A stretch of 64,000 nt of DNA. Source: Flavobacteriaceae bacterium. Lineage in GTDB: Bacteria; Bacteroidota; Bacteroidia; Flavobacteriales; Flavobacteriaceae. The stretch covers positions 3,228-67,227 of the forward strand of contig QXZA01000026.1 of assembly GCA_009886625.1 (NCBI GenBank), read 5' to 3'. How positions within the stretch are numbered: position 1 is the stretch's first letter; the number at the start of each line of letters is the position of its first letter. The notes beneath the pieces are model-generated. The model ran no database searches. It saw only the letters and a list, made by a program, of their open reading frames with translations, and was not told the DNA's origin. This document shows positions 1 through 64,000 of this stretch, in pieces. The position numbers were made by a program, and so were the translations under genes.

Positions 1-53
1 AGAGCAGCTGATTTGTAATCAGCAGGTCGTGGGTTCGAGTCCCTCCATCGGCT
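1..53 (+). tRNA. tRNA-Thr (anticodon TGT), 5' end outside window
   Basis: Only the 3' two thirds is present. The anticodon stem GCTGA/TCAGC (7-11 and 19-23) encloses a seven-base loop with TGT at 14-16. It is followed by a T-arm containing GGTTCGAGTCC and the 3' acceptor strand CATCGGC (46-52) with discriminator T53. The acceptor strand matches that of a GCCGATG-type threonine tRNA like the one at 398-469. It heads the Thr-Tyr-Gly-Thr tRNA cluster. Confidence 0.93.
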
Positions 54-147
54 CTTTTTTCTCTAAAGAGAAAAATATTTAAGCTTCTATGTACGTTTAT
101 AGAAGAATTGAAAGCTCTTGAGCTTTTATAACATGATCATTGAAAAA

Positions 148-229
<82 letters not shown>

Positions 230-309
230 CTTCCTAATTTCGTATGGATTAAGAAATGTTTTTCTTATCTTTACAAAATCAGTACCAACACTGATGTAAT
301 CAGTACAAT

Positions 310-382
310 GCGAGAGTAGCTCAGTTGGTAGAGCGTCAGCCTTCCAAGCTGAATGTCGCCGGTTCGAACCCGGTCTCTCGCT
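310..382 (+). tRNA. tRNA-Gly (anticodon TCC)
   Basis: A 73-nt cloverleaf. The acceptor GCGAGAG (310-316) pairs with CTCTCGC (375-381), the D-arm contains AGCTCAGTTGGTAGAGC, the anticodon loop CTTCCAA carries TCC, and the T-arm is CCGGTTCGAACCCGG. Third member of the tRNA cluster. Confidence 0.97.
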
Positions 383-397
383 CTCTTTTTATTTATC

Positions 398-469
398 GCC
401 GATGTAGCTCAGGGGTAGAGCGTTTCCTTGGTAAGGAAGAGGTCACGAGTTCAAATCTCGTCATTGGCT
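398..469 (+). tRNA. tRNA-Thr (anticodon GGT)
   Basis: A 72-nt cloverleaf. The acceptor GCCGATG (398-404) pairs with CATTGGC (462-468), with one G-T pair. The anticodon loop TTGGTAA carries GGT. This completes a Thr(TGT)-Tyr(GTA)-Gly(TCC)-Thr(GGT) order, the same anticodon order as the tRNAs that precede tufB in Escherichia coli. Here an inserted block separates it from tuf. Confidence 0.97.
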
Positions 470-768
470 CTTCTGAAGTTCACTGAACATCCATTTTTTC
501 AAATACAATTCCAATTAACTATAATTGTTTTAGATCACCACATGACCTAATTCAATTCATACAGGCTTCTACGATTTAGAAATACTTTGACTAAATCATT
601 CAATAAAAGCATTTGATTAAAACTATTTTGTGTTTCTTCTCCGATGAAAGTTTATTAATCACAAAGTCAAAAATCAATAATTTTTATTTTTATTTCTAGT
701 TTCAAACCTGAAGACCAATTGTCATTAAATAGCACAAATACTAAGTGATATCTTGGAGGTTTTTTTTG
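470..768. other. Intergenic stretch with no recognisable gene
   Basis: About 300 bp of very AT-rich DNA between the last clustered tRNA and the DUF1456 gene. I see no open frame with recognisable protein similarity. A short 11-bp palindrome (GTTCA-C-TGAAC, 478-488) follows the tRNA and a T6 run comes shortly after it; this might be a weak transcription end for the tRNA operon. The first plausible promoter element is the -7 box at 769. Confidence 0.5.
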
Positions 769-776
769 TAATTTTA
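769..776 (+). promoter_or_regulatory. -7 box of the DUF1456 gene
   Basis: TAATTTTA fits the Bacteroidetes -7 pattern TAnnTTTG with a final A. It ends 4 bp before the ATG at 781, so the transcript would be leaderless or nearly so. No good -33 TTTG at the expected 19-bp spacing is visible. Confidence 0.4.
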
Positions 777-780
777 TCCC

Positions 781-1023
781 ATGGGATTAACTAACAATGA
801 TATATTCAAGAAACTTCGCGTAGCACATAAACTTCGTGATGATCAAATTGTTGAAATCTGTAATTTAGTAGATTATAAGATAACGAAGTCTGAGCTTGGT
901 GCTTTTTTCAGGAATGAACGCCATGAGAAGTATGTGGAGTGTGGTGATCAAGTGTTGCGAAATTTTTTAAATGGCTTAATTATTCATTTAAGAGGTCCAA
1001 TGGAGAAAAAGGGAGAAGCATGA
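781..1023 (+). CDS. DUF1456 family protein, single repeat
   Basis: An 80-aa protein beginning with the family signature (TNNDIFKKLRVAHKLRDDQIV, abbreviated: T-N-N-D-I then R-D-D-Q). DUF1456 proteins such as E. coli YehS usually carry two copies of this roughly 70-residue unit in about 150 residues; here there is one unit, ending in a K/E-rich tail. The molecular function of the family is not established. The gene is first in a two-gene unit: its TGA overlaps the ATG of a 33-aa membrane peptide (ATGA, 1020-1023). It lies in the block that separates the tRNA cluster from tuf. The family call is firm; the role is unknown. Confidence 0.8.
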   Translation: MGLTNNDIFKKLRVAHKLRDDQIVEICNLVDYKITKSELGAFFRNERHEKYVECGDQVLRNFLNGLIIHLRGPMEKKGEA

Positions 1024-1121
1024 GAAAATCAAACATAGTAGGTAAGATTGTTTTTCAAGGTCTTCTGATTCTCATCATATTAATTGCATACAACCTATAC
1101 ACAGGTAGGCTCACATTCTAA
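1020..1121 (+). CDS. Small single-span membrane peptide, 33 aa
   Basis: The frame opens with an ATG overlapping the DUF1456 stop codon (ATGA), a layout typical of translational coupling. It encodes a basic N-terminus (M-R-K-S-N), then one hydrophobic stretch of about 18 residues rich in I, L and V (about residues 10-27), and a short basic tail, ending with TAA at 1119-1121. I do not recognise a family. The coupling and the clear membrane segment argue that it is real, but at this length chance cannot be excluded. Confidence 0.45.
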   Translation: MRKSNIVGKIVFQGLLILIILIAYNLYTGRLTF

Positions 1122-1198
1122 ATCCTACTCGGAAAAATATGCTATAATTCCCTTTAAAGACTATTTTACTTTTTTTACAATCGATTTTAAAATAAAAT

Positions 1199-1570
1199 AT
1201 GGACAAAAACGTTTTTGGAGAACCCCTTAAAATTTGTTGTACTGCCCCTATGACGGGTTATTTTAGAGATGGCTTATGTAGGACAATAACAGAAGATACT
1301 GGCACACACACTGTTTGTGCTGTCATGACCAATGACTTTTTAAGATTTTCTGCTTCTAGGGGGAATGACTTAATTTCACCTATGCCATGCTTTCAATTTC
1401 CTGGTTTAAAAGAAGGAGATAAGTGGTGCCTTTGTGTTTCAAGATGGATAGAGGCTGAGAAAGCAGGGAAAGCACCGAGCTTAGTTTTAGAGGCAACCCA
1501 TGAAAAAACCCTGGAGTATGCCTCCCTGGAAATGCTTGTAAAATATGCTTTTAAAGAAGAATCTACTTGA
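1199..1570 (+). CDS. DUF2237 family protein
   Basis: A 123-aa protein matching the DUF2237 family along its whole length. Visible family motifs are the N-terminal N-V-F-G-x-P-L segment, P-M-T-G-Y-x-R-D-G (about 17-25), the H-T-V-C-A-V-M-T stretch (about 37-44), S-R-G-N-D-L, G-D-K-W-C-L-C-V-x-R-W, and L-E-A-T-H-E-K-T-L near the end. Several cysteines and histidines are conserved, but the activity of the family is unknown. It sits alone between the DUF1456 pair and the convergent glycosyltransferase genes. Confidence 0.88.
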   Translation: MDKNVFGEPLKICCTAPMTGYFRDGLCRTITEDTGTHTVCAVMTNDFLRFSASRGNDLISPMPCFQFPGLKEGDKWCLCVSRWIEAEKAGKAPSLVLEATHEKTLEYASLEMLVKYAFKEEST

Positions 1571-1613
1571 TGCTCCATAAATATTTTTGTTCTCTAGAAA
1601 CTAATTCAAGCAA

Positions 1614-3005
1614 TCAGTTTTTAAGTCGATAGATTCCTCTTTTTTTATTTTCACCAGTTTTATACAGCTCATTTTTAATTTGAGGGGAAAGGTTTTTAAT
1701 AAGTCGATGTTCAATTATGATTTTAAATGGTGTTTTTGATTTTATCATTTTCTTAAGTGAAATGGTATCAATTTTTTCAATCTCTCCTTTACTGTAAAAC
1801 TGACTTGAATATGTTTTATTACTTAAGGCAAATACTGCTAAAGGTTCACTTTCTTCAATCAAATATTTATCAGTATTATTGATAAAAAGCGACTTTGCTA
1901 CTCCACTTAGAAACACCAAAAGCAATAGAACTGGAATGGAGATTCCTACACCAAGATAAATTGTTCTTTTTTTATTCGTATTCCAAAAATGGGAAATCCA
2001 AAGGGCCATAGGAATTGTTGATGGAAGTATGTAAGGGTGAATTAAGCTTGTTGAGGTTGTGAAAAAGAAGGGAGTCCATAACATCCAGATTAATAAAAAT
2101 ATGCCCCAAGAGTTTTGGCGAAGAGTTTTGTAATGTTTTTTTAAACTTTGAAGAAAAAAAAGAGACCAGGGTAGACAAAACACCAATAAAAAACCCCAAA
2201 CAATTCCATAGGGTTGTTGTTTAGGAAAGCCATATTTATCTCCTACCCATTCCGAATTGAAATAGCGATTAAAATGTTCACTTACAATAAAGTAATCGAT
2301 AAAACCAGGAGACGCTTTTTCCGTAAGGAGATACCATGGCAATGCAATTAGAGTCATTAAGACACTTCCTAATAACCAAGGGGCAGTCTTAAGTGCCTTA
2401 AGTAATTTATTCTGAATCAAACACCAAATAACAATAGGAGGGAGTATAAGGATACCAATGATAGGTCCCTTGGATAATAGTCCTAACCCAAGTCCAATAA
2501 AAAATAGATATCCCCAAAACTTTGGGGCTTCTTTTTCCATACTTTTCCAAAAGGCGAGCATTACCATACTTGTACTGAGTGTTAAAAAGACATCAGTAGA
2601 AACGACACCAGCATGTAAAAAGAATTCGGGAAATGTTAATAATATAATGCCAGGCAGATAATGAGAATTTTTATCATGACTAAATTTTCCAATCCACCAT
2701 CCTATCAAAGAACAAACAATAAGGTAGGGCAGTCTTACAAAGAATGCCGAGGTATCAAATAAGCTGATACTTAAAGCACTTGCCCATGTGGAAAGAGGAG
2801 GTTTTGCCCAGAACGGAATTCCGTAATCAATTTGAAGAATAATCCAATTTTGAGTTTCTGCCATAATTCTGGCAATCTCGGCATAGCGTGCTTCCGTCTT
2901 GTCCATTAGAGGAACAACAGCATTTAGAAAGCCTCTGATGATCACAAGGATCCAAAAACTGCGTTTTAAAATGTGATTACGTTCTAAAATAGTCCAGGAT
3001 ATCAT
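1614..3005 (-). CDS. GT39/ArnT-like membrane glycosyltransferase
   Basis: A 463-aa polytopic protein with about ten hydrophobic segments. The N-terminal loop has the ArnT/PMT-type signature: D-K-T-E-A-R-Y-A-E-I-A (about 35-45) followed by W-A-K-P-P-L-S-T-W (about 66-74). The acidic residue in the first loop is the usual catalytic site of this GT-C fold. Such enzymes move a sugar from a polyprenyl-phosphate carrier onto a lipid or protein on the outer face of the inner membrane. The start overlaps the stop of the upstream GT2 gene (ATGA, 3002-3005). The two are probably translated together: GT2 would charge the carrier and this enzyme would use it. The acceptor is unknown. Confidence 0.85.
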   Translation of the reverse strand: MISWTILERNHILKRSFWILVIIRGFLNAVVPLMDKTEARYAEIARIMAETQNWIILQIDYGIPFWAKPPLSTWASALSISLFDTSAFFVRLPYLIVCSLIGWWIGKFSHDKNSHYLPGIILLTFPEFFLHAGVVSTDVFLTLSTSMVMLAFWKSMEKEAPKFWGYLFFIGLGLGLLSKGPIIGILILPPIVIWCLIQNKLLKALKTAPWLLGSVLMTLIALPWYLLTEKASPGFIDYFIVSEHFNRYFNSEWVGDKYGFPKQQPYGIVWGFLLVFCLPWSLFFLQSLKKHYKTLRQNSWGIFLLIWMLWTPFFFTTSTSLIHPYILPSTIPMALWISHFWNTNKKRTIYLGVGISIPVLLLLVFLSGVAKSLFINNTDKYLIEESEPLAVFALSNKTYSSQFYSKGEIEKIDTISLKKMIKSKTPFKIIIEHRLIKNLSPQIKNELYKTGENKKRGIYRLKN

Positions 3006-3730
3006 TTGTAATGTCTATAAATTTTAATTAAATCAAACCAAACTTTTATTCCATAAAGTAAAGAGACCTTACTATCTTCAGTATCAATCCATGCTTTGAG
3101 TGGTACTTCTTCAATCTCAGCACAAATTTTTTTTCTTCCAAATTGATGGATCAAACGGTAAAAAATCTCAACATCAAAAAGCCAAGTACTTAGAAATGGA
3201 TTTATAAATATTGACGCTGCCCAATCTCTTCTAAAAATTTTACATCCACATTGGGAATCGTATATAGGGAGGCGTAACATAGTTGAAATAAAAGTTGCGA
3301 TAATACGCCCCAAAACAAAGCGATATCTTTTTCTTTGAATGTTATTGTCCAGTTTTTTGATTCTTGATCCAAAGACAAAAGCTTTAGTATCGCTGATTCT
3401 ACCAGCGATTTCATAACACTCTTCCAATGAAGTAGCTAAGTCTGCGTCGAGAAATGCAAACCTTTCCATTTTTATATTCTTAATGGCTTCGGTCATTCCT
3501 GTTCGTACCGCTTCTGCTTTCCCTTTATTTTTTAAAAGTGTGAAAATTTGAACTTGTTCTCCAAAGTATGATCTTAATCCTTTGAGAAGTGAAGGGGTGT
3601 CGTCAGTTGAACCGTCATCAACAAAAAAAAGAACAACTGAAGGATGGTTTTGAATAAATTCAGTAAAACGCTCCAATTGAAACCGTTTAACTTCATTATA
3701 ACACGGAATAATAATCGCTATTGAATTCAT
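3002..3730 (-). CDS. GT2 glycosyltransferase, dolichyl/polyprenyl-phosphate glucosyltransferase-like
   Basis: A 242-aa cytoplasmic GT-A enzyme. The nucleotide-sugar motifs are I-I-P-C-Y-N-E near the N-terminus, V-D-D-G-S-T-D-D-T (about 36-44) and the D-A-D-L-A-T motif (about 93-98). The later Q-C-G-C-K-I-F-R-R segment (about 158-166) resembles dolichyl-phosphate glucosyltransferases. It should load a sugar from a nucleotide donor onto a polyprenyl phosphate. I chose the ATG at 3730 over a TTG four codons upstream. It is divergent from tuf and overlaps the ArnT-like gene by 4 bp. The sugar transferred cannot be read from the sequence. Confidence 0.85.
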   Translation of the reverse strand: MNSIAIIIPCYNEVKRFQLERFTEFIQNHPSVVLFFVDDGSTDDTPSLLKGLRSYFGEQVQIFTLLKNKGKAEAVRTGMTEAIKNIKMERFAFLDADLATSLEECYEIAGRISDTKAFVFGSRIKKLDNNIQRKRYRFVLGRIIATFISTMLRLPIYDSQCGCKIFRRDWAASIFINPFLSTWLFDVEIFYRLIHQFGRKKICAEIEEVPLKAWIDTEDSKVSLLYGIKVWFDLIKIYRHYK

Positions 3731-3967
3731 AAATCGTTGCAAGCGTTTTGCTTAAAGTATAAAGGAATTAAAAAAGAATGGAATTTTATATTCTAAATAA
3801 GAATACTTTTTTTGAGTCCTTACATTGTGTTTAAAAAACGACCTATTATTATAACATAAGTAAGTGTTTTTGTGTGTTTTAAAATTATTCTACTCTCTTT
3901 TAAAAAGAAAAAGGCATTTTTCACATAATTTTTTTATATAAACATGTAAACGATTAAAAAAAATTCA

Positions 3968-3975
3968 TAAATTTG
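3968..3975 (+). promoter_or_regulatory. -7 box of the tuf operon
   Basis: TAAATTTG is a perfect match to TAnnTTTG, 34 bp upstream of the tuf ATG. The -33 element is not obvious; the upstream DNA is a run of A and T. This would start the tuf-trpT-secE transcript. Confidence 0.6.
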
Positions 3976-4009
3976 CGCTCCTAAAAATAACATTGAAACA
4001 ACAATAATT

Positions 4010-5197
4010 ATGGCTAAAGAAACATTTGACCGGTCTAAACCCCACCTAAATATTGGTACTATTGGTCACGTAGATCACGGTAAAACAACCCTAACTGCAG
4101 CAATTACAAAAGTACTTGCAGACGCAGGTTATTCTGAAGCAAAAAGCTTTGATCAAATTGACAACGCTCCTGAAGAAAAAGAAAGAGGGATAACGATTAA
4201 CACTTCTCACGTAGAATACCAAACAGACCAACGTCACTATGCACACGTTGACTGTCCTGGTCACGCGGATTATGTTAAGAACATGGTAACGGGTGCTGCT
4301 CAAATGGACGGTGCAATTCTTGTTGTTGCTGCAACAGATGGTCCAATGCCACAAACAAGAGAACACATCTTATTGGGTCGCCAGGTAGGTGTGCCACGTT
4401 TAGTTGTTTTCTTAAATAAAGCCGATATGGTTGATGACGAAGAATTATTAGAATTAGTAGAAATGGAAGTACGTGAATTACTTTCTTTCTATGATTATGA
4501 TGGGGATAATACTCCTGTAGTTCTTGGTTCTGCTCTTGGTGCTCTAAATGGTGAGCAAAAATGGGTGGATACTGTATTAAAATTAATGTCAGAAGTAGAT
4601 GCTTGGATTGAACTTCCAAAGCGTGACGTTGAGAAAGATGCATTAATGCCAGTAGAAGATGTATTCTCGATCACAGGTCGTGGAACAGTTGCTACAGGTC
4701 GTATCGAAACTGGTGTATTTAACACTGGAGATGAAGTTGACATCATCGGTATGGGTGCTGAAAAATTAAAATCTACTGTAACTGGAGTTGAGATGTTTAG
4801 AAAAATCTTAGACCGAGGTGAAGCAGGAGATAATGTTGGTATCCTTTTAAGAGGTATTGAAAAAACTGACATTAAAAGAGGAATGGTAATCTGTAAAGTA
4901 GGTTCCGTAACACCACACGCTAAATTTAAAGCTGAGGTTTATATACTTAAAAAAGAAGAAGGTGGACGTCACACTCCATTCCACAACAACTACCGTCCAC
5001 AGTTTTACGTACGTACAACTGACGTAACAGGAAACATTTCTCTTCCTGATGGTGTTGAAATGGTAATGCCAGGAGACAACCTTACGATCAATGTTGATTT
5101 GATCCAACCAATTGCTCTTAGCCTTGGATTGCGTTTTGCAATTCGTGAAGGTGGTAGAACTGTAGGTGCGGGGCAGGTTACAGAGATCTTAGACTAA
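4010..5197 (+). CDS. tuf: Elongation factor Tu
   Basis: A 395-aa GTPase that delivers aminoacyl-tRNA to the ribosome. All nucleotide-binding motifs are present: G-H-V-D-H-G-K-T-T (19-27), D-C-P-G-H (about 81-85) and N-K-A-D (about 136-139), followed by the two beta-barrel domains, ending G-A-G-Q-V-T-E. Length and start (M-A-K-E-x-F) are standard. It heads the tuf-trpT-secE-nusG-rplKAJL-rpoBC block. A hairpin terminator follows, so tuf may be made in excess over the distal genes. Confidence 0.99.
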
Positions 5198-5222
5198 GCA
5201 TAATGTTTTTAATATGATGCTG

Positions 5223-5251
5223 AAGGTGTCCCGTTCTGCGGGATGCCTTTT
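5223..5251 (+). terminator. Hairpin terminator or attenuator after tuf
   Basis: GGTGTCCCG (5225-5233) pairs with CGGGATGCC (5239-5247), allowing two G-T pairs, around the 5-nt loop TTCTG. Flanking AA (5223-5224) can pair with the T run TTTT (5248-5251). It sits between tuf and the tRNA-Trp gene. Confidence 0.7.
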
Positions 5252-5264
5252 GTGTCAAATAAAA

Positions 5265-5337
5265 ACGGGTTTAGCTCAGTTGGTAGAGCACTGGTCTCCA
5301 AAACCAGGTGTCGGGAGTTCGAGCCTCTCAACCCGTG
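5265..5337 (+). tRNA. tRNA-Trp (anticodon CCA)
   Basis: A 73-nt cloverleaf. The acceptor ACGGGTT (5265-5271) pairs with AACCCGT (5330-5336) and the discriminator is G5337. The anticodon loop CTCCAAA carries CCA. It sits 19 bp before secE, so it is probably co-transcribed with secE-nusG and processed out. Confidence 0.97.
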
Positions 5338-5356
5338 CATAAAAAAAAAGTAACGC

Positions 5357-5551
5357 ATGCAACTTTTTATATCATACATCAAAGATTCGTTTGAAGAATT
5401 AAAAAATAATGTCTCTTGGACAGAACGTTCAGAATTACAACGCTTAGTTGTGGTTGTGCTTGTTTTTTCAATTCTTTTCTCCTTGGCTATCTGGGGAGCT
5501 GATACGGTACTTTCTCGCGCAATTCAATTTTATTTTAACCTGATAGGATAA
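5357..5551 (+). CDS. secE: Preprotein translocase subunit SecE
   Basis: A 64-aa inner-membrane protein with the short, single-span form of SecE. It has an amphipathic N-terminal helix with F-x-E-L-K-x-N-V-S-W (about 13-22) and one transmembrane helix rich in V, L and I (about 30-52). SecE clamps the two halves of the SecY channel. The position directly before nusG (2-bp gap) is the classic one and supports the call for this poorly conserved small protein. Confidence 0.95.
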   Translation: MQLFISYIKDSFEELKNNVSWTERSELQRLVVVVLVFSILFSLAIWGADTVLSRAIQFYFNLIG

Positions 5552-5553
5552 GC

Positions 5554-6108
5554 ATGACTACAACTGCTAGTGATAAAAAATGGTACGTAGTTCGTGCTGT
5601 AAGTGGTCAAGAAGCTAAGATTAAAGACTATATAATGTCTGAAATCTCACGCTTTAACCAGGATCATTTAGTTGAAGATATTCTTGTTCCAACGGAAAAG
5701 GTGATTCAGATACGAAATGGAAAAAAAGTAAACAAAGAGCGAGTTTATTTTCCAGGCTATATAATGATTAAGGCAAATTTGACTGGAGAATTACCTCACA
5801 TTATTAAATCAGTTACTAATGTAATTGGATTTTTAGGGGAAACTAAAGGAGGGGAGCCTATTCCATTGCGAACTTCTGAAGTAAATAGAATGTTAGGTAA
5901 AGTGGATGAATTGGCTCTTGCATCAGAGCATGTTTCCATTCCATTTACCCAAGGTGAAAATGTAAAAGTTATTGATGGTCCTTTCAATGGATTTACGGGA
6001 GCTATCGAAAATGTAAATGAAGAAAAGCGTAAGCTAGAGGTAATGGTGAAAATTTTTGGAAGAAAAACACCATTGGAATTAAGCTATATGCAAGTAGAGA
6101 AATTATAA
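5554..6108 (+). CDS. nusG: Transcription termination/antitermination protein NusG
   Basis: A 184-aa transcription elongation factor. The N-terminal NGN domain opens with K-W-Y-V-V-R-A-V-S-G-Q-E and contains the F-P-G-Y-I segment (about 66-70) that contacts RNA polymerase. The C-terminal KOW domain has G-E-N-V-K-V-I-D-G-P-F-N-G-F-x-G (about 132-147). The C-terminal domain can bind Rho or ribosomal protein S10. It lies 2 bp after secE and before rplK. Confidence 0.98.
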   Translation: MTTTASDKKWYVVRAVSGQEAKIKDYIMSEISRFNQDHLVEDILVPTEKVIQIRNGKKVNKERVYFPGYIMIKANLTGELPHIIKSVTNVIGFLGETKGGEPIPLRTSEVNRMLGKVDELALASEHVSIPFTQGENVKVIDGPFNGFTGAIENVNEEKRKLEVMVKIFGRKTPLELSYMQVEKL

Positions 6109-6132
6109 ATGTTACACTAATAAATTGAATAC

Positions 6133-6157
6133 TGTGTACACGCTTCCACCGTACACA
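6133..6157 (+). promoter_or_regulatory. Hairpin in the nusG-rplK gap
   Basis: TGTGTAC (6133-6139) and GTACACA (6151-6157) form a perfect 7-bp stem with an 11-nt loop in the 69-bp gap before rplK. Four more pairs (GAAT/ATTC) are possible beyond a bulge. No T run follows, so it is not a terminator. It occupies the place where r-protein feedback sites lie in other bacteria, but no known L1 or L10 site consensus is evident. Confidence 0.4.
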
Positions 6158-6177
6158 ATTCGAAATTAAACTAGACA

Positions 6178-6615
6178 ATGGCAAAAGAAGTAAGTAAAGT
6201 TTTAAAACTACAAGTTCGGGGAGGTGCTGCGAATCCATCGCCACCGGTTGGACCCGCGCTGGGTGCTGCAGGAGTCAATATCATGGAGTTTTGCAAACAA
6301 TTTAATGCAAGAACTCAAGATAAACAAGGTAAAGTTGTACCTGTTCAGATTACTGTTTATGTGGATAAATCATTTGATTTTATTCTCAAGACACCACCAG
6401 CGGCCGTTCAACTGATGGAAGCAGCCAAAGCGAAAAAAGGTTCTGGAGAACCCAATAGAATAAAAGTGGCTACAGTCACTTGGGATCAAGTTAAACTCAT
6501 AGCTGAGGATAAAATGCCTGATCTTAACGCGTTTACTATCGAGTCTGCTATGAAAATGGTAGCGGGTACCGCACGTTCTATGGGATTCAAAATTTCTGGA
6601 CAAGCTCCCTTTTAA
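6178..6615 (+). CDS. rplK: 50S ribosomal protein L11
   Basis: A 145-aa protein of the GTPase-associated centre of the large subunit, binding 23S rRNA with L10. The N-terminal domain has the proline-rich [12 protein letters not shown] segment (about 18-29) and [10 protein letters not shown]. The C-terminal rRNA-binding domain ends with G-T-A-R-S-M-G-F. Length is standard. It is followed after 17 bp by rplA. Confidence 0.99.
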
Positions 6616-6632
6616 TCTATTAATATAAAGCA

Positions 6633-7322
6633 ATGGCTAAATTAACAAAGAAACAAAAAGAAGCACGCGCTAAAGTAGATCCTAAAAACATCTATACGCT
6701 GAAAGAAGCTTCTGCTCTGGTAAAAGAAATTACCAATACAAAATTTGATGCGAGCATTGACTTGGCAATTCGTTTGGGAGTAGATCCTAAAAAAGCCAAT
6801 CAAATGGTTCGTGGCGTTGTTACCTTACCACATGGTACAGGAAAAGACGTTCGTGTTCTTGCTCTTGTAACACCAGATAAAGAAGCTGAAGCCAAAGAGG
6901 CGGGAGCTGATCATATTGGGTTGGATGAGTATTTACAAAAAATCAAAGATGGATGGACGGATATAGACGTAATTGTAACCATGCCAAGTGTAATGGGGAA
7001 ATTAGGTCCTTTAGGTCGTGTTTTAGGTCCACGTGGTTTAATGCCTAACCCAAAGACAGGAACGGTAACAATGGATATCAAAAAAGCAGTAAGCGATGTC
7101 AAAGGAGGTAAGATAGATTTTAAAGTTGACAAAACTGGAATCGTTCATTCCGTTATTGGTAAAGCATCATTTACAGCAGACAAGATTTACGAAAATGCCG
7201 ATGAGTTATTGAAGACAATTAACAAATTAAAGCCTTCAACAGCCAAAGGAATATATGTAAAAAGCGTTTTCATGTCTAGCACCATGAGCCCAAGTATATC
7301 AATTGACACCAAATTGGGTTAA
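6633..7322 (+). CDS. rplA: 50S ribosomal protein L1
   Basis: A 229-aa protein of the L1 stalk, which helps release deacylated tRNA from the E site. The family signature is visible: [11 protein letters not shown]-x-G-T-V-T (about 132-147), preceded by [12 protein letters not shown]. In many bacteria L1 also represses its own operon. It is followed after 18 bp by rplJ. Confidence 0.99.
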
Positions 7323-7340
7323 CGCAAAAAAAATTAAGCA

Positions 7341-7856
7341 ATGACTAGACAAGAAAAACACGAAGCAATAGAAAACCTTAAAGATGCTTTAGCAGGTGTG
7401 AAAACACTTTATTTAGCGGATATTGAGGGATTAAATGCCAGTCAGACAACTGCGTTTAGACGCGCTTGTTTCAAAGAGAATATCAAACTTCAAGTGGTGA
7501 AAAATACACTTCTTGCTAAAGCTATGGAGGCTTCCACCCATGACTTTGGTGAATTGACAGGAATCCTGAAAGGGAATACTTCATTGATGTTTTCTGAAAC
7601 TGGAAACGCACCTGCAAAGGTGATCAAGAACTTTAGAAAAAAAATGACCAAACCTGTGTTAAAAGGAGCCTTCATTGAAGACGCCATTTACATAGGAGAT
7701 GATCTCATTGATGCACTTGTTGCTATCAAATCTAAAGAAGAGTTGGTTGGAGAGATTATTACGTTGTTACAATCTCCATCCAAAAATGTTATTTCTGCAC
7801 TACAATCGGGAGGTGGGAAATTATCTGGAATTCTTAAAACACTTTCAGAACGTTAG
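7341..7856 (+). CDS. rplJ: 50S ribosomal protein L10
   Basis: A 171-aa protein forming the base of the ribosomal stalk. The N-terminal rRNA-binding domain includes the V-V-K-N-T-L-x-x-K-A segment (about 53-62). The C-terminal helix that holds L7/L12 dimers ends the protein. The T-R-Q-E-K start is typical of flavobacterial L10. A 65-bp gap separates it from rplL. Confidence 0.98.
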   Translation: MTRQEKHEAIENLKDALAGVKTLYLADIEGLNASQTTAFRRACFKENIKLQVVKNTLLAKAMEASTHDFGELTGILKGNTSLMFSETGNAPAKVIKNFRKKMTKPVLKGAFIEDAIYIGDDLIDALVAIKSKEELVGEIITLLQSPSKNVISALQSGGGKLSGILKTLSER

Positions 7857-7921
7857 TCCCGTATTAACATGTACGCACTCAATATATATATATTAAATTT
7901 TTAACAGAAAAATCATTAACA

Positions 7922-8299
7922 ATGGCAGATTTAAAAGAATTCGCAGAACAATTAGTCAACTTGACTGTAAAAGAGGTCAATGAATTGACTGATATTTTAA
8001 AAGATGAGTACGGTATCGAGCCTGCTGCTGCTGCAGTAGCTGTTGCTGGGCCGGCCGCTGGTGGTGGAGGTGAAGCTGCTGAGGAAAAGTCAGAATTTGA
8101 CGTTATCCTTAAGTCAGCTGGGGCTTCAAAATTAGCCGTAGTAAAATTAGTAAAAGAGTTAACGGGTCTTGGGCTTAAAGAAGCTAAAGAATTAGTTGAC
8201 GGTGCACCTAGTCCTTTGAAAGAAGGAATCGCTAAAGATGAAGCGGAAGCGCTTGTAAAATCTCTAGAAGAAGCTGGTGCTGAGGTTGAGCTTAATTAG
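7922..8299 (+). CDS. rplL: 50S ribosomal protein L7/L12
   Basis: A 125-aa stalk protein that recruits translational GTPases. It has an N-terminal dimerisation helix pair, an Ala/Gly-rich hinge (about 38-55), and the conserved C-terminal domain with [20 protein letters not shown]. The composition is typical. The 104-bp gap to rpoB holds a strong hairpin that could reduce downstream transcription. Confidence 0.99.
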
Positions 8300-8322
8300 T
8301 TTCAATCCATACCATTAAAGGC

Positions 8323-8352
8323 ATAGGTCTTTGGATTTTTCCAAAGGCCTAT
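8323..8352 (+). promoter_or_regulatory. Strong hairpin between rplL and rpoB
   Basis: Thirteen consecutive pairs (8323-8335 with 8340-8352, one of them T-G) close a four-T loop. Shortly downstream comes CCCTTTT (8354-8360), so partial termination is possible. The position matches the rplL-rpoB attenuator and RNase III processing region known from E. coli, where it sets the ratio of ribosomal protein to RNA polymerase synthesis. Whether this one terminates or is cut cannot be told from sequence. Confidence 0.7.
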
Positions 8353-8403
8353 ACCCTTTTATAGTGCCCCCCTAATGTAATATGACCATTAAAAAAAAGT
8401 TAG

Positions 8404-11400
8404 ATGCCTAGTAAACAGAGCCAAAGAACCAATTTCGAAGGAGCAAAACATTCTCCAATGTACCCGGATTTCCTGGATATTCAGATAAAATCATTTCAGG
8501 ACTTTTTCCAACTAGAGACCAAATCTGACGAACGTAACGAAGAGGGTCTCTTCAATACGTTTAAAGAAAATTTTCCCATTACAGATACAAGAAATCAATT
8601 TGTTTTAGAATTTCTTGACTATTTTGTTGATCCACCACGTTATTCAATTCAAGAATGTATTGAGCGTGGACTTACTTATTCTGTTCCTCTAAAGGCACGC
8701 CTTAAACTATATTGTACAGATCCAGAACATGAAGATTTTGAAACGATCGTACAAGATGTATTCCTAGGGACTATCCCTTATATGACTCCAAGTGGTACTT
8801 TTGTTATCAATGGTGCAGAAAGAATTGTAGTTTCTCAGTTACACCGTTCACCAGGAGTTTTCTTTGGTCAATCTTTTCATGCCAATGGAACCAAACTTTA
8901 CTCCGCCCGTGTAATTCCATTCAAAGGTTCTTGGATAGAATTTGCCACCGATATCAATAGCGTTATGTACGCTTATATTGATCGTAAGAAAAAATTACCC
9001 GTTACTACTCTCTTTAGAGCCATAGGTTTTGAGCATGACAAGGATATTTTAGAAATTTTTGACCTTGCAGAAGAGATTAAAGTATCTAAAACAGGAATCA
9101 AAAAAGTGTTAGGTCGAAAATTAGCTGCACGTGTTTTAAAAACATGGCACGAGGATTTTGTTGACGAAGACACAGGTGAGGTAATCTCTATCGAGCGAAA
9201 TGAAATCATTATTGATCGTGATACCATTCTTGAAAAAGAACATATTGAAGAAATTTTAGAGGCAAGTGTCAAAACGATCTTGCTTCATAAAGTAGATGCT
9301 CACATGTCTGACTATGCGATCATTTACAATACCTTACAAAAAGATCCTACCAATTCCGAAAAAGAAGCGGTTGAGCACATCTACAGACAGCTACGTAATG
9401 CTGAACCACCAGATGAAGATACGGCTCGAGGAATCATCGATAAATTGTTTTTCTCTGATCAACGTTACAACTTAGGGGAAGTAGGACGTTACAGAATGAA
9501 TAAAAAACTTGGTTTGGACGTGGAAATGGACAAGCAGGTTTTAACCAAATTAGACATCATTACCATCATAAAATATTTGATTGAGTTGATCAATTCAAAA
9601 GCTGAGATTGATGATATTGACCACTTATCTAATCGTCGTGTTCGAACTGTAGGGGAACAATTATCTTCTCAGTTTGGAGTGGGTCTAGCGAGAATGGCGA
9701 GAACAATTCGTGAGCGTATGAATGTTCGAGACAATGAAGTTTTTACTCCTATTGACTTGATCAACGCAAAAACACTTTCCTCAGTAATCAACAGTTTCTT
9801 TGGAACTAACCAGTTGTCTCAGTTTATGGATCAAACCAATCCATTAGCAGAAATTACTCACAAGCGACGTCTATCTGCACTTGGACCTGGAGGACTTTCA
9901 AGAGAAAGAGCTGGATTTGAGGTTCGAGATGTACACTATACACACTATGGTAGATTGTGTCCTATTGAAACACCAGAAGGACCAAATATTGGTTTGATCT
10001 CATCATTAGGAGTATTTGCTAAGGTGAATAACCTTGGATTTATTGAGACCCCTTACCGTAAGGTTGAAAATGGAGTTATCAATCTTAAAGAAACAATTTA
10101 CTTAAGTGCTGAAGAAGAGGAAAACCAATTAATCACTCAAGCAAACGTAAATTACGACAAAGCAGGAAAAATTCTTGATGACAAAGTAATTGCTCGTGAT
10201 CAAGCAGATTTTCCAGTTGTAACTCCAGACCAAGTAAATTATACGGATGTTGCGCCCAATCAAATTGCATCGATTTCAGCTTCTTTGATTCCCTTCTTAG
10301 AACATGATGATGCAAACCGTGCATTGATGGGATCAAACATGATGCGTCAGGCTGTTCCTTTATTACGCCCTGAGGCTCCTATTGTTGGAACTGGTTTAGA
10401 AAAGCAAGTGGCATCAGATTCTCGTGTGTTAATCAATGCAGAGAATGATGGAGTTGTAGAATATGTAGATGCAAACAAAATAACCATCAAGTATGATTTC
10501 TCTGAGAAAGATGATTTGATCAGTTTTGACGGAGATACAAAATCATACAACTTGATTAAGTTTAGAAAAACGAATCAAGGTAGCTGCATTAACTTGAAAC
10601 CAATTGTTCAAAAAGGTGATCGAGTTACTGAAGGTCAGGTATTATGTCAAGGGTATGCAACTGAAGCAGGAGAATTAGCTTTAGGTAGAAACTTGAAAGT
10701 AGCCTTTATGCCTTGGAAAGGGTATAACTTTGAGGATGCGATTGTAATCTCTGAAAAGGTAGTTCGTCAAGATATCTTTACATCAATCCACATTGACGAA
10801 TATTCATTAGATGTTCGTGATACTAAATTAGGTACGGAGGAATTGACCAATGATATTCCTAATGTTAGCGAAGAAGCGACAAAAGATCTTGATGAAAACG
10901 GAATGATTCGTATTGGAGCAGAAGTAAATCCTGGAGATATTCTGATCGGGAAAATTACTCCCAAAGGAGAATCTGATCCAACACCAGAAGAAAAATTACT
11001 GCGGGCCATCTTTGGTGATAAAGCAGGAGATGTGAAAGATGCTTCTTTAAAAGCGCCACCATCACTTCGTGGAGTTGTGATTGACAAGAAACTCTTCACA
11101 CGTTCAGTAAAAGATAAGCGTAAACGTAATCAAGACAAGAAAGAGTTAGATGCATTAGAAGATGCATTTGACCTAAAGTTTGATGACTTAAAAACCGTTT
11201 TGGTAGAAAAACTATTTACCATTGTAAACGGGAAAACATGTCAAGGAGTTCAAAATGATTTAGGAGAAGAAGTTTTACCAAAAGGTAAAAAATACACTTT
11301 GAAATTACTAAACGGAGTTGAGGATTATACTCACCTTACTAAAGGTTCATGGACTACTACAGCAGAAACAAATGAATTGATCGCCGATTTGATTCACAAT

Positions 11401-12213
11401 TACAAAATCAAAGAAAACGATCTACAAGGTGCATTGCGTCGTGAGAAATTTACGATCAGTGTAGGAGATGAGTTACCTGCTGGAATCAAAAAGTTAGCTA
11501 AAATTTATATTGCTAAAAAGCGTAAGCTTAAAGTAGGGGATAAGATGGCAGGACGTCATGGAAATAAAGGGATTGTAGCACGAATTGTACGTGAAGAAGA
11601 AATGCCTTTCTTGGAAGACGGAACGCCAGTTGATATTGTATTGAACCCACTTGGAGTACCTTCTCGAATGAATATTGGTCAGATTTATGAAACTGTTTTA
11701 GGTTGGGCAGGTCAGAATTTAGGAGAGAAATATTCAACGCCAATATTTGACGGAGCAACCATTGAGGAGATTAATGCACTGACAGAAAAAGGTAATGTTC
11801 CTTTATATGGACATTCTTATTTGTATGACGGTGGAACAGGAGAACGTTTTGATCAGCCTGCAACAGTAGGGGTTATCTATATGTTAAAATTAGGGCATAT
11901 GGTAGATGACAAAATGCACTCACGTTCTATTGGACCGTACTCTTTAATTACGCAACAACCTCTAGGGGGGAAAGCGCAATTTGGAGGACAACGTTTTGGA
12001 GAAATGGAAGTATGGGCATTAGAGGCTTATGGAGCATCTAGTACACTACAAGAAATTTTGACGGTTAAATCTGATGATGTAATAGGAAGAGCAAAAACCT
12101 ATGAATCTATAGTTAAAGGGGATACCTTGCCAGAGCCTGGTTTACCTGAATCTTTTAACGTGTTAATGCACGAATTAAAAGGACTTGGACTCGACATTCG
12201 ATTGGAAGAATAA
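8404..12213 (+). CDS. rpoB: DNA-directed RNA polymerase subunit beta
   Basis: A 1269-aa catalytic-core subunit. The rifampicin-binding cluster is intact ([12 protein letters not shown] then [13 protein letters not shown]) and shows the susceptible residues at the D516, H526 and S531 equivalents. The C-terminal region has [12 protein letters not shown] and [17 protein letters not shown]. The length is usual for Bacteroidetes. The start is an ATG 4 bp after an A-run, with no Shine-Dalgarno sequence. rpoC follows after 24 bp. Confidence 0.99.
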
Positions 12214-12237
12214 TTTAATTTAAGACGACATTTAGCA

Positions 12238-15200
12238 ATGGCTAGAAATAACGAAATCATTACCCAGAAAAAATTCAATAAAATTGCAATCGGTTTAGCT
12301 TCTCCAGAAGTAATTCTTGGGAACTCTCGCGGGGAAGTCCTTAAACCAGAGACCATTAATTATAGAACCCACAAGCCGGAACGTGATGGATTGTTTTGTG
12401 AGCGTATTTTTGGACCTGTAAAGGACTATGAATGTGCCTGCGGAAAATACAAACGTATTCGTTACAAAGGAATCGTATGTGACCGATGTGGTGTAGAGGT
12501 TACTGAAAAGAAAGTAAGACGTGATCGCGTTGGACACATTAATCTTGTGGTTCCTGTTGCTCATATTTGGTATTTCCGTTCGCTTCCTAACAAAATAGGA
12601 TACTTATTAGGATTGCCTTCCAAGAAATTGGATATGATTATTTATTACGAGCGTTATGTAGTCATCCAGCCTGGGATTGCTAAAAACGAAGAAGGTGAGC
12701 CACTTCAGCCAATGGATTTCTTAACAGAGGAAGAATACCTCAATGTAATGGAGCAAATTCCTGCTGAAAACCAATACAAAGAAGATAGTGATCCAGATAA
12801 ATTCATTGCCAAAATGGGTGCTGATTGTTTGATCGAATTACTTTCTAGAATTGACTTAGAGGCATTGTCGTATGAATTACGTCACAAAGCCAATAATGAA
12901 ACATCTAAACAACGAAAAACAGAAGCATTAAAGAGACTTCAGGTAGTTGAAGCGTTCCGTGATGCAAATGAGCGTGGTGAAAATCTTCCTCAATGGATGA
13001 TCATGAAAGTGGTTCCTGTTATTCCACCAGAATTACGTCCTTTAGTTCCTTTAGATGGAGGTCGTTTTGCAACCTCTGATTTAAATGACTTATACCGACG
13101 TGTGATTATCAGAAACAACCGTCTAAAGCGTTTGGTGGAGATCAAAGCACCTGAGGTAATTCTTAGAAATGAGAAACGTATGTTGCAAGAATCTGTAGAT
13201 TCTTTATTTGACAACACACGTAAATCTTCAGCAGTTAAAACAGATTCCAATAGACCTTTAAAATCCCTTTCTGATTCCTTAAAAGGAAAGCAGGGACGTT
13301 TTCGTCAAAACTTACTTGGAAAACGTGTGGATTATTCAGCACGTTCAGTAATTGTTGTTGGACCTGAATTAAAATTATTTGAATGTGGATTGCCAAAAGA
13401 TATGGCAGCCGAATTATACAAACCCTTTATCATTCGTAAGATTATAGAAAGAGGAATTGTAAAAACGGTTAAATCTGCTAAAAAGATTATAGATCGTAAA
13501 GAGCCTGTGGTTTGGGATATTTTAGAGAATGTTCTGAAAGGACATCCTGTTCTACTTAACCGTGCTCCCACTTTACACCGTCTAGGAATTCAGGCATTTC
13601 AGCCTAAATTAATTGAAGGGAAAGCGATTCAACTACATCCTTTGGTATGTACTGCATTTAATGCTGACTTTGACGGGGATCAAATGGCAGTTCACTTACC
13701 TCTTGGACCTGAAGCAATTTTGGAATGTCAACTTTTAATGTTGGCTTCTCACAGTATTTTGAACCCTGCCAACGGTTCTCCAATTACAGTACCTTCTCAA
13801 GACATGGTTTTGGGTCTGTATTATATGACGAAAGCTAGAAAATCTACTGCCAAACATAAAGTTAAAGGTGAAGGTTTAATATTCTATTCTACTGAAGAAG
13901 TACACATTGCTTATAATGAAAAGCGTGTTGAACTTAATGCGACGATCAAGATCAGAGCAAAAGATTTCAATGAAGAAGGTGAACTTGTTTATCAAATCAT
14001 AGATACTACAGTAGGACGTGTATTGTTCAACGAGGTGGTACCTGAACAAGCCGGTTTCTTTAATGTTGTGTTGACTAAGAAAAACTTACGTGAAATCATT
14101 GGTGATATTTTAAAAGTAACTAGCGTTCCAGAAACGGCTGACTTTTTAGATAAAATCAAAGGGATGGGATACGGGTTTGCATTTAAAGGTGGACTATCCT
14201 TCAGTTTAGGAGATATCATCATCCCGCCAGAAAAATTGACAATGATCGATGAGGCCAATACACAAGTAGATGGAATTATCGGGAATTATAATATGGGATT
14301 AATCACCAATAACGAACGTTATAATCAGGTGATTGATATCTGGACTTCAACCAATGCACAATTGACTGAATTAGCGATGACGCGAATCAGTGAAGACCAA
14401 CAAGGATTTAACTCAGTGTTTATGATGTTAGATTCTGGAGCTCGTGGATCTAAAGAGCAAATTAGACAGTTGACAGGAATGCGTGGTTTGATGGCCAAGC
14501 CTAAGAAGTCAAATGTTGGAGGTGGAGAGATTATTGAAAATCCAATTCTTTCAAACTTTAAAGAAGGACTTTCTATCTTAGAATACTTTATTTCAACACA
14601 CGGAGCTCGAAAAGGTCTTGCAGATACAGCATTGAAAACAGCTGATGCAGGATACCTAACACGTCGTTTACATGATGTTTCACAAGACGTTATTGTGAAT
14701 CACGAAGACTGTGAAACCTTACGTGGTGTTGAAGTGAAACCACTCAAAAAGAACGAGGAAATTGTTGAGACTCTAGGAGAACGTATTTTAGGTCGTGTTG
14801 CACTCCAAGATATCGTTGATCCAAGAACTAACGATATAATCGTTGAAGCAGGACAAGAAATCTTAGACCCACATGTGAGTCTTGTAGAAAATAGTCCTAT
14901 CGAATCTGTAGAGGTTCGTTCTCCGTTAACCTGTGCCGCAAAAAAAGGTATTTGTGTTAGATGTTACGGACGAAACTTGGCTACCGGAAAAATGGTACAA
15001 AGAGGAGAAGCCGTAGGAGTTATTGCTGCACAGTCTATTGGAGAACCTGGAACACAGTTGACCCTTAGAACTTTCCACGTGGGAGGGGTAGCAGGAAACA
15101 TTTCTGAAGAAAACAAGCTTCTTACAAAATTTGATGGTATTGCCGAAATCGAAGACTTGAAGACAGTTCAAGGAAAAGATAGTGATGGAAATGTTGCAGA

Positions 15201-16539
15201 AATTGTGATTTCTAGGACTTCTGAAATTAAAATTTTAGATGCCAATACTAAGAGTGTACTAAGTACAAATAATATTCCTTATGGTTCATCCCTTCATATT
15301 AAAAACGGTTCCAAGATTAAAGAGGGAACTGTTGTATGTAAGTGGGATCCATTTAACGGGGTGATTGTTTCTGAATTTACGGGTAAAATCATCTTTGAAA
15401 ATATTGAACAAGGAGTAACCTATCAAGTAGAAATTGATGAACAAACTGGATTCCAAGAAAAAGTTATTTCTGAATCTAGAAACAAAAAAGTAATCCCAAC
15501 CTTGTCCATTGCTGATAAGAAAGGAAACATTTTACGTTCGTACAATCTACCTGTAGGTGCTCACCTGATTATCAATGATGGAGATCAAATTGAAGAAGGT
15601 CAAGTATTGGTTAAAATTCCTAGAAAGTCTGCTAAGTCTGGAGATATTACAGGAGGTTTACCACGTGTAACCGAATTGTTCGAAGCACGTAATCCTTCAA
15701 ATCCGGCAGTAGTTTCTGAAATTGATGGAGTAGTTTCCTTTGGTAAGATCAAAAGAGGTAACCGTGAAATCATTGTAGAATCTAAGTTTGGAGACATCAA
15801 GAAGTATTTGGTAAAACTTTCCAATCAGATTTTAGTTCAAGAGAATGACTTCGTTAAAGCGGGAATGCCATTATCTGATGGATCCGTAACACCTTCTGAT
15901 ATTTTATCAATCAAAGGACCTTCTGCAGTACAACAGTACTTAGTGAATGAAATTCAAGAAGTATATCGTTTGCAAGGAGTGAAAATTAACGATAAGCACT
16001 TTGAAGTAGTAGTACGTCAAATGATGCGTAAAGTTCGAATTCAAGATCCGGGAGATTCTATTTTCCTAGAAAACCAATTGGTATTCCGTTACGACTTCAT
16101 TCAAGAAAATGATGCACTTTATGGAATGAAAATTGTTGAGGAAGTAGGAGATTCTGAAAACTTAAAACAAGGACAAATTGTTTCAGCTCGTCAGCTAAGA
16201 GATGAAAATTCATTGTTAACTAGAGAGGACAAACAGTTGGTTGTTTCCCGCGAAGCGGCTCCAGCTACTGCCACTCCTGAGTTGCAAGGGATTACAAGAG
16301 CTTCACTACAAACTAAATCCTTTATATCTGCGGCCTCGTTCCAAGAAACGACCAAGGTATTGAATGAAGCAGCGGTAAGTGGTAAAGTTGATTTCTTAGA
16401 AGGCTTAAAAGAGAATGTAATTGTAGGACATAAAATTCCTGCAGGTACCGGACTTAGAGCGTATAACAATGTTCTTGTAGGATCAAAAGACGAATACAAG
16501 AGTCTTTTAATCGATAAGGAAGAAGAGATAAGTTTCTAA
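12238..16539 (+). CDS. rpoC: DNA-directed RNA polymerase subunit beta'
   Basis: A 1433-aa catalytic subunit. Visible are the N-terminal zinc ribbon (C-A-C-G then C-D-R-C-G, about 64-84), the catalytic [12 protein letters not shown] loop that chelates magnesium (about 476-487), the second zinc site ([13 protein letters not shown], about 900-912) and the trigger-loop region. The C-terminus carries the standard [22 protein letters not shown] stretch. It ends 2 bp before the DUF3467 gene. Confidence 0.99.
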
Positions 16540-16541
16540 TC

Positions 16542-16856
16542 ATGAGTGATAAAAAAGACCCTAAAGACCAACAGCTGAATATCTCAATAGATGAGAATAT
16601 TGCAGATGGTGTCTATTCAAATTTAGCCATCATCAATCACTCTGCTGCTGAATTTATTGTTGATTTTATCACCGTAATGCCAGGGGCACCAAAGGCGAGA
16701 GTAAAATCTCGTGTTATCTTAACGCCAGAACATGCCAAACGCTTTTACAAAGCACTAGGGGACAATATCAAGCGTTACGAAGCTGCCAATGGTTCCATTA
16801 CAACCAATGAATCTCCACCTATACCGCTCAATTTTGGGCCTACTGGAGAGGCATAA
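16542..16856 (+). CDS. DUF3467 family protein
   Basis: A 104-aa protein with the DUF3467 pattern: I-D-E-x-I-A-x-G-V-Y-S-N-L-A-I-I-N-H-S (about 16-34), E-F-I-V-D-F, and R-V-I-L-T-P-E-H-A-K-R-F (about 60-71). The family commonly lies directly after rpoC in Bacteroidetes. The 2-bp gap here implies co-transcription and probably translational coupling. Its function is not established; the conserved position suggests a link to transcription. A terminator follows. Confidence 0.9.
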   Translation: MSDKKDPKDQQLNISIDENIADGVYSNLAIINHSAAEFIVDFITVMPGAPKARVKSRVILTPEHAKRFYKALGDNIKRYEAANGSITTNESPPIPLNFGPTGEA

Positions 16857-16860
16857 ATAA

Positions 16861-16889
16861 AAAAACCGCAATGAAGATTGCGGTTTTTT
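16861..16889. terminator. Bidirectional terminator between rpoC-DUF3467 and prfC
   Basis: AAAACCGCAAT (16861-16871) pairs with ATTGCGGTTTT (16876-16886) around the loop GAAG. A T7 run follows on the + strand (16883-16889) and an A run precedes it, so the hairpin can end both the rpoBC transcript and the convergent prfC transcript. Confidence 0.88.
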
Positions 16890-16960
16890 TGTTTAATTTA
16901 ATTTTTATTGTGTGTTTCTTGTTTTTTTGTGTTGGACATGATATTGATTTTTTTTCTAAA

Positions 16961-18544
16961 TTAAAACTCTGAGGTATAATGAAACTGAATATCTCGGTAT
17001 TTATCCTGTGTCATTTGGAGAGAAAAAGCGGAGTCGGCAAGGAAAACTAATTTTCCACTTTTGTCTTTTGCCAAGAACTTTTGTTTGATACGTTGAAACT
17101 CCTTAAAGTCATTACCTTCTGTATTTGCTTCTACCCAGCAAGCTTTGTGTACGTTTAGGTTTTCAAAACTACACTTAGCACCGTATTCGTGTAGTAGTCT
17201 GTATTGAATGACTTCAAACTGAAGGGCGCCCACGGTTCCTATTACTTTTCTACCGTTTAGGTTGAGGGTAAACAACTGAGCAACACCCTCATCCATAAGC
17301 TGATCAATTCCTTTAGCCAGTTGTTTTGCCTTAAGCGGGTCATTATTATTAATAAAACGAAAATGCTCGGGAGAAAAACTAGGGATGCCTTTGAATTGAA
17401 GAATATCTCCTGCAGTCAGTGTATCTCCAATTTTGAAGTTCCCAGTATCATGAAGACCCACGATATCTCCGGGATAGGAGATGTCTACAATTTGTTTTTT
17501 CTCTGCGAAAAAGGCATTGGGTGAAGAGAATTTTAATTTCTTTTTTAGACGTACATGATGATAAGGTTTATTGCGTTCAAATGTGCCAGAAACAATTTTG
17601 ATAAATGCAAGTCGATCCCTATGGTTGGGATCCATATTGGCATGGATTTTAAAGACAAAACCTGCAAATTTTTCATCATCGGGTTCCACCAGTCTCGTGT
17701 CCGATTGTTTTGCAAGAGGTTTGGGAGCGATTTCAATAAAACAATTGAGTAATTCTTGTACTCCAAAATTATTTAATGCTGAACCAAACAGCACCGGCTG
17801 TTGGTTTCCATCCAAATACTCTTGTTGGTCAAAGGTGGGATAGACTCCTTCAATTAACTCTAATTCTTCTTTAAGGTTCTCTAGTCGTGAACTACCAATT
17901 TCTGCTTCCAATCCGGGGTCATCAAGCGATTCAAAATGTTCTTTTTTACCGATGGTTTGTTTACTTTCGTCTTGGAATAATTGAATGTTTTTTTCCCAGA
18001 TGTTGTAAATCCCTTTAAAATCATATCCCATGCCAATAGGTATTGACAGTGGAGTGACTTTCAAGCCTAATTTTTGTTCAACTTCATCCATGAGGTCAAA
18101 AGCATCTTTTCCTTCTCGGTCTAATTTATTGATAAAGACAATGATTGGAATTTTCCGCATACGGCATACTTTCACCAGTTTTTCGGTTTGTTCTTCTACA
18201 CCTTTCGCTACATCAATCACCACAATAACACTATCCACTGCGGTAAGTGTTCGAAAAGTATCTTCTGCAAAGTCTTTATGACCAGGCGTGTCAAGGATGT
18301 TTATTTTCTTGTCTTTGTAAACAAAGGCCAAGACAGAAGTCGCCACAGAAATTCCACGCTGACGTTCAATTTCCATAAAGTCACTAGTCGCGCCTTTTTT
18401 TATTTTATTGGATTTAACCGCTCCAGCTTCTTGAATAGCCCCTCCAAAGAGGAGTAGTTTTTCAGTGAGTGTAGTTTTTCCAGCATCGGGGTGGGAAATG
18501 ATTCCAAAGGTCCGACGTCTTTTAATTTCTTCTAAAAATCCCAT
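16961..18544 (-). CDS. prfC: Peptide chain release factor 3
   Basis: A 527-aa translational GTPase that removes RF1/RF2 after termination; the length is close to the usual 529. Motifs are S-H-P-D-A-G-K-T-T (P-loop), the R-G-I-S-V-A-T-S-V switch I, D-T-P-G-H-K-D-F, and F-I-N-K-L-D-R-E-G. The open frame runs further upstream, but homology starts at M-G-F-L-E-E-I, so I take the ATG at 18544. It is divergent from idi (94-bp gap) and convergent with the rpoC operon. Confidence 0.96.
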   Translation of the reverse strand: MGFLEEIKRRRTFGIISHPDAGKTTLTEKLLLFGGAIQEAGAVKSNKIKKGATSDFMEIERQRGISVATSVLAFVYKDKKINILDTPGHKDFAEDTFRTLTAVDSVIVVIDVAKGVEEQTEKLVKVCRMRKIPIIVFINKLDREGKDAFDLMDEVEQKLGLKVTPLSIPIGMGYDFKGIYNIWEKNIQLFQDESKQTIGKKEHFESLDDPGLEAEIGSSRLENLKEELELIEGVYPTFDQQEYLDGNQQPVLFGSALNNFGVQELLNCFIEIAPKPLAKQSDTRLVEPDDEKFAGFVFKIHANMDPNHRDRLAFIKIVSGTFERNKPYHHVRLKKKLKFSSPNAFFAEKKQIVDISYPGDIVGLHDTGNFKIGDTLTAGDILQFKGIPSFSPEHFRFINNNDPLKAKQLAKGIDQLMDEGVAQLFTLNLNGRKVIGTVGALQFEVIQYRLLHEYGAKCSFENLNVHKACWVEANTEGNDFKEFQRIKQKFLAKDKSGKLVFLADSAFSLQMTQDKYRDIQFHYTSEF

Positions 18545-18556
18545 GCATGCAATTTG

Positions 18557-18573
18557 TTGTAAAAGTATTACAA
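18557..18573 (-). promoter_or_regulatory. prfC promoter region with inverted repeat
   Basis: On the minus strand TACTTTTA (18567-18560) resembles the -7 box. It sits inside the perfect inverted repeat TTGTAA-N5-TTACAA (18557-18573), 13 bp upstream of the prfC ATG. This could be an operator or chance in AT-rich DNA. Confidence 0.35.
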
Positions 18574-18624
18574 ATAAAGCCTGAAGCGAAAAGATTCTGA
18601 ATAGGTTTTTGTAAAAATATTGGG

Positions 18625-18632
18625 TAATTTTG
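18625..18632 (+). promoter_or_regulatory. -7 box of idi
   Basis: TAATTTTG is a perfect TAnnTTTG match. It ends 6 bp before the ATG at 18639, so the mRNA is probably leaderless. The TTG of this box is also in frame with idi and could be mistaken for its start codon. Confidence 0.55.
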
Positions 18633-18638
18633 AGGGCT

Positions 18639-19157
18639 ATGAAAGAAGAAGAAGTTATCCTCGTTGATAGGGACGATAATCCCGTGGGAACGATGCCAAA
18701 GATGGAAGCCCACGAGAAAGCCGTTTTACACCGTGCCTTTTCTGTCTTTATTCTGAATAAAGAAGGACAGTTGATGTTACAGCAACGTGCTTTACATAAA
18801 TACCATTCACCTGGACTTTGGACCAATACCTGTTGTAGTCATCAACGATCAGGCGAATCCAATTTGGACGCAGGAGTACGTAGATTATACGAGGAAATGG
18901 GTTTTGAAGTTCCTTTGGATGAACTGTTTAGTTTTATTTATAAAGCTCCATTTGATAATGGACTCACTGAACATGAATTGGATCATGTCATGTTAGGATA
19001 TTATGATGGGATTCCAGAAATAAACAAAGAAGAAGTTGCCAGTTGGAAATGGATGGATCTGGATCAAGTAGCCAAAGAGATTAAAACTACACCAGAACAC
19101 TACACCGTTTGGTTTAAAATTATTTTCGATCGATTTTATAAACACATTAAAGCTTAA
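18639..19157 (+). CDS. idi: Isopentenyl-diphosphate delta-isomerase, type I
   Basis: A 172-aa Nudix-fold enzyme that interconverts isopentenyl and dimethylallyl diphosphate in isoprenoid synthesis. The catalytic cysteine lies in T-N-T-C-C-S-H (about 64-70) and the catalytic glutamate in E-H-E-L-D-H (about 112-117). The Nudix region includes R-R-L-Y-E-E-M-G-F. I chose the ATG at 18639 over an in-frame TTG at 18630, because that TTG lies in the -7 box. The PTPS gene follows after 2 bp, so the two form an operon. Confidence 0.96.
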   Translation: MKEEEVILVDRDDNPVGTMPKMEAHEKAVLHRAFSVFILNKEGQLMLQQRALHKYHSPGLWTNTCCSHQRSGESNLDAGVRRLYEEMGFEVPLDELFSFIYKAPFDNGLTEHELDHVMLGYYDGIPEINKEEVASWKWMDLDQVAKEIKTTPEHYTVWFKIIFDRFYKHIKA

Positions 19158-19159
19158 TT

Positions 19160-19567
19160 ATGAAAGTTACTGTAAGTAGAAAGGCCCATTTTAACGCAGC
19201 ACATCGTTTGTTCAGAAAAGATTGGACGGATGACCAAAATGAAGCTATGTTTGGCAAATGTGCCAATCCATACTATCATGGACATAACTATGAATTGATA
19301 GTGCATGTGACTGGCTCCATCGATCCCAATACAGGCTATGTGATGGATATGAAAGTGTTAAAAGATTTAATTAAAGTGGAAGTAGAGGATTTGTTGGATC
19401 ATAAGAATTTGAACGAACAAGTTGCTGACTTTTCTGAGCTAATTCCAACAGCAGAAAATATAGCTGTGGTGATATATAACAAATTAAAACCCCACCTTAA
19501 CAAAGAACATGGTTTATCAGTTACGTTGTATGAAACTCCAAGGAACTTTGTCACTTTTTCAGGCTAA
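19160..19567 (+). CDS. 6-pyruvoyl-tetrahydropterin synthase-type enzyme
   Basis: A 135-aa T-fold enzyme. Zinc ligands are His in F-N-A-A-H-R-L and the two His of H-G-H-N-Y (about 39-43). The catalytic Cys lies six residues before HGH (C-A-N-P-Y-Y-H-G-H). This C-x5-HGH spacing is the eukaryotic-like PTPS-II form, whereas QueD has C-x3-HGH. The D-H-K-N-L-N motif and a late C-terminal glutamate (Y-E-T) are conserved. It likely converts dihydroneopterin triphosphate to a tetrahydropterin; a queuosine role is less likely but not excluded. It is coupled to idi by a 2-bp gap. Confidence 0.9.
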   Translation: MKVTVSRKAHFNAAHRLFRKDWTDDQNEAMFGKCANPYYHGHNYELIVHVTGSIDPNTGYVMDMKVLKDLIKVEVEDLLDHKNLNEQVADFSELIPTAENIAVVIYNKLKPHLNKEHGLSVTLYETPRNFVTFSG

Positions 19568-19600
19568 ACTTAACAAAAAAGGATTTACTTAACCACTAAT

Positions 19601-19634
19601 AACTTTTGACATTGGTCAAAAAGTTCTATATTCA
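19601..19634 (+). promoter_or_regulatory. Promoter overlapped by an inverted repeat, upstream of the 19659 gene
   Basis: AACTTTTGAC (19601-19610) and GTCAAAAAGTT (19615-19625) are inverted repeats around ATTG, with a single unpaired A. The left arm supplies a -33 TTTG (19605-19608), which is 18 bp from the -7-like TATATTCA (19627-19634). The repeat may be an operator or an RNA hairpin; no T run follows. Confidence 0.45.
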
Positions 19635-19658
19635 TTTAATAAAATTTAAAACTATAGT

Positions 19659-19925
19659 ATGTCAAGTATCAAACAACTTAAAAAAGACATCAATAATGAA
19701 ATTGGTGACTTGATTGAAGATATCTATTTATGGGAGCTTTCAAATCCAACTGCAGATTTGTCTAAAAGCGAAAAACTTATTGATGAAGCGATTCTTGTAT
19801 TTGATGATTTAATTCAACAAATCAATTCGGTAAAAGGGGATGATGTAAAAGCTCAGTTTAAGAAAATTGAAGAAACGAAAGCAAAAGTTATAAAAGACCT
19901 ATTGAAAAAATCTGCTAAACTTTAA
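19659..19925 (+). CDS. Small charged helical protein, function unknown
   Basis: An 88-aa, probably all-helical, lysine- and glutamate-rich soluble protein with no signal peptide. Heptad-like hydrophobic spacing in the second half (about 55-85, with repeated K and E) suggests a short coiled coil. The Y-L-W-E-L-S-N-P segment (about 24-31) is the only distinctive motif. I do not recognise a domain. It has its own promoter with an inverted repeat, and its TAA shares the TTAA of the convergent DUF4369 gene (19922-19925). Confidence 0.7.
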   Translation: MSSIKQLKKDINNEIGDLIEDIYLWELSNPTADLSKSEKLIDEAILVFDDLIQQINSVKGDDVKAQFKKIEETKAKVIKDLLKKSAKL

Positions 19926-20662
19926 TTTTCTTCTTCACTGCTGCGACGTTGCTCTAGGAATTCGATGAATTCTTTGCCGTACAGTGACCCTCTTACATCG
20001 GAGGTCATTTTAACTGCAATGGAATCAAGTAAAGATAAATTAGCGTCGAACACTTCAGTTAATGCCAAATATGGTGCTATGTTTTGATCGGTATGTTGTG
20101 CAGCAAAATTAATGGTATACAAGTACCTTCTCCTAATTAAATCATCAAGTTTCTGTTCTAAAGAATCTGCTTTTTCTTTTTCTCCTTCACTTTGCGCTTG
20201 ATAAAACTCTTGAAGAAGCTCAAGGTTTTGATCATTAAATTTTCTTTTGAAAGCGATATGTTCTTGTAATAATTCTTGGTTTTTCGATCCAATAATTTCC
20301 GCACTACTTTCAAATGTTTTTAAAAGAGTATTGATCTCAATTGTCCCTTTTTCTCCAAAAAATAAAATTCTGTCATTGAGACTGTCTCCATCTTCTTTAT
20401 CCAAGTAGAGATAAAAAACCTCTGGAGTTTCGAGGGGAGTTTTAAATTTAAAATTTGGTGTCCCATTGACGAGTGTAGAGTCAATATTGACAAGTTTGGT
20501 GTCTTCTATTTTTTGTAAGTATAAAGTGCCTTTTCTAAGCCCTTCTATATTTCCCGTTACTACCATGTTATTGCCGGTAACTTTCTTTTGTTCCGGTTGA
20601 CAGGCAAGAATAAAAACAGCAAGTAAACTAAATAATGGTATGCGTAATCTTAATGTGTTCAT
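19922..20662 (-). CDS. DUF4369 lipoprotein
   Basis: A 246-aa predicted lipoprotein: a short signal ends in the lipobox L-A-C (Cys21). The N-terminal beta-rich DUF4369 domain (about 35-130) has the pattern G-N-I-E-G-L-R-K-G-T-L-Y-L and I-D-S-T-L-V-N-G. A charged helical region follows. DUF4369 often precedes thioredoxin-like domains in Bacteroidetes exported proteins, but no CxxC is present here. I start at the ATG at 20662, which leaves 2 bp after the DUF5916 stop, not at a GTG-like start overlapping it. The gene is the second of a two-gene operon. Confidence 0.8.
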   Translation of the reverse strand: MNTLRLRIPLFSLLAVFILACQPEQKKVTGNNMVVTGNIEGLRKGTLYLQKIEDTKLVNIDSTLVNGTPNFKFKTPLETPEVFYLYLDKEDGDSLNDRILFFGEKGTIEINTLLKTFESSAEIIGSKNQELLQEHIAFKRKFNDQNLELLQEFYQAQSEGEKEKADSLEQKLDDLIRRRYLYTINFAAQHTDQNIAPYLALTEVFDANLSLLDSIAVKMTSDVRGSLYGKEFIEFLEQRRSSEEEN

Positions 20663-20664
20663 GT

Positions 20665-22878
20665 CTAAAGGTTTAACCAATAGGTTAATTTGAGGTTAAA
20701 ACTACGATATCTTGGCGAGAAATTATCAGTACTGATATAATTATCATTATAAACAATAAACAAATCAGATAAAGGAGCAAATCGCCATTGCAACCTAGAG
20801 TTAACACCCAGGTTTTCTCCTTGAGAATTATATTGGACAAATGTGGTCCAAAATAAAGTTTTGGTAAACGTGAAATCCAGTTTTGGACTAATTAGCCATA
20901 TGTTTTTTGAGCTGTAAGGTTCCGGTAATTTAATGGCGTTAAAATTCACTATCATACTAGCGTTAAATATGGGTTGTTTACGCCATTTCAATTCGTTTTC
21001 TACAGCAAATTTAGTCCCGTTATAAAAAGAACCATAGGAAATTTTAGAATCAAAGTTGAATTTCTTTCTTTGGTCTGATCGATATCCGAGTTCAACATCA
21101 GTAAAATTATAACTTGAATTTGAAGGGAGGTCGATTCCGTCACTACTTCTTGTGGGATCAAAACCAGTTGTCAAAAATTCATAACGGTTGATAATTCTCA
21201 AGTCTAGACTTGTATTGTTTAGATATCTTTTTCTGAAAGTGGTGATGAACCAACGATCGGTTAATTTGTAATTTATTTCTGGATTGAAAACGAAAAAAGA
21301 ACGTTCACTAATTTCATAACTAGTAACGTTTGGGTTTTTTGGATAAATGCGATAGGTGTATTCTGGGGATAGTTTTAAAAATCCAGTTCGTCTAAAGAAA
21401 CCAAGATCAGAGCGAAAATCTTCACCACCATGAATAACTTCCATACCCACACGATGTCGTAGCGTATTTCGTTGCAATTTAGCTCCCGAAATAATATCAT
21501 CTTCATTTAATCCTTCGGTATAAGACTTATGAAAAAAGACACGCCCATTCCACTTGCTATCTGCAGAGGCTAAGTTGTATTCAATTCCCGTCACGCTATT
21601 CTTTTCTTCTTCTTTAGAGATAAAGTCATATTCTTCTGTTGTTCTTCGGTCAATAAAGAAAAAGCTCACATTTGATCGATTAAACACCTTTTGGCGAAGA
21701 GTGAAAACGGTATTTAAATTGGATGGAATTTCATTTGCTATATCGGCATCGGTCAATATGTTTAGAAAACCAATGCGTAGATTTGAATTTAACTTACCAC
21801 TCAGTCGAGCACCTGCAATAATTTTATTTTCAATTGTATTGCCATCCAAATCTTCGGCAACACCAATTCTTCTGGAAAAGAAAGGAGTTACATCGTTATT
21901 GGCACCAAAATCTTTAAATAAGTCATCATTTTGAGTAAAAAACTGACGTTTTTCTGGGAGTGAAATTGCAAAACGTGTGAGGTTTACTACTTGGTCATCT
22001 ACTTCTACCTGAGAAAAATCAGGATTCAGAGTAAGATCTAAATTAAGTGCGTTTCCAATAGGGATTTTTGCATCACCTCCGATAGCAAAATTTGAACCAT
22101 TCGTTACGTTTTCAAAATCTTCGTTTTTTGCTGCACTTAAAAAAGGGATAATTGAGATGGGGTTTCGTGCTTTTTTAAGAGGTTTTTCAAAAACCATTTT
22201 TCCCATAAATGCAAGATTTCCGATAATTTGGTTTTGTGGAGTTGGAGCCCAAACGCTTGTCTCATTTCCCTCAAAGTTTCTTCTGTAAATATTAAAACGC
22301 CAAGACGTTTGTGTATTGTCGTAAAAGAAAGCACTAAATGGAATTTTAAATTCAGCAGTAAATTTCCCTTCTTCAATAGTTGTTTCTACTGTCCATTTTG
22401 TGTCCCACGCGTAGTTTCTATCTGTGCGGTAGTTTTGATTCCCTCCAGAAATTAAACCGTCAGCTTTTAGTCCAAGTGGATTAGTTGAAAATGAAAAAGC
22501 ATTAGTGGCATCATTAAAGGTGTCAAAAAGTAAAGTAACAGAATCAGACTCATACCATTCAAAATCTCGTTTTAGATTTGGGGTGGTGAAGGTATTCCCA
22601 TCGGTAGCAGATTTAATCAAAATGTATAAATTTTGATCATCACGAAGCATTTTAAACTGAGTTTGTTTGTTGGCTTGAAGTGTGTCCGTAGGACGCCACA
22701 TCCAAAAATCCGCAGACCATTTTGCTTTTTCCCATACTGCTTCATCTCCTTTACCATCTAACTTTATATCAACATTAATGGAAGGGATAAGGAATTCCTT
22801 ATCCTGAGCCATAAGAGAAACGTTAAATAACAAAAAAAATAAGGGGAAGGTGTTGCTTAGTATTTTAATCTTAATCAA
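20665..22878 (-). CDS. DUF5916 outer-membrane protein with carbohydrate-binding-like N-domain
   Basis: A 737-aa exported protein. A signal peptide (about 1-24, ending M-A-Q) is followed by a CBM9-like domain with D-G-x-x-D-E-A-V-W-E-K-A (about 42-53). The DUF5916 region of alternating beta strands ends in the aromatic terminus L-T-Y-W-L-N-L, as in an outer-membrane barrel. The family is widespread in Bacteroidetes and its substrate is unknown. The preserved motif L-N-P-D-F-S-Q-V-E-V-D-D-Q (about 280-292) is characteristic. It is first in an operon with the DUF4369 lipoprotein. Confidence 0.88.
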   Translation of the reverse strand: MIKIKILSNTFPLFFLLFNVSLMAQDKEFLIPSINVDIKLDGKGDEAVWEKAKWSADFWMWRPTDTLQANKQTQFKMLRDDQNLYILIKSATDGNTFTTPNLKRDFEWYESDSVTLLFDTFNDATNAFSFSTNPLGLKADGLISGGNQNYRTDRNYAWDTKWTVETTIEEGKFTAEFKIPFSAFFYDNTQTSWRFNIYRRNFEGNETSVWAPTPQNQIIGNLAFMGKMVFEKPLKKARNPISIIPFLSAAKNEDFENVTNGSNFAIGGDAKIPIGNALNLDLTLNPDFSQVEVDDQVVNLTRFAISLPEKRQFFTQNDDLFKDFGANNDVTPFFSRRIGVAEDLDGNTIENKIIAGARLSGKLNSNLRIGFLNILTDADIANEIPSNLNTVFTLRQKVFNRSNVSFFFIDRRTTEEYDFISKEEEKNSVTGIEYNLASADSKWNGRVFFHKSYTEGLNEDDIISGAKLQRNTLRHRVGMEVIHGGEDFRSDLGFFRRTGFLKLSPEYTYRIYPKNPNVTSYEISERSFFVFNPEINYKLTDRWFITTFRKRYLNNTSLDLRIINRYEFLTTGFDPTRSSDGIDLPSNSSYNFTDVELGYRSDQRKKFNFDSKISYGSFYNGTKFAVENELKWRKQPIFNASMIVNFNAIKLPEPYSSKNIWLISPKLDFTFTKTLFWTTFVQYNSQGENLGVNSRLQWRFAPLSDLFIVYNDNYISTDNFSPRYRSFNLKLTYWLNL

Positions 22879-22894
22879 GGTTTTTAATAATTAG

Positions 22895-22902
22895 CAAAAA
22901 TA
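22895..22902 (-). promoter_or_regulatory. -7 box of the DUF5916 gene
   Basis: Read on the minus strand this is TATTTTTG, a perfect TAnnTTTG. It ends 16 bp before the ATG at 22878. A TTG at 22922-22920 lies 17 bp upstream, slightly short of the usual spacing. Confidence 0.5.
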
Positions 22903-22984
22903 AACAATTAATCTATGACCAATCTAAATACTAAAGGTTTAATCTAAAGCTATAATTAAACTTTATTTAACGTCGTTTTATTCA

Positions 22985-23593
22985 TTAAAGGACTCTTCTA
23001 AAGGTCAGATTGATTCTAGGTCCAATAGTTCTTGCTGTTTTAGCGATTTGATGAACCCAGTGTTCTTGGGTGCTACCTCCCATAATTAATAAGCTTCCGG
23101 AGTTCAATAAAAACTTAAGTCGATCTTCTTTATTTTGTTTGTGTTTTAAATGAAAAAAACGCTCTTCTCCAAAGCTTACAGAAGCAATAACTGGATTTCG
23201 CCCCAATTCCTTTTCATTGTCTGCATGCCAGCCGTTACTGTCTTTGCCATCGCGGTATAAATTCAATAGCACTGTTGTAAATTCCACATCACATACTCTA
23301 GCTATCTTGGTCTGAATCTCCTTGAGTAGTGGGGTCATCATCTTGGGTTGCATTGTAATTCCGGAGTAAGAATAGGGCTTACTATTATTAGCATACAATG
23401 CTGTCAGTCTGGGCTGAGGATAAGTTTTTCCAAATACAGTAATAGGGTCTTGTTGCCAGAACGTTTCATTTAATAATTGTTTGAATAAAGTCTCAGCTTC
23501 TGTTGTAGAAAAGAAGGATTCATAATAATGAATTTCTGCATCATTGAGTGAGAGTTTTTTTCCGTCTTTAGGGAGTAGTACTGGATCAATCAT
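22985..23593 (-). CDS. AlkB-like Fe(II)/2-oxoglutarate-dependent dioxygenase
   Basis: A 202-aa member of the 2OG-Fe(II) oxygenase superfamily, AlkB branch (ALKBH2/3-like). The iron ligands are His and Asp of W-H-A-D-N-E (about 123-128) and a later His (H-W-V-H-Q). The 2-oxoglutarate-binding arginines lie in the C-terminal R-I-N-L-T-F-R-R. The P-R-L-T-A-L-Y segment is typical of AlkB homologues acting on methylated DNA bases, so oxidative repair of alkylated DNA is likely; RNA cannot be excluded. It lies downstream of htpG, behind a terminator. Confidence 0.88.
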   Translation of the reverse strand: MIDPVLLPKDGKKLSLNDAEIHYYESFFSTTEAETLFKQLLNETFWQQDPITVFGKTYPQPRLTALYANNSKPYSYSGITMQPKMMTPLLKEIQTKIARVCDVEFTTVLLNLYRDGKDSNGWHADNEKELGRNPVIASVSFGEERFFHLKHKQNKEDRLKFLLNSGSLLIMGGSTQEHWVHQIAKTARTIGPRINLTFRRVL

Positions 23594-23621
23594 GCTACAA
23601 GAAACAAAAGATTATAAACAT

Positions 23622-23642
23622 AAAAAAACCGCCCGAAGGCGG
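23622..23642 (-). terminator. Terminator downstream of htpG
   Basis: On the minus strand CCGCC-TTCG-GGCGG (23642-23629) is followed by T7 (23628-23622). It is a compact, stable UUCG-loop terminator 8 bp after the htpG stop and 29 bp before the AlkB-like gene, so AlkB expression would depend on read-through or its own promoter. Confidence 0.88.
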
Positions 23643-23649
23643 CTGATTT

Positions 23650-25533
23650 TTATTTGATAAGATCAACGCTTCGTTTAATGAACTGTGTCATTTCTTCTCC
23701 TTTGAGAAGGTTTTTTGATAAACGCGCAAGGTCAACTGCTTGTTGAATCAAGCGTTCTCTTTTCTTTTCAGTTTTTGTTGCAAGTATTTGACTTACAAGT
23801 TCATGGTTGGTGTTGACAATCAGATTATACATATCGGGCATATTCCCCATCATCATTCCGCCTCCACCTGTTTGTTGCATTTCCTTCATTCTTCTCATAA
23901 ATTCAGGTTGAGTCAAAACAAAAGGGAGTGCTTGACTATCCATTGCTTCCATTTGAACCGTGTAGCCACCTTCTTTTACTACAGCTTCTATCATGGGCTT
24001 AAGAGTTTCTTTTTCTTCATCAGAAAGTTTTGAAACCGCCGAATCATCTTTTTTGATCAAGTTCTCTGTGGAGTCACCGTCAACACGAACAAAGGATATA
24101 TTTTCTTTAGTACCTTCTAGTTTTTGAATCAGGTGACCTATAATAGGAGAGTTTAAAAGAAGCACCTTGTAGCCTTTGTTTTTTGCTTGGGCTATGTAGC
24201 TATGCTGTTCCTCTATATCAGAGGCATAAAGAAGTACAAGTTTATCATCTTTGTCTGTTTGATGTTCTTTTACAGCAACTTCTAATTCTTCATAGGTGAA
24301 ATATTCTCCGTCTGTTGTGGGAAAAAGTGCGAATTTTTCTGCTTTTTCAAAAAACTTGTCTTCGCTCAACATACCGTATTCAATCACGACTTTGATATCG
24401 TCCCACTTTTCTTCGAAACCTTTACGGTCTTTCTTAAAAATACTGTTTAGTTTGTCAGCAACTTTTCTTGTAATGTAATTGCTGATTTTTTTAACAGCGC
24501 CATCTGCTTGAAGATAACTACGTGAAACATTCAATGGAATGTCAGGAGAATCAATAACTCCTCTCAAAAGTGTTAAAAATTCAGGTACGATTCCCTCTAC
24601 ATTGTCAGTAACAAAAACTTGATTTTGATACAATTGAATACGGTCTTTTTGTACACTTAAATCGTTGTTTAATTTTGGGAAATAGAGAATTCCTGTCAAA
24701 TTAAAGGGGTAGTCTACATTTAGATGAATATTGAACAAAGGTTCTTCAAATTGCATGGGGTACAGTTCCCTGTAAAAGTCCTTATAATTTTGTTCTTCTA
24801 AATCTGCTGGTTTTTTCGTCCATGCTGGCTCAGGATTGTTAATGATATTATCAACGGTGATGGTTTCAGGCTTGGTATCTTCTGCAGCACCCTCAGGCAA
24901 GGGAGGGGTTTCTTCACGGGTTCCAAATTTAATTGGAATCGGCATGAATTTATTATACTTGGTCAATAATTCGTTTATTCTTGCTTCCTCTAAAAATTCT
25001 TTAGAATCTTTATCAATATGCAAGATGATTTCTGTCCCTCTTGTTGTCTTATCAGAGGTGTCTAAAGTATATTCTGGTGATCCATCGCAAGTCCAATGTG
25101 TTGCTGGACTGACTTTGTGGGACTTGGTGATGATTTCAACTTTTTCGGAAACCATAAAAGCAGAATAAAAGCCTAAACCAAAGTGGCCAATGATACCACT
25201 GTCTTTGGCAGTGTCTTTATATTGTTCTAGAAACTCTTCAGCTCCAGAAAAGGCAACTTCGTTTATGTATTTTTGAACTTCCTCTTCTGTCATTCCAATT
25301 CCTTGGTCAATGATGTGAAGTTTTTTTCCTTTTTTATCAATTTTAATTTCAATTTGGGTCGCTCCCAAATCGCCTTTGATTTCACCAAGACTGCTCAGAT
25401 GATGAAGCTTAGTGGTAGCATCAGTTGCATTGGATATTAATTCTCTTAAAAAAATCTCGTGGTCGCTGTAAAGAAACTTCTTGATTAAAGGGAATATATT
25501 CTCAACGGCAACATTAATTTTTCCTGTACTCAT
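23650..25533 (-). CDS. htpG: Molecular chaperone HtpG (Hsp90)
   Basis: A 627-aa Hsp90-family ATPase. The GHKL ATP-binding motifs are clear: E-L-I-S-N-A-T-D-A (about 31-39), D-Q-G-I-G-M-T (about 76-82) and G-H-F-G-L-G-F-Y-S (about 115-123). A middle domain with the catalytic-arginine region S-R-S-Y-L-Q and a C-terminal dimerisation domain follow. The C-terminal domain includes a glycine/methionine-rich insert (G-G-G-M-M-M-G, about 550). It acts in the cytosol on client proteins under stress. It is divergent from the TetR-like gene, with a palindrome in the shared promoter region. Confidence 0.97.
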   Translation of the reverse strand: MSTGKINVAVENIFPLIKKFLYSDHEIFLRELISNATDATTKLHHLSSLGEIKGDLGATQIEIKIDKKGKKLHIIDQGIGMTEEEVQKYINEVAFSGAEEFLEQYKDTAKDSGIIGHFGLGFYSAFMVSEKVEIITKSHKVSPATHWTCDGSPEYTLDTSDKTTRGTEIILHIDKDSKEFLEEARINELLTKYNKFMPIPIKFGTREETPPLPEGAAEDTKPETITVDNIINNPEPAWTKKPADLEEQNYKDFYRELYPMQFEEPLFNIHLNVDYPFNLTGILYFPKLNNDLSVQKDRIQLYQNQVFVTDNVEGIVPEFLTLLRGVIDSPDIPLNVSRSYLQADGAVKKISNYITRKVADKLNSIFKKDRKGFEEKWDDIKVVIEYGMLSEDKFFEKAEKFALFPTTDGEYFTYEELEVAVKEHQTDKDDKLVLLYASDIEEQHSYIAQAKNKGYKVLLLNSPIIGHLIQKLEGTKENISFVRVDGDSTENLIKKDDSAVSKLSDEEKETLKPMIEAVVKEGGYTVQMEAMDSQALPFVLTQPEFMRRMKEMQQTGGGGMMMGNMPDMYNLIVNTNHELVSQILATKTEKKRERLIQQAVDLARLSKNLLKGEEMTQFIKRSVDLIK

Positions 25534-25567
25534 TTTTACGTTTTTTAATTCTAAGATTACTATTCAA

Positions 25568-25605
25568 AAAAAATACCATACTTGAAAGTGTGACAAGATG
25601 ACACA
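25568..25605 (-). promoter_or_regulatory. htpG promoter with a palindromic site
   Basis: On the minus strand TTG (25596-25594) is 18 bp from TATTTTTT (25575-25568), a plausible promoter for htpG. The -33 part lies inside TGTGACA-AGA-TGACACA (25589-25605), an inverted repeat with one mismatch in each 7-bp arm. A protein bound there would block htpG transcription. The divergent TetR-like gene 81 bp away is one candidate binder. Confidence 0.45.
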
Positions 25606-25637
25606 AGGATTTTTTTACAAGATATATTGTTTAACCT

Positions 25638-25668
25638 ATTGAAAAAAAAAATAAACAGTATATATTTG
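25638..25668 (+). promoter_or_regulatory. Promoter of the TetR-ABC1 operon
   Basis: ATTG (25638-25641) is exactly 19 bp from TATATTTG (25661-25668), an almost ideal Bacteroidetes promoter. The start codon of the TetR-like gene is 17 bp further on. Confidence 0.7.
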
Positions 25669-25685
25669 TAGTAACACAAAATATT

Positions 25686-26342
25686 ATGGCAAAAAAAAAT
25701 TTAGATTTGAAGAACAAGATATTTGAAGCGTATAGCGATCAAGTTTTAGAGTATGAAAAAGAGCCAAAATCAGTTTTTTTGTTTTGTAAAAAAAATGAGA
25801 TTATAGAATCTGATTTTTATCAACATTTTTCGTCTTTAGAACATGTTAAAAAGGCTATTTTCGTTCAGTTTTTTGATAATGCATTTTCTTTAATTTGTAA
25901 AGAGAAAAATTATGAGGCTCAGTCACCAAAAGAAAAGTTACTCTCCTTTTACTATACTTTTTTCGAGGTATTATTATTGAATAGAAGTTATGTCTTATTT
26001 TCTCTTTCTGCTACAGAAAACAAAATGCAACGTCTTATGAGTTTGAAAAGTTTACGCCATTCTTTTAAAGAATTTACATCTACACTAATAGAGCAGGGCA
26101 ACATGCACAAGCAGTCACGATTCACAAAACATCCTGAAGCTCTTTTTTCTGAGGGGGCTTGGGTACAATTGCTTTTCTTGCTTAAATTTTGGATTGAAGA
26201 TAAATCAGATGGGTTTGAAAAAACTGATATGGCTATCGAAAAATCTGTGCAAACCGTTTTTGAGTTATTTGACAATACCCCCTTGGATAGCATTATTGAT
26301 TTCGGGAAATTTCTTTGGAAAGAGAATTTTAAAATGGCCTAA
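25686..26342 (+). CDS. TetR/AcrR-like transcriptional regulator
   Basis: A 218-aa all-helical protein. The N-terminal 60 residues fit a TetR-type helix-turn-helix (K-N-K-I-F-E-A-Y, then F-Y-Q-H-F-S-S-L-E-H-V-K-K-A-I with the usual F-Y-x-H-F-x-S motif). The recognition helix is preceded by a rather divergent segment. The C-terminal ligand domain is not assigned. The stop codon directly abuts the TTG start of the ABC1 kinase gene, so the pair is co-expressed. It may regulate itself and the divergent htpG; this is an inference. Confidence 0.75.
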   Translation: MAKKNLDLKNKIFEAYSDQVLEYEKEPKSVFLFCKKNEIIESDFYQHFSSLEHVKKAIFVQFFDNAFSLICKEKNYEAQSPKEKLLSFYYTFFEVLLLNRSYVLFSLSATENKMQRLMSLKSLRHSFKEFTSTLIEQGNMHKQSRFTKHPEALFSEGAWVQLLFLLKFWIEDKSDGFEKTDMAIEKSVQTVFELFDNTPLDSIIDFGKFLWKENFKMA

Positions 26343-27653
26343 TTGAAAACATTAGATACAATTCCTACCAATAAGATTGAGCGTGCCTCTAAATTGGTTT
26401 CCACTGGAATCAAAGTAGGAGGAAACTACATTCGTTATTATGGTGATAAAATCATCAAGGGTGAAGATGGCAAAAAGAAACTCAATGAAAACAATGCAAA
26501 AGACATCTATGACGGGCTAAAAGAGCTGAAGGGGAGTGCCCTTAAAGTTGCCCAGATGTTGAGCATGGAAAAGAATTTATTACCTCAAGCTTATGTAGAG
26601 CAATTTGGTTTGGCTCAGTTTTCTGTCCCCCCATTGTCTGCCGCTTTGGTAAAAAAAACAATTCGAAAATATTTAGGAGCTGATCCAGATGTGATCTTTG
26701 ATACATTTGATACTCAATCTGAAAACGCGGCCAGTATAGGACAAGTACATCGCGCTACAAAAGAAGGGAAAAAACTTGCTGTGAAAATTCAATATCCTGG
26801 AGTAGCAAATAGTATCAGCTCTGATTTGGCTTTAATCAAGCCAATTGCCCTGAAAATGTTTAACCTAAAAGGAAAGGACACAGCTAAGTATTTTAAGGAA
26901 GTTGAAGATAAGCTCCTTGAAGAAACAGACTATTTGCAAGAATTAGAAAATAGTGAGTATGTTTCAAAGGCCGCTGTAAATATTCCAAACTTAAAGTTTT
27001 CGGGGTATTATCCAGAATGGACCACTACCAAAACCTTAACCATGGATTGGATGGAAGGAGTTCACCTTTCTGAATATGTTGCTCAACAAGACGAGGGCAA
27101 ACAAATTCGCAACCAACTTGGGCAAACGCTGTGGGATTTTTATATGTTTCAAATTCACGGTTTGAAAAAAGTACAAGCAGATCCACATCCAGGGAATTTT
27201 ATGGTAGATGAAGACAGAAATTTGATCGCAATCGATTTTGGTTGTATGAAATCGATACCAGAAGATTTTTATCACCCCTATTTTGAGCTATCCAATAAAG
27301 AGAACATAGAAGACCTTGCAAAATTTGATGCTCTTTTGAGGGAATTAGAAATTCTTCTTCCCTCAGACTCTAAAGAAGAGGTAGCGTATTTTACCGAATT
27401 ATTTCAACGGATGATGCGCCTCTTTACGCTTCCTTTTCATGACAGTAGTTTTGATTTTGCAGATGCTGAGTTTTGGAATGCTATCTCAACGCTCTCTAAA
27501 GATTTTGCAGGAGATTCCCAATTAAGAAAAATGAATGGAAATCGAGGCTCAAAGCACTTTATTTATATTAATAGAACCTTCTTTGGGTTGTATCACCTCC
27601 TTTATGATTTGAAAGCAGAAATTCAAACGGAGAGTTTTAAACAATACCTATAG
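26343..27653 (+). CDS. ABC1/UbiB family atypical kinase
   Basis: A 436-aa protein of the ABC1 (AarF/UbiB/ADCK) family. It shows the K-G-S-A-L-K-V-A-Q form of the KxGQ motif (63-71), the Ala-rich nucleotide loop A-A-S-I-G-Q-V-H (129-136), the lysine of V-K-I-Q-Y-P-G (147-153), D-P-H-P-G-N-F (280-286) and I-D-F-G (297-300). Family members are ATPases linked to quinone or lipid metabolism. The gene starts with TTG immediately after the TetR-like TAA. An in-frame stop sits just upstream, and the next ATG falls inside the KxGQ region, so TTG is the real start. Confidence 0.9.
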   Translation: MKTLDTIPTNKIERASKLVSTGIKVGGNYIRYYGDKIIKGEDGKKKLNENNAKDIYDGLKELKGSALKVAQMLSMEKNLLPQAYVEQFGLAQFSVPPLSAALVKKTIRKYLGADPDVIFDTFDTQSENAASIGQVHRATKEGKKLAVKIQYPGVANSISSDLALIKPIALKMFNLKGKDTAKYFKEVEDKLLEETDYLQELENSEYVSKAAVNIPNLKFSGYYPEWTTTKTLTMDWMEGVHLSEYVAQQDEGKQIRNQLGQTLWDFYMFQIHGLKKVQADPHPGNFMVDEDRNLIAIDFGCMKSIPEDFYHPYFELSNKENIEDLAKFDALLRELEILLPSDSKEEVAYFTELFQRMMRLFTLPFHDSSFDFADAEFWNAISTLSKDFAGDSQLRKMNGNRGSKHFIYINRTFFGLYHLLYDLKAEIQTESFKQYL

Positions 27654-27671
27654 ACTATTCAGGTATACCAA

Positions 27672-27703
27672 ATTGGTCGTGCCAATAAAAATGAGTATTT
27701 TTC
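27672..27703 (+). promoter_or_regulatory. fabH promoter with inverted repeat
   Basis: ATTGG-N5-CCAAT (27672-27686) is a perfect inverted repeat. Its TTG (27673-27675) lies 20 bp from the -7-like TATTTTTC (27696-27703), and the fabH ATG follows 22 bp later. This suits an operator covering the -33 region. Confidence 0.4.
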
Positions 27704-27725
27704 AAAATCACAATTTTAACAATAC

Positions 27726-28733
27726 ATGTACAATTCAAAAATAATTGGCTTAGGTAAATTTCTTCCAGAGAACATTGTTACCAATAAAGACTTGGAGAAA
27801 ACAATGGAAACTTCTAATGAATGGATCATAGAACGTACGGGTATTGAAGAAAGAAGGCATATCAAAAAAGGAGATAACGAGGGAACAGCTTCTATGGGAG
27901 TTAAAGCAGCAAAAATTGCTATAGAACGCGCCAAGATAAAAGCACAAGAAATCGACCTTATATTGTTTGCCACCTTAAGTCCAGATTATTATTTCCCAGG
28001 CTCTGGGGTGTTGGTTCAAGAAGCATTGGATATACCAGATTGTCCAGCTATGGACATTCGGATGCAATGCTCAGGTTTTGTTTATGCAGTTTCTACTGCA
28101 GATCAGTTTATCAAAACGGGAATGTATAAAAATGTTTTGGTTATAGGATCGGAATACCATTCAGGGGGGCTTGACATGACAACCAGAGGAAGAGGAGTTT
28201 CAGTAATTTTTGGAGATGGAGCGGGGGCTATTGTGATGACTAGAGAAGAAAATAATGAGATTGGAATACTTTCATCTCATTTACATTCTGAGGGAAAACA
28301 TGCTGAAGAACTTTCTTTGATTGGTCCCAATACAGGTCGTTGGGTACCCGAAATTATTGCAGAAAATAAACAAGATGACATTTCTTATTACCCCTATATG
28401 AATGGCCAGTTTGTATTTAAGAATGCGGTGGTTCGTTTTGCAGAGGTGATCAATGAAGGTTTGGAAAAAACAGGATGGTCACCTGATCAAATAGGAATGT
28501 TAATTCCACATCAAGCAAACTTAAGAATTGCACAGTTTGTTCAACGGAAATTTGGACTGAGTGACGATCAGGTGTATAACAATATTCAAAGGTATGGAAA
28601 TACCACTGCTGCCTCTATTCCCATAGCCCTTACGGAAGCTTGGGAAGAAGGTAAGATTGTGCCAGGAACTAAGGTGGTACTTGCTGCGTTTGGAAGTGGC
28701 TTTACTTGGGGAAGCGTAATGATCCAATGGTAG
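27726..28733 (+). CDS. fabH: 3-oxoacyl-ACP synthase III
   Basis: A 335-aa thiolase-fold enzyme that condenses acetyl- or another acyl-CoA with malonyl-ACP to start fatty-acid synthesis. The catalytic triad is complete: Cys115 in M-Q-C-S-G-F, His in I-P-H-Q-A-N (about 260), and Asn in Y-G-N-T-T-A-A-S (about 290). The usual T-N-E-W-I-x-x-R-T-G-I motif is present as S-N-E-W-I-I-E-R-T-G-I. FabH-like relatives in secondary pathways are possible, because flavobacteria often carry more than one. It overlaps the next gene by 7 bp. Confidence 0.9.
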   Translation: MYNSKIIGLGKFLPENIVTNKDLEKTMETSNEWIIERTGIEERRHIKKGDNEGTASMGVKAAKIAIERAKIKAQEIDLILFATLSPDYYFPGSGVLVQEALDIPDCPAMDIRMQCSGFVYAVSTADQFIKTGMYKNVLVIGSEYHSGGLDMTTRGRGVSVIFGDGAGAIVMTREENNEIGILSSHLHSEGKHAEELSLIGPNTGRWVPEIIAENKQDDISYYPYMNGQFVFKNAVVRFAEVINEGLEKTGWSPDQIGMLIPHQANLRIAQFVQRKFGLSDDQVYNNIQRYGNTTAASIPIALTEAWEEGKIVPGTKVVLAAFGSGFTWGSVMIQW

Positions 28734-29098
28734 GATATAAAACACTTGTACTAGGAGCGACACCAAATCCAGCGCGATATGCTTACAATGCGGTTCATCA
28801 ATTGTTGAATAAAAAAATTGAAGTGGTTCCTATGGGAATAAAAGAGGGAGTGATTGCCTCTATACCCATTATATCAGTGAACGAACAACAAGAAAATATT
28901 CACACAGTTTCTCTATATGTTGGCGCAGCCAGACAAGAGGAGTACTATGATTTTATCATTAATCTTGCCCCCAAGAGAGTCATTTTTAATCCTGGGACAG
29001 AGAATCCACAATTTGCCCAAAAATTAAATAAAGCAGGAATTTCTTGGGAAAATGCTTGTACGCTGGTTTTACTTTCTACGAATCAATACCAGTCCTAA
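28727..29098 (+). CDS. CoA-binding domain protein (Rossmann fold)
   Basis: A 123-aa single-domain protein of the CoA_binding_2 family (YccU-like). The N-terminal nucleotide-binding loop is V-L-G-A-T-P-N-P-A-R-Y-A (about 7-18). The second half has the I-F-N-P-G-T-E-N segment (about 84-91), which corresponds to the W-x-Q-x-G-x motif of the family. Its substrate is unknown. I start at the ATG at 28727, inside the fabH stop region; a TTG at 28706 is possible. Its 3' end overlaps the convergent symporter gene by 30 bp. Confidence 0.85.
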   Translation: MVGYKTLVLGATPNPARYAYNAVHQLLNKKIEVVPMGIKEGVIASIPIISVNEQQENIHTVSLYVGAARQEEYYDFIINLAPKRVIFNPGTENPQFAQKLNKAGISWENACTLVLLSTNQYQS

Positions 29099-30529
29099 AA
29101 AGGTAAGTAATCCATTTAGTGGAAGTAATTCATAGCCTAACTGATAGCCGCCCAAGACAGTTGAGTCAAGATTTCCCAAAATACTAATAAGGATTAAAGC
29201 TCCAATGAGAACCCACCAAACTTTTTTATCATCTATCTCATAGGAGGTGAAAATTCCAAAAGCAAATAGTCCTAATAGAGGTCCATAAGTATAACCTGCT
29301 ACTGTAAGTAATCCATCAATTACGCTTCTATCGAGTACGTATTTAAACAGTATAACAACCAATATGAGCATGACACTCATTCCAATATGAGTTTTTTTAC
29401 GGATACTTTTTTGTTTTTCTAAGGCGTACTTATCTAGCTTTAAAAAATCAATACAGAAAGAAGTTGTCAAAGATGTTAAAGCGCTATCTGCACTACTATA
29501 AGCAGCAGCAATCAAGCCTAAGATAAAAGTAACAGCAACAGCAATCCCAAGGGTTCCATTTAATGCGATTTCAGGAAATAATAAGTCTGTTCTTGGGCTT
29601 CCATCCACTAAAGGTATGCCCATGCCTTGAGTATCAGCATAAATATAAAGTAAACTCCCTAGAAGCATAAACAGACCAGTTACTATGACAAGCACAAAAC
29701 TAAATACGATCATGTTTTTTTGTGCGTCATTAAGTGTTCTACAACTCAGGTTTTTTTGCATCATATCTTGATCCAGACCTGTCATGCATATAGTAACAAA
29801 AGCTCCTCCAATAAAGGATTTTAAAAAGTGATTTCGACTCAGGATTGAATCAGTAACAAACACCTTATTATATTTTGAGAATTCAGAGGATGCAATAAAG
29901 TCTGAAAAAGACCAATCCAATGCTTGATTAATATAAGCAATTGACAGTATAACAGCTAAAACCATGAGTGTAGTTTGGAGGGTGTCTGTAAAAACAATTG
30001 TCTTGATCCCTCCACGTTGAGTATAAACCCAGATTAACACTATTGATAAAATAACAGTGATTTCAAAGGGAACATTCCAGGCATCAAAAATAAATTGCTG
30101 AAGCACAATGGCAACCAAAAACAAGCGAAAGGCAGCTCCTAATACACGTGAAACAAAGAAAAAGAATGCTCCTGCTTGATGACTATTCTTTCCAAAGCGG
30201 CGATCTAAATATTCATATATTGATGTAACATTATTTTTATAATATACTGGCAATAAAACAAAAACCACTACAAAATATCCTACTAAATAACCCATAACCA
30301 CTTGAAAATAAGTGAATTGTGTGTCTTTGATCCATCCAGGAACGGAGATAAAAGTAACACCAGACAAAGACGCTCCTACCATTCCAAAGGCAACGAGATA
30401 CCATGGGGAGTTTCTATTGGCTTTGAAAAAATTTTCATTTGAGTCTTCCTTTCCAGTGAAATAGGCAATCCCCACTAGAACCAAAAAATAACCAATAATT
30501 AGACTTAAAATAAAAAGGGGTGATATCAT
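29069..30529 (-). CDS. Sodium:solute symporter family transporter
   Basis: A 486-aa polytopic membrane protein of the SSS family (PutP/SGLT-like) with about 13 hydrophobic helices. Recognisable parts are the G-A-S-L-S-G-V-T-F-I-S-V-P-G segment in TM2 (about 53-66), the S-R-V-L-G-A-A-F-R-L-F segment (about 127-137), and A-A-Y-S-S-A-D-S-A-L-T-S-L-T in TM9 (about 342-355), which holds the sodium-site serines. The solute cannot be deduced. The last 10 codons overlap the CoA-binding gene on the other strand. Confidence 0.88.
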   Translation of the reverse strand: MISPLFILSLIIGYFLVLVGIAYFTGKEDSNENFFKANRNSPWYLVAFGMVGASLSGVTFISVPGWIKDTQFTYFQVVMGYLVGYFVVVFVLLPVYYKNNVTSIYEYLDRRFGKNSHQAGAFFFFVSRVLGAAFRLFLVAIVLQQFIFDAWNVPFEITVILSIVLIWVYTQRGGIKTIVFTDTLQTTLMVLAVILSIAYINQALDWSFSDFIASSEFSKYNKVFVTDSILSRNHFLKSFIGGAFVTICMTGLDQDMMQKNLSCRTLNDAQKNMIVFSFVLVIVTGLFMLLGSLLYIYADTQGMGIPLVDGSPRTDLLFPEIALNGTLGIAVAVTFILGLIAAAYSSADSALTSLTTSFCIDFLKLDKYALEKQKSIRKKTHIGMSVMLILVVILFKYVLDRSVIDGLLTVAGYTYGPLLGLFAFGIFTSYEIDDKKVWWVLIGALILISILGNLDSTVLGGYQLGYELLPLNGLLTFLGLVLIRRK

Positions 30530-30581
30530 TTTTAGGGTTTAAGTTGTAAATGTACAAAAGTAGTTTCAACTCAGAATTTTG

Positions 30582-30589
30582 TAAATTTG
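30582..30589 (+). promoter_or_regulatory. -7 box of recR
   Basis: TAAATTTG, a perfect TAnnTTTG, ends only 3 bp before the recR ATG at 30593. This predicts a leaderless message. The TTG within the box is in frame with recR and should not be taken as its start. Confidence 0.6.
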
Positions 30590-30592
30590 CAC

Positions 30593-31213
30593 ATGGATTT
30601 TTCTTCAAAATTACTTGAAAATGCAGTACAGGAAATTGCGCAGCTACCTGGAATTGGAAAACGTACAGCTTTGCGCTTGGCCTTGCATCTTTTGAAACAA
30701 CCAGTAGATCATACACAGTCTTTATCAAATGCCCTAACAACACTTCGTGAAGGAGTTATCTTTTGTGAAAATTGCCATAATTTATCAGACGCTACAACAT
30801 GTGAAATATGCGCAAGTCCGAAGCGAAATAAAAGTCTGATTTGTGTGGTCGAAGACATTAGGGATGTTATGGCTATAGAAAATACTGGACAATACAACGG
30901 TTTGTATCACGTTTTGGGTGGGATTATTTCTCCAATGGATGGAATTGGACCTCAAGATTTAACAATTCAATCTCTTGTAGAGAAAGTCAAAAACAATAAG
31001 GTGAATGAGCTAATATTTGCGTTGAGCGCAACTATGGAAGCTGATACAACAAATTTTTATATGTACAAACTATTAGCTCCATATGAAATTAAGACATCAA
31101 CCATAGCAAGAGGGATTCCAGTAGGGGATGAATTGGAATACACTGATGAAGTTACCTTAGGACGAAGTATCTTAGCGCGAATTCCGTTTGAAGTATCTAT
31201 TTCGAAGAGTTAA
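30593..31213 (+). CDS. recR: Recombination protein RecR
   Basis: A 206-aa gap-repair protein that works with RecO/RecF to load RecA. The order is an N-terminal helix-hairpin-helix (L-P-G-I-G-K-R-T-A, about 18-26), a C4 zinc finger (C-x2-C then C-x2-C, about 56-70), and a Toprim domain with V-V-E-D-I-R-D-V and A-T-M-E-A-D-T-T. Length is standard. It is divergent from the symporter gene. Confidence 0.97.
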
Positions 31214-31270
31214 TTGGAGCACTTAAAAACAGAAGGAAGGGGAAATCCTTTTTTCCATGTCAAAAAATGA

Positions 31271-31278
31271 TACTTTTG
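31271..31278 (+). promoter_or_regulatory. -7 box of the E2-exonuclease-FAH-cinA operon
   Basis: TACTTTTG is a perfect TAnnTTTG, 16 bp before the ATG of the E2 gene. No clear -33 TTG is seen at the right distance. Confidence 0.55.
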
Positions 31279-31294
31279 CAAAACAAAACATAAG

Positions 31295-32650
31295 ATGGGA
31301 CAATATCTTTTAAAATTACCCAAAATGGGGGAGAGTGTTGCTGAGGCTACTGTAACTAAATGGCTTATGGAAGTAGGAGATACTGTGGTTTTAGATGATG
31401 CTATTGTAGAAATCGCAACAGACAAAGTAGATACAGATGTCACAGCTGAAGTTGAAGGTATTTTGATTGAAAAGCGAATTCAAGAAAATGAGGTTGTCGC
31501 TGTTGGTGAAGTAATGGCTGTCATTGAAATAGAGGGAGAATCACCCGTTCAAGAACCTGAAAAGGCGAATGAAGATATAACTGAATCTGTGACTGAGACT
31601 GTTGATTCGCCAGTAATTGAAGAAGCGATTCCCACCCCTGAAATTGTAGCAAAGGCAATCATTGAAGAAATCGAAACGGTACAGAGTACAACTAAAATTA
31701 GCCCTAAAGAGAGTGCTAAATTTTATTCTCCTTTGGTTCGTAATATTGCTCAAGAAGAAGGGGTTACCTTGGAAGAATTAGATTCAATTCAGGGAACAGG
31801 TTTGGAGCAGCGTGTCACTAAGAATGATATTCTAGCTTACATAAAAACCAGAAAACAAACAGCCCCAGTTTCTGCTAAAAAGCCCCTTGTTGAAAATAAA
31901 ATAACGCAAGATGATATCGCTCCAAAAGTTCAATACGGTGGAGGCGATCAGATCCTTGAAATGAGTCGAATGGAAAAGTTGATTTCCTCTCATATGAAAT
32001 CAAGTATAGAAATAGCTGCTCACGTTCAATCATATATAGAAGTAGACGTTACCAATTTATGGAATTGGAGAGAAGAGGCTAAGAATGCTTTTCAAAAGCG
32101 CGAAAATGAGAAGCTTACTTTTACACCTCTGTTCATGACTGCAATCATAAAGGCTTTGAAAGATTATCCCCAAATGAATAGTAGTGTTCAGGGAGATAAA
32201 ATCATTATTAAACAAGCCATTAATCTGGGAATGGCAACGGCGTTACCTGATGGAAATTTAATTGTTCCCGTTATTAAAAATGCAGATCATTTTAATTTAA
32301 TTGGTTTGGCAAAAGCTGTAAACAATTTAGCTACTAGAGCCAGAAACAATGCATTAAAACCTGATGAGGTTCAAGAAGGGACTTACACCTTTACCAACAT
32401 AGGCAATTTTGGTTCCCTCATGGGAACTCCCATTATTAATCAGCCTCAAGTAGGAATTTTGGCAATAGGGGCCATACGTAAAATGCCTGCTGTGATTGAA
32501 ACACCTGAAGGAGATTTTATCGGAATACGCAACAAAGTCATTCTTTCCCATAGTTATGACCATAGAATAATTAACGGAGCCACGGGGGGAATGTTTGTAA
32601 AACGTGTTGCCGAATATCTTGAAAACTGGGAAGAAACACTTCCTTACTAA
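31295..32650 (+). CDS. 2-oxoacid dehydrogenase E2 (dihydrolipoamide acyltransferase)
   Basis: A 451-aa E2 enzyme. The order is a lipoyl domain (1-80) with the lipoyl-lysine motif A-T-D-K-V-D-T (about 42-48), an acidic and Pro/Ala-rich linker, an E3/E1-binding domain (about 143-182), and the catalytic domain (about 225-448). The catalytic histidine is present in Y-D-H-R-I-I-N-G, but the usual H-x3-D-G has Asn in place of Asp. It resembles the branched-chain type, though a pyruvate role is possible. It heads a tight operon with an exonuclease, a FAH hydrolase and cinA. E1 and E3 genes are not in the window. Confidence 0.88.
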   Translation: MGQYLLKLPKMGESVAEATVTKWLMEVGDTVVLDDAIVEIATDKVDTDVTAEVEGILIEKRIQENEVVAVGEVMAVIEIEGESPVQEPEKANEDITESVTETVDSPVIEEAIPTPEIVAKAIIEEIETVQSTTKISPKESAKFYSPLVRNIAQEEGVTLEELDSIQGTGLEQRVTKNDILAYIKTRKQTAPVSAKKPLVENKITQDDIAPKVQYGGGDQILEMSRMEKLISSHMKSSIEIAAHVQSYIEVDVTNLWNWREEAKNAFQKRENEKLTFTPLFMTAIIKALKDYPQMNSSVQGDKIIIKQAINLGMATALPDGNLIVPVIKNADHFNLIGLAKAVNNLATRARNNALKPDEVQEGTYTFTNIGNFGSLMGTPIINQPQVGILAIGAIRKMPAVIETPEGDFIGIRNKVILSHSYDHRIINGATGGMFVKRVAEYLENWEETLPY

Positions 32651-32665
32651 TCTCAAATTGAAAGC

Positions 32666-33439
32666 ATGAAATTACAACTTACCAAACCCTTATGTTTTTT
32701 TGATCTTGAAACTACCGGAACCGATATTTCTAAAGATCGAATTGTTGAAATTGCTGTTTTAAAATTGCATCCCGATGGGACACAAGAAAACAAAGAATGG
32801 CGCGTAAATCCTGAACAGCCTATTCCGTCACAAGCTTCAGCAGTTCACGGAATTACCGATGAAATGGTGGCTAATGAACCCACTTTCAAAGAGCTTTCGG
32901 GTGAGATTTACAGTTTTATGAAAGGCTGTGATTTGGCAGGGTATAATTCAGATCGTTTTGATATTCCTCTTTTGGTAGAAGAGTTACTCCGTGCAGAAGT
33001 GGATTTTGATTTTAAGAATAACAAAACAGTGGATGTTCAAACCATTTTTCATAAAATGGAGCAACGAACCCTTACCGCTGCTCTGCGCTTCTATTGTAAT
33101 GAAGAGCTTACCGATGCACATTCCGCTCATGCTGATACCAAAGCAACTCACGATGTACTGATTGCACAATTAGATCGCTATGAGGAGTTAGAGCCCAATG
33201 TTGCTTTTCTAAATGAGTTCAGTTCTAGAAGAAAAACAGCTGATTTTGCTGGCTTTGTTGTTTACAATAAAGAAGGAGACGCTTGTTTTGGTTTTGGAAA
33301 ACATAAAGGCAAAAAAGTTACCGATATATTGGCCAATGAGCCGGGTTATTTTGGTTGGGTCATGAATGCAGATTTTCCAAGATATACCAAAAAAATATTA
33401 ACCGAAATTCGGTTAAGTCAGATGAATACAAATTCATAG
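32666..33439 (+). CDS. DEDDh 3'-5' exonuclease, DNA polymerase III epsilon-like
   Basis: A 257-aa protein. The exonuclease domain (about 1-175) has F-D-L-E-T-T-G (about 10-16), A-G-Y-N-S-D-R-F-D (about 92-100) and the H-A-D-T-K-A-T-H-D motif (about 154-162), giving the complete DEDDh set. A C-terminal domain of about 60 residues carries G-F-G-K-H-K-G-K-K-V and G-W-V-M-N-A-D-F-P, a small module also found in other nuclease-associated proteins. It may proofread or trim DNA ends. It lies 15 bp after the E2 gene. Confidence 0.88.
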   Translation: MKLQLTKPLCFFDLETTGTDISKDRIVEIAVLKLHPDGTQENKEWRVNPEQPIPSQASAVHGITDEMVANEPTFKELSGEIYSFMKGCDLAGYNSDRFDIPLLVEELLRAEVDFDFKNNKTVDVQTIFHKMEQRTLTAALRFYCNEELTDAHSAHADTKATHDVLIAQLDRYEELEPNVAFLNEFSSRRKTADFAGFVVYNKEGDACFGFGKHKGKKVTDILANEPGYFGWVMNADFPRYTKKILTEIRLSQMNTNS

Positions 33440-33444
33440 AGAAA

Positions 33445-34056
33445 GTGAAAATTGTTTGCATAGGAAGAAATTACACAGCTCACATAAACGAGTTACAAAA
33501 TGAAAAGCCGAAGCATCCGGTCCTTTTTTTAAAACCTGACACTACTATTCTCCAGAGAAACCAACCTTTTTTTATTCCACATTTCACGGATGATATTCAT
33601 TATGAGGTTGAAGTTCTAGTCAAGATTGAAAAATTAGGAAAACACATTGAGCCTCAGTTTGCTCATAAATATTATAGCCAAATCGGTTTAGGAATCGATT
33701 TTACGGCCCGTACTGTTCAAAAAGAATTGAAAGAAAATGGATTGCCTTGGGAAAAAGCTAAGGCCTTTGATGGTTCCACACTGATAGGAGAATGGTACGA
33801 TAAAAGGAGGTTTGATTCTCTAGAAAAGCTTTCTTTTTCACTAGAGAAAAACGGTGAAGAGGTTCAGTTGGGAAACACGGAGAATATGTTGTGGAGAATT
33901 GACGAATTAATTTCATATTGTTCTCAATATTTTACACTCAAAATTGGAGATGTGCTATTTACAGGAACACCCTCTGGTGTTGGCCCTGTTGCATTAGAAG
34001 ATCAGCTGGTAGGATATCTAGAAGGGCAACAGGCGTTTTCAGTAAAAATCAAATAA
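33445..34056 (+). CDS. Fumarylacetoacetate hydrolase (FAH) family protein
   Basis: A 203-aa single-domain FAH enzyme (YcgM/FAHD1-like), acting on 2-oxo-acids such as acylpyruvates or oxaloacetate. Visible parts are C-I-G-R-N-Y near the start, the acidic metal ligands in H-Y-E-V-E-V (about 50-55), G-I-D-F-T-A-R-T-V-Q, K-A-F-D-G-S and the F-T-G-T-P-S-G-V-G-P loop. The start is a GTG at 33445 (V-K-I-V-C-I-G), 5 bp after the exonuclease stop. No in-frame ATG lies at the homology boundary. One base separates it from cinA. Confidence 0.88.
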   Translation: MKIVCIGRNYTAHINELQNEKPKHPVLFLKPDTTILQRNQPFFIPHFTDDIHYEVEVLVKIEKLGKHIEPQFAHKYYSQIGLGIDFTARTVQKELKENGLPWEKAKAFDGSTLIGEWYDKRRFDSLEKLSFSLEKNGEEVQLGNTENMLWRIDELISYCSQYFTLKIGDVLFTGTPSGVGPVALEDQLVGYLEGQQAFSVKIK

Positions 34057-34057
34057 A

Positions 34058-35299
34058 ATGAAAGCAGAGTTAGTCACTATTGGTGACGAAATTTTAATCG
34101 GTCAAATCGTTAATACCAACGCAGTCTTTTTAGCAAAGGCATTAAATAAGATTGGGATTGAAATTGCTCAAATCACTAGTATTTCTGATGATAAAAAAAC
34201 CATAGTCAAAACCTTGGATGATACTGAAGCACGAGCACAAATTGTCATACTCACTGGAGGTTTAGGTCCAACCAAGGACGATTTAACCAAACATACTTTA
34301 TGTGAATACTTCAATGATAAATTGGTTGAGAATGAGGAAATTTTAGATCATATAGAAGAAATTTTCAAAAATTACATTAGCACTCCAATCAATAATGAAA
34401 ACCGAAAGCAAGCTTTGCTTCCCTCAAAAGCACGCATTTTTAAAAATACTCATGGTACAGCTTCGGGAATGTGGTTTGAAAAAGGAAACCAAGTAATTAT
34501 TTCACTTCCCGGAGTTCCTTTTGAGATGAAATCTTTGATGACTAACAAAGTGATTCCAGCGTTACAGACCCATTATACACGTCCATTTATTTTACATAAG
34601 ACGGTTTTGACATACGGATTAGGAGAAAGCGTTATTGCCGAACGATTACTGGATTGGGAAAATGCACTTCCGGAGAACATCAAATTGGCTTATTTGCCAA
34701 ATTTGGGTAGAGTTCGCCTTCGCCTATCTTCAAAGGGTAGAGATGAGGTTCTACTGGAGAAGAGGGTGGAGGAGCAAATAGAAACCCTTCTTCCATTAAT
34801 TAAAGATATTTTTGTAGGCTTTGAAGAGGAAACTTCCATGGAAATGAAACTTCAAGAACGTTTTATTGCTCAAAAGAAAACTATAGCAATCGCAGAGAGT
34901 TGTACAGGTGGTTTAATTGCCTCTCGCCTGACAAAAAATAGTGGGTCTTCCCACTATTTTAAAGGTGCAGCGGTTACTTATCATACCCAAAGTAAAATTG
35001 ATGTTTTGGGAGTTTCTGAGGCAATTATAGAGGAGCACACTGTGGTAAGCAAGGAAGTGGCGGCTTCAATGGCAACACAGGTCAGAAAAAAATTTAAAAC
35101 AACTTTGGGTGTTGCTACCACAGGAAATGCAGGACCTACAAAAGGCGATTCTGACGCAGAAGTTGGAACGGTATTTATCGCTATAGCCACTGAAAAAGAA
35201 GTGATTACCAAAAAATTTCTATTTGGAATTCATCGAGAACGCGTCGTGGAAAAAGCCGTAAATAAGGCTTTGGAAATGATTTATAAACACCTAGAATAA
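34058..35299 (+). CDS. cinA: CinA family competence/damage-inducible protein
   Basis: A 413-aa two-domain protein. The N-terminal MoCF-like domain (1-170) has T-I-G-D-E-I-L-I-G and T-G-G-L-G-P-T-K-D-D. The C-terminal amidase domain (about 255-410) has A-E-S-C-T-G-G-L-I-A (about 278-287) and T-G-N-A-G-P. CinA proteins combine ADP-ribose pyrophosphatase and nicotinamide-nucleotide deamidase activities, which recycle NAD. The gene follows FAH after one base and ends the operon. Confidence 0.95.
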   Translation: MKAELVTIGDEILIGQIVNTNAVFLAKALNKIGIEIAQITSISDDKKTIVKTLDDTEARAQIVILTGGLGPTKDDLTKHTLCEYFNDKLVENEEILDHIEEIFKNYISTPINNENRKQALLPSKARIFKNTHGTASGMWFEKGNQVIISLPGVPFEMKSLMTNKVIPALQTHYTRPFILHKTVLTYGLGESVIAERLLDWENALPENIKLAYLPNLGRVRLRLSSKGRDEVLLEKRVEEQIETLLPLIKDIFVGFEEETSMEMKLQERFIAQKKTIAIAESCTGGLIASRLTKNSGSSHYFKGAAVTYHTQSKIDVLGVSEAIIEEHTVVSKEVAASMATQVRKKFKTTLGVATTGNAGPTKGDSDAEVGTVFIAIATEKEVITKKFLFGIHRERVVEKAVNKALEMIYKHLE

Positions 35300-35328
35300 A
35301 AACCTTCTGTATTTTTAAGAAAAACAAT

Positions 35329-35358
35329 TTTGTTACTCTATAAAAAACAGTAAATTTG
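35329..35358 (+). promoter_or_regulatory. Promoter of rpmB-rpmG-DUF4295
   Basis: TTTG (35329-35332) is 18 bp from the perfect -7 box TAAATTTG (35351-35358). The rpmB ATG follows 25 bp later. Confidence 0.7.
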
Positions 35359-35383
35359 CAGCCACGTTAAAAAAAAGACGGTT

Positions 35384-35623
35384 ATGTCAAAAATTTGTGA
35401 AATAAGCGGAAAACGCGTAATGTTTGGAAATAATGTTTCCAAAGCTTTAAACAGAACGAAGCGTCGTTTTGATGCAAACATCATCAATAAGCGTTTTTAT
35501 ATTCCTGAAGAAGACAAGTGGGTAACCCTTACTGTATCTACAGCGACCTTAAAAACAATTAATAAAAAAGGAATTTCTGCGGTCTTGAAAGAAGCCCGAG
35601 CGAAAGGTCACTATAAAGGTTAA
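35384..35623 (+). CDS. rpmB: 50S ribosomal protein L28
   Basis: A 79-aa r-protein starting [10 protein letters not shown], with the conserved [15 protein letters not shown] segment (about 14-28) and the [10 protein letters not shown] stretch. It binds 23S rRNA near the E site. The zinc-ligand cysteines of some L28 forms are not complete here. It is the first gene of a three-gene r-protein operon. Confidence 0.98.
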
Positions 35624-35627
35624 TCGA

Positions 35628-35810
35628 ATGGCAAAGAAAGGAAATAGAGTACAAGTTATACTTGAATGTACAGAGCATAAAGAATCTGGACAGCCAGGAA
35701 CTTCTCGTTATATCACTACAAAAAACAAGAAGAATTCACCTGAACGTTTAGAAATTAAAAAATTTAACCCGATTTTGAAAAAAATGACGGTTCACAAAGA
35801 AATCAAATAA
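35628..35810 (+). CDS. rpmG: 50S ribosomal protein L33
   Basis: A 60-aa r-protein with the family pattern [19 protein letters not shown] and L-E-I-K-K-F-N-P. Only one cysteine remains, so it is the zinc-free form. It lies 4 bp after rpmB and 3 bp before the DUF4295 gene. Confidence 0.98.
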
Positions 35811-35813
35811 GTC

Positions 35814-35966
35814 ATGGCAAAGAAATCGGTAGCATCATTACAGACAGGTTCAAAAAGATTAACCAAAGCCATTAAAATGGTAAAAAAGGGAGATAATAAC
35901 TCATATAGTTTCGTTGAGACTATCATTGCTCCTGATGAAGCCGCAAAATGGTTAGATAAACAATAA
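35814..35966 (+). CDS. DUF4295 protein, probable ribosomal protein bL38
   Basis: A 50-aa basic protein beginning M-A-K-K-S-V-A-S-L-Q and containing K-R-L-T-K-A-I-K-M-V, then a V-E-x-I-I-A-P motif and a short terminal helix (W-L-D-K-Q). This is the DUF4295 family, limited to Bacteroidetes and found after rpmB-rpmG. The cryo-EM structure of the Flavobacterium johnsoniae ribosome reported a new large-subunit protein, bL38; I believe DUF4295 corresponds to it, from memory. The 3-bp gap from rpmG and its lysine content fit a ribosomal protein. Confidence 0.85.
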   Translation: MAKKSVASLQTGSKRLTKAIKMVKKGDNNSYSFVETIIAPDEAAKWLDKQ

Positions 35967-35988
35967 TCCTTTTGATGAAACCCAAAAT

Positions 35989-36016
35989 AAAAGCTACTTT
36001 TAAGGTAGCTTTTTTT
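35989..36016 (+). terminator. Terminator after the rpmB operon
   Basis: AAAAGCTAC (35989-35997) pairs with GTAGCTTTT (36005-36013) around a 7-nt loop, ending in a T run. It closes the rpmB-rpmG-DUF4295 unit 15 bp before ftsY. Confidence 0.87.
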
Positions 36017-36030
36017 ATATACTAAAGTTT

Positions 36031-36984
36031 ATGGGAAAACTTAGCAACTTTTTTTCAAATAACGACAAAAAGAAACTTGAAGATGGCTTGGCCAATACCA
36101 AGAAATCCTTCTTGTCCCGAATTGGGACAGCAGTAGTAGGAAAAACAAAAATTGATGAAGATGTTTTAGATGAGTTAGAAGCTATTTTAATTCAATCTGA
36201 CGTGGGGGTTGCTACCACACTAAAAATAATTGATGCCCTTGAGGCAAGAATTGCGAAGGATAAGTATCTAAAAACAGAAGACCTTATCCAAATGATGCAA
36301 GAAGAAATCTTAGAATTACTTGTTAAAGCAGATGACGAAACTTTAGATCGCTTTGATGCTAGCTTTCAATCTCAGCCACATGTGGTGATGGTCGTTGGAG
36401 TAAATGGAGTGGGAAAGACAACTTCTGTAGGAAAGTTGGCTCATCAATACAAAACTCATGGTAAAAAAGTAATGCTAGGTGCTGCCGACACTTTTCGTGC
36501 AGGAGCGATCGATCAATTACAAGTTTGGGCAGACCGTGTTGAGGTCCCTCTTGTCCGTCAAGAAATGGGAAGCGATCCTGCTTCCGTTGCTTTTGATACG
36601 CTTGAATCGGCCAAAGCACAAGGAGCTGATATTGTATTTATTGATACTGCGGGACGTCTTCACAATAAGGTAAACTTGATGAATGAGTTGACTAAAGTCA
36701 AACGTGTAATGTCTAAGGTGATTCCTGATGCCCCTCATGAAGTACTTTTAGTCTTAGACGGTTCTACAGGTCAGAACGCCTTTGAACAAGCTAAACAATT
36801 TACTGCGGCTACTGAGGTTAGTAGTTTAGCCATAACAAAATTAGATGGAACTGCTAAAGGAGGTGTCTTATTGGGCATCTCAGATCAATTTCAAATCCCG
36901 GTTAAATACATTGGTGTAGGTGAAGGGATCGAAGATATTCAAGTGTTTGACAGAGAGGAATTTATTAAAACACTTTTTAGTTAA
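36031..36984 (+). CDS. ftsY: Signal recognition particle receptor FtsY
   Basis: A 317-aa SRP-receptor GTPase that docks SRP-ribosome complexes at the membrane. It has a short N-terminal part, the helical N domain, and the G domain: G-V-N-G-V-G-K-T-T (about 125-133), D-T-F-R-A-G-A-I-D-Q-L, D-T-A-G-R-L, and T-K-L-D-G-T-A-K-G-G. The acidic A domain of E. coli FtsY is missing, as is common in this phylum. It lies just after a terminator. Confidence 0.97.
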   Translation: MGKLSNFFSNNDKKKLEDGLANTKKSFLSRIGTAVVGKTKIDEDVLDELEAILIQSDVGVATTLKIIDALEARIAKDKYLKTEDLIQMMQEEILELLVKADDETLDRFDASFQSQPHVVMVVGVNGVGKTTSVGKLAHQYKTHGKKVMLGAADTFRAGAIDQLQVWADRVEVPLVRQEMGSDPASVAFDTLESAKAQGADIVFIDTAGRLHNKVNLMNELTKVKRVMSKVIPDAPHEVLLVLDGSTGQNAFEQAKQFTAATEVSSLAITKLDGTAKGGVLLGISDQFQIPVKYIGVGEGIEDIQVFDREEFIKTLFS

Positions 36985-37002
36985 TTTACGAAAACGTTGT
37001 TT

Positions 37003-37989
37003 ATGAAAATCCTAAGAGGTTTAGCTGTTTTTTTTTTAATTCTGGGTGGGGTTTATCTTATTGGTCCTAGAGTCGATAACCCTGAGTTTAAAGAATTACA
37101 AACCGAAGTTCCTACAGACCTTTTAAACTTAAATAATTGGGTAAATGAAAGAGAACTTTTGCAGGGAAATGTTCGCCCCGGGAACGCATCTCAAATTATT
37201 TTTAATGATTCTATACCTACCAAAACGAAATATAGTGTAGTCTATCTTCACGGATTTACAGCCTCTGGTATGGAAGGAGAGCCTGTTCATCGAAATATTG
37301 CCAAAGCCCTGGGGGCTAATTTGTTCATTCCACGCCTTTTTGGTCATGGTCTTGCGGAAGAAGAACCCATGCTAACTTTTAACAATGAAAATTTTTGGCA
37401 ATCAGGTCTTGAAGCATTGGAGGTGGCGAAACAATTGGGTGAAAAAGTCATCGTTTTGGGAACTTCTCATGGGGGAGCTCTCTCCTTAAGTTTGGGAACA
37501 GATCCCTCCATAGCAACCATTGTATTATTTGGACCTAATATTGAAGTATATGATCCTAAAGCGAAACTTTTATCCAAGCCTTGGGGACTCCAAATTGCCC
37601 GTTTAGTTAAAGGAGGAAAATACCATCAAATGTGGAAGTCAAGTGAGGAAAAACTTCGTTACTGGACGTATAAAACACGTCTTGAGGCCATGACTCAAAT
37701 GCAAAAATTTTTGGATATCAAAATGCGTTCAGCTACTTTTAAAAAAGTAAAAGTTCCTGTTTTTTTAGCCTATTATTACAAAAATGACAGTCTACAGGAT
37801 CAAGTGGTTTCTGTCCCGGCCATGCTAAAAATGTTTGATCAATTAGGCACACCTGATACCCTTAAAAGAAAACAAGCCTTTCCAAACGCAGGTGATCATG
37901 TGTTAACTTCCTATTTAACAACTATAAATTATGAGGAAGTGACTGAAGCAACTTTAGATTTTTTATCCACAGTAGTAGTTAAAGACTAG
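37003..37989 (+). CDS. Exported alpha/beta hydrolase
   Basis: A 328-aa protein with an N-terminal membrane anchor or signal (about 4-22). The serine-hydrolase core has the oxyanion region Y-L-H-G-F-T-A-S, the nucleophile motif G-T-S-H-G-G (about 153-158) and a late catalytic His in G-D-H-V-L-T-S. It is an esterase- or lipase-type fold; the substrate is unknown. I chose the ATG at 37003 over a TTG two codons upstream. The stop abuts the amidase start with no gap, so the two are coupled. Confidence 0.85.
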   Translation: MKILRGLAVFFLILGGVYLIGPRVDNPEFKELQTEVPTDLLNLNNWVNERELLQGNVRPGNASQIIFNDSIPTKTKYSVVYLHGFTASGMEGEPVHRNIAKALGANLFIPRLFGHGLAEEEPMLTFNNENFWQSGLEALEVAKQLGEKVIVLGTSHGGALSLSLGTDPSIATIVLFGPNIEVYDPKAKLLSKPWGLQIARLVKGGKYHQMWKSSEEKLRYWTYKTRLEAMTQMQKFLDIKMRSATFKKVKVPVFLAYYYKNDSLQDQVVSVPAMLKMFDQLGTPDTLKRKQAFPNAGDHVLTSYLTTINYEEVTEATLDFLSTVVVKD

Positions 37990-39639
37990 ATGAAAAAATA
38001 TGTTTTTTTTTTAGCGAGTTTATTTTTCCTTTTGTACAGTTGCAGTAGTGCAACATCAAAACTCAATAAATGGGAATCCTACGATGAGTCGGAGGAACTT
38101 GTTGCTAACGCTACTCATGCTGTTTCAAGAATGCAATACAAGCGCATTCAGTCAAAACATTCGGATCGAAATGCTTTATTTCTTCCTTTTGAAAGAGAAT
38201 TAACACAATTTTCCCAAACAGATTATGAGGCGTTAAAAAATTTAATTTTAGAGCAAGACATACTTAATATTCAAGGTTCAATTGGGAATGGATCTTTGAC
38301 CTATGAAAGCCTTACTTTATTTTATCTCTATCGTATTTATCATTATGAATTGCAGAGAGAGACCTATTTGAATGCTATAATTGCATTGAATCCCAATGTC
38401 TTGAAAGAGGCTAGAGAGAAAGATCGCAAACGCAAAGCGGATATTGCTCATCCTATTTATGGAATGCCAATTTTATTGAAGGATAACATCAATGCATTGC
38501 CAATGGCCACAACTGCTGGCGCTGCAGCATTTCGCGAGAACACACCTCAACAAGATGCTTTTTTAGTTAAACAATTAAAAGCCAAAGGAGCTCTTATCTT
38601 GGGGAAAGTAAATCTAAGCGAATGGGCCTATTATTTTTGCCAGGGCTGTCCTCTAGGATACAGTGCTATGGGAGGTCAAACCTTAAATCCTTATGGGCGT
38701 AAGCAATTTGAAACAGGAGGATCCAGTTCGGGGAGTGGGGTAGCAGTAGCTGCTAATTATGCCGTTGCCGCCATGGGTTCAGAAACTTCAGGTTCCATAC
38801 TTTCTCCCTCAGGGAAAAACAGTGTGGTAGGATTAAAACCAACAATTGGTGCGGTAAGCAGAAGTGGGGTGGTTCCAATTTCTATTACGCTGGATACCGC
38901 AGGACCGATGACTAAAAATGTTCTTGATAATGCCATTTTAATGAGTGCTATTACTGGGGAAGACAACAATGATTCTTATAGTTATGCGAGTCAAGATATT
39001 AGTTTTCAAGGTTTGGATACAATCCACTTAAAAGGAAAGCGACTGGGGTTAATTCGCAATTTTAGCTCGGATAGTTTAATGCAAATTGCGGTTAAAAAGA
39101 TGGAAGCAGCGGGAGCGATAATTATTCCTTTTGACCCTCCTAAAGCTAAAATGAATCAATTTAGAACCATTTTAGACGTAGATATGAAGAAGGATCTCCC
39201 TCTTTATATTCAGCAGCATGGGAGTAAAACTTTAGATTTTGATTCGGTAAAAGATATCGTTGCTTTCAATCAAAAGGACAGTTTGTTGCATGCTCCCTAT
39301 GGACAAGGTATTTTTGAGCGAATTGCTCAAGACACGACTTCCGCAAAACATTTTGAATCTATTAAGCTGAAAATCATGCAGGAGGCAAGAACTTATTTTC
39401 AAATGCCTATGCGTCAATATGAATTAGATGCGGTTTTATCCATAGACAATCGATCAGCGAGTTATGCTGCTGCCGCTCATTATCCGGCATTGGGAGTGCC
39501 TATGGGATATAGAGCAGATGGTCAACCCCAGAACATTACATTTATTGCCCCTTCAAATCAAGAACAAAAATTATTGGAAATTGGAGCTGCGTTTGAACGT
39601 TTAACCAAAGCCAGAAAACCACCGAAAGGATACCACTAA
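37990..39639 (+). CDS. Amidase-signature lipoprotein
   Basis: A 549-aa amidase-signature enzyme exported as a lipoprotein (lipobox Y-S-C, Cys18). The Ser-cisSer-Lys triad is visible: Lys in G-M-P-I-L-L-K-D-N-I (about 157-166), the Gly/Ser loop G-G-S-S-S-G-S-G, and the nucleophile loop G-S-E-T-S-G-S-I, where most relatives have D or G before G-S-I. It would hydrolyse an amide outside the cytoplasm; the substrate is unknown. It starts directly after the hydrolase stop and is 3 bp before rimO. Confidence 0.88.
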   Translation: MKKYVFFLASLFFLLYSCSSATSKLNKWESYDESEELVANATHAVSRMQYKRIQSKHSDRNALFLPFERELTQFSQTDYEALKNLILEQDILNIQGSIGNGSLTYESLTLFYLYRIYHYELQRETYLNAIIALNPNVLKEAREKDRKRKADIAHPIYGMPILLKDNINALPMATTAGAAAFRENTPQQDAFLVKQLKAKGALILGKVNLSEWAYYFCQGCPLGYSAMGGQTLNPYGRKQFETGGSSSGSGVAVAANYAVAAMGSETSGSILSPSGKNSVVGLKPTIGAVSRSGVVPISITLDTAGPMTKNVLDNAILMSAITGEDNNDSYSYASQDISFQGLDTIHLKGKRLGLIRNFSSDSLMQIAVKKMEAAGAIIIPFDPPKAKMNQFRTILDVDMKKDLPLYIQQHGSKTLDFDSVKDIVAFNQKDSLLHAPYGQGIFERIAQDTTSAKHFESIKLKIMQEARTYFQMPMRQYELDAVLSIDNRSASYAAAAHYPALGVPMGYRADGQPQNITFIAPSNQEQKLLEIGAAFERLTKARKPPKGYH

Positions 39640-39642
39640 ACT

Positions 39643-40947
39643 ATGCGCACAAAATCCACTCAAAAAAATAAGATTAACGTTATCACCCTTGGATGTTCCA
39701 AAAATATCTATGACTCTGAAGTATTGATGGGTCAATTACGCGCCAATGATCAAGAGGTAGTTCATCAAGAAGAAGGGAATATTGTGGTGATTAACACCTG
39801 TGGATTTATCGATAATGCTAAGGAAGAATCTGTCAATACCATCTTAGAGCAAATAGAAAATAAGGAAGCTGGAAAAGTAGACAAAGTCTATGTAACGGGT
39901 TGTTTGAGTGAGCGATATAAGCCTGACTTGCAAAAGGAAATTCCTCAAGTAGATGAATATTTCGGGACTACAGATTTGCCTCAGTTGCTTAAAGTATTAG
40001 GCGCCGATTATAAACACGAATTAGTTGGTGAGCGAATTTTGACAACGCCCAAACATTTTGCTTATTTAAAAGTATCAGAAGGATGTGATCGACCTTGCTC
40101 TTTTTGTGCAATTCCTTTAATGAGAGGAAAACACCGTTCTACTCCTATAGAAGAAGTGGTTGTTCAGGCAAAAAATTTAGCTCGTGATGGGGTAAAAGAA
40201 TTGATGTTGATTGCACAAGATCTAACCTATTACGGTTTGGACCTATACAAGGAACGCAAATTAGCCGATTTACTTTTGGCACTAGTTGAAGTGGAGGGAA
40301 TTGAATGGATTCGTTTGCATTATGCCTTCCCAACCGGTTTTCCAGAAGATGTACTTAAAGTCATGAGGGATCAACCCAAGGTTTGTAATTATTTGGACAT
40401 TCCTTTGCAACATATTGCTGATCAAATTTTAAAATCCATGCGCAGGGGAACCACTAAGGAAAAAACGACCACGCTCTTAAAAAAGTTTAGAGAAGAAGTG
40501 CCTGGAATTATTTTACGAACGTCGTTAATTGTTGGCTATCCAGGAGAAACTCAAGAGGATTTTGAAGTACTTAAAGACTGGGTGAAGGAAATGCGTTTTG
40601 AACGTTTAGGTTGTTTCACCTATAGCCATGAAGAGAACACTCATGCCCATCAATTGGAAGACAATATACCCGAAGAAGTAAAACAAGAACGTTCCAACGC
40701 GATTATGGAAATCCAATCTCAAATTTCTTGGGAGCACAATCAATCTTGTGTTGGAAAAACCTACCGTTGTCTTATCGACAGAAAAGAGGGTGTGCATTAT
40801 GTGGGACGAACTTTTATGGACTCTCCCGATGTAGATAATGAAGTGCTTGTGGATGCCACTACTCATTATTTAAAGCAAGGAGACTTTGTTGATCTTTTGA
40901 TTACTGAAGCAACCGATTACGATTTAGTTGGAACTCCCGTATCCTAA
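39643..40947 (+). CDS. rimO: Ribosomal protein S12 methylthiotransferase RimO
   Basis: A 434-aa radical-SAM enzyme that adds a methylthio group to an aspartate of ribosomal protein S12. It carries the three cysteines of the N-terminal MTTase domain (L-G-C-S-K-N, N-T-C-G-F, T-G-C-L-S), the SAM-cluster motif C-D-R-P-C-S-F-C (about 147-154) and a C-terminal TRAM domain. G-C-S-K-N and the length favour RimO over MiaB. It follows the amidase after 3 bp. Confidence 0.96.
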   Translation: MRTKSTQKNKINVITLGCSKNIYDSEVLMGQLRANDQEVVHQEEGNIVVINTCGFIDNAKEESVNTILEQIENKEAGKVDKVYVTGCLSERYKPDLQKEIPQVDEYFGTTDLPQLLKVLGADYKHELVGERILTTPKHFAYLKVSEGCDRPCSFCAIPLMRGKHRSTPIEEVVVQAKNLARDGVKELMLIAQDLTYYGLDLYKERKLADLLLALVEVEGIEWIRLHYAFPTGFPEDVLKVMRDQPKVCNYLDIPLQHIADQILKSMRRGTTKEKTTTLLKKFREEVPGIILRTSLIVGYPGETQEDFEVLKDWVKEMRFERLGCFTYSHEENTHAHQLEDNIPEEVKQERSNAIMEIQSQISWEHNQSCVGKTYRCLIDRKEGVHYVGRTFMDSPDVDNEVLVDATTHYLKQGDFVDLLITEATDYDLVGTPVS

Positions 40948-40983
40948 TGTAAAATCGTTTTTAATTTTTTAAAGTATTCTCTT

Positions 40984-40991
40984 TATCTTTA
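40984..40991 (+). promoter_or_regulatory. -7 box of the D-aminoacylase-like gene
   Basis: TATCTTTA, a common Bacteroidetes -7 variant, ends 16 bp before the ATG at 41008. Confidence 0.45.
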
Positions 40992-41007
40992 AAAAAAGAT
41001 CATAAAG

Positions 41008-42588
41008 ATGAATTGTATTAAAAGGTGGGGATTATTCCTTAGTCTATTCCTTTTTATATTGAGTTGTGAGCCGAATATTACTTATGATTTAGTAATTCTT
41101 AACGGAGATGTTTTTGAGGGCAGTCAAAAGGCTCCTATTCTTTCAAAAGACATCGGAATCATTGGGGATAAGATTGTAACTCTGGGGAAAATCAGAAATC
41201 CAAAAGCAAAGCGCATTATTGATGCTAAAGGATTGGTTGTATCTCCTGGATTTATTGATTTACACGCCCATTTAGAGCCTATTTTCAAACTTTCGGATTG
41301 TGAGAGTCATATTCGTCAAGGCGTAACAACTAGCCTAGGAGGACCAGATGGCAGAGGACCTTTGCCTTTTGGACATTATCTCGATAGTTTATCCCAATTA
41401 GGAGTGGGGATGAATGTTGGTTTTTTGGCAGGACATAATAGCATTCGTTCTGAGGTAATGAATTTGGATAATCGAGCGCCTAATGCTGAAGAACTGGATA
41501 CGATGAAAGAGCATGTGGCAAAAGCAATGGAAGAAGGTGCTTTTGGACTTTCTACTGGATTGAAATATTTACCTGGAAATTTTTCTAAAGTGGATGAAGT
41601 AATTACTTTGTCTAAAGAAGCTTCAAAACGCGGTGGAATTTATACTTCTCATCTTCGAGACGAAGGATTGACACTCTTTGCTTCAGTTGCTGAAGCGATA
41701 GAAATTGCAGAAAAGGCAGCCATTCCTGTGGTGCTTACTCATCACAAAGTCATCGGAAAACCCATGTGGGGGAAAAGCAATCAAACCTTAATTATGGTTG
41801 ATGAGGCCCGTGATAGAGGGTTAAATATAGTGATGGATCAATATCCTTATAATGCGAGTTATACCGGAATTTCTGTTTTGATACCAAGTTGGGCAAGAGC
41901 TGGAGGTAATAAATCCTTTATTGAAAGACTTCGTAATAAAAAACTTCGCGACAGTATTAAAAAAGGAATTATTTATAATATTCTCAATGATAGGGGTGGA
42001 GATGATTTGGACAGAGTTCAATTTGCTAAGGTAAATTGGATGCCCGAATTGGAGGGGAAAACTATAAAATATTGGTGTGAGCTCAAAGGACTTAAACCCA
42101 CTCTCAATAATGGCGCTGAACTTGTGATTGAAGCACAATCAAATGGTGGGGCAAGCTGTGTTTTTCATGCTATGGATGAAAGAGATGTAGTGAACATTAT
42201 GAAGCATCCCCAAACCATGATCGCTTCTGATGGACGTCTAGTTAAACTAGGCGATGGTCATCCCCACCCTAGGTGGTATGGAACTTTTCCCAGAGTGTTA
42301 GGTAAATATGTTAGAGAAGAAGGCGTATTGACTTTGGAAGAGGCCTTGTTTAAAATGACTGTTTTTCCTGCACAAATGATGGGACTAAAAGATCGAGGAA
42401 AAATAGCTGAAGGGATGAAAGCCGATATTACTATTTTTAATCCTCAAACAGTCATTGACCTCGCGACTTTTGAAAAACCTCATCAATATTCTAAGGGAAT
42501 TCAATATGTACTGATCAATGGGAAATTGGCAGTGGATGCTACCACCTTTTTTCCTGTAAAATCTGGGGTGGTGTTGAGAAAGGAGTGA
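41008..42588 (+). CDS. D-aminoacylase-like amidohydrolase lipoprotein
   Basis: A 526-aa metal-dependent amidohydrolase with a lipobox (L-S-C, Cys20). The metal-binding motif is F-I-D-L-H-A-H-L-E (about 90-98). Later metal and catalytic parts are S-H-L-R-D-E (about 214-219), L-T-H-H-K (about 245-249) and the catalytic Asp in I-A-S-D-G (about 407-411). The C-terminal M-K-A-D-I-T-I-F-N-P closes the composite barrel. N-acyl-D-amino-acid deacylase activity is the best guess; related dihydroorotase-like enzymes cannot be excluded. Confidence 0.87.
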   Translation: MNCIKRWGLFLSLFLFILSCEPNITYDLVILNGDVFEGSQKAPILSKDIGIIGDKIVTLGKIRNPKAKRIIDAKGLVVSPGFIDLHAHLEPIFKLSDCESHIRQGVTTSLGGPDGRGPLPFGHYLDSLSQLGVGMNVGFLAGHNSIRSEVMNLDNRAPNAEELDTMKEHVAKAMEEGAFGLSTGLKYLPGNFSKVDEVITLSKEASKRGGIYTSHLRDEGLTLFASVAEAIEIAEKAAIPVVLTHHKVIGKPMWGKSNQTLIMVDEARDRGLNIVMDQYPYNASYTGISVLIPSWARAGGNKSFIERLRNKKLRDSIKKGIIYNILNDRGGDDLDRVQFAKVNWMPELEGKTIKYWCELKGLKPTLNNGAELVIEAQSNGGASCVFHAMDERDVVNIMKHPQTMIASDGRLVKLGDGHPHPRWYGTFPRVLGKYVREEGVLTLEEALFKMTVFPAQMMGLKDRGKIAEGMKADITIFNPQTVIDLATFEKPHQYSKGIQYVLINGKLAVDATTFFPVKSGVVLRKE

Positions 42589-42713
42589 GTTAGAATAAAA
42601 AAACTGTTCCAGCACTTTTTTACTCCACTAATTACTGATCAATTCCAATTCAGGAAGTTTGCTAACGTTGTATTGAAATAGTTTTCCGTCACCTAAACAA
42701 TTGCTCTAGGATA

Positions 42714-42734
42714 GTCTATGAGCACATCATAGAC
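42714..42734. promoter_or_regulatory. Perfect 21-bp palindrome upstream of the HigA-like gene
   Basis: GTCTATGA (42714-42721) and TCATAGAC (42727-42734) are perfect inverted repeats around GCACA. Operators of HigA-type antitoxins are palindromes of this kind, upstream of their own operon. This one is 66 bp before the first start codon of the HTH gene. Confidence 0.5.
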
Positions 42735-42799
42735 AAAAGGAATGGAGTACGTATATACCACTTTGGGTTTTTCCCTATTGGAAACATTTCCCATTGGGG

Positions 42800-42997
42800 A
42801 TGCCTGACTTTATTGAAGCGATTAAATTCCGAATGGAACAAATGAACATGAAGCATAAAGAGCTTGCTCAAGTGGTAGGCTTTACAAGTCGAGTAAGTGA
42901 AATTTTGAACAAAAAAAGAAAACTGACACTCGGTATGGTTAGAAAATTAAGTAATACGCTAAAAATACCGACAGAAGTATTAGTACAAGAATATTAA
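42800..42997 (+). CDS. HigA-type HTH antitoxin, probably 5'-truncated
   Basis: 65 residues matching the C-terminal HTH half of HigA-type antitoxins: I-E-A-I-K-F-R-M-E-Q, then a helix-turn-helix with S-R-V-S-E-I-L-N-K-K-R-K-L-T (about 33-46) and the ending I-P-T-E-V-L. Full HigA proteins of this type are about 110-130 residues. The frame stays open upstream to 42722 without an ATG, and it still encodes the conserved H-F-P-L-G that precedes P-D in intact homologues. This indicates that the 5' part has been lost. No HigB toxin gene is adjacent. A TTG at 42794 is an alternative start. It could still bind DNA. Confidence 0.6.
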   Translation: MPDFIEAIKFRMEQMNMKHKELAQVVGFTSRVSEILNKKRKLTLGMVRKLSNTLKIPTEVLVQEY

Positions 42998-43018
42998 GTG
43001 GTGGTAACAAAAGATATA

Positions 43019-43042
43019 AGCCTTATCCTGTGGGATAGGGCT
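43019..43042. other. Hairpin downstream of the HigA-like gene
   Basis: AGCCTTATCC (43019-43028) and GGATAGGGCT (43033-43042) form a 10-bp stem (one T-G pair) around TGTG. No T run follows, so it is not a classical terminator. The function is unknown. Confidence 0.45.
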
Positions 43043-43153
43043 CATATCCAAACCGTTGGAGAAGTTTCTACACGAAAATTACTAGTTGTCATATTTTTTT
43101 TGTGATGGAATATTTTTTCAAATCATTTCACAACTATAGTAGTGTCAAGACTC

Positions 43154-45589
43154 TTAAAAAAACAACGCATTTGCAAATACCATCTTTCCAGAATACCAAA
43201 ATCCTCTAAAGAGGACGTTGTCTACGAGGTAAACAATCTGTCCACGTCCTTTGGATTCTGAACCAAAGAGCAGAGAGTTCTTTTGATTGTCTAATGCTTT
43301 ATAGCCTATAAAGCCTGAAGCAGGCGAAGCATTGGAGGGAAGGTAAGCGGCATTGTCTCCGTTTTCTAGTAAGGAAAATGCATCTTCATTTAACTTTAGC
43401 GTATAGTATCGTTCAATCCCAAAGCTCAATGAATTGGTTTTGTCTAAAGTAACAGGGAAGATACTTCCTGTGGTAATTTCACTAATTTCAGTACGTTCTA
43501 ACTCTCCATAAGGAACCAAGGTGGTGTCTGTATCTGGATCCTCTTTCTTTTTGAGTTTGAAGGCTTCTGTATCTGCAAAATGATTAAGTGCTCCAGCAAG
43601 AGCAATGATTCTTCCGCCTTTGCGAACCCATTCCATAATTTTATCACTATTTGACCATTTGCCATAATAACCATCGGGGACAATCAATTGATCAATTTTA
43701 CCTAACGCACTTTCTAATCTACTCTCGTCTATTTGCATGAGAGGATATTCTAATTGTTGTTCAAAATAATGCCAGATTTCTCCATAGCTATAGGTCGAGG
43801 CATTGTCTGTTCTTAAAACAGCAATTTTAGGGCGTTTGATTAAGTGAATTTCATCTGCTCCTAAATCAGGTCCGGAGGTTGAATATCCTGTTGTGATGCG
43901 GTGGGCTACTTTATTATACTGAGAGGCTAGTTGTTCAAGTTTTTGGAGATAGCTCTTATTTTTTAAATTATCTCGTTTAAAGATAAAAATACTTCCGCGT
44001 TCCCATGATTTTCCACTATTTACAATCGGAACACTGTTGTATCGAATCTCTAAATTTTCTTTGAGTAAGGCAGCTAAAAATTTTGCATCCCTAAAGCTTT
44101 TGTAAGGGAAAGCATAACCGTAGGCGTTCACCTCTAAACTACTTTTCTCTTTGGATTCTGATTTTATGGTTACTGTAGGGACATTTTCTTTGGAAGCCAC
44201 TGCCTTAAGACCATATGCATAGGGAAGAGACCATGCCGTAATATCATAAGTCAAGGAATCGCTTAGTTTGGTTTGAGGTTCCAAAAGTACTTGAGCCATC
44301 TTCCCTTTAACTTGTCGTGTAGGAACTACTAAAGCGTTTTCAGAGAAAGAGGTAGTTGTTGTTTTCTGTTTTTGGTAATCGTAGCCTTTTATCGAACTCT
44401 TTTTCTCCAAAGAATAACTTTGAATTTCATGCTGCTTTAAAAATTCAGCAAGGGCTTTGAGTTTGCTTGGGTGTCCGTCCAAAACAAAATTCTTGTATTT
44501 CAAATTCGAGTCACTGAAATATTCTTGATAGTTTTTATTGAGTAGGCTTTTGTTTTTGGTTGCCATTTCTACGGTAGAAATTCCAGTGGTATAATGGTGT
44601 TCTATGCGGTCTGTAAGGGTAAGTTCTATGTTTTCGCTATTGTGAACTCCCAAACCGGCACCACCACCACCAGCCTGCTCATATGTCATTCCTATGGAGC
44701 CTAGGTACATAGGATAGCTATCTCCATAGCTAGGATAAAGAATATCGAAACGTTGTTTGGTGAAATAAAACCATCCTTCTTTGTCAAAATATGTTGCATG
44801 ATTTTTACCTAAAGCATCTTGAAAATCTTTTTGAAAGTCCGTAACGATTTCATGCATGGGTTCTGCTGCTGGAGCAAAATAATAAGGACTATTGATGCCT
44901 TGTTCATGAAAATCGACATGAATATGAGGCAACCATTGATTGTATTGTTTTAGTCTTTGTTGGGATTCAACTTGCGTAATCCATGCCCAGTCTCTGTTGA
45001 GGTCAAACATATAATGATTGCTTCTCCCGTTATGCCAATTTTCTCTATGTTCCCTCGTGAACCCATTTGGGTCATAGGGAGCGCTTTTAGTTTGATTATA
45101 AAAATTCACATAACGATCTCTTCCATCGGGATTGATACTAGGATCCAAAATAACAACAGTATCTTCTAACCAATCTTTATATAGTGTAAGCAGGGCATGG
45201 GCAGTTTTCATAGAGGCTTCTGTACTGGAGGATTCGTTTCCGTGTACATTATAGCTTAGCCAAACAATTGCTTTTTCATCATTTTTAGCTCCAGTTACTA
45301 CTCCGCTATTTTGTAGATGTATTTTCCGAATGGCTTCAAGGTTTTCAAGATTTTCGGGACTAGAAATAAAAGCCAGTTGAAGCAAACGTCCTTCATTTGT
45401 TGTACCATAAGGTTGAAGTTTTAAACTTGCTGAATTTTCTTCAAGGTGTTTGAAATACTCTACCACTTGATGGTGTCGGGTAAAGTTTGTTCCTAAGGTA
45501 TACCCTAAGAAGGCATCTGGAGTTTGAAGTTGTGCAGTTGTAATACATGTAAAAAGGAGAAAGAGGGCAATTGAGCGTAAGCGAACCAT
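43154..45589 (-). CDS. M14 family zinc carboxypeptidase, exported
   Basis: An 811-aa exported peptidase with an N-terminal signal peptide (about 1-19). The M14 zinc ligands are His and Glu in V-H-G-N-E-S (about 112-117) and His in V-D-F-H-E-Q-G (about 226-232). The catalytic Glu lies in M-T-Y-E-Q-A-G-G. The C-terminal half (about 380-811) includes a flavodoxin/GATase-like region (I-V-P-D-G-Y, then G-R-I-I-A-L-A-G-A) seen in large Bacteroidetes M14 proteins. It likely degrades peptides outside the cytoplasm. It is divergent from bshC. Confidence 0.9.
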   Translation of the reverse strand: MVRLRSIALFLLFTCITTAQLQTPDAFLGYTLGTNFTRHHQVVEYFKHLEENSASLKLQPYGTTNEGRLLQLAFISSPENLENLEAIRKIHLQNSGVVTGAKNDEKAIVWLSYNVHGNESSSTEASMKTAHALLTLYKDWLEDTVVILDPSINPDGRDRYVNFYNQTKSAPYDPNGFTREHRENWHNGRSNHYMFDLNRDWAWITQVESQQRLKQYNQWLPHIHVDFHEQGINSPYYFAPAAEPMHEIVTDFQKDFQDALGKNHATYFDKEGWFYFTKQRFDILYPSYGDSYPMYLGSIGMTYEQAGGGGAGLGVHNSENIELTLTDRIEHHYTTGISTVEMATKNKSLLNKNYQEYFSDSNLKYKNFVLDGHPSKLKALAEFLKQHEIQSYSLEKKSSIKGYDYQKQKTTTTSFSENALVVPTRQVKGKMAQVLLEPQTKLSDSLTYDITAWSLPYAYGLKAVASKENVPTVTIKSESKEKSSLEVNAYGYAFPYKSFRDAKFLAALLKENLEIRYNSVPIVNSGKSWERGSIFIFKRDNLKNKSYLQKLEQLASQYNKVAHRITTGYSTSGPDLGADEIHLIKRPKIAVLRTDNASTYSYGEIWHYFEQQLEYPLMQIDESRLESALGKIDQLIVPDGYYGKWSNSDKIMEWVRKGGRIIALAGALNHFADTEAFKLKKKEDPDTDTTLVPYGELERTEISEITTGSIFPVTLDKTNSLSFGIERYYTLKLNEDAFSLLENGDNAAYLPSNASPASGFIGYKALDNQKNSLLFGSESKGRGQIVYLVDNVLFRGFWYSGKMVFANALFF

Positions 45590-45669
45590 AAATTTTATTT
45601 TAAAAAATAAATGTACACTTTATCTGGAAACTCTGAATTTCTTTTCCCAAAAAAACGAATATCTTTACG

Positions 45670-45677
45670 TAAAATTG
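45670..45677 (+). promoter_or_regulatory. -7-like box of bshC
   Basis: TAAAATTG fits TAnnTTTG with one mismatch and lies 3 bp before the bshC ATG. The better-matching variant TATCTTTA lies 10 bp upstream (45660-45667). Either would give a very short leader or none. Confidence 0.4.
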
Positions 45678-45680
45678 TTC

Positions 45681-47285
45681 ATGCAAGTTCAGCAACTCTC
45701 TTTTCAAGAAACAGGCCGTTTTTCAACTTTGATTTGCGATTATTTATCAGCAAAGAAAGAATTGGCTCCCTTTTATGTGGCTTTTCCTAAACTGGACAAT
45801 TTTGCTTCTCAAATGGAGCTGAAGAAAAAAACTTTTTCAACCCATCAAAGAAAGACTTTGGTAGAAGCCTTGCGAGAGCAATATGCAGTGCTTCAGCCTC
45901 CCAAAAGGGTGTCTGAAAACATAGACCTCCTTGAACAAGAAAACACCTTTACTATTACCACAGGCCATCAATTGTGTTTGATGACAGGGCCCTTGTATTT
46001 TATTTATAAAATCGTAAGTACTATTAATTTGTGCAAACAATTAAAGGTCCAATATCCTAAGTTCAATTTTATTCCAATTTACTGGATGGCAAGTGAAGAT
46101 CATGATTTTGAGGAGATTAGTGCATTTAGATTTCAAGACAAGAACATCAAATGGCATCGAGAAGCTGCAGGTGCAGTGGGGGAGTTACCCTTGCAAGACC
46201 TTCAAGAAGTTTTGAATGTTTTTGAACAGCATTTAGGGTCTCAGCCGGAAGCTAATACAGTTAAAGAATGGATTCAGGTAAGCTACAGAACCTCAAAGGA
46301 TTTGTCTGAGGCAACTTTTCGTTTGGTCAATCAACTTTTTGGTGACAAGGGATTGGTGGTAATTGAGCCAAATAAGGCTAAGTTGAAACGACTTTTTACA
46401 CCTATTTTAAAAGAGGAATTAACAAGTCAAACATCATTTGAGAAGGTTACAGCACAGATTAAAGAGATACAAAAGAGTTACAATCCAGATTATGTTCCAC
46501 AAGTAAACCCTAGGGAGATTAATCTTTTTTATTTAACTGAAAAGGGTCGTTATCGTATTGAAAAAGAAGGGGAGGTATATTTGTTGCATGGAACAGAACA
46601 ACGCTTTTCTTCTGACGCTTTTTTAAAGCTTTTGGAAGATCATCCAGAACGTTTTTCTCCCAATGTAATTTTACGACCTGTTTATCAAGAAGTGATATTA
46701 CCCAATTTATGTTATATCGGTGGAGGGGGAGAGCTTGCCTATTGGTTTCAATTGAAGACAAATTTTGAACAGTATAATGTTCCATTTCCAATTTTATTGC
46801 TCCGAAATTCTGTCTTGATGATTTCTGAAAAGCAAGGGAAGAAAATTAGAAATCTGGAATTAGAACCCTCCGAATTGTTTTTAAAGCGCAATGCCTTAAT
46901 TAACAAAAAGGTAAGGCAGATTAGTAATATTGATTTGGATCTCAGTTTTTTGAAAGCAACCTTAAAGAAACAATTTGAACATTTAGATAAGCTAGTTGCC
47001 CAAACAGACAAGTCCTTTAAAGGGGTAGTAGAAGCTCAGAAAGTGAAACAGATCAATGGTGTGTCACATCTTGAAAAACGTTTGTTGAAAGCTCAGAAAA
47101 AAGTGCTCACTGACCACGTAAATCGTATGGTGCTTCTTCATGAGAAATTGTTTCCAAGTGATTCCTTGCAAGAGCGAAATTATAATTTTGTCACTATGTA
47201 TTTAGCCATGGGTTCAGCCTTTCTTCCCACTCTTTTTGAGGCCTTAGATCCTATGAATCCTAACTTTATATTGATTGAATATTAA
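45681..47285 (+). CDS. bshC: Bacillithiol biosynthesis cysteine-adding enzyme BshC
   Basis: A 534-aa enzyme that ligates cysteine to glucosaminyl-malate in the last step of bacillithiol synthesis. Family features are T-G-H-Q-L-C-L-M-T-G-P (about 94-104), Y-W-M-A-S-E-D-H-D-F-E-E (about 134-145), L-R-P-V-Y-Q-E, and N-L-C-Y-I-G-G-G-G-E-L-A-Y-W (about 345-358). A C-terminal coiled coil (about 400-490) is also typical. I start at the ATG at 45681; an in-frame TTG at 45675 belongs to the promoter-like box. bshA and bshB are not in the window. Confidence 0.95.
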   Translation: MQVQQLSFQETGRFSTLICDYLSAKKELAPFYVAFPKLDNFASQMELKKKTFSTHQRKTLVEALREQYAVLQPPKRVSENIDLLEQENTFTITTGHQLCLMTGPLYFIYKIVSTINLCKQLKVQYPKFNFIPIYWMASEDHDFEEISAFRFQDKNIKWHREAAGAVGELPLQDLQEVLNVFEQHLGSQPEANTVKEWIQVSYRTSKDLSEATFRLVNQLFGDKGLVVIEPNKAKLKRLFTPILKEELTSQTSFEKVTAQIKEIQKSYNPDYVPQVNPREINLFYLTEKGRYRIEKEGEVYLLHGTEQRFSSDAFLKLLEDHPERFSPNVILRPVYQEVILPNLCYIGGGGELAYWFQLKTNFEQYNVPFPILLLRNSVLMISEKQGKKIRNLELEPSELFLKRNALINKKVRQISNIDLDLSFLKATLKKQFEHLDKLVAQTDKSFKGVVEAQKVKQINGVSHLEKRLLKAQKKVLTDHVNRMVLLHEKLFPSDSLQERNYNFVTMYLAMGSAFLPTLFEALDPMNPNFILIEY

Positions 47286-47333
47286 GCGTTTGATAAAACG
47301 TTGATATTTTAGTTCCGACTTCCTTTGTTGTAC

Positions 47334-47364
47334 CTTGTATAATTCGGCTTAAATTGTATTTTTG
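47334..47364 (+). promoter_or_regulatory. Promoter of guaA
   Basis: CTTG (47334-47337) is exactly 19 bp from TATTTTTG (47357-47364), a perfect -7 box. The guaA ATG at 47368 is only 3 bp further on, predicting a leaderless message. Confidence 0.7.
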
Positions 47365-47367
47365 CTC

Positions 47368-48897
47368 ATGCAAGAAAAAGTACTTATACTCGACTTTGGT
47401 TCGCAGTACACTCAATTGATCGCTCGCCGTGTTCGGGAGCTTTTCATTTACTGTGAAATCCATCCTTACAACAACCCTCCAGAAAAATTTTCCACTTTTA
47501 AAGCAGTGATTTTATCCGGTTCTCCTTTCTCCGTTCGCAGCGAAGATGCACCCCATCCTGATTTGTCGGAAATCAAAGGAAAAATTCCACTTTTGGGAGT
47601 TTGCTATGGCGCACAATATTTAGCTCATTTTTTTGGTGGGAAAGTGAGTCCTTCGGACACTCGTGAATACGGGAGAGCACATCTTTCAATAGTAGATCAA
47701 TCAACTCCTTTTTTTAAGTCAGTAACTGAAAAAAGTCAAGTATGGATGAGCCATGCCGATACCATCTTAAACCTTCCAGAGGGTGCAGCGCTTTTAGCAA
47801 GTACCGAAGATGTGAAAAATGCCGCTTTTAAAATTAAAGATGAGGAAACTTATGCGATACAATTTCATCCAGAGGTATATCATTCCTCAGAAGGAAAGCA
47901 GGTTTTAGAAAACTTTTTAGTGCACATTGCTGATGTGAAACAAGATTGGACACCAGATTCTTTTGTAGAAAGTACAATTAAAGAATTGAAAGAAAAGGTT
48001 GGAGAGGATAAAGTCATCTTAGGTTTGTCTGGAGGGGTAGATTCCTCTGTTGCAGCTATGTTGTTGCACAAAGCAATTGGGACTCAATTGAACTGCATTT
48101 TTGTCAATAATGGTCTGCTCAGAAAGAATGAGTTTGATGAGGTATTGGAGCAATATGCTGGAATGGGATTGAATGTAAAAGGTGTAGATGCTTCAGATTT
48201 ATTTTTAGATGCCTTGGAAGATGTCTCTGATCCTGAGACCAAACGTAAAATTATTGGAAAAACCTTTATTGATGTCTTTGATGCTGAAGCTCAAAAAGTA
48301 GAAGGCGCCAAATGGTTAGGGCAAGGAACCATATATCCCGATGTCATTGAGTCTATTTCTGTTAAAGGTCCCTCAGCAACTATCAAGTCACACCACAATG
48401 TTGGTGGACTTCCTGACTATATGAAATTGGAATTGGTAGAGCCGCTTCGGATGTTATTTAAAGATGAGGTTCGTAGAGTGGGGAAAAGTATGGGAATGGA
48501 CAAGGAACTTTTGGGAAGACATCCTTTTCCAGGTCCCGGTTTGTCGATTCGAATTTTAGGTGGAATTACACGCGATAAAATTAGAATGCTTCAAGAAGTA
48601 GATGCAATCTTTATACAAGGATTGAAATCTTGGGATTTATATGATAAAGTATGGCAAGCTGGAGCAATTTTTCTACCCGTGAATAGCGTTGGGGTAATGG
48701 GAGATGAACGTACTTATGAGAGTTGTGTTGCTTTGAGAGCTGTACAATCTACGGATGGAATGACCGCAGATTGGGTAGATTTACCTTATAAATTTTTACA
48801 AAAAATTTCAAATGAAATTATCAATAATGTCAAAGGAGTCAATAGAGTAGTGTATGACATTAGTTCAAAACCACCTGCCACAATAGAATGGGAATAG
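47368..48897 (+). CDS. guaA: GMP synthase (glutamine-hydrolysing)
   Basis: A 509-aa enzyme that converts XMP to GMP. The N-terminal class I amidotransferase has the nucleophile in G-V-C-Y-G-A-Q (about 77-83) and the His/Glu pair in Q-F-H-P-E-V. The ATP-pyrophosphatase P-loop is L-S-G-G-V-D-S-S (about 218-225), and the C-terminal dimerisation domain ends [10 protein letters not shown] chose the ATG at 47368 over the TTG in the -7 box. The LysM gene follows after 19 bp. Confidence 0.98.
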
Positions 48898-48916
48898 TTT
48901 TTGTATATACCAAAGC

Positions 48917-50665
48917 ATGAAACAACTTAAATTCATTTTTACTTTCTTCTTACTGTTTGGTCTTTACGCTCAAGCACAAACCCCCGAACGATTTAAAAAT
49001 CATCGAGTAGGCAAAAACGAGACCTTGAATACCATTATTGTACAGTATGGTATTTCAGAATCTCAATTATTGGAATACAATCCATTAGTGGAGCGTGTGG
49101 GTATAAAAAGGAGAATGACACTTAGAATTCCAATTTATGCAGTTGGGGTCCAACATGAAACAGATATTTCTAAAGCGTCAACAGGTTCAACCCAAGAGTT
49201 TATTCATTTGGTCGCACCCAAAGAAACCAAATGGAGATTGGCCTATCAATATGGAACAACAATTGCAACTCTAGATTCTTTAAATCCAGAAATAAAGGAG
49301 GGACTTAAAATTGGACAAAAAATTAAAATTCCCAGCTTTGTAGAAGCCAAAACAATTCCAGAGAAAGATTCGCTCTATAATTATTATACTGTTTTACCAA
49401 AAGAGGGGTTTTATCGAATTGAAAAGAAGTTAGGGGTAAACCAACAAGTGCTAGATTCACTCAATCCTGAATTGGCAGTAACCGGTCTCCAGCAAGGAAT
49501 GATTTTGAAAATTCCAGGAAAGCAAACTGGAACATTAAAGATTGAAAATGATTTGTTAGTGGAACGAACCAATTTGCTGGATTCCATATTGCAATTACGT
49601 AAAATTAAATTAGGAATATTACTGCCTTTTATGGCAAAGGAAATCGTTTTAGATTCCATAGAGGATACCGAGAAAACGCTAGCGGGTAGAAATTTGCATA
49701 CCATTTCATTGGATTTTTACTCTGGGGTACTTTTTGCAATCCAACAAGCGGCAGCCAAGGGAATAGATGTCGACTTAACTACCTATGATACGGAAGCAAA
49801 TCCAGCAAGTGTTCAGGAGATTATTCAGTCAGGGACTCTAAAGGAGCAAGATGTATTGGTGGGGCCACTTATACCAAATAATTTTAATCTGGTTTCCAAT
49901 GAAAACAGTTTGAGCAATATTCCTAAAATTGCACCACTTTCATCAAAGCCAGTGGTCTTTAGAAAAAACGTGTTTCAATCGGTGACTCCACAAGTGGATT
50001 TTAGAGAAAAAATGTATGCTCATTTGGAGTCTAGGATTGACACTACTCAAAATGTAGTTATCGTGGCAGATTCCTTAAATAGAAGTTTGGAGCGACAGTT
50101 GAAACGACGATTTCCTTGGGCGATTACTTTACGTCCCGAAAAACAAGATTACATATTACCAGAATTAGTAGATTCTTTGTTGGTGGATTCTTTACCAAAT
50201 AAAGTACTTCTAGAGACCCAATCTTTTCCATTGATTGCGAGTGCTATTTCACAATTTAATGCACAAAATACTTCAGATCGAGATGTTCAGGTTTTTACGA
50301 GTTTCAGAAGTAATGCTTATGACAATGAAAATTTATCACGCTTCGTTTTAGGGGGAGTTCGCTTCACCTATCCTGTTGGCTTTAAACCGTTGGATTTTGA
50401 ATTAGATCAAGCTTTTATTTCAGCCTTTACCAATGAATACGGAAAACCTCCTACCAAGGAAGCGCTCAGAGGATATGATGTAATGTTGGATGTAATCCTG
50501 CGTATGGCAGCCGCCAAAGCCCTCCCTAAATCCATAGACTTGGGCGAAACGGAGTATTCTTCGAATCGATTTCTTTACCTTGAAGAGAATAATGGCGCAT
50601 TTGTGAATAAGGCCTTTTATATTTTACAACACGAGGGCTATGAAATATTTGAAATAAAAGAATGA
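48917..50665 (+). CDS. LysM-repeat protein with periplasmic-binding-like C-domain
   Basis: A 582-aa exported protein. The signal peptide (1-20, ending A-Q-A-Q) is followed by three LysM-like repeats (about 30-72, 95-137 and 154-200), each with the spacing G/P-K-x-E-T...Y-G-x...L-x-x-L-N-P. From about 232 to the end is a type I periplasmic-binding-fold domain (L-G-I-L-L-P-F, then V-L-V-G-P-L-I-P, then L-R-G-Y-D-V-M-L-D). It probably sits on peptidoglycan in the periplasm; the ligand is unknown. LysM plus this fold is common in flavobacteria next to guaA and pyrG. Confidence 0.85.
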   Translation: MKQLKFIFTFFLLFGLYAQAQTPERFKNHRVGKNETLNTIIVQYGISESQLLEYNPLVERVGIKRRMTLRIPIYAVGVQHETDISKASTGSTQEFIHLVAPKETKWRLAYQYGTTIATLDSLNPEIKEGLKIGQKIKIPSFVEAKTIPEKDSLYNYYTVLPKEGFYRIEKKLGVNQQVLDSLNPELAVTGLQQGMILKIPGKQTGTLKIENDLLVERTNLLDSILQLRKIKLGILLPFMAKEIVLDSIEDTEKTLAGRNLHTISLDFYSGVLFAIQQAAAKGIDVDLTTYDTEANPASVQEIIQSGTLKEQDVLVGPLIPNNFNLVSNENSLSNIPKIAPLSSKPVVFRKNVFQSVTPQVDFREKMYAHLESRIDTTQNVVIVADSLNRSLERQLKRRFPWAITLRPEKQDYILPELVDSLLVDSLPNKVLLETQSFPLIASAISQFNAQNTSDRDVQVFTSFRSNAYDNENLSRFVLGGVRFTYPVGFKPLDFELDQAFISAFTNEYGKPPTKEALRGYDVMLDVILRMAAAKALPKSIDLGETEYSSNRFLYLEENNGAFVNKAFYILQHEGYEIFEIKE

Positions 50666-50678
50666 AGCGAAGCGGTAA

Positions 50679-52355
<1,677 letters not shown>

Positions 52356-52370
52356 CCTTGTAAAGAAATT

Positions 52371-54197
52371 ATGGAAGAAAAAAAGTTTGACCCGTATCAG
52401 TTTATAGGATTTATTTTAATTTTAGTCATTTTGACTTGGATGCTCTATAGAAACGGTCCCACCGAAGAGGCAGCACCAGCACAAGTAACCACTGAGCAGG
52501 TATCTACAACAACATCAAGTCCTGAAGTTATTCAAGTTTCAGATTCTATCTTGCAGCAGCAAAAGGTGGCTGCCTTTGGAGATTTAGGTTCATTGTTTGT
52601 TCCTAAACAAATTGAAAATGTGAGAATTGCTACCGATGACTTTAATGTTGAGGTTCAGTCCAAAGGGGGGCAAATTGCTCTTTTTCAACTGGATGAATTC
52701 GAAAATTATGAAGATGCACCTATCCGATTAATTGATCAATCAAATGCCGACTTTAATATCACAATGACCACTCTAGATGGTCGTATCATGAATACCAGAG
52801 AAATGTATTTCTCGCCTTATTTAACGGATACTGGTGATGCTTATCATTTGATTATGAAGGCAAGTCTTTCTTCAGGGGAGTATATCGTTTTTGAATATCA
52901 TTTTCCAAAACAAGGATATCTACATACAGTGTCAATCAAAACAGAAGGTATGCAGCGTCTTTTGAACTCAGGAATTCCTCCTCAATTGGATTGGAAAACC
53001 ACAGTATTTAGAAACTCTATTAGTATTGATTATGAAAATCGATACACTGAGTTTACTTTTGGTTATGAAGAAGATCGCGTAGATTATTTGTCTTTAAGCG
53101 GTGAGGATCAAGAAACTCGTGAGGGAATCCGATGGATTTCATACCGACAGCATTTTTTTAGCGCAATTTTAATTCCCGAAGCACCCATTTCTTCTGCTAC
53201 ATTGACTTCAGTCAATCTTGCTAGTGATGAAGCTTTGGAAGAAAAATTCACAAAAAGTTTTGAAACTCTTTATCCATTGACTTTTACCTCAGGAAATTTA
53301 AATACTAAACTTACATTTTATTACGGTCCTACAGATTATAAAACCTTGCAAAACCTTGAAGGGGATTTGGAAACATCCATTCCTATGGGATGGGGTATTT
53401 TTGGATGGATAAATAAATTTATCTTCTTGCCTCTTTTCGAGTTTTTATCGTCTTTTCTTTCTTATGGAATAGCCATTATAGTAATGACATTAATTGTTCG
53501 TTTGGCAATGTCTCCTGTGACTTATAAGTCTTATGTTTCTCAAATTAAGATGAAAGTTTTGCGTCCAGATATTGAGGTGATCAATAATAAGTATAAGGAT
53601 GATGCAGTAAAGCGTCAGCAAGAAACCATGAGTTTGTATTCCAGAGCAGGAGCCAATCCTATGTCGGGATGTATTCCTGCATTGATTCAACTTCCTGTTT
53701 TTTATGCTTTATTTTCCTTTTTCCCTGTAGCTTTTGTTTTACGTGACAAAAGCTTCTTGTGGGCTGATGATTTATCTTCTTATGATTCTGTTTTGGAATT
53801 AGGCTTCAACATTCCTTTCTATGGCGATCATGTGAGTTTGTTTCCGATTTTGGCCTCTATCGCTATCTTCTTTTACACTCAAATGACTACCGGGCAGCAA
53901 GCGATGCCTCAGCAACCTGGAATGCCAAATATGAAAATCATCATGTATTTGATGCCTTTAATGATGTTGTTCTTCTTTAATAACTACGCAAGTGGATTGA
54001 GTTTGTATTATTTTGTTTCGAACTTATTAACCATTTTGTTGATGTTAGTGATCAAGAATGTTATCATTGACGATAATAAAATCCATGCTAAAATTGAGGA
54101 GAATAAGAAAAAGCCTAAGAAATCGGGTGGTTTTTCTGCTCGTCTTCAGAAGGCGATGGAAGAAGCAGAAAAACAGAAAAAAGCTGGGCGTAAATAA
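52371..54197 (+). CDS. yidC: Membrane protein insertase YidC
   Basis: A 608-aa Oxa1/YidC insertase of the Gram-negative type. TM1 (about 9-25) is followed by a large periplasmic beta domain (about 80-340). The C-terminal core has five helices, including the conserved arginine region in I-V-M-T-L-I-V-R-L-A-M-S-P-V-T-Y-K-S, G-C-I-P-A-L-I-Q-L-P-V-F-Y-A-L-F, and L-M-P-L-M-M-L-F-F-F-N-N-Y-A-S-G-L. A basic tail ends the protein. It inserts proteins with or without Sec. Confidence 0.97.
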   Translation: MEEKKFDPYQFIGFILILVILTWMLYRNGPTEEAAPAQVTTEQVSTTTSSPEVIQVSDSILQQQKVAAFGDLGSLFVPKQIENVRIATDDFNVEVQSKGGQIALFQLDEFENYEDAPIRLIDQSNADFNITMTTLDGRIMNTREMYFSPYLTDTGDAYHLIMKASLSSGEYIVFEYHFPKQGYLHTVSIKTEGMQRLLNSGIPPQLDWKTTVFRNSISIDYENRYTEFTFGYEEDRVDYLSLSGEDQETREGIRWISYRQHFFSAILIPEAPISSATLTSVNLASDEALEEKFTKSFETLYPLTFTSGNLNTKLTFYYGPTDYKTLQNLEGDLETSIPMGWGIFGWINKFIFLPLFEFLSSFLSYGIAIIVMTLIVRLAMSPVTYKSYVSQIKMKVLRPDIEVINNKYKDDAVKRQQETMSLYSRAGANPMSGCIPALIQLPVFYALFSFFPVAFVLRDKSFLWADDLSSYDSVLELGFNIPFYGDHVSLFPILASIAIFFYTQMTTGQQAMPQQPGMPNMKIIMYLMPLMMLFFFNNYASGLSLYYFVSNLLTILLMLVIKNVIIDDNKIHAKIEENKKKPKKSGGFSARLQKAMEEAEKQKKAGRK

Positions 54198-54212
54198 TTC
54201 TCAAAGACTGCT

Positions 54213-54220
54213 TATCTTTA
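54213..54220 (+). promoter_or_regulatory. -7 box of mnmA
   Basis: TATCTTTA, the -7 variant, ends 4 bp before the mnmA ATG at 54225, inside the 27-bp gap after yidC. It predicts a leaderless message in addition to read-through from yidC. Confidence 0.45.
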
Positions 54221-54224
54221 CCCC

Positions 54225-55409
54225 ATGAACAAGGGACGTGTAATTGTTGGACTTTCTGGAGGTGTTGACTCCAGCGTAGCCGCTTATCTTTTGAAAGAGG
54301 AAGGTTACGAAGTTATTGGCTTGTTCATGAAGAACTGGCATGATGAGTCAGTTACCTTGTCTGATGAATGTCCCTGGCTAGAAGATAATAATGATGCAAT
54401 GCTGGTTGCGGAAAAATTAGAGATTCCTTTTCAGACTGTCGATTTAAGTAAAGAATACAAAGAGCGTATAGTTGACTATATGTTTGATGAATATTCTAAG
54501 GGACGTACCCCCAATCCAGACGTATTGTGTAATCGAGAAATTAAATTTGATGTGTTTTTAGAGATTGCTTTGTCTTTAGGAGCCGATTATGTAGCCACGG
54601 GTCATTATTGTCAAAAAAGTAGCTTTGCGACTTCCACAGAAATAGAGACCTATCAACTCAAAGCAGGAGCTGACAAGAATAAAGATCAGTCGTATTTTTT
54701 ATGTCAGCTAACCCAACAACAGCTTTCTCGTGTTTTATTTCCTATTGGACATTTGCAAAAAGATGAGGTTAGAAAAGTTGCCTTGAAGCAGCATTTGGTT
54801 ACTGCAGAAAAAAAAGATTCTCAAGGCCTTTGTTTTATAGGAAAAGTAAGATTACCCGATTTTCTTCAACAACAATTAAAACCTAAGACGGGTACCATTA
54901 TCGAAATTCCAAGTGATTTACCGATTTATTCAACTTCAGTATCTTCTGAAAATGATTTGGAATATCTTTCCAAAAAAATACGTTACCAGCCCTCAGATGG
55001 GCTGATTGTAGGGGAACACAATGGAGCTCATTTTTATACGATCGGGCAGCGAAAAGGACTTGGCATAGGAGGTAATGTAGAGCCTTTGTTTGTGATTGAT
55101 ACTGATGTGGACGACAACACCATCTATGTGGGACAAGGAAAAGCTCATCCTGGATTATTTCGCTACGCCTTACAAGTGGCCAAGGATTATATCCACTGGG
55201 TTCGGGGAGATTTTGCTTTAAACCAAGGAGAAACAATGAAGGTCAATGCTCGAATTCGATACAGACAAGCATTGCAGGAAGCAACCCTCTATCAAACGGA
55301 AGAAAACTTATACGTTTCCTTTGAAACACCCCAATCTGCAATCACTTCTGGACAGTTTGTGGCTTGGTATAAGGGAGAAGAACTTCTTGGTTCTGGAGTT
55401 ATCTCTTAA
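54225..55409 (+). CDS. mnmA: tRNA-specific 2-thiouridylase MnmA
   Basis: A 394-aa enzyme that thiolates U34 of Lys, Glu and Gln tRNAs. The PP-loop is G-L-S-G-G-V-D-S-S (about 8-16). The catalytic cysteines lie in [10 protein letters not shown] (about 103-112) and G-L-C-F-I-G (about 205-210). Other family motifs are A-T-G-H-Y and [10 protein letters not shown]. It is somewhat longer than E. coli MnmA. It is convergent with the YyaL-like gene, with a 2-bp gap. Confidence 0.96.
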
Positions 55410-55411
55410 TT

Positions 55412-57523
55412 CTAGTTTTCCCAACTTTCTATTTGTTCTATTGCCTCTTTAACACTTTTAACAGGTCGTAAACAGACTTTATTTTGACAAACATAGATAT
55501 AGGTTTCCCCTTCAAAAAACCGATCTTTTAACAAAGGTAAATCACTTTCAGTAGTTGAAATTTGAAAGAGTACATTAGGGTAATATTCTTTTTGGAATGC
55601 GATGGTTTTACTTTCAGCTTCAGGACCTACAATTACCACTTCATAATGAGGATAGGCTTTCTTTAGAAGTAGTTGCCCCCATTGAGCATAATCACTACTT
55701 CTTCCTCGGGAAAAATAGGGGAGAACCCCTTGAAGCATCTTCTCGGCTTTTTTTGAATAGTTTTCTTTTCCAGTCCATTGTCCAAGAGTCCATAAGTTTT
55801 CAGCCATGACTGCATTAGCAGAAGGGATGACGTTGTCATCTACTCCCACAATTGTTGCAAAAAGGGTAGGGTCTTTGGTAAAGGTGAAAAAGGGGGAGGC
55901 CTCATCTTTATATTCTCTTAATACACTTTCAGTAAACGATAGTGCATCGTTTAAAAAAGTATCCTTACCCGAAGTTTTATAAAGTGTAATTGCCGCCTGT
56001 GTCATAAAAGCACAATCCTCTAGAAAACCTTTTATTTTGGGTTTTCCTTCCTGAAAAGTGTGGAAGAATTGTTCCTTTTTGAAGCAGTTTTCTTTTAAAA
56101 AGGAATAAGTGCGTTTAGCTTCTTTCAAAAATTGAGAATCACCAAAAGCTTCATAGGCATGAGCGAGTCCTATTATTAACAAAGCATTCCACGAAGTAAT
56201 TATTTTAGTATCTATTAGTGGAAATTCGCGTTGTAGCATTTCTTTTTGAAGCCTCGAAATCCAAATTTTTGCCTTTGCCTCCAATGTTTCCTTATCTATT
56301 TTATGTTTTTCTAAAAAGCGGGAATCAATTGGCTTTAATTTTAAATTGTAAAAATGTTCTTCAAAAGGGGTGTTAAGATCAATATTAAAGTAAGCGATCA
56401 ACAAATCAAAATTCTTTTCAGTAACGGTTTTTAGACTCTCTTTAGTGAAGACATAATAGCGTCCTTCTCCTTCGTTATTGTCAGCATCAATAGCCGAATA
56501 ATAACCTCCGTTAGATGCTGCCATTCGTTCATTTAAAAACGAAAAAGTTTGATAGACCCGCTCTTTAAAAACCTCATTATTTGTTTGCTTGTAGGCATTT
56601 GCATACAGGCTAATTATCTGCGCATTGTCGTAAAGCATTTTCTCAAAATGAGGAATGTTCCAAAAGGGGTCAACAGTATAGCGATAAAACCCCCCTTCCA
56701 AGGGGTCAAATACACCACTGTGTGCAATGGTAAGCAGACTTTTTTCAAAGTAAGCGCTAATTTCTTTATTCTCAGTCAATTCTTGAAATTGTTGGATATA
56801 TTGAAATTTGACAGGAGTGATAAATTTTTGACTTCGTTTTTCTCCTCCAAATTCTCTATCCCAGTTGCGCATCCAATAGTGCATCTCATCTACTACGATC
56901 GAGGGAGAAATAAGTTTTGTTTCAGAGGATACTTCAAAAGTATTTACCTCTTGAATTCCTTTTTCTATTCGATCTGCAAAAACCATGAGTTGACTTTTGT
57001 CATTAGTGTAAAGTATTTGAACTTTTTCTAGAACTTCAAGCCATTGTTGTTTGGTATGGTAAGTTCCGCCATAAACTGGTCTCCCATCTGGAAGACAAAT
57101 GACATTGAGGGGCCAGCCTCCGCTACCTGTCATCATTTGAGTTGCGGTCATATAAATTGTATCAATTTCAGGATTTTCCTCACGATCCACTTTAATGCTG
57201 ATAAAGTTTTCATTCATACAATCCGCTACTTCCTGATCTTCAAAGGTTTCCTTTTCCATGACATGACACCAATGACAACTTGAATAGCCAATACTTACAA
57301 TAAGTAACTTTTCTTCAGGATTTTGATTTTTATAGACTTCATTATCCCAACGTTGCCAAAAAACTGGATTTTGTGCATGCTGTAATAGATAAGGACTTGA
57401 TTCCTGATCAAGTTTATTTGCCTTTATAGAATTTTCTTGAGTGCAGGAAAAAAAGATACTTAACATTAGTATAAAACAAAGTGTGTGTTTGGTAGGTAGA
57501 TTGAATATTGAAATGGGATACAT
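55412..57523 (-). CDS. YyaL/SPATA20-like thioredoxin-domain lipoprotein
   Basis: A 703-aa protein. An N-terminal lipobox (F-S-C, Cys27) is followed by a DUF255 thioredoxin-fold domain (about 35-195) with Y-S-S-C-H-W-C-H-V-M (about 79-88). A large six-hairpin glycosidase-like domain (about 250-600) has H-F-E-K-M-L-Y-D-N-A and S-W-N-A-L-L-I. Homologues in bacteria and animals keep C-H-W-C, but their activity is unclear. The lipid anchor, which would place it in the envelope, is typical of the Bacteroidetes form. Confidence 0.9.
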   Translation of the reverse strand: MYPISIFNLPTKHTLCFILMLSIFFSCTQENSIKANKLDQESSPYLLQHAQNPVFWQRWDNEVYKNQNPEEKLLIVSIGYSSCHWCHVMEKETFEDQEVADCMNENFISIKVDREENPEIDTIYMTATQMMTGSGGWPLNVICLPDGRPVYGGTYHTKQQWLEVLEKVQILYTNDKSQLMVFADRIEKGIQEVNTFEVSSETKLISPSIVVDEMHYWMRNWDREFGGEKRSQKFITPVKFQYIQQFQELTENKEISAYFEKSLLTIAHSGVFDPLEGGFYRYTVDPFWNIPHFEKMLYDNAQIISLYANAYKQTNNEVFKERVYQTFSFLNERMAASNGGYYSAIDADNNEGEGRYYVFTKESLKTVTEKNFDLLIAYFNIDLNTPFEEHFYNLKLKPIDSRFLEKHKIDKETLEAKAKIWISRLQKEMLQREFPLIDTKIITSWNALLIIGLAHAYEAFGDSQFLKEAKRTYSFLKENCFKKEQFFHTFQEGKPKIKGFLEDCAFMTQAAITLYKTSGKDTFLNDALSFTESVLREYKDEASPFFTFTKDPTLFATIVGVDDNVIPSANAVMAENLWTLGQWTGKENYSKKAEKMLQGVLPYFSRGRSSDYAQWGQLLLKKAYPHYEVVIVGPEAESKTIAFQKEYYPNVLFQISTTESDLPLLKDRFFEGETYIYVCQNKVCLRPVKSVKEAIEQIESWEN

Positions 57524-57717
57524 TTTGGCATTGTTTTATTGAATTTAATAAATGATGTAAATATCTTTAGGATTCTATGGAGGGTATTTCTTCTATTACT
57601 GAATCGTAAATACTCCCATAAATATAATTGATTCTTATCTTTAGGATGTTGTTTTGTTATTGTAATCTAAGAAAAGCCCCAAATCATGACTTTAGTTGTA
57701 AAGTGCAGAAATATTGT

Positions 57718-58089
57718 CTATCTCTCCTTTTTTTGCGTTCCATATCAAGTCACAACAATTTCTTCAAGACCTTGAACATCTTCTAGCATTTGAATATCCA
57801 AAGTATCGTATTGAAGATTTGATTATTCCTGTGTCAAAAAACCAAGATAGGAAAAGACTATAGTAGCATTTTCATTTGCAACTGAAATGGTATAAGCGCC
57901 GTCAAAGTCAGTAACAGTTCCATTAGAGGTGCCTTTTTCAATAATACTTACTCCAGGTGAGGAACCAGATTCATCTGATACAATTCCAGAAATAGTTTTT
58001 TGAGCATTAGCTTGTAAACAAAAAATTAATAGACTCAATAATAGATAAGTGAATCTATTCCCACAGAAAAGATTAATAGGTAATTCCAT
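57718..58089 (-). pseudogene. Decayed SusC-type TonB-dependent receptor (N-terminal fragment)
   Basis: The ATG at 58089 opens a signal peptide (ending A-N-A-Q) and a carboxypeptidase-regulatory-like domain with the SusC hallmarks G-V-S-I-I-E-K-G-T-S-N-G-T-V-T-D and F-S-Y-L-G-F. The frame stops at TAA (57825-57823) after 88 codons. Read on in the same frame, it continues with L-E-D-V-Q-G-L-E-E-I-V-V-T, a TGA (57747-57745) where SusC proteins have Gly, then Y-G-T-Q-K-K-E-R and a TAG (57720-57718). The rest of the receptor, some 900 residues, is absent. Two nonsense mutations plus a deletion make this a pseudogene. Confidence 0.88.
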
Positions 58090-58349
58090 TTTAGATTTGG
58101 GTTAAATTCTGTTAAATACATAAAATATACACCAATCACCCCTTTTTTTTGCTATAAATATAATTAAATGTTAATATGTATATATAATATAAATAGTTAA
58201 TAATTATATCATCTTTTTTAAATTGTAAAAGTTTAGGTTTTTATAATTTAAATTGAATTTTTAAAGTATATAGCGTCTTAGATTAAATAGAATTAAAGTT
58301 TTGAAACCCTTCATTTCTATGAATATGTTTAAAAATCTTAAATTAGTGT
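58090..58349. other. AT-rich gap between the receptor remnant and the SUMF1-like gene
   Basis: 260 bp of extremely AT-rich DNA separating divergent genes. I see no open frame of note and no perfect -7 box near 58350. An ATG at 58319 opens a different, short frame with no recognisable product. Confidence 0.4.
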
Positions 58350-59324
58350 ATGGTGCCTTCAAGGTTTGTTTTATATCTCACTTTAGTTGTGCTTTTTCAA
58401 GGGATGTATTCTTTGAAGGGGCAGGAATCTTATGAAGAGAAACTTAATGGTGTAGATCACAACATCTCCATGGTTTTTATTGAAGGGGGTAGCTTTATTA
58501 TGGGGAGTCCTAAAATTCAGAAAGGTCATTTTGGAGACGAGGGACCACAACATGAAGTTAATGTTTCTCCTTTTTGGATGAGTAAGGTAGAAATCACTTG
58601 GGATTTATATTCGCTATTTGTAAGTAGAGAATGGGATCAATATCAGGTAGATAAAAGTGTTGATAGCGAGGTTTCCATTGATGTAGATGCAGTTTCAGGA
58701 GCAACAACTCCCTATGTGGAAATGAGTTTTGGAATGGGTATTGATAACTATCCAGCAATTTGTATGACGCAACTTGCAGCAATAAAATTTTGTGAATGGC
58801 TCTCAGCGATGACAGGTCATTTTTATCGTTTGCCAACAGAAGCGGAATGGGAATATGCTGCAAGAGCGGGAAGTTCTTCAGCCTATTCATTTGGGGATAA
58901 TATAAATGTATTAGGCGAGTATGCTTGGTTTGAGGGAAATAGCAATGAAAAATATCAAAAGGTAGGTACAAAGAAACCGAATGCCTGGGGTTTAAATGAT
59001 ATGCATGGAAATGTTGCTGAATGGACTTTGGATCAATATGTGCCTTCGGCTTATTCGAAGCGAAAAAAGGGAATTGAAAACCCACAGGAGGTTGGGGATA
59101 AAGTTTATCCTAAAGTAGTGCGAGGAGGTTCGTGGATGGATGCACCAAGTCGATTACGATCAGCTGCACGCCGCCCTTCATCTAAAAATTGGAAAAAGCG
59201 TGATCCTCAAATTCCAAAAAGTAAATGGTGGCACACTGATGCCCCCTTTGTGGGCTTCAGAATAGTAAGGCCAAAGCAAATTCCTTCTGAGGGAGATCAA
59301 AAAAAATATTGGAATTACAAATAA
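58350..59324 (+). CDS. SUMF1/FGE-fold protein, exported
   Basis: A 324-aa formylglycine-generating-enzyme-fold protein with a signal peptide (about 1-24, ending L-K-G-Q). Fold markers are M-V-F-I-E-G-G-S-F-I-M-G-S (about 40-52), R-L-P-T-E-A-E-W-E-Y-A-A-R (about 158-170), G-N-V-A-E-W, and V-R-G-G-S-W. The two active-site cysteines of true FGE, expected just after G-G-S, are missing (M-D-A-P-S-R-L-R follows), so sulfatase activation is unlikely. It is followed after 20 bp by the oxidoreductase gene. Confidence 0.85.
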   Translation: MVPSRFVLYLTLVVLFQGMYSLKGQESYEEKLNGVDHNISMVFIEGGSFIMGSPKIQKGHFGDEGPQHEVNVSPFWMSKVEITWDLYSLFVSREWDQYQVDKSVDSEVSIDVDAVSGATTPYVEMSFGMGIDNYPAICMTQLAAIKFCEWLSAMTGHFYRLPTEAEWEYAARAGSSSAYSFGDNINVLGEYAWFEGNSNEKYQKVGTKKPNAWGLNDMHGNVAEWTLDQYVPSAYSKRKKGIENPQEVGDKVYPKVVRGGSWMDAPSRLRSAARRPSSKNWKKRDPQIPKSKWWHTDAPFVGFRIVRPKQIPSEGDQKKYWNYK

Positions 59325-59344
59325 ATTAACTAAAACAACAAAAA

Positions 59345-60682
59345 ATGACAAAAAAGAAGAATATCAACCAAAACGAGGGAGAATCTAGACGCTCTTTTGT
59401 TCAGAAAACTGCACTTGCGACTAGTGTAATTTTAACAATGCCGCTTGGTGTTGAAAGCATGGCAAATGTCCAAGGCGATAAAAAATTAAAACTTGCTCTT
59501 GTGGGTTGTGGCGGAAGAGGTTCTGGAGCTACTGTTCAAGCTTTGACTGCTGACGAAAATGTTGAGTTAGTTGCTATGGCCGATGCATTTGGTGATCGAA
59601 TTGAAAGAAGCTTAAAAGGAATTCAAGAACATTTTGATGGTGAAAAGAAAATCAATGTCAAAGAGAAGAATCGCTTTGTTGGTTTTGATGCCTATAAAAA
59701 AGCAATTGATCTTGCAGATGTGGTTATTTTGACCACCCCACCTGGATTTAGACCTTACCATTTTGAATATGCTATTAATAATGATAAGCATGTGTTTATG
59801 GAAAAGCCAGTGGCTACTGATCCTGTAGGAATACGAAAGGTTTTAGAAATGGCTAAAATTGCTAAATCAAAGAAGCTAAATGTAGTAGTGGGTTTACAAA
59901 GACATTATCAATCTAAGTATATAGATCTAAAGCAAAGAGTTGATGCTGGAGCTATTGGAAAAATTAGAAGTGGACAAGTGTATTGGAACGATGCAGGTGT
60001 TTGGGTTAAAAAGCGAAAACCGGGACAATCTGAATTGGAGTATCAAATGCGAAACTGGTATTACTTCAATTGGTTGTGTGGTGATCATATCTTAGAACAG
60101 CATATCCATAATATTGATGTAGCTAATTGGTTTGTAGGAGAATATCCAGAATCAGCTCAAGGAATGGGTGGGCGTCAAGTGCGAAACGGTTTGGATCACG
60201 GAGAAATTTTCGATCACCATTTTGTTGAATTTACCTATCCTAGTGGAGCTGTAATTTCGAGTCAATGTAGACATATTCCCGGAACCATGAGTAGAGTAGA
60301 TGAGGTTTTTCAAGGAACTAAGGGAAGTTTAGAGATAGGAAAAGGCGAGATAACTGATATAGAAGGAGCTACTCAATATAAATATCCTAAGAAATGGGGA
60401 GAAGATGCAAACCCCTACCAAGTTGAGCATGATAAGTTATTTGCTTCTATAAGAAGTGGAGGTGTAATAGCTGATGCTGAGAACGGTGCAAAAAGTACCT
60501 TGTCTGCTATTTTAGGAAGAATGGCAACTTATACCGGTAAAAACATCACTTTTGAAGAAGCTCTAAATTCGCAACTACATTTGATGCCAGAAACCTTTAC
60601 ATGGGAGAGTACACCCCCTACTTTACCAGATGAAAATGGATTATATCCCATTCCAACCCCAGGAAAAACAAAATTTATATAA
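59345..60682 (+). CDS. Gfo/Idh/MocA family oxidoreductase with Tat signal
   Basis: A 445-aa NAD(P)-dependent sugar oxidoreductase. The N-terminus carries a twin-arginine signal (S-R-R-S-F-V-Q-K and a hydrophobic stretch to about 38). The Rossmann motif is A-L-V-G-C-G-G-R-G-S-G (about 52-62), and E-K-P-V-A-T-D (about 152-158) is the family's conserved E-K-P. Another conserved stretch is E-Q-H-I-H-N-I-D-V. The Tat signal implies that it folds with cofactor before export. The substrate is unknown. A single base separates it from the isomerase gene. Confidence 0.9.
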   Translation: MTKKKNINQNEGESRRSFVQKTALATSVILTMPLGVESMANVQGDKKLKLALVGCGGRGSGATVQALTADENVELVAMADAFGDRIERSLKGIQEHFDGEKKINVKEKNRFVGFDAYKKAIDLADVVILTTPPGFRPYHFEYAINNDKHVFMEKPVATDPVGIRKVLEMAKIAKSKKLNVVVGLQRHYQSKYIDLKQRVDAGAIGKIRSGQVYWNDAGVWVKKRKPGQSELEYQMRNWYYFNWLCGDHILEQHIHNIDVANWFVGEYPESAQGMGGRQVRNGLDHGEIFDHHFVEFTYPSGAVISSQCRHIPGTMSRVDEVFQGTKGSLEIGKGEITDIEGATQYKYPKKWGEDANPYQVEHDKLFASIRSGGVIADAENGAKSTLSAILGRMATYTGKNITFEEALNSQLHLMPETFTWESTPPTLPDENGLYPIPTPGKTKFI

Positions 60683-60683
60683 T

Positions 60684-61601
60684 ATGAATAGAAGAAATTT
60701 CACTCAGTTGGCCGGAGCATCTGGCCTTGGACTTTTTGCAGGTGCTACTACTTTTGCAAGTACAAAAAACACACAATTGAAACATGTTTTTAACTTGCCG
60801 TATGCCCCGCATTTAGGAATGTTTAAACATCACGCTGGAAAAGATCCCATTGATCAGTTAAATTTTATGGCAGACCAAGGGTTTATGGCCTTTGAAGATA
60901 ATGAAATGCGGAACAGAGAAGTCTCTTTACAGCAGAAAATGGCTGCTACTATGCAGAAGAGAGGGATTCGAATGGGAGTGTTTGTCGCCCATAAAATTTA
61001 TTGGAGAAAACCTAACTTAGCTAGTGGAGACCAAGCACTTCGAAAGGAATTTTTGAATTACATTAAAGAAGCAATTCCTGTTGCTAAACGTGTCAACGCA
61101 AAATGGATGACCGTTGTACCAGGACATTTGGATTTAAGCCAAAATATGGCATATCAAAGAGCTCATGTGGTCGAAAGCCTCAAACAGGCTTCGACACTTT
61201 TAGAGCCCCACGGAATTGTGATGGTTTTGGAGCCATTAAACTTTAGGAACCATCCAGGACTTTTCTTGTCTGAAAGTCCACAGGCCTATGAAATTTGTAA
61301 AGCAGTAGATTCTCCTTCTTGTAAAATTTTATTTGACATTTACCATCAGCAAATTCAAGAAGGAAATTTGATTCCAAATATTGAAAAATGTTGGGAAGAG
61401 ATTGGTTACTTCCAAATAGGAGATAATCCGGGGAGAAAAGAACCCACAACTGGGGAGATTAATTACACCAATGTTTTTAAATACATACATAGTAGAGGTT
61501 TTGATGGAATTTTAGGAATGGAGCACGGGAACAGTCGTCCAGACAAGGAAGGAGAACAGGCGGTAATTGATGCTTATAAAAAGGTGGATCAATTTATATG
61601 A
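60684..61601 (+). CDS. Hydroxypyruvate isomerase-like TIM-barrel protein with Tat signal
   Basis: A 305-aa protein of the xylose isomerase-like/AP-endonuclease 2 superfamily. The N-terminal M-N-R-R-N-F-T-Q-L plus a hydrophobic stretch (about 9-26) is a second Tat-type signal. Metal and catalytic residues fit E-P-L-N (about 200-203), D-I-Y-H (about 233-236), Q-I-G-D-N-P-G-R (about 261-268) and G-M-E-H. The closest recognisable family is hydroxypyruvate isomerase; other sugar epimerases are possible. I chose the ATG at 60684. The stop overlaps the next ATG by 4 bp (61598-61601). Confidence 0.87.
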   Translation: MNRRNFTQLAGASGLGLFAGATTFASTKNTQLKHVFNLPYAPHLGMFKHHAGKDPIDQLNFMADQGFMAFEDNEMRNREVSLQQKMAATMQKRGIRMGVFVAHKIYWRKPNLASGDQALRKEFLNYIKEAIPVAKRVNAKWMTVVPGHLDLSQNMAYQRAHVVESLKQASTLLEPHGIVMVLEPLNFRNHPGLFLSESPQAYEICKAVDSPSCKILFDIYHQQIQEGNLIPNIEKCWEEIGYFQIGDNPGRKEPTTGEINYTNVFKYIHSRGFDGILGMEHGNSRPDKEGEQAVIDAYKKVDQFI

Positions 61602-62545
61602 ATGAAAACAAAATAAGCCAGCTTTTTGGGATTCAGTATCCTATTATACAAGCTGGAATGGTTTGGGCTAGTGGATGGCGTTTAGCTTCTGCAGTTTCAA
61701 ATGCAGGAGGCTTAGGTCTAATTGGAGCAGGATCTATGTATCCAGAGATTTTAAGAGAGCACATACAAAAATGTAAAAAAGCGACACCACACCCCTTTGG
61801 GGTAAATGTTCCTTTATTGTATCCCGACATAGATCAATTGATGGAAGTAATAGTGACGGAAAAAGTTCCCATTGTGTTCAGTGCAGCGGGTAATCCAAAA
61901 CTTTGGACAGACTATTTGAAATTGCATGGCTGTACTGTAGTTCATGTTGTGAGCTCAGTAAAATTTGCCTTAAAAGCACAAGAGAGTGGAGTAGATGCTG
62001 TTGTGGCTGAGGGTTTTGAAGCAGGAGGACATAATGGAAGAGAGGAAACCACCACCTTAACTCTAATTCCTATTGTTAAAAAAGCAATACATATCCCACT
62101 TATTGCTGCGGGAGGGATTGGCTCTGGTCCTGCAATGCTAGCTGCGATGGCTTTGGGTGCTGATGCTGTACAAGTGGGCTCCCGCTTTGTAGCTACACAT
62201 GAAGCATCTTCTCATATCAATTTCAAAGAGGAGGTGTTGAAGGCGGGTCAAGGAGCCACGGTGTTAACTTTGAAAGAATTGACCCCTGTACGAATGATGA
62301 AAAATTCGTTTTATCAAAAAATAAATAACTTATATAAGGCTGGAGCCACGGTTGAGCAATTACAGGAAACGCTTGGGAGAGGAAGAGCGAAAAAAGGAAT
62401 GTTTGAAGGAGACCTTGTTGAAGGAGAATTAGAAATTGGTCAAGTCGCAGCTCAAATTGAAAAGATCATTCCAGCGGAAGCAGTAGTGAAAGAATTTATT
62501 GAGACGTATAATTCTACTTTAAATTCTCTCCCTAAAATAGATTAA
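61598..62545 (+). CDS. Nitronate monooxygenase / FabK-like flavoenzyme
   Basis: A 315-aa FMN-dependent TIM-barrel protein. Family motifs are Y-P-I-I-Q-A-G-M (about 14-21), S-N-A-G-G-L-G (about 35-41), A-E-G-F-E-A-G-G-H (about 139-147), A-A-G-G-I-G-S-G (about 170-177) and A-D-A-V-Q-V-G-S-R-F. It may oxidise alkyl nitronates or act as an enoyl reductase; sequence alone does not separate these. It is translationally coupled to the isomerase gene (ATGA overlap) but has no signal peptide. The stop shares TTAA with convergent lysA. Confidence 0.88.
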   Translation: MNENKISQLFGIQYPIIQAGMVWASGWRLASAVSNAGGLGLIGAGSMYPEILREHIQKCKKATPHPFGVNVPLLYPDIDQLMEVIVTEKVPIVFSAAGNPKLWTDYLKLHGCTVVHVVSSVKFALKAQESGVDAVVAEGFEAGGHNGREETTTLTLIPIVKKAIHIPLIAAGGIGSGPAMLAAMALGADAVQVGSRFVATHEASSHINFKEEVLKAGQGATVLTLKELTPVRMMKNSFYQKINNLYKAGATVEQLQETLGRGRAKKGMFEGDLVEGELEIGQVAAQIEKIIPAEAVVKEFIETYNSTLNSLPKID

Positions 62546-63768
62546 TGCTCTCCTACTTTTTCTTTGAAGTTAATAAGTACCTGATTACTCACCAAATCCT
62601 CAAAAGTCTCTCTTTTTCGTATTACATGGGCCTCGTCATTGTACCACAAAATTTCTGCTGGGCGGAATCTTGAATTGTAATTGCTTGCCATAGAAAAACA
62701 ATAGGCTCCTGCATTTTGGAAAGCAAGAATGTCTCCCTCAGCAATTTCAGCTATTTTACGATTACTTCCAAAAGTATCAGTTTCACAGATATAGCCTACT
62801 ACGGTATAAAAACGTTCTTTGCCCTCGGGTTTAGATATATTCTTTATTTCATGGTGAGAACCATAAAGCATTGGACGTATCAGATGGTTAAATCCAGAAT
62901 CAACTTGTGCAAATACAGTAGAGGTAGTTTGTTTTACTGCATTTACTTGGACTAAAAAGTACCCTGCTTGACTGACTAAAAACTTGCCTGGTTCAAAGGC
63001 AAGTTCTAATGTACTTCCATAAGTCTCGCAAAATCGTTGAAAGCGTTCGGTGAGTTTCTCACCGAGTTCTTCAATGTTGGTTTCAATGTCGCCTTCACGA
63101 TAGGGTACTTTAAATCCACTACCAAAATCTAGAAATTCTAGATTTTTAAATTGTAATGCTGTATCAAATAAAATTTCAGCGGCATAAAGGAATACTTCAA
63201 TGTCTAAAATATCACTTCCTGTATGCATATGAACCCCGTTTATATGCATATTGGTGTTTTCAACGATGCGTAATACGTGAGGGATTTGATGTATAGAAAT
63301 CCCAAACTTTGAATCGATATGGCCCACAGAAATGTTACTGTTTCCTCCTGCCATCACGTGAGGATTGATTCGAATACACACAGGGATGTTGGGATGCTTT
63401 GTTCCAAACTGTTCGAGTATAGATAGGTTGTCGATATTTATCTGAACACCTATTTTTGCTGCGCGCTCTATTTCTTCAAGTGAAACACCATTTGGGGTAA
63501 AGATGATATCTTGGGGTTCAAACCCCGCTTGAATTCCCATTTGCACTTCTTGTATGGATACCGTATCTAGTCCAGACCCCATTTTCTTCATAAGCCCTAA
63601 AACGGAGAGATTGGAAAGTGCTTTGCAAGCATAGTTAATACGAAGTTTTTCAATTCCACTGAATGCGTTTTGTAACCTTGAAAATTGTTGTTCAATTTTA
63701 TTGGCATCGTAAACATATACTGGATGACCTTCCTGTTGTGCAATGGATAATAAAGTGCCTTGGTTCAT
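62542..63768 (-). CDS. lysA: Diaminopimelate decarboxylase
   Basis: A 408-aa PLP-dependent fold-III enzyme making lysine from meso-diaminopimelate. The PLP lysine lies in Y-A-C-K-A-L-S-N (about 45-52). The Gly-rich phosphate loop is D-F-G-S-G-F (about 218-223), followed by E-P-G-K-F-L. The dimer-interface catalytic cysteine is in C-E-T-D-T-F. I took the ATG at 63768 (M-N-Q-G-T-L-L); an upstream start would add a hydrophobic, non-homologous stretch that overlaps the promoter. Other carboxylyases of the fold are less likely. Confidence 0.92.
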   Translation of the reverse strand: MNQGTLLSIAQQEGHPVYVYDANKIEQQFSRLQNAFSGIEKLRINYACKALSNLSVLGLMKKMGSGLDTVSIQEVQMGIQAGFEPQDIIFTPNGVSLEEIERAAKIGVQINIDNLSILEQFGTKHPNIPVCIRINPHVMAGGNSNISVGHIDSKFGISIHQIPHVLRIVENTNMHINGVHMHTGSDILDIEVFLYAAEILFDTALQFKNLEFLDFGSGFKVPYREGDIETNIEELGEKLTERFQRFCETYGSTLELAFEPGKFLVSQAGYFLVQVNAVKQTTSTVFAQVDSGFNHLIRPMLYGSHHEIKNISKPEGKERFYTVVGYICETDTFGSNRKIAEIAEGDILAFQNAGAYCFSMASNYNSRFRPAEILWYNDEAHVIRKRETFEDLVSNQVLINFKEKVGEH

Positions 63769-63789
63769 AATAGCGTTTCTTAAAGTAGA

Positions 63790-63820
63790 CAAAAGTAATA
63801 AGTATGAGATTACACACAAA
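63790..63820 (-). promoter_or_regulatory. Promoter of lysA
   Basis: On the minus strand TTTG (63820-63817) is exactly 19 bp from TACTTTTG (63797-63790), matching the full Bacteroidetes consensus. The ATG lies 21 bp further on at 63768. Confidence 0.75.
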
Positions 63821-63852
63821 AGAAATGAACAAACGATATTAAATTACAACAG

Positions 63853-63872
63853 TTTGTTATATATGTAACAAA
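63853..63872. promoter_or_regulatory. 20-bp palindrome in the lysA-sucC intergenic region
   Basis: TTTGTTA (63853-63859) and TAACAAA (63866-63872) are perfect inverted repeats. The 6-bp centre TATATG also pairs except for one T-G. The dyad is of CRP/FNR operator size. It lies 33 bp upstream of the lysA -33 box and 43 bp upstream of the sucC -7 box, so it could act on either gene. Confidence 0.5.
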
Positions 63873-63914
63873 AAAGTTTTTCTCATGGGAGCTAATTTTC
63901 CGCTTGTGTTTCTT

Positions 63915-63922
63915 TATTTTTG
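63915..63922 (+). promoter_or_regulatory. -7 box of sucC
   Basis: TATTTTTG is a perfect TAnnTTTG, 23 bp before the sucC ATG at 63946. A convincing -33 TTG is not at the ideal distance. Confidence 0.55.
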
Positions 63923-63945
63923 CACAAGATTTTTAGAAACAACTT

Positions 63946-64000
63946 ATGAATTTACACGAATATCAAGGAAAAGAAGTTTTAGCTGGATTTGGCGTTACAA
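63946..64000 (+). CDS. sucC: Succinyl-CoA ligase beta subunit, first 18 codons
   Basis: The window ends 18 codons into this gene. The visible N-terminus M-N-L-H-E-Y-Q-G-K-E-V-L is the hallmark start of the ATP-grasp beta subunit of succinyl-CoA synthetase, a TCA-cycle enzyme. A -7 box lies 23 bp upstream. The identification rests only on this short but highly characteristic stretch. Confidence 0.85.
   Translation, partial: MNLHEYQGKEVLAGFGVT

Follow-up and report, generated by a model that had tools for sequence, protein, structure and literature searches.

The window analysed here is a stretch of 64,000 nucleotides (G000:C19:3228-67227) from a draft genome, G000, of 1.91 Mb in 30 contigs, 91.65% complete. 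Between an mnmA-like gene and a SUMF1-like gene it carries the 5′ end of a gene for a SusC-type receptor, together with an intact DUF255 gene. The features of the site are as follows.

54225..55409, plus strand: mnmA-like gene, one boundary of the site (synteny)
55412..57523, minus strand: intact DUF255/Thioredox_DsbH gene, 703 amino acids, last gene of the putative ancestral operon (Pfam, synteny)
57524..57726, minus strand: stretch of unrecognised sequence, about 200 bp, between the end of susC homology and DUF255; probable deletion junction on the susC side
57718..57720, minus strand: third stop, TAG, located at the deletion junction or past it, not demonstrably susC (translation, blastx/blastn)
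57727..58089, minus strand: susC receptor gene, 5′ remnant, with ATG at 58089, an N-terminus resembling a signal peptide, the greater part of a CarboxypepD_reg-like domain and the motif EEIVVT-x-YGTQ
57745..57747, minus strand: TGA, the second in-frame stop, aligned with the invariant Gly of VVTGYGTQ (translation, alignment)
57823..57825, minus strand: first in-frame stop, TAA, codon 89 (translation)
58090..58349, minus strand: susC upstream/leader region, divergent from SUMF1, its ATG-proximal part visibly alike in the sister genome G047
58350..59324, plus strand: SUMF1-like gene, the other boundary, outside the operon (profile match, synteny)

Read in a single frame from 58089, the minus strand translates as MELPINLF...YLGFLTQE*SNLQYDTLDIQMLEDVQGLEEIVVT*YGTQKKER*. 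A first-pass annotation had assigned this sequence to a SusC-type receptor and the assignment is well founded. The remnant matches NCBIfam TIGR04056 (SusC/RagA; E 1.2e-28, model positions 1-92 of 981) and Pfam CarbopepD_reg_2 (E 5.5e-16, residues 33-113), and is 53-61% identical to full-length receptors (about 1050-1090 amino acids) from genomes of the same genus. With the TIGR04056 receptors it shares, over those model positions, the signal-peptide-like start and an N-terminal CarboxypepD_reg-like extension, followed by the TonB-box-like segment EEIVVTGYGTQ. Unlike them, it represents only about the first tenth of a receptor gene and bears two stops. The plug domain and TonB-dependent β-barrel (about 1000 amino acids) of a working SusC/RagA receptor, some 90% of the protein, have been deleted. 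Lacking plug, barrel and SusD, the remnant would be incapable of a receptor role, judging from the architecture of the family.

The TAA and the TGA are indeed in frame where they had been reported, although both, like the junction near 57727, are read from one draft assembly. The TGA had been placed at the Gly of T-G-Y-G-T-Q, and alignment with intact SusC relatives agrees: VVTGYGTQ is invariant across 16 relatives and the TGA falls in its Gly column. Two other statements need correction. The N-terminal domain was described as intact up to the TAA, but the Pfam domain match runs to residue 113, past codon 89. A third nonsense codon was also described; it is present in frame at 57720-57718, but susC homology stops near 57727, at residue ~121, in blastx and blastn comparisons with the loci of relatives. 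Because this TAG lies just past the end of homology, it is not counted as evidence of susC decay.

The rest of the receptor and its SusD partner had been declared gone, and the present searches agree. There is no susD at the window site, and the rest of G000 gives only a 33% partial match (E 6e-4). No SusC ortholog was detected elsewhere in G000 at E<=1e-150, about 8% of the genome being possibly missing from the assembly; the other SusC paralogues in G000 show at most 43% amino acid identity to the remnant. The DUF255 gene is the only intact survivor of the lost operon in the window, a point that the first-pass annotation missed. The promoter motif TAnnTTTG has no match upstream of the remnant in its own direction and none before DUF255. 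For the interval 57524-57726, no source above chance was found in the operons of relatives or in the whole genome by blastn, blastx and local alignment with shuffles, and this leaves the 3′ edge of the deletion unmapped. The same interval holds an exact 12-bp direct repeat, TATCTTTAGGAT, at 57562 and 57636.

The intact operon in related genomes

The comparison set comprised 37 further genomes of the window's genus, and the related records are drafts of uncultured Flavobacteriaceae, mostly metagenome-assembled. Mapping of the genes on both sides defines one site between mnmA and SUMF1 in the relatives. The earlier proposal that they be searched for an intact susC/susD pair proved fruitful, since such a pair is present exactly here in G024 and at least eight others; the intact operon is found in G024, G041, G051, G046, G016, G021, G003, G011 and G012. 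It is divergent from SUMF1 and begins with susC (~1050 amino acids), susD (~625) and an FG-GAP/ASPIC-UnbV gene (~1100), followed by further genes, an NHL-repeat protein and, last, DUF255. In most genomes the further genes are a ~125-aa gene and a ~132-aa gene on the opposite strand; those of G012 encode a vanadium-chloroperoxidase/PAP2-like protein and another ASPIC protein. mnmA comes after DUF255 in G024, G041, G051, G016, G021 and G012, and one extra gene lies between SUMF1 and susC in G046 and G021. The same layout recurs in G043 and G023, each time split over two contigs. The flanks of G024 are among the closest to those of the window (Gfo/Idh 91%, mnmA 82%, DUF255 76%). From the susC start to the DUF255 start there are 10.5 kb in G024 versus 566 bp in the window, a net loss of about 9.9 kb.

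Some loci carry additional genes. LytTR-domain genes (~515-527 amino acids) lie between SUMF1 and susC in L155 (13551-15095) and L147 (2929-4512) and may regulate the operon. In L160 (13297-14871) and L011 (920-2620) this position is occupied by a similarly sized gene. The vanadium chloroperoxidase/PAP2-like gene (L055, G012:C27, 5912-7264) lies within one subtype of the SusCD operon, that of G012 and G013; close homologs occur in G002 and G006. No published account of a SusCD operon with ASPIC/UnbV or FG-GAP was found in the open-access literature searched.

The first-pass annotation took the remnant to mark the loss of a polysaccharide-uptake locus, of which the "sugar-type enzymes" at 58350-62545 would be the leftover. 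Such a reading bears on the substrate and does not conflict with the remnant being a pseudogene. SusCD pairs are often located in polysaccharide utilization loci (PMC4829426), and Gfo/Idh and isomerase-like genes do adjoin the site. However, the definition of a polysaccharide utilization locus requires one or more CAZyme genes located together with a susCD pair (PMC4829426, PMC7440613), and Pfam scans of the intact operons of G024 and G012 detected no carbohydrate-active enzyme, whether glycoside hydrolase, lyase, esterase or sulfatase. By this measure they fall outside the definition. In addition, the genes at 58350-62545, which are SUMF1-like, Gfo/Idh-like, TIM-barrel isomerase-like and nitronate monooxygenase (NMO)/FabK-like, are divergent from the operon. 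Their order is kept in G010, G018, G040 and G017, which have no operon, and in G001, where the operon is elsewhere, so they are not operon leftovers. Relatives of SusCD are not confined to glycans, RagAB being implicated in protein uptake (PMC11817032). Thus, with no CAZyme in the operon, a polysaccharide-uptake locus is unproven, and its loss seems an improbable description of what happened here. In a marine clade of Flavobacteriaceae, most annotated loci likewise have only susC/D genes and no CAZyme genes (PMC7440613). The intact G024-type operon resembles these in being a susCD pair in which no CAZyme was found, but differs in that FG-GAP/ASPIC-UnbV, NHL and DUF255 genes accompany the pair; nearly all of this is deleted in the window.

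Altered states of the site and the age of the decay

In a tree of flanking proteins, G047 is sister to G007 and is grouped with G000 and G024, the branching order of G000, G024 and the G007-G047 pair being weakly supported (56). G047 has a collapsed form of the same operon at the same site (L143, G047:C127, 2991-4373, plus strand), with an N-terminus 86% identical to the remnant in the mature region. Its breakpoints differ from those of the window: SusC 13-220 is fused in frame to SusD 376-627 in an open frame of 460 amino acids, and downstream ASPIC 17-68 lies beside a broken DUF255 (389-557 and 671-712). Deletion produced this fusion, to which SusC contributes residues 1 to ~205 and SusD its C-terminal ~250 residues.

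Other genomes show further states. G007 lacks susC at the site; its DUF255 is intact and lies next to SUMF1, and its copy of the operon's 132-aa gene is truncated. In G005 this gene alone is left, in decayed form. DUF255 adjoins SUMF1 in G014, where the receptor is absent. In G010, G018, G017, G040 and G001, mnmA abuts SUMF1 with no operon between; G040 has a SusC homolog elsewhere in its genome. Because the breakpoints differ among sister lineages, several independent losses appear probable.

In G001 the operon (susCD-ASPIC) lies ~280 kb from the usual, empty site (L010, G001:C2:317 kb; L053, G001:C2:598 kb), which suggests that it is able to move as a unit. At L013 (G013:C83, 7233-9474) a DUF255 gene broken into two frames and a scrap of a SusD C-terminus separate SUMF1 from an intact susCD operon of the other type, the one bearing vanadium peroxidase. 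It looks as if one operon type has been replaced by the other at the same site.

The first-pass annotation held that the decay is recent, and comparison with G047 points the same way. The remnant and G047 are 85-86% identical in amino acids over the mature region, with differences at codon positions of 9/8/37. dN is 0.089 and dS 1.13, for a dN/dS near 0.08, although dS is close to saturation and hence allows rough dating only. The functional flanking genes of the same genome pair give comparable dN values, 0.065 for Gfo/Idh and 0.178 for SUMF1. The low dN/dS and the codon-position pattern indicate protein-level constraint for nearly all of the time since G000 and G047 split. Conservation extends past the first stop, and the signature of purifying selection spans both stops; the decay is therefore recent on the scale of that split.

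Origin of the remnant

Compared with the intact orthologs found at this site, the remnant carries disabling changes of the kind that mark a pseudogene. We consider it very probable, on the basis of these sequence comparisons, that it is a true and recently formed pseudogene left by deletion of a SusC/SusD-type operon, a case of ordinary gene decay. On this reading an ancestor had, between SUMF1 and mnmA, an outer-membrane uptake operon of this type (susC, susD, FG-GAP/ASPIC-UnbV, small genes, NHL β-propeller, DUF255). Synteny shows that one or more deletions took about 10 kb, starting at susC codon ~121 and reaching almost to DUF255, which was left intact. The two in-frame stops in the 5′ end of susC may have arisen before or after this event. 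The same operon has been lost in several sister lineages at different breakpoints, probably independently. Such repeated loss would fit an uptake system that is dispensable in genomes of ~2 Mb, the presumed ecological reason.

An assembly chimera or consensus error would explain the junction differently: the operon would be intact in the organism and the assembler would have attached the DUF255 side to the susC 5′ end. The draft state of G000 (30 contigs, 91.65% complete), the richness of receptor families in paralogues, which break assemblies, and the unexplained 200 bp at the junction are compatible with such an error. It would not account for two separate in-frame stops within otherwise clean sequence. 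The neighbouring genes between 47 and 64 kb are all open and have lengths like those in G007, which argues against a general sequence-error problem. No long tract is common to the remnant and any G000 paralogue (best 43% amino acid identity), the junction DNA is unique, and the sister G007 likewise has DUF255 next to SUMF1 and no receptor. An artefact of this sort is accordingly very unlikely.

It is even harder to credit that the 88-aa open frame (58089-57823) has been kept as a functional secreted mini-protein with a truncated CarboxypepD_reg-like domain. The frame is intact, has a signal-peptide-like N-terminus and shows the low dN/dS given above, but the first stop cuts the domain before its end and no relative in the 16-sequence alignment ends there. 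Since the sequence past this stop is still recognisably conserved, the stop is recent and not that of a long-maintained short protein. N-terminal SusC pieces serve in some Bacteroides as silent cassettes of recombinational, shufflon-type phase-variable systems; here this origin is largely refuted and next to negligible, as 57400-58400 contains no inverted repeats, the neighbours examined include no recombinase, and no receptor of G000 shares a near-identical tract with the remnant.

With pseudogene formation by operon deletion as the preferred reading, a wider proposal may be considered, though it is a speculative one that we regard as rather doubtful. It assumes that the CAZyme-less SusCD operon with FG-GAP/ASPIC-UnbV, NHL and DUF255 imports a non-glycan substrate and has been repeatedly and independently lost across one genus of small-genome marine flavobacteria. 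DUF255, having a role of its own, would sometimes be kept, and the former susC promoter may now drive it; the window would represent a freshly frozen step of the process.

The pseudogene itself is ordinary. It nevertheless offers a clear example of an outer-membrane uptake operon dying in a marine flavobacterium, and it flags a conserved SusCD operon without CAZymes. Since one and the same site is found intact, half-collapsed or empty in sister genomes, breakpoints, order of loss and the surviving gene can be compared among them.
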